Source: an uncultured Lachnospiraceae bacterium (lineage in GTDB: Bacteria > Bacillota > Clostridia > Lachnospirales > Lachnospiraceae). Taken from it: a stretch of 33,902 nucleotides of DNA. Made by a program: the position numbers and the translations under genes. This document shows positions 1 through 33,902 of the stretch, piece by piece. The stretch lies in assembly GCA_947631605.1 (NCBI GenBank), contig CANRMC010000012.1, positions 1-33,902 on the forward strand. The letters run 5' to 3'. Position 1 is the first letter of the stretch; each line of letters starts with the position of its first letter. Under the pieces are notes generated by a model. It saw nothing but the letters and a program-made list of their open reading frames with translations. It ran no database searches and was not told where the DNA came from.

Positions 1-286
1 CCATACGGATGTTGCCGACGATCAGGCCTCTGCTCTCGTCAAATCCTTCTCCTTTGTTCTCGTCATTTCCTTCTCCTTCACTGTCCGCCTCCGAAGGATT
101 GCCGAGTTTTACGTCCATGACGCCCAAAAGATCGCCAATATGTTCATTCTTACATACCGTCACCGGATAACTTTCTTCTGCGTCATTCCCGAATTTCTTT
201 ACATACTTTTCTTTCGAACGGAGAGCCTTTTTGTAAGTTCCTTCCCCGATCGGATTACCAAAGATTTCCTTTGATCTTTCTGCCAT
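1..286 (-). CDS. Hypothetical protein, N-terminal 95 residues (cut by window edge)
   Basis: This reading frame starts at an ATG at 286-284 behind a strong GGGGGAAG ribosome site and stays open to the left edge, so only the first 95 codons are visible. The protein begins MAERSKEIFGNPIGEGTYKK, is rich in charged residues, and has an acidic Ser/Glu/Asp/Gly-rich linker at about residues 65-85. The visible part ends in GLIVGNIRMG, which looks like the first strand and loop of an alpha/beta domain. There is no signal peptide or membrane segment in this part. It lies 24 bp downstream of the TetR gene on the same strand, so the two are probably co-transcribed and the regulator may control it. I do not recognise the family and assign no function. 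Confidence 0.6.
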   Translation of the reverse strand, partial: MAERSKEIFGNPIGEGTYKKALRSKEKYVKKFGNDAEESYPVTVCKNEHIGDLLGVMDVKLGNPSEADSEGEGNDENKGEGFDESRGLIVGNIRM

Positions 287-310
287 GTTTCTTCCCCCTT
301 TTTTACATTC

Positions 311-874
311 TTATTTTTGTATGGTAATTCCATCCATTAAGATCCCGACCACTTCATTTAACCCGTCGAGATATGTAATACCGTTCTGTATCAGGATATC
401 CCGCTGGAAGAACTGCTCCAGAGAAGCCTCCAGCATCATTTTAACCAAAGGGATATGTACGTTGCGGACGCACCCTTCCTTTATTCCCTGTTCCAACAGT
501 GTGATTGTTTCCTCCCAGCCGGTTTCCAGTCGCCGTTCTACCTGTTTATAAATCTCCGGATACCGGTCCTTCAGTTCAAACAGCCTATGGAAGTTCACAT
601 CCCGATATCCTTCCGGCATCACGCACATTATGGTGCGGATCTTCTCTATCGTAGTCAGGGAAGCGTCTGCAATGATCTGTTTTTTGCTCTCAGCGATACG
701 GTCAAACATATAGTCCACCATTTCATAAAACAGAGACTCTTTATCCGCAAAAACCGTATAGATCGTTTTTTTGCTCATGGAAAGCGTCTTTGCAATATCG
801 TCCATCGTGAATTTCAGGCCTTTTTGGTTAAATACCTGAATGGTGCCTTCTAATATTGTTTCCTTTAGCTCCAT
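311..874 (-). CDS. TetR/AcrR family transcriptional regulator
   Basis: A 187-residue protein, the usual length for TetR regulators. An N-terminal helix-turn-helix lies at about residues 22-48 (TMDDIAKTLSMSKKTIYTVF), including the family-typical KKTIYxxF recognition helix. A helical ligand-binding and dimerisation domain with no recognisable ligand signature follows. It should bind a palindrome as a dimer and be released by a small molecule. Two identical-geometry palindromes flank its own promoter (909-999), so autoregulation is likely. The gene 24 bp downstream, cut by the window edge, is the likeliest co-regulated partner. The ligand cannot be predicted. The start is the only good ATG and is preceded by GAAAGGACGTGAAG. 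Confidence 0.9.
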   Translation of the reverse strand: MELKETILEGTIQVFNQKGLKFTMDDIAKTLSMSKKTIYTVFADKESLFYEMVDYMFDRIAESKKQIIADASLTTIEKIRTIMCVMPEGYRDVNFHRLFELKDRYPEIYKQVERRLETGWEETITLLEQGIKEGCVRNVHIPLVKMMLEASLEQFFQRDILIQNGITYLDGLNEVVGILMDGITIQK

Positions 875-908
875 TTTTCTTCACGTCCTTTCAAATTTTT
901 TCAAAAAA

Positions 909-946
909 ATTAAGGAAACTAAAATTAGAATTCTAGTTTCCTTAAT
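909..946. promoter_or_regulatory. Operator 1 of the TetR gene: 13-bp perfect inverted repeat
   Basis: ATTAAGGAAACTA at 909-921 is matched exactly by TAGTTTCCTTAAT at 934-946, with a 12-bp spacer. It lies just downstream of the proposed -10 box on the minus strand, where a bound repressor would block transcription. The core GAAACTA-N12-TAGTTTC recurs at 974-999. Assignment to the adjacent TetR protein is inferred from position. Confidence 0.75.
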
Positions 947-973
947 CGTAACACGAATCGTTTTTATGCACAA
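945..973 (-). promoter_or_regulatory. Sigma-A promoter of the TetR gene
   Basis: Read on the minus strand, TTGTGC (973-968), a 17-bp spacer and TACGAT (950-945) form a plausible -35/-10 pair about 70 bp upstream of the TetR start. The element sits exactly between two copies of the same inverted repeat, which supports it being a repressed promoter. Confidence 0.6.
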
Positions 974-999
974 GAAACTAAATTTACAAAAATAGTTTC
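974..999. promoter_or_regulatory. Operator 2 of the TetR gene
   Basis: GAAACTA at 974-980 and TAGTTTC at 993-999 form an inverted repeat with a 12-bp spacer, the same core and spacing as operator 1. It abuts the upstream side of the -35 box. Operator centres are 59 bp apart. Confidence 0.7.
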
Positions 1000-1018
1000 C
1001 ATTCTTTGTATATATTGC

Positions 1019-1885
1019 CTAATATTCCCGTAAAATACCGGTTTCCTCTTCCGTATCCGGTTCTTCTTCTGCCTTTTCTCCGCCAATTTCGTCCAGCGTT
1101 CCGAAACGGTAGTCGGATCCTTTCAAATTTACAATGACCGTTTCCAGCGCTTCCGTATCCGAAGCGGATACATTATGCAGCAAAGGAATCGCCCCGCTGT
1201 GGTGATATTTATTAAAATAATCGATCACATATTGACAGCCCGGCTGGTTATTTACATCATAATCCAGAAAAGCCATGCTCCAAAAAATAGTTTTGTATCC
1301 CTGGTCCTTGGTAAATGCAAGCGTCCTTTGGCTGTATTCGCCGCGCGGCGGCCGTAAGAAGGGATCCATTTCGTATCCGGTTGCTTCTTTCATATAATCT
1401 GCACAGCCATTCACTTCCTCCTGCAATTCCTCTATGGACTTATCCGGCATGGACGGATGGGTTATGGTATGATTACCTACCAGATGCCCTTCTTCTTTCA
1501 TGCGCTTTACCAGCTCCACATTATCTCGTATGTATGTCTGCGTAACAAAAAAACACGCTTTTACATCCTGCCGTTTCAGAATGTCAAGAATCTCAGCCGT
1601 ATAGCCGTTTTCATATCCGCAGTCAAAAGTAAGATATATCACCTTGTCATTTGCATCCTCCGGCTGGTAGTAATAATATGCGTCATAATCTGCAAGCGGA
1701 ATACTCATATCCGCTCCGCTTGGTTCATGATCGTCATTCCGTTTGAACCACCACGCCTTCTTATCATTCGATATTTCATCATAGGACATAGCCTCCCTTG
1801 TTTTGCTGCTCTTTCCGCAGCCCGCTGTACTCACAGCCATAAGGCATGTCAATATGATGAGCAGGATTCTTTTTTTCTTATTCAA
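1019..1885 (-). CDS. PdaA-like polysaccharide deacetylase lipoprotein
   Basis: A 288-residue NodB-fold deacetylase, probably removing acetyl groups from peptidoglycan sugars outside the membrane. The N-terminus has a basic start, a hydrophobic stretch and a lipobox (STAGC, Cys about 23), so it should be a lipoprotein. The catalytic core includes TFDCGYENGYT, HTITHPS (two metal-binding His), RPPRGEYS, and a C-terminal LLHNVS. This closely follows Bacillus subtilis PdaA, whose first motif is TFDNGYENGYT. The C-terminal tail is acidic. The start is a TTG at 1885 with AAGGAAG seven bases upstream; no ATG fits. It overlaps the end of the upstream membrane-protein gene by 8 bp, so translational coupling is likely. 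A role in spore cortex is possible but not shown. Confidence 0.88.
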   Translation of the reverse strand: MNKKKRILLIILTCLMAVSTAGCGKSSKTREAMSYDEISNDKKAWWFKRNDDHEPSGADMSIPLADYDAYYYYQPEDANDKVIYLTFDCGYENGYTAEILDILKRQDVKACFFVTQTYIRDNVELVKRMKEEGHLVGNHTITHPSMPDKSIEELQEEVNGCADYMKEATGYEMDPFLRPPRGEYSQRTLAFTKDQGYKTIFWSMAFLDYDVNNQPGCQYVIDYFNKYHHSGAIPLLHNVSASDTEALETVIVNLKGSDYRFGTLDEIGGEKAEEEPDTEEETGILREY

Positions 1886-2600
1886 GCAGATACTTCCTTA
1901 GAAAGAACCTCAGCACTTCGACTTCTTCATCCGACATCTTTGATACCACCGTTGCCGCCGCCTGCTTCTGCACCGCTTCTGTATCGTCTTCGGGTTCCTT
2001 GTCGATCGGTACAATACCTTTTTCCGTCTCTTTTTCCCTTGCTGCACGATCTTCTTTTTTGATTTCCTGTGCCCGCTCCTTCGGCCGCCCGTTTTTCGGC
2101 GTCTGCGAATTCAGAAGATAGTCTTTGAGATTTGCTTTCATCAATCCTATTTTATTCTTAATAGGTATTATATTCTCCAACGCTGCCAAAAATGCAGCGA
2201 TAATTACGCCATTTAACACCAGCTCCTCTTCAAAATATACCGGGGTTTCTAGTCGCAGCGAGAGGACTAACCCACCCGCAGCCACCATAAGAACAGCAAG
2301 TCTGAAAAGCTTCATCACCTGTTCTGTCCGAAGAACAGGTATTCCGACTGCTTTCATTCTGTAAAGATACCGGTCGATAAATGCATCATAATCGCTTGTC
2401 ACGATTCCCAGTGTTTTGTTGTCTTCGTTTTTCTGTCTTATCGCTTTGAATATTTTTTTCTTTGTCGTAACCATATGATTGGAAGCTTTCACATGTGAAT
2501 TAAGAATGAAGGCAATTATCGTCTGCAGCACCAGACCGAGCAACCCTATTCCCCATACTGCGTACAAAAATACATTTCCCTGAATCAATTTTTCCAACAT
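1878..2600 (-). CDS. Hypothetical membrane protein
   Basis: I chose the start MLEKLIQGN at 2600 because AAAAGGGG lies seven bases upstream; longer in-frame starts lack a ribosome site. The 240-residue product has one hydrophobic segment near the N-terminus (about residues 10-32), a charged cytoplasmic-type stretch, and two more hydrophobic segments around residues 95-135. A long Lys/Glu-rich low-complexity region and a C-terminal DEEVEVLRFFLRKYLLE helix follow. I do not recognise the family. It is the first gene of a two-gene unit with the PdaA-like deacetylase (8-bp overlap), suggesting an envelope role, but function is unknown. Confidence 0.75.
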   Translation of the reverse strand: MLEKLIQGNVFLYAVWGIGLLGLVLQTIIAFILNSHVKASNHMVTTKKKIFKAIRQKNEDNKTLGIVTSDYDAFIDRYLYRMKAVGIPVLRTEQVMKLFRLAVLMVAAGGLVLSLRLETPVYFEEELVLNGVIIAAFLAALENIIPIKNKIGLMKANLKDYLLNSQTPKNGRPKERAQEIKKEDRAAREKETEKGIVPIDKEPEDDTEAVQKQAAATVVSKMSDEEVEVLRFFLRKYLLE

Positions 2601-2631
2601 AGCCATACCCCTTTTCAAATTTGATGAGCCA

Positions 2632-2661
2632 AGTATAGAATCCATGAACTTGAGAAATCAA
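2632..2661 (-). promoter_or_regulatory. Promoter of membrane protein-pdaA-like unit
   Basis: On the minus strand TTGATT (2661-2656), an 18-bp spacer and TATACT (2637-2632) precede the 2600 start by about 30 bp. The -35 lies in a small inverted repeat CTTGA-TTTC-TCAAG. The match is moderate. Confidence 0.45.
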
Positions 2662-2807
2662 GAAGTATCGCCGGACAAAAGTATTATGATTTCTACAAAA
2701 ATCCCATTTTAAGAAGGTAATTTTTTCTTTCATATTCTTAAGGTTTATGATATTCTGTATCTACGGATAATAAACTGTAAAATAACAATGATCATCAGGA
2801 GGTTCTT

Positions 2808-3899
2808 ATGAAACGAATCGTTTTGACGGGCGGAGGCACTGCCGGTCATGTCACACCAAATATCGCCCTGATTCCGAAGCTTCAGGAAATGGATTATGAG
2901 ATTCATTACATCGGAACCTATACAGGCATTGAGAAAAAGCTGATTGAGGACCTCGGCATACCATATTACGGGATTTCCTCCGGCAAATTCCGGCGTTATT
3001 TTTCTCTTAAAAATTTTTCTGATCCTTTTCGTGTTATCAAAGGATATGGAGATGCTGTGAAGTTAATGAAGAAACTGAAACCGGACGTGGTATTCTCCAA
3101 AGGAGGATTCGTCAGCGTCCCTGTAGTACTGGCGGCACATCATAAAAAGATTCCCGTAGTCATCCACGAATCGGATATGTCTCCGGGACTGGCAAATAAA
3201 ATTGCGCTTCCGGACGCTACAAAAGTCTGCTGCAATTTCCCGGAAACCCTGGAGGCTCTTCCGGAAGGAAAGGCTGTTGTAACCGGAACGCCGATCCGTC
3301 AGGAGCTTTTTAACGGAAATGCTGCGGACGCCATGACTTTCTGCGGATTTACCGAAGTACGCCCGACCATTCTTATCGTCGGCGGCAGTACGGGCAGCGC
3401 AAATATTAACGAAGCCATCTGGTCCTGTCTCGATGAGCTGCTTACGGAATATAATGTCATTCATATCTGTGGAAAAGATAAGACAAATTCTGAATATACA
3501 GGTAAAAAAGGTTATGCCCAGTTTGATTATGTGAAAAAGGAATTAAGCAGTATGCTTGCACTTTGTGACGTTATCGTTTCCAGAGCCGGAGCCAATGCTA
3601 TCTGCGAACTTCTGGCTCTTAAGAAGCCGAATATCCTGATACCTCTTTCTGCGGAGGCAAGCCGCGGCGATCAGATCTTAAACGCTGCGTCCTTTGAAAA
3701 GAGCGGATACAGCAAGGTAATTCAGGATAAAGACCTGAACCGCGACACGTTGATCTCTGCGATCCATGAAGTTATACAGAATAAGGAGCCGTATATCAAC
3801 GCCATGAAAAACAGCGGTCAGACGGACTCCATCACCATGATCACAACCATAATTGATGATCTTGCAAACGAGCACATTAAGAAGCTTTCTGAAGCGTAA
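2808..3899 (+). CDS. murG: UDP-GlcNAc:undecaprenyl-PP-MurNAc-pentapeptide GlcNAc transferase
   Basis: A 363-residue GT28 glycosyltransferase that makes lipid II from lipid I at the inner face of the membrane. It has the N-terminal glycine-rich loop GGGTAGHVTPN (residues 8-18), a second half with VGGSTGSANIN, SRAGANAICELLALKKPNILIPL (nucleotide-sugar binding), and ASRGDQILNA. Length matches MurG. The ATG follows AGGAGG by seven bases. It is transcribed alone here, divergent from the membrane-protein gene, and ends at a strong terminator; its usual mur/fts neighbours are absent. This is therefore probably the stand-alone clostridial MurG variant. Moonlighting outside lipid II synthesis cannot be excluded. 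Confidence 0.92.
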   Translation: MKRIVLTGGGTAGHVTPNIALIPKLQEMDYEIHYIGTYTGIEKKLIEDLGIPYYGISSGKFRRYFSLKNFSDPFRVIKGYGDAVKLMKKLKPDVVFSKGGFVSVPVVLAAHHKKIPVVIHESDMSPGLANKIALPDATKVCCNFPETLEALPEGKAVVTGTPIRQELFNGNAADAMTFCGFTEVRPTILIVGGSTGSANINEAIWSCLDELLTEYNVIHICGKDKTNSEYTGKKGYAQFDYVKKELSSMLALCDVIVSRAGANAICELLALKKPNILIPLSAEASRGDQILNAASFEKSGYSKVIQDKDLNRDTLISAIHEVIQNKEPYINAMKNSGQTDSITMITTIIDDLANEHIKKLSEA

Positions 3900-3928
3900 G
3901 AAACTTCCTCCGCTTCATGAATTCAAAA

Positions 3929-3973
3929 TAAAAAATCCCGGAACTGCTTTTTCAGCGTTCCGGGATTTTTTAA
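3929..3973. terminator. Bidirectional intrinsic terminator
   Basis: AAAAAATCCCGGAAC and GTTCCGGGATTTTTT form a perfect hairpin with A- and T-runs on both sides. It ends murG on the plus strand and the gene at 3983 on the minus strand. Confidence 0.9.
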
Positions 3974-3982
3974 TATCATATT

Positions 3983-4483
3983 TTATTGCTGTACATTCTT
4001 ACACATTACATCAAATGCAGCCTTCTCATAGAAATCATCCTGAAGTTCATCATTAATATAAACCGATATACTGTCAATGGTTGCCTTTTCTGATGAATAG
4101 GTAACATCCATAACGATTTCAACATGAGCTCTTGTATATACTTTATTGCTGTCACCGCCATCCGGCTTCTCCATTTCCAGAGTTACCTTGTATGCATTTG
4201 CATGTACTTTGTATGTGCCGGCTGATTCGCTGACTTCCTCAACATACCAGGATGGGTTAGAACCGTTCTCAACCAGCATTGCCTTGAATGTAACACCCTT
4301 ATGATCCGGTACATTTGCTCCGGAATATACTTCAATGATCTTCTTTGCGTTCTTATCGGTCAGTTCCTGAAAGAACTGGTGGATAACGCCACTGAACTGT
4401 CCCGGCAGGATCTTATATACACCGAATAAAACAACGGCTGCAATTACAATACCTAAAACAACTTTACAAATTTTATTAAACAT
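3983..4483 (-). CDS. Hypothetical single-pass membrane-anchored protein
   Basis: A 166-residue protein with a short basic N-terminus and one hydrophobic segment at about residues 8-26, which is either a membrane anchor or an uncleaved signal. The rest is a soluble, probably extracytoplasmic domain of alternating strands (TYKVHANAYKVTLEM, VYTRAHVEIVMDVTYSSEKATIDSISVYI). The layout resembles small NTF2-like or DUF4878-type lipoproteins that begin with a helix containing FFQELTDKNAKKIIEVY, but I cannot assign the family firmly. GAGGTGAT precedes the ATG by five bases. It follows the HD-domain gene by 12 bp and is probably co-transcribed with it. Confidence 0.75.
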   Translation of the reverse strand: MFNKICKVVLGIVIAAVVLFGVYKILPGQFSGVIHQFFQELTDKNAKKIIEVYSGANVPDHKGVTFKAMLVENGSNPSWYVEEVSESAGTYKVHANAYKVTLEMEKPDGGDSNKVYTRAHVEIVMDVTYSSEKATIDSISVYINDELQDDFYEKAAFDVMCKNVQQ

Positions 4484-4495
4484 ATCTCATCACCT

Positions 4496-5086
4496 CTAAA
4501 ATAATTCTCTTTCTAATTGGTAAATATAATTCTCTATCATCTGCATACGCTTCGCATATTCCGTTCTGCCGGGATCCGTTTTGCATCTTCTGATCTTCGG
4601 CTTATTGATCCGGTAGAAATTCTTGATCCTGTAATATGCTTTCTTGTAACTCGGTTCATCACCGATGGCTGTTGCCATTGCATCCCAGAGAATACCGACG
4701 GCGCCAACCTCATCCAGCAGATCTGCATCCATGACAATTTTACATTCGAGCGACAATTCCCGCTTTGTATCCTTATCCGAATGCATCATGATTATCTCAC
4801 CAATCCGCTTAATCTTCTCCGGTTCCACACCGATACTGTCCAGATATTCAACAGCAATCTCAGCTCCTACCTCGCCATGGGGACGCTTATCATCCCAGCC
4901 GATGTCGTGCAGAAGCGCGGCCAGAACAATGATATCCAAGTCCCCGCCCAGCTTTGCCTGAAGCTTGATCGCCCATCGATATACCCGCATCGTATGATCA
5001 AAACGGCTTCGAAACGGATAATTCGGCGGTCTGCCATTTTCAGAGGTTTTAGTTTTAACAAACTCAATTACTTCCGAGTAGTTCAT
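4496..5086 (-). CDS. HD domain-containing phosphohydrolase
   Basis: A 196-residue metal-dependent HD-superfamily protein. Predicted metal ligands are His31 (FDHTMRV), His60-Asp61 (LLHDIGWDD), His102 (MMHSDKD) and Asp120 (MDADLLDEVGAVG), the ordered set seen in YedJ/YpgQ-like nucleotide or phosphate ester hydrolases. The substrate cannot be told from sequence. It lies upstream of the small membrane protein at 3983 with a 12-bp gap and downstream of the SRP RNA gene, whose terminator should separate them. Confidence 0.85.
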   Translation of the reverse strand: MNYSEVIEFVKTKTSENGRPPNYPFRSRFDHTMRVYRWAIKLQAKLGGDLDIIVLAALLHDIGWDDKRPHGEVGAEIAVEYLDSIGVEPEKIKRIGEIIMMHSDKDTKRELSLECKIVMDADLLDEVGAVGILWDAMATAIGDEPSYKKAYYRIKNFYRINKPKIRRCKTDPGRTEYAKRMQMIENYIYQLERELF

Positions 5087-5205
5087 CTTGTTCGCCTCTC
5101 ATTTATGTTTTGTGAAAAAATACTATGCGAATCTATGATAACACTTTTTAAGGAATAATTCTATAACTTTTTTATATTTTATGCGGAATACTTGAAAAAA
5201 ATAAT

Positions 5206-5468
5206 CCGTGCGGCCAGCTTTGTGAAGTTCTCCCAGACGTTACCTTGGCAGTTAACTCAACCCAGGCTGCCTTGCGGCGCCCGAAAGGTTCTACTTAGTG
5301 CTGCTTCGTTCCCGACCTGACACGGTTCATAGAGTTCCGTCGCGCAAGACCCGAATATCAACATCACTTACCAAGGGCAGCTCTAAAAAAATCAACCCGA
5401 GGCCGACCATCACCCCTGCTATAGCGGATTGCAGGTACAGGGCACCGCTAACTCCCCGGCTGCACGGA
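5206..5468 (-). ncRNA. ffs: Signal recognition particle RNA (large, Alu-containing type)
   Basis: Read on the minus strand, the conserved helix 8 is present: GTCAGGTCGGGAACGAAGCA carries the GGAA tetraloop, followed by GCACTAAG. The 5' and 3' ends pair (CCGTGC-GCCGG with CTGGCC-GCACGG), giving a roughly 263-nt molecule with a 5' Alu domain like the B. subtilis scRNA rather than the short E. coli 4.5S form. It binds Ffh and directs ribosomes to the membrane. The closing helix followed by TTATTTTTTT on the minus strand serves as terminator. It lies just downstream of tadA, the usual Firmicutes neighbour, but dnaX is not on its other side. End coordinates are approximate. Confidence 0.92.
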
Positions 5469-5508
5469 AGTTTTAAAACAAAGAAATACTGAAAATCTCA
5501 GTGCTAAC

Positions 5509-5537
5509 AGTATAACGAAGATATAACCGAACGTCAA
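5509..5537 (-). promoter_or_regulatory. Strong promoter of SRP RNA
   Basis: On the minus strand TTGACG (5537-5532), a 17-bp spacer and TATACT (5514-5509) lie about 40 bp upstream of the mature 5' end. The leader has a small hairpin ACTGA-GATTT-TCAGT that would be removed on maturation. The promoter starts right after the tadA stop codon. Confidence 0.8.
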
Positions 5538-5539
5538 GA

Positions 5540-6022
5540 TTATTTTCCTTCTTCTTTCTCTTTCTTCTTCTGTATACGGAGTTCTGCAAAAAACTGTTTC
5601 AGAAGCTGCGAACACGCTTCTTCACAGATCCCTTTTGTAACAGAAACCCTATGGTTAAACCCCGGCATATCCAGCAGATTGATCACAGAACCCGCACAAC
5701 CGGCCTTCGGATTCATGCATCCGATCACAACCTCCGGAATCCGCGACTGCAGGATCGCGCCGGAACACATCTGACAGGGTTCCAGCGTTATATACATCCG
5801 GCATTTTTCCAGCCTCCAGTCGCCGATTGCCTTAGAAGCCTTGCGGATTGCGAGGATTTCAGCATGGGCAAGGCTTGTCCGGTCTTTATTTCTCCGGTTA
5901 TAACCCCTGCCGATCACCTTCCCTTCATATACGATCACGCATCCTATCGGCACATCCCCGTTTTCATATGCTTTTTTTGCAAGGCTTAACGCCTGCTTCA
6001 TAAATCTTTCATCTTCTGACAT
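5540..6022 (-). CDS. tadA: tRNA adenosine(34) deaminase
   Basis: A 160-residue CDA-fold zinc enzyme that converts A34 of tRNA-Arg(ACG) to inosine. The zinc site is complete: HAE at residues 53-55 (His ligand, catalytic Glu) and PCQMC at 82-86 (two Cys ligands). Other family segments are GDVPIGCVIV, NRRNKDRTSLAHAE and CMNPKAGCAGS. The C-terminus is lysine/glutamate-rich. GAGGAAATT precedes the ATG. It lies 24 bp after the DUF6128-like gene and directly before SRP RNA, the arrangement known in many Firmicutes. Confidence 0.93.
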   Translation of the reverse strand: MSEDERFMKQALSLAKKAYENGDVPIGCVIVYEGKVIGRGYNRRNKDRTSLAHAEILAIRKASKAIGDWRLEKCRMYITLEPCQMCSGAILQSRIPEVVIGCMNPKAGCAGSVINLLDMPGFNHRVSVTKGICEEACSQLLKQFFAELRIQKKKEKEEGK

Positions 6023-6046
6023 AATTTCCTCATTCCGGTATTTCTT

Positions 6047-7183
6047 TTAATTCTTTACTTCCACTACCCAGTAACCGAAGCACCCTGTCAGCACTCTGGT
6101 TGTACGCGCCGGTATAAAAACGTGGAACCCGAACATATTCGCAAGGTACTTTTCTTTATTCGTATACACGCCGGGAACTCCCAGCACATACCGTTCCTGC
6201 ATCTTCCCAAACTGGATGCGTCCCAGCATGAGATGTTTATAATTATAGTGGCCATGAGAAAGAAAACTATTGGTTCCAAGCGACCAGTTGGACATCGCCA
6301 TTTTTCCGATATCCTGCGGTTCGATCTTTACGCATTCCAAAATACGACTGTCATCAATGGTATCCAGTTTCTGGCAGCTATCCAGCAGCGCCCTGCAATA
6401 GTCTGTTTTCCCGGCCGCTGCCTCCTGCTCTGCCGCAGCCTGGCTCACCGCCTCAGCGGTCCATTCATTCTCCGCTTCTTCCGCCGGTCTGTTTTCTCTT
6501 TCATTTTCCTGCGTCTCAGAATTCTCTGCCACTGCCCGGTCATCTATTTGTGTCATCTCTTTCTGTTGCTTATCCGGTTCCGCCTCTTCCTGCATTCTGC
6601 CTGTTTCCGGTGCCGTTTCTTTCTGCGGCTTATCTTCTTCCGACGCCGTTTCTTCCTGCATCCTGTCTGTTTCCGGAGCCGTTTCTTTCCGAGGCTTACT
6701 TTCTTCCGGCAGCTCCGGCCGAACAGCATTCCCTCCATCCGAAAGCGCTGTCTCTTTTTCTTGAACGGGCATACTCTGGGACAGAATTAGTATTTTTGCC
6801 GGTTCGACAGAATCTTCCTGCCAGTCGGAAGCATAAATCGCACCGTCATCACAGGAAAGAATGACGCCATGGCAATCTTCCATAGAGACGTCGTCTTCTG
6901 TTACATGATCCCATGCGGTATCCAGCTCCAGCTCGCCCAAACCGCTGCAGATCAGACATTCACCCAAAAGACTTCGGAACCAGCCGTGATTTTCTTTTCT
7001 CCCAAACAGATAAATATTACAGTGCACCTGACCGGTCCTTGCCATATCCCGCACATTAATATGTATCCGGCATCTTAAATTTTCCCGGCTGATCCTCTGA
7101 ACCTTGATAAATCCGGTATTCTGTTCTTTTATATCATTTTTTCCGTATCTGTAAATATAAGAAACAAATCTGCTCTGCACCAT
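6047..7183 (-). CDS. DUF6128-like protein with acidic repeat linker
   Basis: I start at MVQSRFVSYIYRYG (7183) because TGAGGG lies seven bases upstream; the longer frame begins at a GTG without a ribosome site. The 378-residue protein has three parts. An N-terminal beta-rich domain (about 1-145) contains RCRIHINVRDMARTGQVHCNIYLF. A low-complexity Glu/Lys/Pro linker (about 150-255) carries a repeated KETAPETxRMQEE unit. A C-terminal domain contains NSFLSHGHYNYKHLMLGR, LGVPGVYTNKEKYLANMFGF and a final GCFGYWVVEV. The C-terminal pattern matches what I recall of DUF6128 in Lachnospiraceae, a name given from memory. No signal peptide is present. It lies between rsmA and tadA; function is unknown. 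Confidence 0.7.
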   Translation of the reverse strand: MVQSRFVSYIYRYGKNDIKEQNTGFIKVQRISRENLRCRIHINVRDMARTGQVHCNIYLFGRKENHGWFRSLLGECLICSGLGELELDTAWDHVTEDDVSMEDCHGVILSCDDGAIYASDWQEDSVEPAKILILSQSMPVQEKETALSDGGNAVRPELPEESKPRKETAPETDRMQEETASEEDKPQKETAPETGRMQEEAEPDKQQKEMTQIDDRAVAENSETQENERENRPAEEAENEWTAEAVSQAAAEQEAAAGKTDYCRALLDSCQKLDTIDDSRILECVKIEPQDIGKMAMSNWSLGTNSFLSHGHYNYKHLMLGRIQFGKMQERYVLGVPGVYTNKEKYLANMFGFHVFIPARTTRVLTGCFGYWVVEVKN

Positions 7184-7298
7184 CGTATAACCCTCACTCT
7201 TCCATGTTGATAACCGGTACTCTGACACAGCCGTTTTCTCTCAGCGCCAGTGCACAATCCATTATTTCAATTATATTCAGCGTGAAGGTTAAATATGA

Positions 7299-8177
7299 CT
7301 ACATCCGTTTCGTTAATTCATCGGAAAAAGCGGCAAATTGCCGAAGGCTCATGGTTTCTCCCCGCACATTTGGTGAAAGTCCCACTGCGGAAAGCGCCTG
7401 CTCCACTTCTTCTTTCGTAAATGACAGTTCCCCCGAATTCCGGATACCGTTCACTAACGTTTTTCTTCTCTGGTTAAAGGACGCACGGATCAGACGGAAC
7501 ATAAGTTTTTCATCAATTACGGAAACCGGCGGTGATGCATAAGCTGTCAGCTTTATCACTGCCGAGCCGACATTCGGCCGGGGAATAAAACAGTTCGGCG
7601 GTACATTGGCTGCAATATAAGGCGAAGCATAATATTGTACTGCCAGCGACAGGGCGCCATAATCCTTCGTTCCCGGTTTCGCCTGCATCCTTTCCGCAAC
7701 TTCTTTCTGTACCATAACAGTGACAGCTTCCGCCGGAATATGATTTTCGAATAAACCCATAATGATCGGCGTGGTTATATAGTATGGAAGATTTGCAACT
7801 ATTTTGATCTTTTTTTCTCCCACCAGTTTCGGAATATCCACTTTTAAAATGTCCTGATTCACGATTGTCACATTATCATAAGGAGCGAGTGTTTCTTCTA
7901 AGACCGGGATCAGGTTTTTGTCAATTTCTACCGCATAAACCCTTCCTGCCTGTTCCGCCAGATATTGTGTCATCGTTCCAATCCCCGGTCCGATCTCCAG
8001 TACCACATCCTGTTTCGTAATTTCAGCCGCTTCCATGATCTTATGGATCACATGACTGTCAATTAAAAAATTCTGTCCGAACTTTTTCTGAAAAGCAAAG
8101 TGATACTTCCGGATTGTCTGTATTGTCACTTGGGGATTACTCAGTTTTTTTGACTCATCGATCATATCTTTCTCCAT
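7299..8177 (-). CDS. rsmA: 16S rRNA (A1518/A1519-N6,N6) dimethyltransferase
   Basis: A 292-residue KsgA-family enzyme that dimethylates two adjacent adenines at the 3' end of 16S rRNA late in 30S assembly, using S-adenosylmethionine. Signatures are KKFGQNFL (31-38), the SAM loop EIGPGIGTMT (61-70), acidic VEID (83-86), NQDIL (107-111), the catalytic NLPYY (129-133), and FIPRPNVGSAV. The C-terminal helical domain includes RLIRASFNQRRKTLVNGI. The first ATG has a poor ribosome site. A second in-frame ATG four codons on (MIDESKK) has GGAG six bases upstream and may be the true start. It follows tatD by 15 bp, a common clostridial pairing. Confidence 0.94.
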   Translation of the reverse strand: MEKDMIDESKKLSNPQVTIQTIRKYHFAFQKKFGQNFLIDSHVIHKIMEAAEITKQDVVLEIGPGIGTMTQYLAEQAGRVYAVEIDKNLIPVLEETLAPYDNVTIVNQDILKVDIPKLVGEKKIKIVANLPYYITTPIIMGLFENHIPAEAVTVMVQKEVAERMQAKPGTKDYGALSLAVQYYASPYIAANVPPNCFIPRPNVGSAVIKLTAYASPPVSVIDEKLMFRLIRASFNQRRKTLVNGIRNSGELSFTKEEVEQALSAVGLSPNVRGETMSLRQFAAFSDELTKRM

Positions 8178-8192
8178 TTTCCGGTCTGTCGC

Positions 8193-8963
8193 CTATGTCA
8201 GACAATACAGCCTGCAGGCGTTTTCATAAGTGATCTCCGCAGCTTCTTCCTCGGAAATTCCTTTCAGTTCCGCAATTTTACGAAGCACATATAAAAGGTA
8301 AAGTGAGGTATTTCTCTTTCCCCTGTATGGAACAGGAGCAAGATACGGACTGTCCGTTTCCAGCACAATGCGGTCAAGCGGAAGATACTCTACCGTTTCT
8401 ACTAGTTTTCTGGCATTCTGAAATGTCAGAACACCGCCGATTCCAAAATAAAATCCCATATCAAGAAATTCCTTTGCCAATTCCTTCGAATACGAATAGC
8501 AATGGATAACGCCGCCGATCTCCTCCGCATGGAACTCCTTCATGATCCGGAGCGTATCCTCCGCCGCATCCCTGCTATGGACCACGATCGGAAGGTTTAA
8601 TTCCCTGGCAAGTTCCGCCTGTCTGATAAACCATCTCTGCTGAACGGTTCGTTCCGGTTCATCATAATGATAATCCAACCCGATCTCACCGATCGCAACT
8701 ATTTTGTCGGATTTTGTCATCTGACAAAGTTCTCCAATATCCGCTTCCGACAGATTGCCGGTATCGGAAGGATGTACGCCAACCGCGCCGTAAAAAAAGT
8801 CATATTCTTCGGTCAGACGTACTGTATTGCGGGAGCTTTCCATATTGGAGCCGATATTTACGACTCTGCAGATGCCCTGTTCGGGAAAGTTTCGCAAAAG
8901 TTCATTCCGGTCGCTGTCAAACGCTTCATCATCATAATGCGCATGTGTCTCAAATATTCTCAT
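8193..8963 (-). CDS. tatD: TatD-family metal-dependent hydrolase (DNase)
   Basis: A 256-residue TIM-barrel amidohydrolase-type protein. It has the N-terminal metal pair THAHYDD (His7, His9), AIGEIGLDYH with a bridging Glu, VVHSRDAAEDT, GVIHCYSYS and VLETDSPYLAPVPYRGKRN. These are all the TatD/YabD motifs. Family members show 3'-5' exonuclease activity in repair or DNA degradation, and the cellular role in Firmicutes is uncertain. It is the first gene of the tatD-rsmA unit, behind two candidate promoters in 8997-9081. Confidence 0.92.
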   Translation of the reverse strand: MRIFETHAHYDDEAFDSDRNELLRNFPEQGICRVVNIGSNMESSRNTVRLTEEYDFFYGAVGVHPSDTGNLSEADIGELCQMTKSDKIVAIGEIGLDYHYDEPERTVQQRWFIRQAELARELNLPIVVHSRDAAEDTLRIMKEFHAEEIGGVIHCYSYSKELAKEFLDMGFYFGIGGVLTFQNARKLVETVEYLPLDRIVLETDSPYLAPVPYRGKRNTSLYLLYVLRKIAELKGISEEEAAEITYENACRLYCLT

Positions 8964-8996
8964 TTTTCTTCACCCTGCCGTTTCATTCTTAGAGTC

Positions 8997-9025
8997 AGTG
9001 TAACCAAGTTCGGAACCAATGTCAA
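8997..9025 (-). promoter_or_regulatory. Promoter P1 of tatD-rsmA
   Basis: On the minus strand a perfect TTGACA (9025-9020), a 17-bp spacer and TACACT (9002-8997) lie about 34 bp upstream of the tatD ATG. Confidence 0.75.
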
Positions 9026-9052
9026 TTTATTCTTCCGACAACAAATTCGATA

Positions 9053-9081
9053 ATTATACAGTATCTAATATTTTTCAACAA
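9053..9081 (-). promoter_or_regulatory. Possible upstream promoter P2 of tatD-rsmA
   Basis: On the minus strand TTGTTG (9081-9076), a 17-bp spacer and a perfect TATAAT (9058-9053) lie upstream of P1. It would give a longer leader. Confidence 0.5.
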
Positions 9082-9111
9082 AATTCTCCATATTTTACAG
9101 TTTGTTCATAC

Positions 9112-9139
9112 TTTAGACACAATATATCTGTACTATATT
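9112..9139 (+). promoter_or_regulatory. Promoter of candidate small RNA
   Basis: TTTAGA (9112-9117), a 16-bp spacer and TATATT (9134-9139) on the plus strand give a predicted start near 9146, about 80 bases before a strong terminator. Confidence 0.45.
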
Positions 9140-9145
9140 ATGAAG

Positions 9146-9230
9146 TAGAGCTTTTCATATATTTGAATCCTCTCTCCCCTCATAACAAGTGGTAACCACC
9201 CCTCCCCGGTTTGTTACCACTTGTTTTTTG
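9146..9230 (+). ncRNA. Candidate small RNA with C-rich motifs
   Basis: A stretch of about 85 nt lies between a plausible plus-strand promoter and a strong intrinsic terminator and has no reading frame worth calling. It carries the pyrimidine run CCTCTCTCCCCTC (9169-9181) in a region with no obvious pairing, and a second C-rich segment in the terminator loop (CACCCCTCCCC, from 9197). Exposed C-rich motifs of this kind pair with Shine-Dalgarno sequences in known Gram-positive sRNAs such as RsaE/RoxS. The alternative is an untranslated attenuator for the aminotransferase gene downstream. No expression evidence exists here. Confidence 0.4.
9184..9229 (+). terminator. Intrinsic terminator with 12-13-bp perfect stem
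   Basis: AACAAGTGGTAAC (9184-9196) pairs exactly with GTTACCACTTGTT (9213-9225), leaving a 16-nt C-rich loop, and is followed by a T-run to 9229. No coding sequence on the plus strand ends here, so it must end a non-coding transcript or act as a leader attenuator. Confidence 0.75.
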
Positions 9231-9249
9231 TCTTCTCATATTCTATAAT
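9221..9249 (+). promoter_or_regulatory. Promoter of aminotransferase-maf unit
   Basis: TTGTTT (9221-9226), a 17-bp spacer and perfect TATAAT (9244-9249) lie 57 bp upstream of the ATG at 9306. The -35 overlaps the 3' arm of the preceding terminator. Confidence 0.65.
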
Positions 9250-9305
9250 CATATCATATTTGATAAACATTCCACAGTATCGAAAAATCAATCAGGAGGC
9301 ACGAT

Positions 9306-10493
9306 ATGATTTCAGAATTTTATAAGGAAATGACTGGCAGACCGTCCGTCATTCGTCATTTTTTTGCTTACAGTATGGAACGCGCAAAGGTTGTAGGACC
9401 GGAGAACGTTTATAATTTCTCATTGGGAAATCCTTCCGTTCCGGCGCCGGACCATTTTACGGAAACAATGATCGAGCTGCTTCAGAACGAAAACCCTGTA
9501 GCACTGCATGGTTACAGTCCGACTTTGGGCATTGATTCCACCAGAGAAGCCATTGCCGCTTCCCTCAACCGCCGGTTCGGCATGAATTATGAGGCGAAAC
9601 ATATTTTCCCAACCACAGGCGCGGCGGGCGCTATTGCCCACGCCATCCGCTGTGTTGCCGGAGAAGGGGACGAAGTTCTCACATTTGCGCCTTATTTTCC
9701 GGAATACATTCCGTATATTACCGGCTGCGGCGCGGAATTAAAGGTCGTGCCGGCAGATATTACTTCTTTCCAGATCAACTTCGAAGCTTTTGAAGAAATG
9801 ATGAACGAAAAAGTAGCGGCTGTTATCATTAATTCCCCGAACAATCCGTCGGGCATTGTATATACGACGGAGACTATTGACCGTCTGGCTTCGATCCTTA
9901 ATCAGAAGCAGAAAGAATACGGGCATGAGATTTTCCTGCTTTCGGATGAACCGTACCGGGAAATCATTTTCGCTAACGCAGATTCTCCATATATATCCGC
10001 GCATTATGATAATTCCATCTGCTGCTATTCTTTCAGTAAATCCCTTTCCATACCGGGAGAACGTATCGGATATGTTGCTGTCAATCCAAAAGCAAAAAAT
10101 GCGGACGACATTGTGCCTATGTGCGGACAGATTTCCCGTTTCACCGGACATAACTGCCCGCCGTCCATTATTCAGCTTGCCGTCGAAAAGGTACTGGACG
10201 AAACAAGCGATGTATCTATATATGAAACCAATAAAAATATTCTATATAAAGAACTGACTGCGATCGGTTATAAATGCGTAGAACCGAATGGAACGTTTTA
10301 TATGTTCCCGCAATCCCTGATTCCGGATGCCAATGAATTCTGCTGGCGGGCAGCAAAAGAACTGGATCTTATCATCGTGCCGGGCGACAGTTTTGAATGT
10401 CCGGGGCATTTCCGGATATCTTATTGCGTAACAACGGAAATGGTTGAGCGTTCCATTCCTGTATTCCGGAGGCTGTATGAGTTATACAACTAA
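9306..10493 (+). CDS. PLP-dependent aminotransferase (class I/II)
   Basis: A 395-residue fold-type I aminotransferase. Visible active-site elements are NSPNNPSG (176-183), the PLP-binding Asp in LLSDEPYRE (Asp214), the Schiff-base Lys245 in YSFSKSLSIPGERIGY with its phosphate-binding Arg, and a C-terminal FRISYC with the substrate-carboxylate Arg. This places it in the aspartate/aromatic aminotransferase group (COG0436). Substrate preference cannot be settled from sequence. AGGAGG lies seven bases before the ATG. The next gene, maf, overlaps its 3' end by 17 bp, so the two are translationally coupled. Confidence 0.88.
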   Translation: MISEFYKEMTGRPSVIRHFFAYSMERAKVVGPENVYNFSLGNPSVPAPDHFTETMIELLQNENPVALHGYSPTLGIDSTREAIAASLNRRFGMNYEAKHIFPTTGAAGAIAHAIRCVAGEGDEVLTFAPYFPEYIPYITGCGAELKVVPADITSFQINFEAFEEMMNEKVAAVIINSPNNPSGIVYTTETIDRLASILNQKQKEYGHEIFLLSDEPYREIIFANADSPYISAHYDNSICCYSFSKSLSIPGERIGYVAVNPKAKNADDIVPMCGQISRFTGHNCPPSIIQLAVEKVLDETSDVSIYETNKNILYKELTAIGYKCVEPNGTFYMFPQSLIPDANEFCWRAAKELDLIIVPGDSFECPGHFRISYCVTTEMVERSIPVFRRLYELYN

Positions 10494-11169
10494 TTGTATT
10501 CAGAATTTTCATCTGATCCTTGCCAGCAATTCCCCGCGGCGTTCGGAGCTTTTAAAGCAGGCGGGGTATACATTTTCGGTACTTCCGGCGGATATCGACG
10601 AATCCCATATCCTTCAGGAGCTTCATGCGCAAAAAGACATCACGCCGGGACATATCGCAAAAGAGCTGGCAAAAAGAAAAGCGGCTGCGGTCCGGGATCT
10701 AATGATCAAACAGGCAGCGGAGGGAAAAGACCTCTCCTCGCACCTGTCCGGCAGATATCTGGTTACAAAAATTCTTGCAGCCGATACTCTGGTTTCTCTG
10801 GAAAACGAGATTTTCGGCAAGCCAAACGATAAAGAAGACGCCTTTCGAATGCTTTCCCGTCTTTCCGGCTCCTGTCATCAGGTTTTTACCGGCTACTCTG
10901 TCATAACACTGGAGGAAAAAAGCTGCGGAAGCCTTGCAGAACTTCATTCCGTTTCTGATGTTACGGAAACTGAAGTTTATTTCTATCCAATGTCAGCAGA
11001 AGATATAAATTGGTACATCAGTACCGGCGAACCCATGGATAAAGCTGGAAGTTATGGGATTCAGGGACTGGGCGCCAGATTTATCCGAAACATAAACGGC
11101 GATTACAATAATGTAGTGGGGCTTCCGCTCGCCAATGTCTGCCGCGCATTTTCCTGTTCCGAGTCATGA
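10477..11169 (+). CDS. maf: Maf-family nucleoside triphosphate pyrophosphatase
   Basis: I start at MSYTTNCIQ (10477), which has GGAGG four bases upstream inside the end of the aminotransferase gene; longer frames have no ribosome site. The 230-residue protein opens with LILASNSPRRSELLKQAG, the Maf hallmark, and has AADTLVSLENEIFGKP, the conserved GEPMDKAGSYGIQG and NVVGLPL. Maf proteins hydrolyse dTTP/UTP or modified nucleotides to the monophosphate and are linked to septum control in B. subtilis. A 20-30 residue insertion around AVRDLMIKQAAEGKDLSSHL makes it longer than the usual 190-200 residues. Confidence 0.9.
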   Translation: MSYTTNCIQNFHLILASNSPRRSELLKQAGYTFSVLPADIDESHILQELHAQKDITPGHIAKELAKRKAAAVRDLMIKQAAEGKDLSSHLSGRYLVTKILAADTLVSLENEIFGKPNDKEDAFRMLSRLSGSCHQVFTGYSVITLEEKSCGSLAELHSVSDVTETEVYFYPMSAEDINWYISTGEPMDKAGSYGIQGLGARFIRNINGDYNNVVGLPLANVCRAFSCSES

Positions 11170-11175
11170 ATTTTC

Positions 11176-11204
11176 TTGTATTTTCTATATGTTTTTTGTA
11201 TAAT
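11176..11204 (+). promoter_or_regulatory. Promoter of malQ operon
   Basis: TTGTAT (11176-11181), a 17-bp spacer and perfect TATAAT (11199-11204) lie 33 bp upstream of the malQ ATG, just after the maf stop. Confidence 0.8.
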
Positions 11205-11236
11205 GAAAAACAGTGTTAACCTTAGGAGGACTTATT

Positions 11237-12769
11237 ATGTTAGACAATAACAGCGCAGAACAGCGGCCAAAACGAGACGCCGGGATTCTGCTTCATCCTA
11301 CATCTTTTCCCGGTCCCTATGGAATCGGAGATTTAGGGAAAGGTGCCTATGATTTTATCGATTTCCTGTCCAAATCCGGAATGACGATCTGGCAGGTTCT
11401 GCCACTTGGACATACCGGCTTCGGCGACTCTCCGTATCAGCCGTTCTCATCTTTTGCAGGGCAGCCATATATCATCAGCATCGACCATCTGCGGGAACTG
11501 AATCTTTTGTATGACAGTGACTTTTATGATATGCCGCAATGGAACCCGGAAGATATCTGTTACGGCGATGTGATCCTCTTCAAATCCGGACTTCTCCACA
11601 AGGCATATGAAAGAATGACAGACAGTGAAATTACTGACGGTTTTTCCTCAAATGCCGATTTAATGAAAGAATACAACGATTTCATCCAGAATACGGACTG
11701 GCTGGAAGACTATGCGCTTTTCATGGCAGGCAAAGATTATCACGACGGACAGCCATGGTATATGTGGGAAGATTCCCTGAAGCATCCAACTGCCGCAGAG
11801 AGAAAAAAATGGCTGAAAAAACTTCAGCCGGAAATCGGATATTATAAGTTCATCCAATTCCTTTTCTATTATGAATGGATGAAACTGAAAGAATATGCAA
11901 ATGAGCGAGGAATTTCCATCATCGGCGATATTCCGATCTTTGTTGCATGGGACAGCGTGGACGTCTGGGTACATAACGAACTGTTCCTCCTTGACAGCGA
12001 AGGTTATCCGACCGTTGTTGCAGGCGTTCCGCCGGATTATTTCTCGACAACCGGACAGTTATGGGGAAATCCTCTTTATAACTGGGAGGAGCATACAAAA
12101 ACCGGCTACGATTGGTGGTTCAGCAGAATCCGTCATCAACTGACGCTTACGGATTATCTGAGGATCGACCATTTCCGCGGTTTCGATAAATTCTGGGCAG
12201 TACCTTATGGTGAGGAAACGGCAGTAAACGGCGAATGGATGGAAGCGCCGGGTCTCAACTTTTTTACCACATTGGAAGCAACTCTTGGTTATCATATACC
12301 GATCATTGCGGAAGATCTGGGCGAGATCGACCATTCTGTCATCGAACTTCGGGACAGATTCGGCTTCCCGGGCATGAAGATCCTTCAGTTCGCATTTGAA
12401 AATCCGAACGAAAATAACTTCCTGCCTCATAATCATATCCGTAACTGCGTATGCTATACCGGAACCCATGATAACGATACAACGCTCGGCTGGTATAAAA
12501 ACGCTTTCGAAGCTTCCAAAGACAAGCTCCGCCGATACTACAGCACAGACGCAAGCGACATCTGCTGGGTATTTATCCGCGCCTGCTTCGGCTCCGTTGC
12601 CAATATGGCGATCGTTCCTATGCAGGATGTGCTGGAACTGGATTCTTGGGCTAGATTCAACAAACCGGGCGTCGGAGAAGGCAACTGGTCATGGCGTTAT
12701 AAACAGGAGGCGCTGACTGAGCACCTCTCATCAAGACTATTTGAAACTGCCAAAATGTTCGGCAGATAA
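11237..12769 (+). CDS. malQ: 4-alpha-glucanotransferase (amylomaltase, GH77)
   Basis: A 510-residue GH77 enzyme from the ATG at 11237, chosen because AGGAGG lies eight bases upstream; an in-frame GTG at 11213 has no ribosome site. Family motifs are GILLHPTSFPGPYGIGDLG, WQVLPLGHTGFGDSPYQPFS, the nucleophile Asp in LRIDHFRGF, the acid/base Glu in IIAEDLG and the third carboxylate in GTHDNDTTLGW. It transfers maltosyl or longer glucan segments between alpha-1,4-glucans in the cytoplasm, for maltodextrin or glycogen use. No other glycogen gene is nearby; it leads an operon with an acyltransferase, a hypothetical gene and a CPBP protease. Confidence 0.95.
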   Translation: MLDNNSAEQRPKRDAGILLHPTSFPGPYGIGDLGKGAYDFIDFLSKSGMTIWQVLPLGHTGFGDSPYQPFSSFAGQPYIISIDHLRELNLLYDSDFYDMPQWNPEDICYGDVILFKSGLLHKAYERMTDSEITDGFSSNADLMKEYNDFIQNTDWLEDYALFMAGKDYHDGQPWYMWEDSLKHPTAAERKKWLKKLQPEIGYYKFIQFLFYYEWMKLKEYANERGISIIGDIPIFVAWDSVDVWVHNELFLLDSEGYPTVVAGVPPDYFSTTGQLWGNPLYNWEEHTKTGYDWWFSRIRHQLTLTDYLRIDHFRGFDKFWAVPYGEETAVNGEWMEAPGLNFFTTLEATLGYHIPIIAEDLGEIDHSVIELRDRFGFPGMKILQFAFENPNENNFLPHNHIRNCVCYTGTHDNDTTLGWYKNAFEASKDKLRRYYSTDASDICWVFIRACFGSVANMAIVPMQDVLELDSWARFNKPGVGEGNWSWRYKQEALTEHLSSRLFETAKMFGR

Positions 12770-12779
12770 AGGAAACGAT

Positions 12780-13517
12780 ATGAGAATTTTTATTGTACTC
12801 CCCTGGGCGGTTCTGGGAATGATCTTCTCGCTTCCGGTCCACCTGTATTTCAAATCCCTTGCCAAAAAGGATCAAAAAAAGGCGTGGCAGAAAAGCTTTC
12901 GTTATATCCGAGGATATTTTAAATCCCTGATCTTTCTGGCAGGCACCAAAGTGGAAGTAAGAGGCAGGGAAAATATTCCGGATGATACGGCGGTTCTATA
13001 TGTGGGAAACCACAGAAGTTATTTCGATATCATTGTCTCACAGACTTTAGCGAAGGGACCGGTCGGCTTTGTCGCAAAAAAAGAATTTTTGAAATACCCG
13101 CTTCTCAATCTCTATATGACGGATATGGGATGTCTCTTCCTTGACCGCGACAATGTAAAAGAAGGATTGAAAAGTATCAATCAAGGTATACAGTTCATGA
13201 AAGAAGGACTTTCTCTCGGACTTTTTCCGGAGGGCACCAGAAATCATGGGGATACGCTCCTTCCTTTCAAAGAAGGCGGTTATCGGATGGCGGAAAAGTC
13301 TAAATCCCCGATCGTCCTGATGGCGCTCACCGGATTTGACCGGATCTTTGAAGCGAATAAATTTCATTTCATCTGGAAACGGAAAGTCATTATTGAATTT
13401 GCCAAGCCGGTATATCCGGCGGAGCTTGCTCCCGCAGAACGGAAAGAGTATTATGCTTCCATTCCGGAACAGCTGGAAGCAATGCTGGCTTCTCATAAAC
13501 AGGAAATAAACGGTTAA
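12780..13517 (+). CDS. plsC: 1-acyl-sn-glycerol-3-phosphate acyltransferase (PlsC-like)
   Basis: Starts at MRIFIVLPWAV (12780), with AAAGGAAA upstream and ten bases after the malQ stop. The 245-residue protein has an N-terminal hydrophobic segment (about 2-22) and a PlsC domain. The catalytic motif NHRSYFD is at 77-83 (His78, Asp83), the glycerol-phosphate-binding motif is FPEGTRNHGD, and a proline-containing IVLMALTG segment follows. It adds the second acyl chain to lysophosphatidic acid to make phosphatidic acid at the inner membrane face. The gene symbol is given by function; other acyltransferase paralogues may exist elsewhere in the genome. Confidence 0.88.
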   Translation: MRIFIVLPWAVLGMIFSLPVHLYFKSLAKKDQKKAWQKSFRYIRGYFKSLIFLAGTKVEVRGRENIPDDTAVLYVGNHRSYFDIIVSQTLAKGPVGFVAKKEFLKYPLLNLYMTDMGCLFLDRDNVKEGLKSINQGIQFMKEGLSLGLFPEGTRNHGDTLLPFKEGGYRMAEKSKSPIVLMALTGFDRIFEANKFHFIWKRKVIIEFAKPVYPAELAPAERKEYYASIPEQLEAMLASHKQEING

Positions 13518-13532
13518 TTTGGAGGAAAAAGA

Positions 13533-14108
13533 ATGAATGGATGGGCAATATTCGGCATAGTAATGGCGGTCATTATCGCGATTCTTGTCGTACTCTACAT
13601 ACTGGGCAACAAACTGCAGAAAAAACAGGTTGCACAGAAGGAACAGATGATGGAAGCCGCACAGCCGGTAACCATGCTGATCATTGATAAAAAGATCATG
13701 CCGATGAAAGACGCGAACCTACCCAAGGTCGTCATGGAACAGACCCCGAAGCGATACCAAAAAGCAAAGCTTCCGGTCGTAAAAGCAAAGGTCGGACCAC
13801 AGATCACCACATTGATCTGCGACGACGCCATATTTGACGACGTTCCGACAAGAGGCGAAGTAAAGGCTATGGTAAGCGGTATCTATCTGGTAAGCGTAAA
13901 GAGCATCCGCAACAAGAAGAAGGGCGCCGCCGAAGAGACCGATACCAAAAAGAAAAAGACATTCCGTGAGAAACTGCGTAAACAGCAGGCAGAATATCAG
14001 AAGCAGCTTTCCGCTGAGATAGCAAACAAGAAATCAAAAGAAGAAATTAAGAAAGAGAAACAAAAACAAAAGAAGGATGAGGAACGGGCAAAGAAGATCG
14101 TAGACTGA
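13533..14108 (+). CDS. Hypothetical membrane-anchored, lysine-rich protein
   Basis: A 191-residue protein with an N-terminal transmembrane helix at about residues 4-25 (GWAIFGIVMAVIIAILVVLY) and a basic juxtamembrane region, so the rest is probably cytoplasmic. A central compact domain (about 45-125) has MLIIDKKIMPMKDANLPK and ITTLICDDAIFDDVPTRGEVKAMVSGIYLVSVKSI. A highly charged Lys/Glu helix, likely coiled coil, runs from about residue 128 to the end. GGAGG precedes the ATG. The gene sits between plsC and the CPBP protease with short gaps, so it is co-transcribed. I do not recognise the family. Confidence 0.8.
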   Translation: MNGWAIFGIVMAVIIAILVVLYILGNKLQKKQVAQKEQMMEAAQPVTMLIIDKKIMPMKDANLPKVVMEQTPKRYQKAKLPVVKAKVGPQITTLICDDAIFDDVPTRGEVKAMVSGIYLVSVKSIRNKKKGAAEETDTKKKKTFREKLRKQQAEYQKQLSAEIANKKSKEEIKKEKQKQKKDEERAKKIVD

Positions 14109-14136
14109 TATTTCTATAAGAAACGAGGAGTTTCCC

Positions 14137-15036
14137 ATGGATACAAAGAAAAAACAGAATGAACAACAGAATATCCTGCCGAATCTCATTCTCTCATTTA
14201 TTCCGGTTCTGGCTTCTTATATTCTGCAGACTGTTGCATTCTTTGCATCCTTTGCTCTGATTTCGATGATAGATAACGGCTCTGGGAGTGCGTCGCAGGA
14301 CGCGCCTTCCGGAGCCTTTAACGTTATGTCTTATCTGATGAGTTCTCCCCTCTATGCAGGAATCATCAGCCTGACCCGTTTTACCTTATTCCTGATAATC
14401 TTCGGTTTCTGGTACCATACCTTTTTCTGCAATCCGACAAAAAAAGATTATCAGAGATTCAGGGAAAAGAAAATATCCTCCATGTGTACCCCGCTCTATC
14501 TGATCCTGTATGTTATTTTGGGATATGCCATGCAGCTTTTTGTAAGCGCTGTTCTTATGCTCTGCTCCAATATCTTTCCGAAAGCATTTACTTCCTATCA
14601 GGATCTGATCGACAGTATGGCGGGAAGCGGCGTTTCGTTCCTTACAATTCTATCCGTTGCCCTTGTCGCTCCTCTCGCCGAAGAGATCATTTTCCGCGGT
14701 CTTACGCTGCGCTATGCAAAAAAAGCCATGCCTCTTTGGTTAGCAGTCATCTTTCAGGCTCTCCTCTTTGCTATCTATCATGGAAATATCATTCAGGGCG
14801 CTTACGCATTCCTATTCGGACTTTTCTTCGGTTTCCTTGTGATTAAAACCGATTCTCTGGTGCCTTCCGTTCTGCTCCATGCCATCATCAACCTCAGCGC
14901 CTATCTGGTGCCGGACATTTTACTGGACAGCAATATAAAAGCAGCCGTCATAATGGCAGCCGCTCTTATCATCGGTATTTGTTCTTTCCTTGTTCTTTCT
15001 AAAGAATTTCGTTCTCAGGAAACATCATTCGTATAA
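14137..15036 (+). CDS. CPBP family intramembrane glutamic endopeptidase
   Basis: A 299-residue polytopic membrane protein of the CPBP (Abi/CAAX-protease-like) family. Conserved motif 1 is AEEIIFRG (Glu182, Glu183, Arg187), motif 2 includes His215 in AIYHGNI, and motif 3 includes His248 in SVLLHAIIN; these form the active site in the Rce1 fold. Several hydrophobic segments surround them. Family members process prenylated proteins, anti-sigma factors or peptides, and many have no known substrate. The ATG follows CGAGGAG. Its last 22 bp overlap the 3' end of the oppositely oriented methyltransferase gene, with no terminator between. Confidence 0.88.
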   Translation: MDTKKKQNEQQNILPNLILSFIPVLASYILQTVAFFASFALISMIDNGSGSASQDAPSGAFNVMSYLMSSPLYAGIISLTRFTLFLIIFGFWYHTFFCNPTKKDYQRFREKKISSMCTPLYLILYVILGYAMQLFVSAVLMLCSNIFPKAFTSYQDLIDSMAGSGVSFLTILSVALVAPLAEEIIFRGLTLRYAKKAMPLWLAVIFQALLFAIYHGNIIQGAYAFLFGLFFGFLVIKTDSLVPSVLLHAIINLSAYLVPDILLDSNIKAAVIMAAALIIGICSFLVLSKEFRSQETSFV

Positions 15037-15626
15037 ATATAGCATTTTTCATCCGGATCCAGATAATAAGCATTGAGCCGGATCGCCTGTTTTAACCGAA
15101 ACGGATATTTCCGCATGGCGGCTATATATTCCGGAGTGCAGTAATAAAAGATCAGATAAATCTTCCTCGGATTTTCCTGAAGGGAGCTTAAAATATTTCC
15201 TATAATGGAATCCAGGATCATTTCTTTAAACGGATTGAAAAAATAAAAATAATTATCCGCAGGTTTAATTTCGTATTCTTCCGCTTTCTGATTCAGCAGC
15301 GTGAATTTCTCCCGCTGTCCCCCAAATCTTACGTGATAGTATGCCTCATTGTCCAGAAGCTTTTCATAGAGCTCCGGCTGGTACTCTACGCCGGTCACCC
15401 TGCACATATACCGGTGGCTCACAAAAAATAAAACCCTTCCCAGGCCGCAGCCAAAATCCACAAGGGAATCACAGGAGGTCATACTCAAAGAATCAAATAT
15501 CTTTTCCAGACTGCTGTAGCCGGTGCTTTGAAATGCAAAATAATCCCCGCCGTCATAATCGATCTGTTCCAGTTCCGTATTTACGCCCAACAGCTTTTCG
15601 TACATAATATCTCTGTCTCTGTTCAA
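15015..15626 (-). CDS. SAM-dependent methyltransferase (class I)
   Basis: A 203-residue Rossmann-fold methyltransferase. The SAM motif I is LVDFGCGLGRVLFFV (about 55-69), motif II includes VTGVEYQPELYEKL, and the later segment NYFYFFNPFKEMILDSII holds the NPF motif, which resembles the (D/N)PPY/F position of some amino-methyltransferases. The start is a TTG at 15626 about ten bases after GAGGAGG; the next ATG is seven codons later without a ribosome site. The substrate is unknown. It is the last gene of the ddl-murI-DUF1934 operon and overlaps the CPBP gene end-to-end by 22 bp. Confidence 0.82.
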   Translation of the reverse strand: MNRDRDIMYEKLLGVNTELEQIDYDGGDYFAFQSTGYSSLEKIFDSLSMTSCDSLVDFGCGLGRVLFFVSHRYMCRVTGVEYQPELYEKLLDNEAYYHVRFGGQREKFTLLNQKAEEYEIKPADNYFYFFNPFKEMILDSIIGNILSSLQENPRKIYLIFYYCTPEYIAAMRKYPFRLKQAIRLNAYYLDPDEKCYIYTNDVS

Positions 15627-15641
15627 AACAACGGTTCCTCC

Positions 15642-16067
15642 TCAGGCGCTGATATGGATTCTCAAATGGTTCCCCATAGGCTCCATTCCTTCAAATCTGA
15701 TCCTATAACGAATATCCAGTCTGATATCTGCATCCTCATATACGGCGGTCATTTTTTCTGTCTCAATATCCACAGGCAGCATTCCCTCCGCCATTTGATA
15801 AACCGTATGAAACATAAGCCCTTCTTCAAACATCAGATCCATTTGCACAGAACCCCGTTTCATAATGCGCACCACAGAAGAATCTATGACTATATGATTT
15901 TTCGTTACCTCTGCCTCCTCAAACCGATCCTCATATAAAATATGCAGCTTGTCATTTATCTTTTGGAGGATTCCTCTGGTTTCGTTTACAATTTCTTCAT
16001 CACCGTCGATCTGTCCGCCGATACGAATATTTACTTCCTGTTTTTCATAACTTCCAAACTGTTTCAT
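15642..16067 (-). CDS. DUF1934 domain-containing protein (YwiB-like)
   Basis: A 141-residue all-beta protein. The pattern EVNIRIGGQIDGDEEIVNETRG, ILYEDRF, NHIVIDSSVVRIMKRGSVQMDLMFEEG and MLPVDIETEKM, ending in RLDIRYRI, fits the DUF1934 calycin-like barrel family (B. subtilis YwiB) as I know it. Function is unknown; in Firmicutes it is often next to argS or cell-wall genes. It starts seven bases after murI ends, with no strong ribosome site, so it probably depends on coupling. Confidence 0.75.
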   Translation of the reverse strand: MKQFGSYEKQEVNIRIGGQIDGDEEIVNETRGILQKINDKLHILYEDRFEEAEVTKNHIVIDSSVVRIMKRGSVQMDLMFEEGLMFHTVYQMAEGMLPVDIETEKMTAVYEDADIRLDIRYRIRFEGMEPMGNHLRIHISA

Positions 16068-16074
16068 GCAATAC

Positions 16075-16884
16075 TTAATAGCTTTCTATATCTACAATAT
16101 TCACCTTATCCACATGCATCGGCAGAACCCTGTCCGCAAACGTCGTGAATTTATCCGCACCGTCGCTGGCATAGAATTCATAAACTGCCGGCGCGCTGTC
16201 CTGATTCAGGATCCCTTCTTCACGCATCATATTCTTTAATTCTTTGGTTGTTTCATAGGCGGGATTTATCAGTTTTACATTTTCTCCCATATAACGTTTG
16301 ATCGCATTGGTGATAAGAGGATAATGGGTACAGCCCAGTACTAAGGAATCCACGTTATAGGCTTTCATTTCCGATAAATACCGATCCACCATATCGTCGG
16401 TGATCCGGTCTTCCAAAAGACCTTCTTCAACCAGAGGAACAAACAAAGGACATGCCTTGCTGACAACGGTAACCTCCTTCGTCAGCTCTCTTATGTATCT
16501 GGTATAAATGCCGGATTTTACGGTCGCTTCCGTACCGATGACGCCGATATTTTTCGTTTCCGTCAGGGAAACCGCCATCTTTGCACCCGGTCTTACCACG
16601 CCGATAATCGGAACGGAAATCTCCGGGCGAAGTTCCGGAAGCGCCAGTGCGCTCGCGGTATTACAAGCCACAACGATCGCTTTCACATTTTTTGTCATCA
16701 GAAAACGGATAATCTGACGGGAATACTTTAATACCGTCTGTTTGGATTTGCTTCCGTAAGGAACCCTTGCCGTATCGCCAAAATATACTACATTTTCATT
16801 TGGAAGCTGGCGCATGATCTCCCGTACCACCGTCAGTCCGCCGACACCGGAATCAAAGACGCCAATTGCAGAATTATGCTCCAT
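16075..16884 (-). CDS. murI: Glutamate racemase
   Basis: Interconverts L- and D-glutamate to supply D-Glu for peptidoglycan. The catalytic cysteines are Cys74 (VVACNTASA) and Cys185 (LVLGCTHYPL). Other motifs are GVFDSGVGGLTV at the N-terminus and YFGDTARVPYG. I prefer the second in-frame ATG (16884, MEHNSAIG), with GAGAGG seven bases upstream, over the ATG at 16890, which has almost no spacing. It overlaps the end of ddl by 11 bp, so the two peptidoglycan precursor enzymes are translationally coupled. Confidence 0.94.
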   Translation of the reverse strand: MEHNSAIGVFDSGVGGLTVVREIMRQLPNENVVYFGDTARVPYGSKSKQTVLKYSRQIIRFLMTKNVKAIVVACNTASALALPELRPEISVPIIGVVRPGAKMAVSLTETKNIGVIGTEATVKSGIYTRYIRELTKEVTVVSKACPLFVPLVEEGLLEDRITDDMVDRYLSEMKAYNVDSLVLGCTHYPLITNAIKRYMGENVKLINPAYETTKELKNMMREEGILNQDSAPAVYEFYASDGADKFTTFADRVLPMHVDKVNIVDIESY

Positions 16885-17941
16885 ATTCATGCCTCTCCCA
16901 TGCCATTTCTATTAATTTCTCTATATAATCACCCAGTTCATATCCGGCATCCTGCATCAGCATCGGATACATACTGATCGCGGTATGCCCCGGTATCGTA
17001 TTGATCTCATTGAAAATCACACGATTTGTTTCATTTTCCAGGAAGAAATCCACACGGGAAAGACCAAACCCGTCGATCGCTTTAAATATCTGTACCGCCT
17101 TCTGCCGGATTTCCTCTGCTTTTCCTTCCGGAAGCTGTGGATTTATGACTGTGCCGGAATCCGCGTTGTTATATTTTGCATCATAATCATAGAATTCTGC
17201 TGCCGCAAGGATTTCTCCTACTCCGGAAGCAACAACATTGTCGTCATGACCGAATACGGCACATTCCAGTTCCCGCCCTACTATGGCTTCTTCTACCAGA
17301 ATCTTGGTATCATGTCTGGCTGCTTCTTTTAATCCTGCGATCAGTTCCTCTCTGTTTGCTGCTTTGGAAACTCCCTTGGAGGATCCCGCATTGGACGGTT
17401 TGATGAATACCGGATAACTTCTTGCGCTTTCAATCCTTGAAACTACCACGTCCATATCTTTCAATTCATAGCTCCTGACAGGAACAAAAGCCGCCTGTTC
17501 TACCGGAAGAGCCGCCACAATGACTTTCGTAAAGAATTTATCCATGGCTACCGCAGAAGACAAGGTCCCGCAGCCCACATACGGGATATGCGCCATTTCA
17601 AACAGCCCCTGGATCGTTCCGTCTTCACCAAACAGACCATGAAGAACCGGGAACGCACAATCAACCGGTATGGAAGTATAATTTCCATCCTCTATAACCA
17701 GCATTTCTTTTTTTGTATCCGGAGAAATCAATACCTGCTTCTTACTGTTTCTCCATGTGCCGTCTTCCACTTCCGATACCGAATCCACCAGAAGCCAGTG
17801 TCCTTCTTTTGTAATTCCGATCAGATAAACATTGTAATGTTCTCTGTTTACCGCTTTGATCACCGTCGCCGCAGAAACGCAGGAAACTTCATGCTCGGAG
17901 GAGCAGCCGCCAAATAGAATGGCAAGATTTTTTTTCGCCAT
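16874..17941 (-). CDS. ddl: D-alanine--D-alanine ligase
   Basis: ATP-grasp ligase making D-Ala-D-Ala for the pentapeptide. The start MAKKNLAILFGGCSSEHEVS (17941) has AGAGG seven bases upstream; a longer frame from 17959 lacks this. Motifs include the N-terminal GGCSSEHEVS, the grasp-loop FIKPSNAGSSKGVSKA, ELECAVFG, SRVDFFLE and the metal/substrate motif FNEINTIPGHT. Length is 355 residues, normal for the family. Nothing seen indicates a Van-type D-Ala-D-Lac ligase, although that distinction needs structural alignment. It leads the operon ddl-murI-DUF1934-methyltransferase. Confidence 0.94.
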   Translation of the reverse strand: MAKKNLAILFGGCSSEHEVSCVSAATVIKAVNREHYNVYLIGITKEGHWLLVDSVSEVEDGTWRNSKKQVLISPDTKKEMLVIEDGNYTSIPVDCAFPVLHGLFGEDGTIQGLFEMAHIPYVGCGTLSSAVAMDKFFTKVIVAALPVEQAAFVPVRSYELKDMDVVVSRIESARSYPVFIKPSNAGSSKGVSKAANREELIAGLKEAARHDTKILVEEAIVGRELECAVFGHDDNVVASGVGEILAAAEFYDYDAKYNNADSGTVINPQLPEGKAEEIRQKAVQIFKAIDGFGLSRVDFFLENETNRVIFNEINTIPGHTAISMYPMLMQDAGYELGDYIEKLIEMAWERHEYGA

Positions 17942-17977
17942 ATCGTAACCTCTCATCAAATTGATATAATCATAAAC

Positions 17978-18006
17978 ATCATACCACTTGGAGAAGCGAT
18001 AAGCAA
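17978..18006 (-). promoter_or_regulatory. Promoter of ddl-murI operon
   Basis: On the minus strand TTGCTT (18006-18001), a 17-bp spacer and TATGAT (17983-17978) lie 37 bp upstream of the ddl start. The -35 is part of an inverted repeat at 17999-18038. Confidence 0.65.
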
Positions 18007-18038
18007 GGTTTCCCTAATCAGAATTAGGTTCTGCTTAT
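17999..18038. repeat. Imperfect palindrome overlapping the ddl -35 box
   Basis: ATAAGCA (17999-18005) pairs with TGCTTAT (18032-18038), and an inner CCTAAT (18013-18018) pairs with ATTAGG (18023-18028). The two symmetry centres differ by 2 bp. Because it overlaps and extends upstream of the -35, it would not be transcribed from this promoter and may be a regulator-binding site. Confidence 0.45.
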
Positions 18039-18049
18039 ATCAAATCAAA

Positions 18050-18097
18050 ATTGCTCCTCCGCCCGACGTTTATTCACTGTCCGGACAGAGGAGCAAT
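18050..18097 (-). terminator. Terminator downstream of the 636-residue surface protein gene
   Basis: ATTGCTCCTC (18050-18059) and GAGGAGCAAT (18088-18097) form a 10-bp stem. On the minus strand it is followed by TTTTGATTT. The loop contains an extra palindrome around GTCCGGAC. Confidence 0.75.
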
Positions 18098-18118
18098 GCT
18101 TTTCATTTTATTATTCTT

Positions 18119-20029
18119 TTAATGTTTGTACTTCTTTTTACCGAGTACCAAGCACATGCCGCACAGGGAAATCATTCCGAGGACAGCCATCATTGCTACA
18201 TCGGCTTCATCATCCGTCTTCGGAGCGGCATCCGTAAGAACATCCGACTCCGGAGCAGCAGCCGTAAGAATATCCGTCTTCGTAACTTCCGTTTTTGTTA
18301 TGTCAGCTTCTTTTCCGTCATTCTTTGTTTCATCTGTTTCAGGAGCTGTGACTGCAGATTTATTGTTCACAAGTGCGTAGACGCTGAAATGTGTGGTGGT
18401 AAATACTGCATACCCGTTCTCCACTGTAGTCGGCATCGCAATCATCTTATCGCCGTCAATATGATATACCGTTACATCTTCCCAGCCCGCCGGCAGCTTG
18501 ATATAAACTTTAACCGTTCCATCCGGCTGGACAACAACGTCATCTATGGTAATTGTTATATCATAAATCACAAACTCAGTGAACAGCTTCTGAATTACCT
18601 TTCTTACAAATTTACTTATTTCTGTGATATTGGTTGCCGAGACTGTCACTTCCCTGCCATTTGGCATTTCGATTATAATCTCGCCATTGGCAAAATTAAA
18701 AGTCACCGTTGCACTAGGATCTTCTTTGTCCTTATCTTCTTCCGGCGGATTTTTTTCACTCTCGCCATCGCCGGAACCCTCTTCGGTTGTCGGAGGTTCG
18801 GTTTTTCCCGGCTCTACTTCACCACCGCATTCATCACACTTGCCATCGTTATCTGCATCTTTATGCGCAAGCGTAACTCCCGTCAGTTGATTGCAGCCGA
18901 CATTTGAACAGATTCTTGTATGGGTGCCGTCGCCGTTATCTTTTGCGTTCCAATATGGACTGTTGTTTTCGTTAAACAGCGGATATTTATTGTGCTCACT
19001 GTTTCCGGTAACAAGCGTAACGCCGCATTTTTCACATGTGTAACTCTTAGTACAGTCATCACTGCATACAGTCGTATGCCCCTCACGAACGGTATAACGA
19101 CAGTTCTTGCAGGAACCGATATGTAAGCCGGTTGCATCCTGTGCGCCTACAGCTTCCCATTCCATCTCATGTTCCTTGCCGCTCAGTCCCATGTCGGCAC
19201 CGCAAACCTTGCAAACAAGCTTTGTACAGTCATCTTTGCTTTCCTCAGGCTGATGTTCTTTCTTCGTTCCGGCTTTCTTCTCTGTCAGACCACATACTGT
19301 ACAGCGACGGATCAGTTCACCTTCCCGATAGCAGGTAGGTTCGTTCCCCAATACAGGCACCCATCCGTCTTCAGTACCGGATTCCCAAGTATGCTTTTCG
19401 GCAAGGGAAGGAACGGTTTCTGTCCGAGCGACATCACCGCACCTTGTACAGGTAAATTTCTTTACTCCCGGCTCAGTGCAGTCATCTGATGGAAACTCTT
19501 CCCACTGATAATTATGTCCCAATTTTGGAATTTCCTGAATATCCTGCTTCGCACCACAATTCTTGCATACCTGATATTTACTTCCTGCTTTCGTACAGGT
19601 AGCAGGTGTTTCTGCAGCTTCCCAAACATGCTCCTCAGAATCTGACTTCTTGGTGCGGAGTTTGCTCATGCAGTCTTTAAATGTGTCCTGCTCACGTGCA
19701 TAAATTTCCTCAAGTTTCTCGGCTTTAATCCATTTCTTACAAGCCCAGCAGTACTGATAAACTTCATAACCTGCTGTATACCCGCACGTTTCCTCATAAT
19801 ACTCCGCATATGGGGAACGGCGGAATTTTGTTTCCGGCTCATCCGGATCCGGAGCAAGATAACCACTGCCTCGGTAATAATGTCCCTTTTCCGTACAATC
19901 ATAGTCATCCCACGGTTGCTTTTCTGTTACTCCATTTGACGACGGTTCAGCCGCCGACACACCTGTGGCAGGCAATAGCAAGATAATGCAGAGGAGTATG
20001 CTCACAGGCAATAACCATTTTCTTTTCAT
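18119..20029 (-). CDS. Secreted cysteine-rich CxxC-repeat surface protein (636 aa)
   Basis: The start MKRKWLLPVSILLC (20029) has AAAGGAG six bases upstream. A signal peptide ends near residue 26 (GVSA-AE). Residues about 80-400 hold eight CxxC knuckles (for example CWAC, CKNC, CTRC, CTVC, CKVC, CEKC, CDEC) and one CxxxxC. They are arranged in repeats of the type PATCTKAGxxxxxCKNCGxxxxxxIPKLGHNY, typical of zinc-ribbon-like surface repeats. A calcium-type DADNDGKCDECGG follows at about 391-402. After an acidic linker comes a beta domain (440-555) ending FTTTHFSVYALV. The C-terminus is PKTDD, a hydrophobic helix and GKKKYKH, like a sortase signal but with the Gly of the TG pair replaced by Asp. 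It is paralogous to the next gene upstream. Function is unknown; adhesion or metal binding is conjecture. Confidence 0.8.
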   Translation of the reverse strand: MKRKWLLPVSILLCIILLLPATGVSAAEPSSNGVTEKQPWDDYDCTEKGHYYRGSGYLAPDPDEPETKFRRSPYAEYYEETCGYTAGYEVYQYCWACKKWIKAEKLEEIYAREQDTFKDCMSKLRTKKSDSEEHVWEAAETPATCTKAGSKYQVCKNCGAKQDIQEIPKLGHNYQWEEFPSDDCTEPGVKKFTCTRCGDVARTETVPSLAEKHTWESGTEDGWVPVLGNEPTCYREGELIRRCTVCGLTEKKAGTKKEHQPEESKDDCTKLVCKVCGADMGLSGKEHEMEWEAVGAQDATGLHIGSCKNCRYTVREGHTTVCSDDCTKSYTCEKCGVTLVTGNSEHNKYPLFNENNSPYWNAKDNGDGTHTRICSNVGCNQLTGVTLAHKDADNDGKCDECGGEVEPGKTEPPTTEEGSGDGESEKNPPEEDKDKEDPSATVTFNFANGEIIIEMPNGREVTVSATNITEISKFVRKVIQKLFTEFVIYDITITIDDVVVQPDGTVKVYIKLPAGWEDVTVYHIDGDKMIAMPTTVENGYAVFTTTHFSVYALVNNKSAVTAPETDETKNDGKEADITKTEVTKTDILTAAAPESDVLTDAAPKTDDEADVAMMAVLGMISLCGMCLVLGKKKYKH

Positions 20030-20135
20030 AAGCGTCTCCTTTCTTTGTTTCTGCGTTACCAATGCAAAGAGCGCATATCCGCAGATAATTGTTTTACATA
20101 TTCAGACGCAAAATCCTCCACGTCTTTATTATAAT

Positions 20136-20163
20136 ATAATACATAACCCCCTGATGCCGTCAA
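20136..20163 (-). promoter_or_regulatory. Promoter of the 636-residue surface protein gene
   Basis: On the minus strand TTGACG (20163-20158), a 16-bp spacer and TATTAT (20141-20136) lie about 106 bp upstream of the start, leaving a leader of about 100 nt. The promoter resembles that of the paralogue at 24176-24203. Confidence 0.7.
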
Positions 20164-20227
20164 TATGATTTGCCATATTTCATGTTAGAAAATTCTGGCA
20201 GCTATTGTTATTTTTGTACAATAACTC

Positions 20228-23200
20228 TTACCCTCTGTACTTCTTCTTACCGAATATCATACACATGCCGCACAGGGAAATCATACCGAGAGCAAGCAGC
20301 CATGCAACACCGGACTCATCTCCGGTCTTCGGAGAATCGGTTTTGTCCTGCGTTTCAACATTTGTTGTGTCATCCGGGTTTGTAACATCCGCTGGTTTCG
20401 TTGTATCCTTCTGTTCTGTAGCAGTGCTATAATTCGGATCGGCTGCGTTACATACCGTACATTTTCCGTTTTCGTAAGTATGCTCTGCTTTATCGGCAAT
20501 TTCGCCACATTCACATTCTTTCCAATGATATGTAGCGTCCGACTTCCAATCCCCATATTTATGTTCATGCGTTTCCAATTTACTGGCAACATTCACAAGG
20601 ACATAAACACTGAAATGTTCCGCCGTAAATGTTACATATGCACCGTCCTCCAATGGCGTTGTGGCAAGCGCCGTCATACCGTCAGCATTGACGTAATAAA
20701 CTTTCGTATCTGATGCAAGCCAGCCGCTCGGTACCGGAACCTTGACCGTCAGCTTGCCCTTTGCATCTACTGTCTCACCGGATTCTGTATCAATAAGCTT
20801 AATGTCCAGCGGCAGATAGGTTGCGAACACCTTGCCAACACTTGCCTCTACCTGCGCATATAATTCCGGCATTGCCTCCGTAATCGTATCAACTACCAAT
20901 TGAATCCCATGATAAGCGCCGCTGTTATCTTCCGGTGTTGCAGATATGCCATGTTCTTCATCGATAAGCATATCAATGTTGTTATAATCCGGATCGACTG
21001 CGCCACATACGGTACATGAGCCATTCTTATATGTATGCTCCGCCTTTTCCGCAATGTCTCCACACTCACAACTCTTCCAATGATGAACGGTATCGGAAAT
21101 CCAATCGCCAAATACATGCTCATGGTCTTCCGGAAGTTTCTCGATCACTTCACCTTTGGTGATAACCTTATCACAGCCAAGACAGTAAACATCGCCTGTG
21201 TAGCCCTCTTCTTCCTTGGTTGCATTTTTCTGATTCCGAAGTTCTGTGCCGCCTGCATGATTATTTGGATTTGAAACCGTATATTCTTCACCGCACACTT
21301 CACAATGCGCGCCGTTTGTACAGGTTGCCATACCGCCGCTGTGCGGTGCTACCGGACTTGTAACCTTACAATTCCGGTTGATACATGCTGTCACGTGACC
21401 ATCATCCACACTTGTTACACGTCCGGAGAAGTTATGGGTCTCGCAGGCTTCTACGACAACTGCGCCGCAATCTTTACAACAAAGCGGCTGTGTGCAGTCA
21501 TAGTTTTCTGCTTCATGTTCATGGCTTCCGATCTCTTTATATCCGCAGACTTCACACTCTCTGTAATGATTTCCGTTTGCGGTGTCATTCACATATTCGC
21601 TCATAGTATGCGGCGTCTGGACATCGTTTTCTTTTTCCTCACATTCACTGCATACTTTGTAATGTCCGGTCTTGTCATAGATATACTTGTCAAAGGTATG
21701 GACGTGTTCTTTGTCTATCTTTGGAAGAGTTTCACCCTTTTCTAATAAGGCATTACATCCAAGACAATAGGTATCGCCGGTGTAACCTTCTTCTTCCTCG
21801 GTTGCCGCCTTGTCATTACGGATTTCCGTACCGCCTACATGGTTTGTCTTATCAAGTTCTCCATAATGCTGATGACAGTATTTACATTCCGCCTTTTCTT
21901 TACAGGTTGCTTTCGTTCCTGCTTCATGCTCTGCTATACTTTCCGCCTTACAACCCGGAACACTGCAGACACGCCTGTGTCCCTGCTCTGTATGTCCATC
22001 CTCTGCAACTACCCAGCTATGACCTTCGCTTGCCGCTGTCACTTCATGCCCGCAGATCGAGCAGACATCCGGCGTAGTACAGTCGCCATCGCTTAATGCC
22101 ATATGCTCAAATGCTTCTGTTTCCTCGCAGCCTTTCCGCATACAAACATGGTAATGGTACTCATTATTTACTTCCCATTCTGCCGTGTAAAGGTCATGCG
22201 TTGTATTTGCCGGCAGAACTGCATAGCCGCAGATACTGCAGGTTACCGCCTTGCTGCAGGTTCCGTCATAACCGTCAGATGCCTCCTTATCATGACTGCT
22301 TCTGTCTTTTTCCACATGACAGATCGTACATTCCTGCCAATGACCTGCTTCGTCCGACTTCCATTCGTAATCGTGCGTATGCGCTCCCTTTTTCTCATAA
22401 CCACAGACCGTACAGGTAAATTCCTGCGGAGTATCTTTTGCCCCGTAAGTATGTGCTTCCGCGGCTTTTACTATCACGCTGCAGTCCGGATCCGCACAAA
22501 CAATAAAATGTGTATTTTCATCAAAGGAATACTGATCGGTTACTGTATGCGATGCTTTTCCCGGTGTCATAACCCTGCCACATTCACATACTACATCTGT
22601 GGTACAGTTATGGTCGTCTACGCCAACGCAGTCTTCCTCTACGGTATATTTGCAACCCTTCACCGTACACTTACGGGTATGTTTTCCGGCAGAGGAACTC
22701 TGCACCGGATTACCTAACTGGTGAGGTTTCGCCGCCTTTGCCACATAACCGCATTTGATACATACTTTTTCTGATTCACAACTACTGTAATCGCCATTGT
22801 TGTAAAAATGGTTGCCTGTTGCCGGTTCTGTGTATTCCGTTGGATCGACATAACCGCAAGTCGAGCATTTCTTATTGTAATGGCCTGCGGAACTGCAGGT
22901 TGGCGGCGTGTAGTTCGTCCAGATTCCCATTTTATGCTGTCCGGTTGCCGATTTTTCACTGCCTGCTACCGTCACTTTCTCACCGCACACAGTACAGATC
23001 TGATAAGAATATCCGTCTGCCCCACAGGTCGGTTCAACTACATGCGTATTGGCAGTGTCCAAATTATGGTCGGTTTTCTCTGTCTCGCTTCCCGGAACAA
23101 TTTCTTTCTCACCACATACACTACATTCTTTGTAAGAATATCCGCCCTGCTTACAGGTAGCTTTCACTACGATCACATTGCCGAACTTGTGTCCCGGAAT

Positions 23201-24136
23201 AACCGTTTCCTGATTTTCTTTTATCTCGCCGCAGCGCGTACATTTATAGAGTCCTGTCGGCTCCGTACACGGGTGATCGGTGGACGTTACCGGCTGGTAA
23301 TCATGTCCGAGTGCCGGCACTTCTGTTTCTTCAGATATTATTTCTCCACACAAGGAACATTTCTTGGTTGCCTTACCCGGTTCCGTACAGGTAGGTTTCG
23401 TAGAATATGATGTTCCTTCCGTATGACGACCTACCTTCGGTATACTTTCCGTTCTGGAATAACCGCACTGGGTACAGCTGATCTTTGATGCTCCTTCTTC
23501 AAAACATTTTGGATTCTTTACGGTACTTGCATAAATATTATGGCCTTTTGCAGGCGTTACGTCACAGGAAAGCACGGCGTCACATACAGAACATTTTGTA
23601 ACTGTTATACCGTCTGTGGTACATGTAGCCTCCTTAACAGTTGTTTCCTGCGTATGTTTAGAATTATCCTGCGTACCTTCCACAGTAACCTCAACATAAC
23701 CACACTCGCTACAGATCTTCATCGTATACGTTGCGCCATCACAGGAAGATGCTACAACTTTTTCCTCACCATATTTATGGGACGGCGTTGCCTTCTTATC
23801 ATGCCCTTCCGCGATCGTAAACCAGGTGTTGCAGTATCTGCATGCCCGATCCTCAGACTTGCCTGCGGAATATGTACATGTTTCTTCATATTCCTTTCTG
23901 TTCATACTTGCTCTGACATACCTGCCATTCAGGACTACCAGACTGCTTCTGCCGGCAAGTACATGCTTACCATCCGGTGCATTTTCACTCGAACATGTCA
24001 TTTCTGCCACTTCTGCTTCTGTATACTTCTGTAACGCCGACGCCCTGCTGTTGTCCGCGCCAAAGGCTGCTGCGCCCGGAAGCGACATCACTGCAACTAA
24101 AGTGAGGGAAATCAGTGATCTTAGGCCTTTTCTCAT
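20228..24136 (-). CDS. Large secreted cysteine-rich CxxC-repeat protein with SPKTG anchor (1302 aa)
   Basis: A signal peptide ends around residue 26 (AAAFG-AD). Residues about 87-1045 contain roughly 23 CxxC knuckles, five CxxxxC pairs and several CxCG motifs. They sit in repeats of 30-45 residues such as KPTCTEPGKATKKCSLCG followed by a VPALGHDY-type end, which suggests a string of zinc-ribbon-like modules. Two longer duplications are clear: residues 742-810 match 937-1005 (NHxGGTE, EEEGYTGDxYCLGC), and 1009-1050 match 1195-1235 (GDW, HHWKSCECG, AEHTY, CTVC). A beta domain (1055-1185) ending FTAEHFSVYVLV matches the paralogue downstream. The C-terminus is SPKTGD (1268-1273), a hydrophobic helix and GKKKYRG, a sortase signal variant used in Clostridia. 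It should be a wall-anchored surface protein. Ligand and function are unknown. Confidence 0.85.
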   Translation of the reverse strand: MRKGLRSLISLTLVAVMSLPGAAAFGADNSRASALQKYTEAEVAEMTCSSENAPDGKHVLAGRSSLVVLNGRYVRASMNRKEYEETCTYSAGKSEDRACRYCNTWFTIAEGHDKKATPSHKYGEEKVVASSCDGATYTMKICSECGYVEVTVEGTQDNSKHTQETTVKEATCTTDGITVTKCSVCDAVLSCDVTPAKGHNIYASTVKNPKCFEEGASKISCTQCGYSRTESIPKVGRHTEGTSYSTKPTCTEPGKATKKCSLCGEIISEETEVPALGHDYQPVTSTDHPCTEPTGLYKCTRCGEIKENQETVIPGHKFGNVIVVKATCKQGGYSYKECSVCGEKEIVPGSETEKTDHNLDTANTHVVEPTCGADGYSYQICTVCGEKVTVAGSEKSATGQHKMGIWTNYTPPTCSSAGHYNKKCSTCGYVDPTEYTEPATGNHFYNNGDYSSCESEKVCIKCGYVAKAAKPHQLGNPVQSSSAGKHTRKCTVKGCKYTVEEDCVGVDDHNCTTDVVCECGRVMTPGKASHTVTDQYSFDENTHFIVCADPDCSVIVKAAEAHTYGAKDTPQEFTCTVCGYEKKGAHTHDYEWKSDEAGHWQECTICHVEKDRSSHDKEASDGYDGTCSKAVTCSICGYAVLPANTTHDLYTAEWEVNNEYHYHVCMRKGCEETEAFEHMALSDGDCTTPDVCSICGHEVTAASEGHSWVVAEDGHTEQGHRRVCSVPGCKAESIAEHEAGTKATCKEKAECKYCHQHYGELDKTNHVGGTEIRNDKAATEEEEGYTGDTYCLGCNALLEKGETLPKIDKEHVHTFDKYIYDKTGHYKVCSECEEKENDVQTPHTMSEYVNDTANGNHYRECEVCGYKEIGSHEHEAENYDCTQPLCCKDCGAVVVEACETHNFSGRVTSVDDGHVTACINRNCKVTSPVAPHSGGMATCTNGAHCEVCGEEYTVSNPNNHAGGTELRNQKNATKEEEGYTGDVYCLGCDKVITKGEVIEKLPEDHEHVFGDWISDTVHHWKSCECGDIAEKAEHTYKNGSCTVCGAVDPDYNNIDMLIDEEHGISATPEDNSGAYHGIQLVVDTITEAMPELYAQVEASVGKVFATYLPLDIKLIDTESGETVDAKGKLTVKVPVPSGWLASDTKVYYVNADGMTALATTPLEDGAYVTFTAEHFSVYVLVNVASKLETHEHKYGDWKSDATYHWKECECGEIADKAEHTYENGKCTVCNAADPNYSTATEQKDTTKPADVTNPDDTTNVETQDKTDSPKTGDESGVAWLLALGMISLCGMCMIFGKKKYRG

Positions 24137-24175
24137 AGTCTATACCTCCGTCTGTTAATGTCTATTAGGATTATT

Positions 24176-24203
24176 ATAATATGATACCCTCCCATACAGT
24201 CAA
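24176..24203 (-). promoter_or_regulatory. Promoter of the 1302-residue surface protein gene
   Basis: On the minus strand TTGACT (24203-24198), a 16-bp spacer containing GGGAGGG and TATTAT (24181-24176) lie about 40 bp upstream of the ATG. A GGAGG ribosome site precedes the start. Confidence 0.7.
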
Positions 24204-24240
24204 TACATTTTTCATTTTTTGTAATGGAATTTTATGGAAA

Positions 24241-24273
24241 AGAAAGGACCATGCATTTCACATGATCCTTTTG
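24241..24273 (-). terminator. Intrinsic terminator after the small hypothetical gene
   Basis: On the minus strand AAAGGATCATG pairs, with one mismatch, with CATGGTCCTTT, followed by CTTTTCC. It lies right after the stop codon at 24258 and overlaps the gene end. Confidence 0.55.
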
Positions 24274-24473
24274 TTATGCTTTCCGGTAACATGATCGCAT
24301 GTACGGTTTGAAATATGCTCGCCAAGCGCAGCCTCAATGTCAAAATTATCAGCCTGAGAAATGATATCGGCTATCGCATTCAGGATATAGCTGTCACGCT
24401 CAATCTCGGACGTGATCCACTCGATCGCCGTCAGGCTTTTGTCTTTTCGGTCAGATTTCCCTTTTTTTATCAC
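24258..24473 (-). CDS. Small hypothetical protein, start disrupted at an A7 tract
   Basis: The open frame encodes about 71 residues including SLTAIEWITSEIERDSYILN and DNFDIEAALGEHISN, a soluble, probably helical protein that I do not recognise. The first in-frame start is a GTG at 24473, which lies 17 bases from the only good ribosome site (AAGGAGGG, 24498-24490). A correctly spaced ATG at 24480 is in another frame and stops after MIRDKKREI. Dropping one A from the A7 run just downstream would join that ATG to the long frame. The gene is therefore frameshifted, uses programmed slippage, or carries a sequencing error. A terminator follows at 24241-24273. Confidence 0.45.
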   Translation of the reverse strand: MIKKGKSDRKDKSLTAIEWITSEIERDSYILNAIADIISQADNFDIEAALGEHISNRTCDHVTGKHNKRIM

Positions 24474-24574
24474 GGATCATACACACAGTCCCTCCTTTTG
24501 CAGATAGAGTTTTTCTATAATTAATTCGGTAATTATATTTTTTAAAATAATAGCAAATTAAGGAGGGATTGTCT

Positions 24575-24655
24575 ATGAAATGCTCGGTCAACTTAATATA
24601 TGTCTTTCTGCCGCGCAGAAAAAAACTGCCAATGCATTTACGCATCAGCAGTTAG
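24575..24655 (+). CDS. Possible 26-residue small protein
   Basis: An ATG at 24575 follows a strong AAGGAGG by eight bases and opens a 26-codon frame, MKCSVNLIYVFLPRRKK and so on to a TAG at 24653-24655. The peptide has a short hydrophobic stretch then a basic patch. It is antisense to the 3' region of the CPBP operon and overlaps that operon's terminator. No convincing plus-strand promoter was seen. It may be chance. Confidence 0.25.
   Translation: MKCSVNLIYVFLPRRKKLPMHLRISS
24619..24653 (-). terminator. Terminator of the GntR-ABC-CPBP operon
   Basis: On the minus strand AACTGCTGATGC and GCATTGGCAGTT form an interrupted stem with a six-base loop, followed by a run of T. It lies about 35 bp after the CPBP stop codon. 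Confidence 0.75.
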
Positions 24656-24686
24656 ATTGAGAAGTATTTTTATTATATCATTAGTT

Positions 24687-25586
24687 TTAGTCCAGTGGAT
24701 TAAGATCCGGCATTATGGCGCTTTTCTTGCGATAGCACCTCCTCCACACGATTAAAACCACGATATCCACGATCAAAAGACTGATCATGATACCAATCCA
24801 AGAGATCAGCCCGACTTTATCAGGATCCATAAATACACTTAATATGCTGGGACTTGCGTTACTTACCGCATGCATGATCACAGCCGGCCAGATGGAACCC
24901 GACATTTCGGTAACGAAAGTAAGCAGTATTCCCATGAGAGTACACAGGACACACATGCAGAGAATCCCCACATACGGAAAGCCCGGATAATCCGTTCCGA
25001 AATCATGACCGATGCAGGTAATCGGCGCATGCCAGAGTCCCCAGATGACGCCGCCAAGTATGAGAGCAGGCGTCTTTGGCATCAGCTTTTGTAACTTCGG
25101 CATCATATACCCGCGCCAGCCGCCTTCCTCTCCAAAAGCGGCAAAGGATCCGACGATTCCGGACACTATCGCACTTAACGGCAGGAGTATCAGAATCTTT
25201 TTATAGACCCCCATGTGCAGATAATACTCACTGTCATAGCAGTCAGGGTTAAGGATCAGAGTTATCGCATTTCCAAGCTCCATGTAAAACCACGGAAGCA
25301 GTATGGCAAGCAGAAAGAATATCCATTTACGATCCTTAAAAGAAATACCGAGCATCATGGAATCCTTACCTGCAGGCGCGAATCCTTCTTTTGTGATCCA
25401 CCGGGCCAGCACATGGGATATTACAGGAAACAGCATTCCCAGCGTCACAAAATTCCGCATTTCCGGCGACATATCATCCCAGTTTTGTCCCTTTGGTTTC
25501 ACAAGCCAAAACCATAAAAAGGTAAGACCGAAGGAAAATGCCAGATATATGAGGAGACGTTTTAATTCCAGCTTTTTTTCATTCAT
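24687..25586 (-). CDS. CPBP family intramembrane metalloprotease
   Basis: A 299-residue polytopic membrane protein. Active-site motifs are FGEEGGWRGYM (Glu153, Glu154, Arg158), IWGLWHAP (His186) and AVIMHAVSN (His239), with about seven or eight hydrophobic segments. The EEGGWRGYM form is typical of the CPBP proteins often found near peptide-export or bacteriocin-immunity genes. It is last in a five-gene operon and overlaps the preceding ABC permease gene by 8 bp, so it is translationally coupled to the transporter. It shares only the family motifs with the other CPBP protein at 14137. Substrate is unknown. Confidence 0.88.
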   Translation of the reverse strand: MNEKKLELKRLLIYLAFSFGLTFLWFWLVKPKGQNWDDMSPEMRNFVTLGMLFPVISHVLARWITKEGFAPAGKDSMMLGISFKDRKWIFFLLAILLPWFYMELGNAITLILNPDCYDSEYYLHMGVYKKILILLPLSAIVSGIVGSFAAFGEEGGWRGYMMPKLQKLMPKTPALILGGVIWGLWHAPITCIGHDFGTDYPGFPYVGILCMCVLCTLMGILLTFVTEMSGSIWPAVIMHAVSNASPSILSVFMDPDKVGLISWIGIMISLLIVDIVVLIVWRRCYRKKSAIMPDLNPLD

Positions 25587-26355
25587 CGTTTTCCTCCTTC
25601 CTCTCGTACAGACGAACCGATAGACAATAAGACAGACTATAGATTCCCAGGGCGATCAAGGGAGACAGCATATTTAGAAGAAACAGTTCAAATACATGCT
25701 TCATTCTCCAGGCGGTCCATATTTCGATGCCCCAGTTCCCAAGCGGAGTCAGATTACCAAATAACAGAAAGCCGATCACTATCATTGCAAGCAACATCCA
25801 AAAAGAAATCCTGACGATCATTGCCTTTTCTTTTCCCATTAATAGAAGCATCGGCAACTCCACTGCTTCTATGATCAGAATCAGGCATAGAAATGCACCG
25901 GATAATTCTGAAATTAAACTCGACACAGTGAAGATCTGTCCTACCTGCATAAATGCTATAGATACAACATGCCACATCATGTATAAGGAGAACACAACAT
26001 ACGTACAAATCCCAAGAAAGATATACTTGGAAGCCACATATGTTTTCTTACAGACCGGCAGGGCAGATAAATACCCCCGGATCCTGTTTTTATCATCAAA
26101 CTCCAATATTCTGCTCCCGAAGCTGTTGATCTGGCAAATCCCAAACAAAAGAATACCAACCTCACCGAAGCAAAAGAAAATATCGACCATATTTACGGGT
26201 TCTCCATTTTCACCAGTTGCCATAAAAACAGGATTTATCTCTGTACCGGGAAAAAGCATCCGCAAGAGGATGAATAATACCGTAGCGATCGTCAGGATAA
26301 GTACAAGCCGCTTTCCCTTGATCGCCGCAAAATCCTTATATAGCAATCCACACAT
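25579..26355 (-). CDS. ABC-2 type transporter permease subunit
   Basis: A 258-residue membrane protein beginning MCGLLYKDFAAIKGKRL, the short cytoplasmic start typical of ABC-2 permeases beside YtrA-type regulators. About six hydrophobic segments follow, with a cytoplasmic loop RILEFDDKNRIRGYLSALPVCKKTYVASKY between the second and third, the usual coupling-helix region. Its ATG shares one base with the TGA of the preceding permease gene, and its end overlaps the CPBP gene. It likely pairs with the second permease to make a heterodimeric channel driven by the ATPase at 27160. Confidence 0.82.
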   Translation of the reverse strand: MCGLLYKDFAAIKGKRLVLILTIATVLFILLRMLFPGTEINPVFMATGENGEPVNMVDIFFCFGEVGILLFGICQINSFGSRILEFDDKNRIRGYLSALPVCKKTYVASKYIFLGICTYVVFSLYMMWHVVSIAFMQVGQIFTVSSLISELSGAFLCLILIIEAVELPMLLLMGKEKAMIVRISFWMLLAMIVIGFLLFGNLTPLGNWGIEIWTAWRMKHVFELFLLNMLSPLIALGIYSLSYCLSVRLYERKEENDE

Positions 26356-27155
26356 CAGATAACACCCCGCTTTCTTTTTTCGATCATCAGCGACGCTCCA
26401 TAGGACAGTATGCTGACAATTACCGCTATGATAAGCAGTATCCAGGCTTTTTCCTCTAAAAAGTCAAAGATACCCCACACAGATGAACTCCCGTCCGTCC
26501 GCTTCTCTGCCGGCAGGGCTTGGGCTTCTGCTATAACCAGAAGAATTGACTTCACTTTCCCCAAATTCAGGAGTATTGCAAAGACGATCACTGTCAGGAT
26601 TGAAAGCATCACTGCATACTGTTCCTTTCCGTACCCCAGAAGAAAACAGAAAAAGATAGCAAACGCACTGAAAATGCTCATGGCGGAAGCAGCAGAAATG
26701 ATGAGCCCAAAAAGCTGTGCAAAAGTCATCAGATCCGTAAGTGCGGACAAAATAACCGCAAGGCAAAGATCGATCAACACACCCATGGCAAACAGGGCAT
26801 AAACCGAAAGAAATCTCGCCAGAACACGTCTTTCTATAGATACAGGCAGCATCCCGGAAACCTTGTGAAAGCCGGCTTTTCCATCCTGCATAAATACATT
26901 TGTGATATCTTCGACCGCAGCGATCGGGAGCAGCAGAAACAGGGCAAGCACGCTGCTTCCGAGTTTCTTTACGTCAATCTCCGTCAGATTGTTTTCCGGT
27001 TCCGAAAGCATCTGTACTCCTATCTTTGCCAGATTACCGTATTTTGCGCTGAGCACATACATGATGGAGACGATCACCACCCCTATTAGAACAAAGCAAA
27101 ATAACATCAACTGCTTTTTCAAACACAGGATGTCCTTATAGATCAAACCCTTCAT
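26355..27155 (-). CDS. ABC-2 type transporter permease subunit
   Basis: Starts at MKGLIYKDILCLKKQL (27155), with AGAGGTGAT upstream and four bases after the ATPase stop; a GTG six codons earlier is unlikely. The 266-residue protein has a short basic N-terminus, about six hydrophobic segments, and the loop DGKAGFHKVSGMLPVSIERRVLARF, equivalent to the coupling region of its partner. The shared LxYKD start and LPV-containing loop suggest that the two permeases arose by duplication. The substrate cannot be predicted. Confidence 0.82.
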   Translation of the reverse strand: MKGLIYKDILCLKKQLMLFCFVLIGVVIVSIMYVLSAKYGNLAKIGVQMLSEPENNLTEIDVKKLGSSVLALFLLLPIAAVEDITNVFMQDGKAGFHKVSGMLPVSIERRVLARFLSVYALFAMGVLIDLCLAVILSALTDLMTFAQLFGLIISAASAMSIFSAFAIFFCFLLGYGKEQYAVMLSILTVIVFAILLNLGKVKSILLVIAEAQALPAEKRTDGSSSVWGIFDFLEEKAWILLIIAVIVSILSYGASLMIEKRKRGVI

Positions 27156-27159
27156 CGGA

Positions 27160-28026
27160 TCACCTCTTCCCACTCACATAATGGAGCATGATCTGCTCCA
27201 GGGATGCCGGTTCAATAACAAAATCCGGATAAAGCTTTGCTGCAGCATATCTGTCATTTACAAGGATTTCCGCTCCAAGAGAACTGATTTCCTTATGAAT
27301 GATCAGGGAGCTGCTTACCTTATCCACATCCTCTTTTCTGCATTTCAAAAGCCCGTGCTTTTCAAGGATCTCATCTTTATTGCCGGATAGCACGATCCTG
27401 CCGCCATCAATAAAAACAACCTCATCCGCCAGTTTTTCCAGATCTCCCGTAATATGGGAAGACAGAAGGATCGTGTGGTCTTCCTCCAAAACAAATTCCC
27501 GGAAAATATCCAGTACTTCATTTCTTACGATCGGATCCAGACCACTGGTAGGCTCATCCATGATGAGCAGTTTCGCATGATGGGAAAGCGCAACGGCTAT
27601 CTGCAGCTTCATCTGCATGCCTCTGGAAAATGCCCCGCATCGTTTCTTTAACGGAAGCCCGAATTTTTTCAGATAGGTAAAGAAAACCTCCGTATCCCAG
27701 TTTTTATAAATGTTTTTCATCATGATATTAATGTCCTTGCCGGTCATAAATTCATGAAAACCCATTTCTGCAAACACAACGCCGATGTCCTCACGAAGAT
27801 GCGCGCTGTCCTGATCGATATTCTCTCCAAAAACACGGATTTCCCCCGCATCCCTCTTTATGATATCCAGGATCAGATTGATCGTGGTCGTCTTACCCGC
27901 TCCGTTTTGTCCGATGAATCCGCATACGGAGCCCTCCGGTATGCGAAAGGATACATTGTCCAGCTTAAAATCCCCGTAATCTTTGGTGACATCTTTAAGT
28001 TCTATTACATTTTTTATTTCTTCCAT
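27160..28026 (-). CDS. ABC transporter ATP-binding protein
   Basis: A 288-residue ATPase. Walker A is GQNGAGKTT (39-47), the signature is the degenerate FSRGMQMKL (133-141) typical of YtrB/BcrA-like exporters, Walker B is LLIMDEPTSGLD (153-164), and the H-loop is LSSH (His191). A C-terminal extension of about 70 residues (KCRKEDVDKV to VSGKR) follows, as in DrrA/BcrA-type subunits. It energises the two ABC-2 permeases downstream. It comes after the GntR regulator gene with a gap of 37 bp. Confidence 0.92.
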   Translation of the reverse strand: MEEIKNVIELKDVTKDYGDFKLDNVSFRIPEGSVCGFIGQNGAGKTTTINLILDIIKRDAGEIRVFGENIDQDSAHLREDIGVVFAEMGFHEFMTGKDINIMMKNIYKNWDTEVFFTYLKKFGLPLKKRCGAFSRGMQMKLQIAVALSHHAKLLIMDEPTSGLDPIVRNEVLDIFREFVLEEDHTILLSSHITGDLEKLADEVVFIDGGRIVLSGNKDEILEKHGLLKCRKEDVDKVSSSLIIHKEISSLGAEILVNDRYAAAKLYPDFVIEPASLEQIMLHYVSGKR

Positions 28027-28063
28027 CCTGTCACTCCTTTAAACATTGCATCATAGACGCTAT

Positions 28064-28444
28064 TTATTTACTCTTTTCCCCGTAAATAATGGTCAGCATC
28101 TCCTGCATTTCTTCCAGTGTCACCTTCCCAAGCACAGCCTTATCGACTGCCTTTTCCAGGCACTCTTCGACTGCAAAAAGCATTTTTTCCTTCATAATTT
28201 CGTTATTTACGCCCTTCACAAAGCTTCCTTTTCCGATCACGGATTCTATATATCCGTCACGTTCCAGATCTTCGTATGCTCTCTTGGTTGTGATCACACT
28301 AATCTTCAGATCCTTTGCGAGTGCACGCATGGATGGCAGATCGTCACCTGCCTTCAGTTCACCCGTCATGATCTGACTCTTGATCTGTTCCTCGATCTGC
28401 TCATAAATAGGCACGCCTGAGGAATTGCTGATAATAATGTCCAT
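28064..28444 (-). CDS. GntR family regulator, YtrA subfamily
   Basis: A 126-residue protein with an N-terminal winged helix domain: GVPIYEQIEEQIKSQIMTGELK, LPSMRALAKDLKISVITTKRAYEDLERDGYI, and the wing VIGKGSFV. A short helical C-terminal dimerisation tail follows, without an effector domain, the mark of the YtrA subfamily. These repress ABC transporter operons they lead and are relieved by cell-wall antibiotics in B. subtilis. AAGGAGACC precedes the ATG. An 11-bp perfect palindrome over its promoter is the likely operator. Confidence 0.9.
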   Translation of the reverse strand: MDIIISNSSGVPIYEQIEEQIKSQIMTGELKAGDDLPSMRALAKDLKISVITTKRAYEDLERDGYIESVIGKGSFVKGVNNEIMKEKMLFAVEECLEKAVDKAVLGKVTLEEMQEMLTIIYGEKSK

Positions 28445-28460
28445 ATGGTCTCCTTATCCT

Positions 28461-28496
28461 GAACCAGAAATGCATTGCCGGCAGCAATTCTGGTTC
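28461..28496 (-). repeat. Stable hairpin in the 5' leader of the GntR operon
   Basis: GAACCAGAA (28461-28469) pairs with TTCTGGTTC (28488-28496), with an inner ATTGC/GCAAT stem. No T-run follows on the minus strand, so it is not a terminator. It ends about 10 bases before the ribosome site. Confidence 0.6.
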
Positions 28497-28508
28497 TGCA
28501 AACTAATT

Positions 28509-28533
28509 AGTGTATATATCCAATATATACACT
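28509..28533. promoter_or_regulatory. Predicted GntR/YtrA operator: 11-bp perfect palindrome
   Basis: AGTGTATATAT (28509-28519) and ATATATACACT (28523-28533) are exact inverted repeats with a 3-bp spacer. The site covers the -10 box of the operon promoter, where binding would block RNA polymerase. The match to the GntR gene is inferred from position. Confidence 0.75.
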
Positions 28534-28550
28534 TTGAGTTGTGTTGTCAA
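28522..28550 (-). promoter_or_regulatory. Promoter of the GntR-ABC-CPBP operon
   Basis: On the minus strand a perfect TTGACA (28550-28545), a 17-bp spacer and TATATT (28527-28522). The -10 lies inside the palindrome at 28509-28533. Confidence 0.85.
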
Positions 28551-28645
28551 TACTGAATTATAAAAAAACTACAGGAATTATAGGACCTGTTGACAGACAA
28601 GGACAAAATGTTTCTTTTACGATTGAAGAAAAACTTAATTAACAG

Positions 28646-28673
28646 TTGAAAATGCAATCAGGCATGTTATGAT
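28646..28673 (+). promoter_or_regulatory. Promoter of the RhuM-family gene
   Basis: TTGAAA (28646-28651), a 16-bp spacer and TATGAT (28668-28673) lie 42 bp upstream of the start, with GGAGG before the ATG. Confidence 0.6.
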
Positions 28674-28714
28674 GGTAATAGTTTTTAACAACTCAAAACC
28701 GGAGGTCTGATTTT

Positions 28715-29722
28715 ATGAATAATTCAAGCATTATTATGTACACAACAGAAGATGGTTTAACCAAAATAGAAACAACTTTTGATGAAGATACTGTTTGGCT
28801 TTCATTAGACCAGATGGCTGAACTATTCCAGAGGGACAAATCAACAGTCTCCAGACACATAAAAAATATATTTACAGAGGGAGAATTAGAACCCTCGGCA
28901 ACTGTTGCAAAATTTGCAACAGTTCAAACCGAAGGAACGCGTACTGTGGAAAGAAACATTGATTACTATAACCTTGATGTCATTATTTCTGTCGGATACC
29001 GCGTAAAATCTCTCCGTGGTACACAGTTCCGAATATGGGCTATAGGAATTTTGAAAGAATACATGAAAAAGGGATTTGCCTTAGATGATGACAGGCTCAA
29101 AAGATTGGGCGGCGGCAATTACTTTGATGAATTGCTTGCCCGTATCAGAGACATCCGCTCCTCTGAGAAAGTATTTTGGCGAAAAGTACTTGAAATCTAT
29201 GCAACCAGCATTGACTATGATCCACATGCCGAAAGTTCAATACTATTCTTTAAGCAGATACAGAATAAAATGCACTGGGCTGCCCATAAACACACTGCTG
29301 CTGAAGTCATCTTTGAACGAGCAGACGCGGAAAAAGAAAATATGGGACTTACATCATGGGCACATGATGCAATCCATCGCTCCGATGTTGAAATTGCCAA
29401 AAATTATCTTACAGAGCTGGAACTTGATGCTCTCAATAAGATTGTTACCGCTTATCTTGATATTGCCGAAGTACATGCTCTCAACAAAGATCCTATGTAT
29501 ATGAAAGACTGGCTGGAAACCATTGATGATTATCTAAAAATGACCCGCCGTGATATTCTTACCAGCAGTGGACACATCAGCCATAAGCAGGCTATCGAAA
29601 AAGCTCATGCGGAATATGATAAATATAAGCATCGTCTAGAGGATACACTCTCTCCTGTTGAAAAAGATTTTATTGAAAGTATCAGTATGCTGGAACATAT
29701 TACCGACAGTTCAAAAAAATAA
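28715..29722 (+). CDS. RhuM family protein (virulence/defence-associated)
   Basis: A 335-residue protein of the RhuM family. It opens with a winged-helix-like part, WLSLDQMAELFQRDKSTVSRHIKNIFTEGEL (about 29-59), followed by RNIDYYNLDVIISVGYRVKSLRGTQFRIWA, the family core also seen in phage Bro/KilA-type and Fic-associated proteins. The C-terminal half is helical and contains FFKQIQNKMHWAAHKHTAAEVIFERADA and KNYLTELELDALNKIVTAYLDIAE. RhuM was named in a Salmonella pathogenicity island and is common in mobile and defence islands; its molecular activity is not established. Here it stands alone on the plus strand at the edge of a decayed region. Confidence 0.85.
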   Translation: MNNSSIIMYTTEDGLTKIETTFDEDTVWLSLDQMAELFQRDKSTVSRHIKNIFTEGELEPSATVAKFATVQTEGTRTVERNIDYYNLDVIISVGYRVKSLRGTQFRIWAIGILKEYMKKGFALDDDRLKRLGGGNYFDELLARIRDIRSSEKVFWRKVLEIYATSIDYDPHAESSILFFKQIQNKMHWAAHKHTAAEVIFERADAEKENMGLTSWAHDAIHRSDVEIAKNYLTELELDALNKIVTAYLDIAEVHALNKDPMYMKDWLETIDDYLKMTRRDILTSSGHISHKQAIEKAHAEYDKYKHRLEDTLSPVEKDFIESISMLEHITDSSKK

Positions 29723-29728
29723 CTTTTT

Positions 29729-29967
29729 TTAAGTCCTATATTCTTTTCCTTTGATATCAAACCGCTTAATCTCATGGAAGAATCAGCTTTCAAGCAGTGC
29801 GTCGACATACGCCTGAACCGTATGTGCGCTCGGTGCGTTTTTCCGTTTACCATCATCAAGGAGACCTTCATTCATTAAGGTGTTGTCTATGGATGCAATA
29901 GAAACAGGAAAGAAAGCGGAAGCATTTTGATTTCCACGCATCTACCGGAAAGATAGGTGGAATAGTA
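29729..29967 (-). pseudogene. Remnant of an AAA/DUF4143-family ATPase gene
   Basis: Minus-strand translation gives two pieces in different frames. YSTYLSGRCVEIKMLPLSF comes from 29967 down to about 29910. Then IDNTLMNEGLLDDGKRKNA and SAHTVQAYVDALLES lead to an in-frame TGA and FFHEIKRFDIKGKEY, ending near 29729. Both pieces match, from memory, consecutive but normally distant conserved segments of AAA_14/DUF4143 ATPases (GRYVEIKMLPLSFKEY and the C-terminal DUF4143 start). The gene has thus lost its Walker-containing N-terminus, an internal part and its C-terminus, and has a frameshift and a nonsense codon. Not functional. Confidence 0.75.
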
Positions 29968-30258
29968 TTTGCACTTTGGTGCATAAATTCTGTTTTTTTG
30001 ACAAATTATGCAATGATTGTGTGATAACCTATTTCCATGCATAACCAAAAGCGGATTGCAAAATTACATAATGCAATCCGCCACCATCCTAGGCAAAAAT
30101 ATATTAAATTCACCTAGGTTACTATTATATGCAAAAAAGACATTTCTAAGCAAAAAAAAAGAAAAGCTATGCAATTCTTTTTTTCTAAAGTAAGACGAAT
30201 AGCTATGCATTTCCTCCTACAGGTTCGTATTATATCATTATCCAGACTCTTGTCAAGA
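29968..30258. other. AT-rich non-coding stretch with palindromes and TATGCA motifs
   Basis: No gene is visible. It holds a perfect 10-bp hairpin (30051-30081), two CCTAGG palindromes flanking an AT-rich spacer (around 30088-30119), and two close direct repeats AGCTATGCA (30165 and 30201) among other ATGCA words. The stretch looks like decayed intergenic or mobile DNA. Confidence 0.4.
30051..30081 (-). terminator. Perfect 10-bp hairpin, probable terminator
   Basis: GCGGATTGCA (30051-30060) and TGCAATCCGC (30072-30081) with an 11-nt loop. On the minus strand it is followed by TTTT, and it lies downstream of the DUF3800 remnant, whose original transcript it may have ended. Confidence 0.5.
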
Positions 30259-30540
30259 CTATTCTATAATTTTAAATCCAAATCTATCTTTCATTCCAAT
30301 TTTGCCATCATACAACTTAGAGTTTATTCCGTCAAGTATCGAATATGGTTTCTGTTTTTTTGAAAGAGCTTGCCTTGCTAAAGAGTTTGGTATGAAATCA
30401 GCCAACTGCAAACCAATAATATTATCTGATTTAATTGCAAAATTAATTGTAGATAAACGCTCTTGCAATGCCTCTTTTTTTATAAATAGTGTTCTTTCAT
30501 CTTACCCCTCCTTATAAACCGATATCTGAACATTCTTAAT
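30259..30540 (-). pseudogene. C-terminal remnant of a DUF3800 gene
   Basis: The minus-strand frame ends in NIIGLQLADFIPNSLARQ, then KPYSILDGINSKLYDGKIGM and KDRFGFKIIE. This is the characteristic C-terminus of DUF3800 proteins (predicted RNase H-like nucleases frequent in phage and defence loci). Upstream, the same frame reads DERTLFIKKEALQERLSTIN but is closed by a TAA at 30504-30502, with IKNVQISVYKEG before that stop. The catalytic N-terminal half is absent. An internal TTG start could make about 70 residues, but no ribosome site is present, so I call it a fragment. Confidence 0.7.
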
Positions 30541-30556
30541 TGAATGGCAACATATG

Positions 30557-30769
30557 TCATCGACGGGTTTCATCCTTCTTACTGCTTTTTAGCAATTTCT
30601 CATATCTTATCTGATACTCTATCAACCGTGGAATATATTCCGGCGGAGTTCGTCTGCCCGCCTCCCAGTCCTCCAGAGTACGGACAGGTATCCCCGTATG
30701 AGCCGAAAATTCTTTCCTATTCTCACCTGTTTCCTCACGAAGTTCTGTTATCTTTTTCGCTATATCCAT
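30557..30769 (-). CDS. Small Xre-family helix-turn-helix protein
   Basis: A 70-residue protein consisting of little more than one helix-turn-helix: ITELREETGENRKEFSAHTG and IPVRTLEDWEAGRRTPPEYI. The TLEDWEAGxRxPPEYIxRLI form is common in small clostridial Xre regulators that sit beside toxin-like or phage-related genes. GGAGGAGGGCGG precedes the ATG. It lies 16 bp upstream of the DUF3800 remnant on the same strand, so it may have regulated that lost partner. It has its own good promoter at 30802-30830. Confidence 0.82.
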   Translation of the reverse strand: MDIAKKITELREETGENRKEFSAHTGIPVRTLEDWEAGRRTPPEYIPRLIEYQIRYEKLLKSSKKDETRR

Positions 30770-30801
30770 ATCCGCCCTCCTCCACGCATTGCGATATATG
30801 T

Positions 30802-30830
30802 ATCATATCACATACGCTCCTGTTTCGCAA
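30802..30830 (-). promoter_or_regulatory. Promoter and possible operator of the Xre gene
   Basis: On the minus strand TTGCGA (30830-30825), a 17-bp spacer and TATGAT (30807-30802). The -10 lies within the imperfect palindrome TATGT-GATATGAT-ACATA, a likely autoregulatory site. Confidence 0.6.
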
Positions 30831-30869
30831 CCTATGCCCCGCATTTCTTTCTGCTCTATTTCTATAAAA

Positions 30870-30906
30870 ACAACGAACCCCGGTGAAAATTCGCTTTTCA
30901 CCGAGG
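30870..30906 (-). terminator. Intrinsic terminator after the nucleotidyltransferase gene
   Basis: On the minus strand CCTCGGTGAAAA and TTTTCACCGGGG form a strong stem with a 4-5 nt loop, followed by TTCGTTGTTTTTAT. Confidence 0.75.
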
Positions 30907-30962
30907 TAACCCTTTTGAAATATCTTCACATCCCATTTGCAACTCATTCCCATTCATAACGC

Positions 30963-31283
30963 TTATAGAGAGCTATTATTTTGTGCCACGAGCTGCCTCT
31001 CTTTCATGATCGTATTATAAAATTCACTATCCGGGGTGATCTCATGAATTTCAAATACATCAACCTTTTTATTTAGCGCCACCCGTAATTCCTCTGCAAG
31101 TGCAAAAATGTTGGTGAGCTTGAAATTTTTTCCCCCATAAACCAAAAAATCTACATCACTATCTATACTGGCTTCGCCTCTGGCATAGGAACCGAATAAA
31201 TAAATCTGTTCTACATGATACTTTTCGGCAATCGGCTTAACCAAATTGATTATAGTTTTTATCGTAATTACTGTGTCTCTCAT
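30963..31283 (-). CDS. MNT-type nucleotidyltransferase domain protein
   Basis: The start MRDTVITIKTI (31283) has AAGGAG eight bases upstream; the longer frame to 31340 lacks a site. The 106-residue protein is a minimal pol-beta nucleotidyltransferase. It has LFGSYARGEASIDSDVDFLV (G31-S32, Asp43, Asp45) and a third acidic residue at about Asp75 (KKVDVFEI), so the catalytic triad is intact. Such MNT proteins usually act as antitoxins that AMPylate a HEPN toxin encoded next to them. No HEPN gene is seen on either side; downstream is a terminator. It may be an orphan. Confidence 0.85.
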   Translation of the reverse strand: MRDTVITIKTIINLVKPIAEKYHVEQIYLFGSYARGEASIDSDVDFLVYGGKNFKLTNIFALAEELRVALNKKVDVFEIHEITPDSEFYNTIMKERQLVAQNNSSL

Positions 31284-31653
31284 GTTATTGTCTCCTTTTG
31301 GTTCCGATTGCCGGGAAATCTTTAATGGACGGTGCGGCAAGAAAAGATGTGTTTGAATATCTGAAAATCATGAGGAAGAATCATAGTAATCCGGAGAAGA
31401 AAAGAGATTTGAGAATGCAGAGCTCCTATTTCAATCCATGCCTGACACCCATCTCATTGTAGTTTCAATAGTTATAAAACTTTTAAAGAGACTTCTTCCG
31501 GAATTAATTTCACCGTTTGCGCTAATAATGTCACATCTCTGACCGCTGGTCATTTCAGAATATTTATCCTTTTGCTGAATATAACAGTACTCGACCTGAA
31601 ATCGTTAGAACGACCATTATACTTATATATAATTACCAATATAATCTTTTTGT
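31284..31653. other. Non-coding or decayed stretch between drmB and the MNT gene
   Basis: No convincing gene. On the plus strand an open frame around 31309-31458 reads GKSLMDGAARKDVFEYLKIM, then RKNHSNPEKKRDLRM and a short tail before a stop; it has no ribosome site. On the minus strand 31435-31610 is open for about 57 codons (VEYCYIQQKDKYSEM, TSGQRCDIISANGE) without a start codon. Either may be a gene remnant. ATTTCAATCCATGC (from 31429) resembles the conserved end of type I-C CRISPR repeats but occurs once. Confidence 0.4.
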
Positions 31654-33501
31654 TTAAATATCTTTCCAAAATCCAATATCAGGATTCTCGTATGTTCCGA
31701 TAATCACGCCACGATCCAAAAAGGCATTTCTTTCTTCACAACAGGTTTCTGGTAATAATCCACACGCATGACACGCTGCCAGATTCAGAGAGTCACGACC
31801 TTGCCCACGACTCATAATGCAAACGGGATCGTTAGAGCATGTCTTTGCACTCGCAATAGCTTTTTTAATTATGCGCGGAAAGGCATCGGCACGACCTTGT
31901 CTAACCAAGCCTCCAAGGGTTCCCTCCGAATCACCACTCGCCGTATAAATAAAAATACCGGCCATTTCTTTGCCATCTGCCTCCTCCGAACAATACAAAC
32001 GCTCTGAAAGTGAAGCAATGCTATATCCACACTCGAAACTCAGCTGAGTAATTAGCAAATGAGACAGAGTGTGGAGCATTAGAAACTTTGGCGTAATGGT
32101 TCGCGGATGGTTCTTACCAATAAATGACGATGAATAATTGGCATTTATTAACCCGACTCGTTCCGATACCTGTGGATTGTTGCGAATCCATGCAGTAATC
32201 TCAGAATTCTTGAATTCGATAAAAATTCCTTCACCGCGAACCTCGTATGCCGGATACCAGTTTGTTTCAGGTGATTTAACATTCACAAAACCATTATCGG
32301 TGGCATTCATTACAGGCTGTATCCTAGAAAAGCCAATAAGAGCGTTCACAATGCGCACTTTATCTATGAGCGAGATTGCTTTGATGTGTGGAAGGTTATA
32401 CCCCGCAATATCCATCTCCTCCCGTGAGAAATCTCCAAGCATAGAATCGGTCCGTGCGCCGATTTCTCCGGAGAGAGCAGCATATTCCTCCACGCGATAT
32501 TGAAGACTGGTAACATCGCTCTCTGAAATATTCGGTTCAAGCCATTTTCGTTTGAGAATTTTTTCAACATCGTCCCTAGCAGATCCTATTTCTAAAGCAA
32601 TCTTTTCCGACCACTTCGGAAGTCGCTTTTGGATAATAATCGGACAGTCCTCCGGCTCCTCATCAGCGATAACCGTTATGCAATCATTAAAAGCGTGACT
32701 TTGTTCAATCCTTGAATTCAGCTTATCCGCATACGGCGGAATAACCAGCGAACTGTGTACAACCGGGAAATATACCGAGGAAGCACCGCGCTGAACCGTC
32801 TTGGGATAACATGCACATGTTTCCTTTGTATGACGGAAAGGATGGTTTCCGTCGCAAAGAAAATTAAATCCCTCCGTTTTACGATCTAACTCTTCAAAAC
32901 AGTCCTTGTCAAAGGCACCTTTTAGAGTAGCGCATGCACCGCAAGAGCAACGAATGCTTAATCCTTCCAATCCTTCTGTACCTGAGGCACCGGTTTTAAA
33001 CTGTAACTCTGGGTGGGCGCATATGGGTTTCTTTGATTTTGCGTGAACCCATTTGACCCATGGGAAATCGTTAAGGTGTCCTTTCTGGCAAACCGTAACA
33101 ATACGCGCTACAACCAGATCCTGTTTGCATTCGGGGCACTGCATATGACTAATCATATACGAATCTTTTTCAACAATTTTCTTATTGAGGGATTTGCGAT
33201 AGTCTGCGATCCATTTTTTGAGAGGTTGAAATTTTCTGCATTTGGGACAAAAATACCATTCAGGAAAACGAGCATAGGAAATGTTCATGGGCGATGCAAA
33301 ATATTTTACACCAAGGGCTTTGGCGAAACGATCATCAAAAATTTTAGATGTTTCGCTCCAATATTCCGGAGCAGCAGTAACTAATGTCTGATCCGGGAAA
33401 TCAACCATAGCACCTACGCCGTATTGCAACACTGCCTGTGCTGCTCGAACGGAATGAGTTACTTTATTCAATTCGATTTTTGTTTTAAGTTGTTCAGACA
33501 T
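31654..33501 (-). CDS. drmB: DrmB-like DUF1998 protein (DISARM system)
   Basis: A 615-residue protein with the ordered features of DrmB. The N-terminus has VLQYGVGAMVDFPDQTLVTA. A four-Cys zinc site is formed by CPKC (85-88) and CPEC (122-125), followed by VCQKGHLNDFPWVKWVH (137-153) and RCSCGACATLKGAF (184-197). The C-terminal DUF1998 region has HTLSHLLITQLSFECGYSIASLSERLY and a final Cys cluster (CSNDPVC, CHACG, CC). In DISARM, DrmB acts with the helicase DrmA to block incoming DNA. I prefer the ATG at 33501, which has GGGGGG six bases upstream; it overlaps the drmA end by 8 bp. No drmC follows downstream. Confidence 0.87.
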   Translation of the reverse strand: MSEQLKTKIELNKVTHSVRAAQAVLQYGVGAMVDFPDQTLVTAAPEYWSETSKIFDDRFAKALGVKYFASPMNISYARFPEWYFCPKCRKFQPLKKWIADYRKSLNKKIVEKDSYMISHMQCPECKQDLVVARIVTVCQKGHLNDFPWVKWVHAKSKKPICAHPELQFKTGASGTEGLEGLSIRCSCGACATLKGAFDKDCFEELDRKTEGFNFLCDGNHPFRHTKETCACYPKTVQRGASSVYFPVVHSSLVIPPYADKLNSRIEQSHAFNDCITVIADEEPEDCPIIIQKRLPKWSEKIALEIGSARDDVEKILKRKWLEPNISESDVTSLQYRVEEYAALSGEIGARTDSMLGDFSREEMDIAGYNLPHIKAISLIDKVRIVNALIGFSRIQPVMNATDNGFVNVKSPETNWYPAYEVRGEGIFIEFKNSEITAWIRNNPQVSERVGLINANYSSSFIGKNHPRTITPKFLMLHTLSHLLITQLSFECGYSIASLSERLYCSEEADGKEMAGIFIYTASGDSEGTLGGLVRQGRADAFPRIIKKAIASAKTCSNDPVCIMSRGQGRDSLNLAACHACGLLPETCCEERNAFLDRGVIIGTYENPDIGFWKDI

Positions 33502-33902
33502 TATCATCCCCCCAAATCACTATTTTCCCCTGAACCGAAACATCCACATTGCGCATGGATGTCACGGTGTCCAAGGCAACATCTTTTCCCTGAGAGTTGT
33601 ACTGACGAAATAACCGTCTTCCCCCATCAACTGGCGGGTTCACCATATAACGACGACCAAAGCAGAATGTTCTGGCGTTGCCTTCTTTGTTGCATTCATC
33701 AACATATTTTTGCCATGTATCAAAGAACTCTCCTATCTCAGAGCGGATATCGTCCACCTGATCCGATACTTCACCACCAGAGCGGGCATTGATTCCAGCC
33801 ACACGTTCCGCAATAAATTCTTCTATTTCGGTAATAATATCGGCAAAATACTCTTTGTCAAAGTTAATGGCATCTTTATCCTCTCTTAAGCCCGCCTTAT
33901 GA
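33494..33902 (-). CDS. drmA: DrmA-like helicase, C-terminal end only (cut by window edge)
   Basis: The minus-strand frame is open from the right edge to a TGA at 33494-33496, giving the last 135 or so residues. Visible are a helical stretch (FADIITEIEEFIAERVAGIN, IGEFFDTWQKYVDECNKE) and the terminal motif VTSMRNVDVSVQGKIVIW. A final SMRNVD-type strand is what I recall at the C-terminus of DISARM DrmA helicases. The 8-bp overlap with drmB matches the conserved drmA-drmB order. Helicase motifs lie outside the window, so the call rests on the C-terminal motif and the neighbour. Confidence 0.72.
   Translation of the reverse strand, partial: HKAGLREDKDAINFDKEYFADIITEIEEFIAERVAGINARSGGEVSDQVDDIRSEIGEFFDTWQKYVDECNKEGNARTFCFGRRYMVNPPVDGGRRLFRQYNSQGKDVALDTVTSMRNVDVSVQGKIVIWGDDNV

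What the first reader, a model, noticed from the sequence alone, without database searches (positions are those of the whole stretch)
31654..33902. DISARM-like drmA-drmB pair without drmC beside it
drmB has all zinc motifs and the DUF1998 end and overlaps the drmA tail, as in DISARM. Canonical loci usually have drmC after drmB; here only non-coding DNA and an MNT gene follow. The system is therefore a reduced or variant DISARM, or its methyltransferase and other parts lie to the right, outside the window.
Basis: partly seen in the sequence, partly recalled or inferred. Interest (0 to 1): 0.55.

Follow-up and report, generated by a model that had tools for sequence, protein, structure and literature searches.

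The report
drmC-less DISARM with Vsr-methyltransferase fusion (relatives)
The end of this DNA piece carries the last part of a bacterial anti-phage system (DISARM) of a branch that regularly lacks the usual accessory nuclease gene, and whose close relatives carry a DNA methyltransferase fused to a repair-type nuclease; it is a real variant of a known system rather than a new kind.

Summary
drmB (31654-33507, minus) is full-length and conserved (DrmB_fam 438 bits; dN/dS 0.12). It overlaps a 135-codon drmA tail cut by the contig end; the window is the whole contig. No PLD (DrmC) gene follows. The rest of drmA, drmE and the methyltransferase are not in this assembly, so the reading rests on relatives. 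The nearest (91% DrmB) reads Vsr/C5-methyltransferase fusion - DrmE-family - DrmA - DrmB. In the clade holding the window, 18 of 21 relatives with upstream sequence have the in-frame fusion and 0 of 21 with 2 kb downstream have a PLD motif. In the sister clade 15 of 15 have a NERD/UvrD-type helicase after DrmB. Best reading: a class-2-like DISARM lineage without drmC, not a broken copy. Missing drmC is already in print. Less expected are the fusion (one other among 97 hit genomes) and a predicted DrmE fold like an SF2 helicase without the Walker-A lysine. Defence was not tested. New variant of a known kind; moderate interest.

The parts
31654..33507 (-). drmB, 617 aa, full length, MZB/DUF1998 C-terminus
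33494..33902 (-). 3' end of drmA (135 codons), cut by the contig end; overlaps drmB by 14 nt
31341..31653 (.). stretch after drmB where drmC would stand; no PLD motif in any frame
31323..31420 (+). remnant of the 3' end of an HTH (Cro/C1-type) regulator gene, whole in L004 (11981-12538, -)

Best explanation
The pair is the 3' end of a DISARM-type operon of a drmC-less, class-2-like lineage: (HTH) - Vsr/C5-cytosine methyltransferase fusion - DrmE-family protein - DrmA - DrmB. Proposed working: the methyltransferase marks self DNA with 5-methylcytosine; the Vsr domain repairs the T:G mismatches that deaminated 5-methylcytosine leaves at the marked sites; DrmA (SF2 helicase) with DrmB loads on unmarked, open-ended phage DNA and translocates, blocking replication and transcription; DrmE, a helicase-like but motif-less protein with an HTH, is a DNA-binding accessory. 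Degradation of the phage DNA, if any, uses host nucleases. Shown: gene content and order in relatives, integrity of and selection on drmB, absence of a PLD gene, purifying selection on the Vsr domain. Inferred: that the window's genome holds the upstream genes, all biochemical roles, and defence itself.
For: DrmB and DrmA family matches. Nearest relative L004, 91% DrmB, carries the whole operon and shares 89% DNA with the window over 31650-33902 plus two flank stretches. Tree: window in a clade of 24 rows, support 100, sister of L004. In that clade Vsr and methyltransferase are fused in frame in 18 of 21 relatives with upstream sequence. PLD motif downstream in 0 of 21 with 2 kb (the DrmC of L062 is found as positive control); DrmC_I over cut-off in 0 of 50 genomes. 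dN/dS of drmB 0.12, of the Vsr domain 0.06-0.075 in three close pairs. Methyltransferase motifs such as GFPCQ kept in 16 of 16 aligned fusions. That DrmC is dispensable and often missing, and that DrmAB is activated by unmethylated open ends, is reported in PMC9142583 (passages).
Against: No upstream part of the system is in this genome's assembly; a 4-kb contig with the tail of L004's left-flank gene leads into other genes. DrmA of L004 scores 922 bits against a curated cut-off of 950, and its DrmE falls far below the DISARM_DrmE equivalog cut-off (46 against 250), though over the DrmE_fam one (767 against 80). The Vsr domain reads CDGDFWH where E. coli Vsr has THGCFWH, so mismatch repair is not assured. 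No experiment.
Confidence: 0.72

Rival explanations
1. The Vsr domain fused to the methyltransferase is the effector nuclease that replaces DrmC: it cuts DNA on which DrmAB has been activated.
For: No other nuclease family was found in the four-gene operon of L004; Vsr-type nucleases go with helicases in ARMADA (PMC12458937 section 8) and CoCoNuT III-B (PMC11090510 passages); strong purifying selection; fusion rare elsewhere.
Against: Vsr tracks the methyltransferase, not the lack of drmC: it sits beside a C5 methyltransferase also in a drmC-bearing class 1 locus (L062) and in the sister clade that has a NERD helicase. L026 has no Vsr; L024's Vsr domain is degenerate and L010 has the Asp of GKPD changed to Asn, yet drmE/A/B remain.
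Confidence: 0.2
2. The drmAB pair in this genome is a stranded remnant: the upstream operon has been lost and the contig end hides a truncated drmA.
For: No drmE, methyltransferase fusion or drmA N-terminus anywhere in a 97%-complete assembly; a decayed gene lies next to drmB.
Against: drmB is intact with dN/dS 0.12 and the drmA tail is open and conserved, 0.21; the match to L004 runs to the very last base of the contig.
Confidence: 0.12
3. A non-defence DUF1998 helicase pair (MrfA-like repair).
For: MZB domain shared with MrfA.
Against: Split drmA/drmB genes, DrmB-specific models and neighbours; patchy presence: 13 of 299 family genomes have any DrmB match, one besides its own at 73% identity, the rest 60% or less.
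Confidence: 0.03

Closest known systems
Class 2 DISARM (DrmMII, DrmE, DrmA, DrmB, DrmC)
   Same: In relatives: C5 methyltransferase, DrmE-type protein, DrmA and DrmB in one operon, drmA and drmB overlapping
   Different: No DrmC; DrmE of the separate DrmE_fam model; methyltransferase fused to Vsr
Sister lineage with DrmB of about 785 aa and a NERD/UvrD-type helicase after it
   Same: DrmE-DrmA-DrmB core, C5 methyltransferase, Vsr often nearby
   Different: NERD helicase in the drmC position in 15 of 15, Vsr not fused, DrmB about 170 aa longer
Lactiplantibacillus plantarum plasmid pMK02 locus (L063)
   Same: C5 methyltransferase - 801-aa protein - helicase - DUF1998, no annotated DrmC after it
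   Different: No Vsr annotated; DrmB only 32% identical
ARMADA / TALON / CoCoNuT III-B (PMC12458937, PMC11090510)
   Same: Helicases working with Vsr- or NERD-type nucleases
   Different: There the nuclease is fused to or encoded with the helicase; here Vsr is fused to the methyltransferase

Membership tests
DISARM (core) | DrmB with MZB/DUF1998 | tested here: met
DISARM (core) | DrmA SF2 helicase | tested here: inconclusive
   only the last 135 codons are in the window; whole DrmA in L004 matches PADLOC DrmA 4.5e-210 and scores 922 bits against the NF038325 cut-off of 950
DISARM (core) | DrmC PLD nuclease after DrmB | tested here: not met
   (window, and 21 relatives with 2 kb downstream)
Class 2 DISARM as PADLOC defines it (DrmA, B, C, E, MII; PMC9252829 passages) | DrmE | tested here: inconclusive
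   absent from the assembly; in L004 NF038316 767 bits (over cut-off), NF038323 46 bits (below cut-off)
Class 2 DISARM as PADLOC defines it (DrmA, B, C, E, MII; PMC9252829 passages) | DrmMII C5 methyltransferase | tested here: inconclusive
   absent from the assembly; in L004 PADLOC DrmMII 2.2e-48 and Pfam DNA_methylase 3.9e-60
Class 2 DISARM as PADLOC defines it (DrmA, B, C, E, MII; PMC9252829 passages) | DrmC | tested here: not met
Class 1 DISARM | DrmD (SNF2-like) and DrmMI | tested here: inconclusive
   upstream not in the window; no DrmD or DrmMI among the families shown for five proteins of L004
DISARM | phage defence | not testable with these tools
   needs an experiment

The most novel reading that the evidence does not exclude
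The DrmE-family branch is a distinct class of DISARM that works without DrmC throughout: a catalytically dead, SF2-helicase-like, HTH-bearing DrmE serves as the DNA reader next to the active helicase DrmA, the effector position after DrmB is exchangeable (empty here, a NERD helicase-nuclease in the sister clade), and a Vsr-methyltransferase fusion couples marking with upkeep of the mark, or supplies the cutting.
Probability: 0.35. Interest if true: 0.6.

Novelty: new variant of a known kind. Interest (0 to 1): 0.4.

Why it matters
How DISARM stops phage without DrmC is an open point stated in print (PMC9142583 passages). A lineage that regularly lacks drmC, beside a sister lineage that regularly has a NERD helicase in its place, gives natural pairs on which to test whether DISARM needs a nuclease at all, and what DrmE does. 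Definitions that demand DrmC for a type II call (PMC9252829 passages) would pass over it as a whole system.

Tried and rejected
Looked for the missing right-hand part in the own assembly with DrmA, the Vsr-MTase and L004's left flank: only the drmA tail itself, an unrelated Vsr at the edge of contig C110 and a flank-gene tail on contig C147 followed by other genes. Phage records and viral contigs: no relative of DrmB. DrmE as a hidden nuclease: the whole model resembles SF2 helicases over residues 1-581 (Foldseek E 4e-7 to 5e-5 but TM to the query only 0.13-0.25; VIA Z 12.0-13.3); the C-terminal part alone gave no PDB match at E <= 0.001, and HTH rows at Z 5.7-7.7 beside intein-like rows of similar Z, all within the range that the tool calls common; no nuclease family other than intein homing endonucleases was listed, which excludes nothing. 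NF038320, guessed as a second DrmC model, does not exist, so only DrmC_I was tested by model; the sub-cut-off matches in 36 of 50 genomes are mostly in open frames of about 500 aa, which I take (recalled, not tested) for cardiolipin synthases. McrB-like genes near L013 and, by cluster, L026, L041, L047 fit a McrBC-DISARM link noted in PMC11090510 (passages); not pursued.

Corrections to my own steps: the greedy ORF caller dropped genes whose longest start overlaps a neighbour, so the gene lists under-count (e.g. the L005/L006 fusions and the L028/L031/L045 NERD genes); the counts in this report come from the tblastn recount and the six-frame scan. Rows dropped: 4 of 54 relatives (L043, L051, L052, L053; partial DrmB) were left out of the tree; in the window's clade L008 and L023 lack upstream sequence; L018 (384 bp downstream) and L023 were not counted downstream; the genome search left out L023, L051, L052, L053 and could not search L024 (not held). 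The tree is a quick one with long reference branches whose placing is unsure.

Full report
Observation. The window is the whole contig C12 (33,902 bases) of a 2.34-Mb assembly in 189 contigs, 97% complete. At its right end, on the minus strand, lies drmB (31654-33507, 617 aa) and, overlapping it by 14 nt, the last 135 codons of drmA, cut by the contig end. DrmB is recognised by PADLOC (4e-81), Pfam MZB, NCBIfam DrmB_fam (438 bits, cut-off 240) and the solved Serratia DrmB. Its zinc-ligand positions are conserved across 59 rows, and drmB evolves under purifying selection against the nearest relative (dN/dS 0.12; drmA tail 0.21). No PLD motif lies in six frames within 3 kb beyond drmB; the same pattern finds the annotated DrmC of L062.

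Missing parts. The rest of drmA, and the methyltransferase fusion, were not found elsewhere in the assembly; the only match of the fusion query is a Vsr piece at a contig edge. DrmE was not found either: the phylum survey with NF038316, which included G000, has no match there. So the window alone shows only drmB and a piece of drmA.

Relatives. A scan of genome contigs gave 54 loci. The nearest, L004 (91% DrmB), reads HTH - Vsr/C5-methyltransferase fusion (516 aa) - DrmE-family (871 aa) - DrmA (1234 aa) - DrmB (617 aa), with no DrmC. Window and L004 share 89% DNA over 31650-33902 and two flank stretches (31323-31484, 79%; 30588-30861, 89%). A quick tree of 59 DrmB rows (window, 50 of 54 relatives, 8 plasmid references) puts the window in a clade of 24 rows (SH-aLRT 100), which spans Lachnospiraceae, Oscillospiraceae, Peptococcaceae, Paenibacillaceae and one Neisseriaceae, as expected of a mobile system. 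In 299 genomes of the window's family 13 have any DrmB match, and only one besides its own is close (73%).

Architecture counts. Of the 23 relatives in the clade, 21 have upstream sequence: 18 have Vsr and methyltransferase fused in frame, 1 (L013) has them as neighbours, 1 (L026) has a methyltransferase without Vsr, 1 (L021) has a Vsr and a methyltransferase remnant. Of 22 examined downstream, 21 have at least 2 kb: 0 of 21 have a PLD motif on the operon strand. In the sister clade 15 of 15 have a NERD/UvrD-type helicase directly after DrmB, and 0 of 23 in the window's clade have it (L023 ends inside DrmB and L018 has 384 bp); the domain names come from three of these helicases (L030, L050, L057). 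DrmC_I (NF038319) is over its cut-off in 0 of 50 genomes, against 1 of 14 controls. An independent start from DrmE_fam found it over cut-off in 5 of 398 phylum genomes. A DrmC query found nothing in any of those five loci by tblastn; NERD-helicase matches lie in 4 of 5; drmA and drmB in 4 of 5, the fifth contig ending first. In 398 phylum genomes the fusion query hit 97, and the match table shows one stop-free match spanning both domains (G367, open frame 548 aa), which has no DISARM genes in 16 kb. So the fusion is unusual outside this lineage but not unique to it.

The fusion. Pfam and NCBIfam see Vsr (TIGR00632 118 bits, cut-off 98) and a C5 methyltransferase. In 16 aligned fusions (16 of the 18) the methyltransferase motifs are kept. 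In the Vsr part the Asp matching the GRPD Asp of E. coli Vsr is kept in 15 of 16 (Asn in L010), and L024's Vsr is degenerate. Aligned to 1cw0, E. coli's THGCFWH reads CDGDFWH; which residues of Vsr are catalytic is recalled, not from a call. Vsr dN/dS is 0.06-0.075 in three close pairs, like the methyltransferase (0.06-0.09). The evidence leans to upkeep of the methyl mark rather than to a DrmC substitute, because Vsr goes with the methyltransferase also where DrmC is present (L062) and can be missing or broken with drmE/A/B kept.

DrmE. NCBIfam places it in DrmE_fam (767 bits) and far below the DISARM_DrmE equivalog cut-off. AlphaFold2 on 38 sequences gave pLDDT 82. Residues 1-581 resemble SF2 helicases (VIA Z 12.0-13.3, e.g. 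Mfd 285 residues at 4.4 A; Foldseek E down to 4e-7 but TM to the query 0.13-0.25). At the place of the P-loop the family mostly reads HTGSxCFD, and 0 of 38 have GK[ST] there; no DExD/H was seen at the stretch I took for motif II (the placing of the motifs is my inference). The C-terminal part, folded alone (pLDDT 81), has rows of Cro/C1-type HTH proteins (Z up to 7.7, 66 residues, 3.0 A), within the range that may be a common arrangement. I read DrmE as a helicase-like, probably inactive DNA-binding partner; this is a prediction.

What is in print. DrmC is reported as dispensable and often missing, and DrmAB as activated by unmethylated 5'-overhang DNA (PMC9142583, passages). DISARM is said to typically include a PLD nuclease after the DUF1998 gene, and Vsr nucleases occur in ARMADA and Druantia (PMC12458937: abstract, passages, sections 3, 5 and 8). 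Searches of the held library for DISARM with Vsr or 'very short patch repair' and for DrmE listed no paper that, from the listings and the passages I read, describes the fusion or a DrmE fold; not all listed papers were opened, and Ofir et al. 2018 is not held. So the lack of drmC is not new; the fusion-bearing lineage and the DrmE prediction I did not find.

Verdict. A real, probably functional end of a drmC-less, class-2-like DISARM variant, most of which is unseen in this assembly.

Noticed in passing
L027-L036, L038, L040, L044, L045, L055: Sister clade: DrmB of about 785 aa with an unassigned C-terminal extension of roughly 150-170 aa, followed by a NERD/UvrD-type helicase in 15 of 15; also after DrmB in L050 and L057 and, between drmE and drmA, in L090-L092.
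   Followed up: partly
28715-29722 (+): RhuM-family protein (Pfam Virulence_RhuM 2.2e-111; PADLOC candidate PDC-S05) near the DISARM end.
   Followed up: no
30963-31340 (-): MNT-type nucleotidyltransferase ORF next to drmB; in L004 this place holds other ORFs, so the stretch behind drmB turns over.
   Followed up: partly
30229-30256 and about 30062-30209 (-): Perfect sigma-70-like promoter match (12 of 12) followed by an AGGAGG-type site and a short ORF of under 50 codons; could be chance, since the scan found no more promoter-like sites than shuffles do.
   Followed up: no
30259-30468 (-): 69-aa ORF that looks like the tail of a DUF3800-type protein (label recalled, not tested).
   Followed up: no
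5206-5467 (-): Large bacterial SRP RNA (Rfam RF01854, 183.6 bits).
   Followed up: no
L021:2997-3516: Oscillibacter valericigenes Sjm18-20: Vsr followed by only a 32-residue methyltransferase match before drmE: a DISARM locus that seems to lack its own methyltransferase in a complete genome.
   Followed up: no
L062:11824-14364: Deinococcus sp. AJ005 plasmid: class 1 DISARM with DrmC has a Vsr gene and a C5 methyltransferase right beside it.
   Followed up: partly
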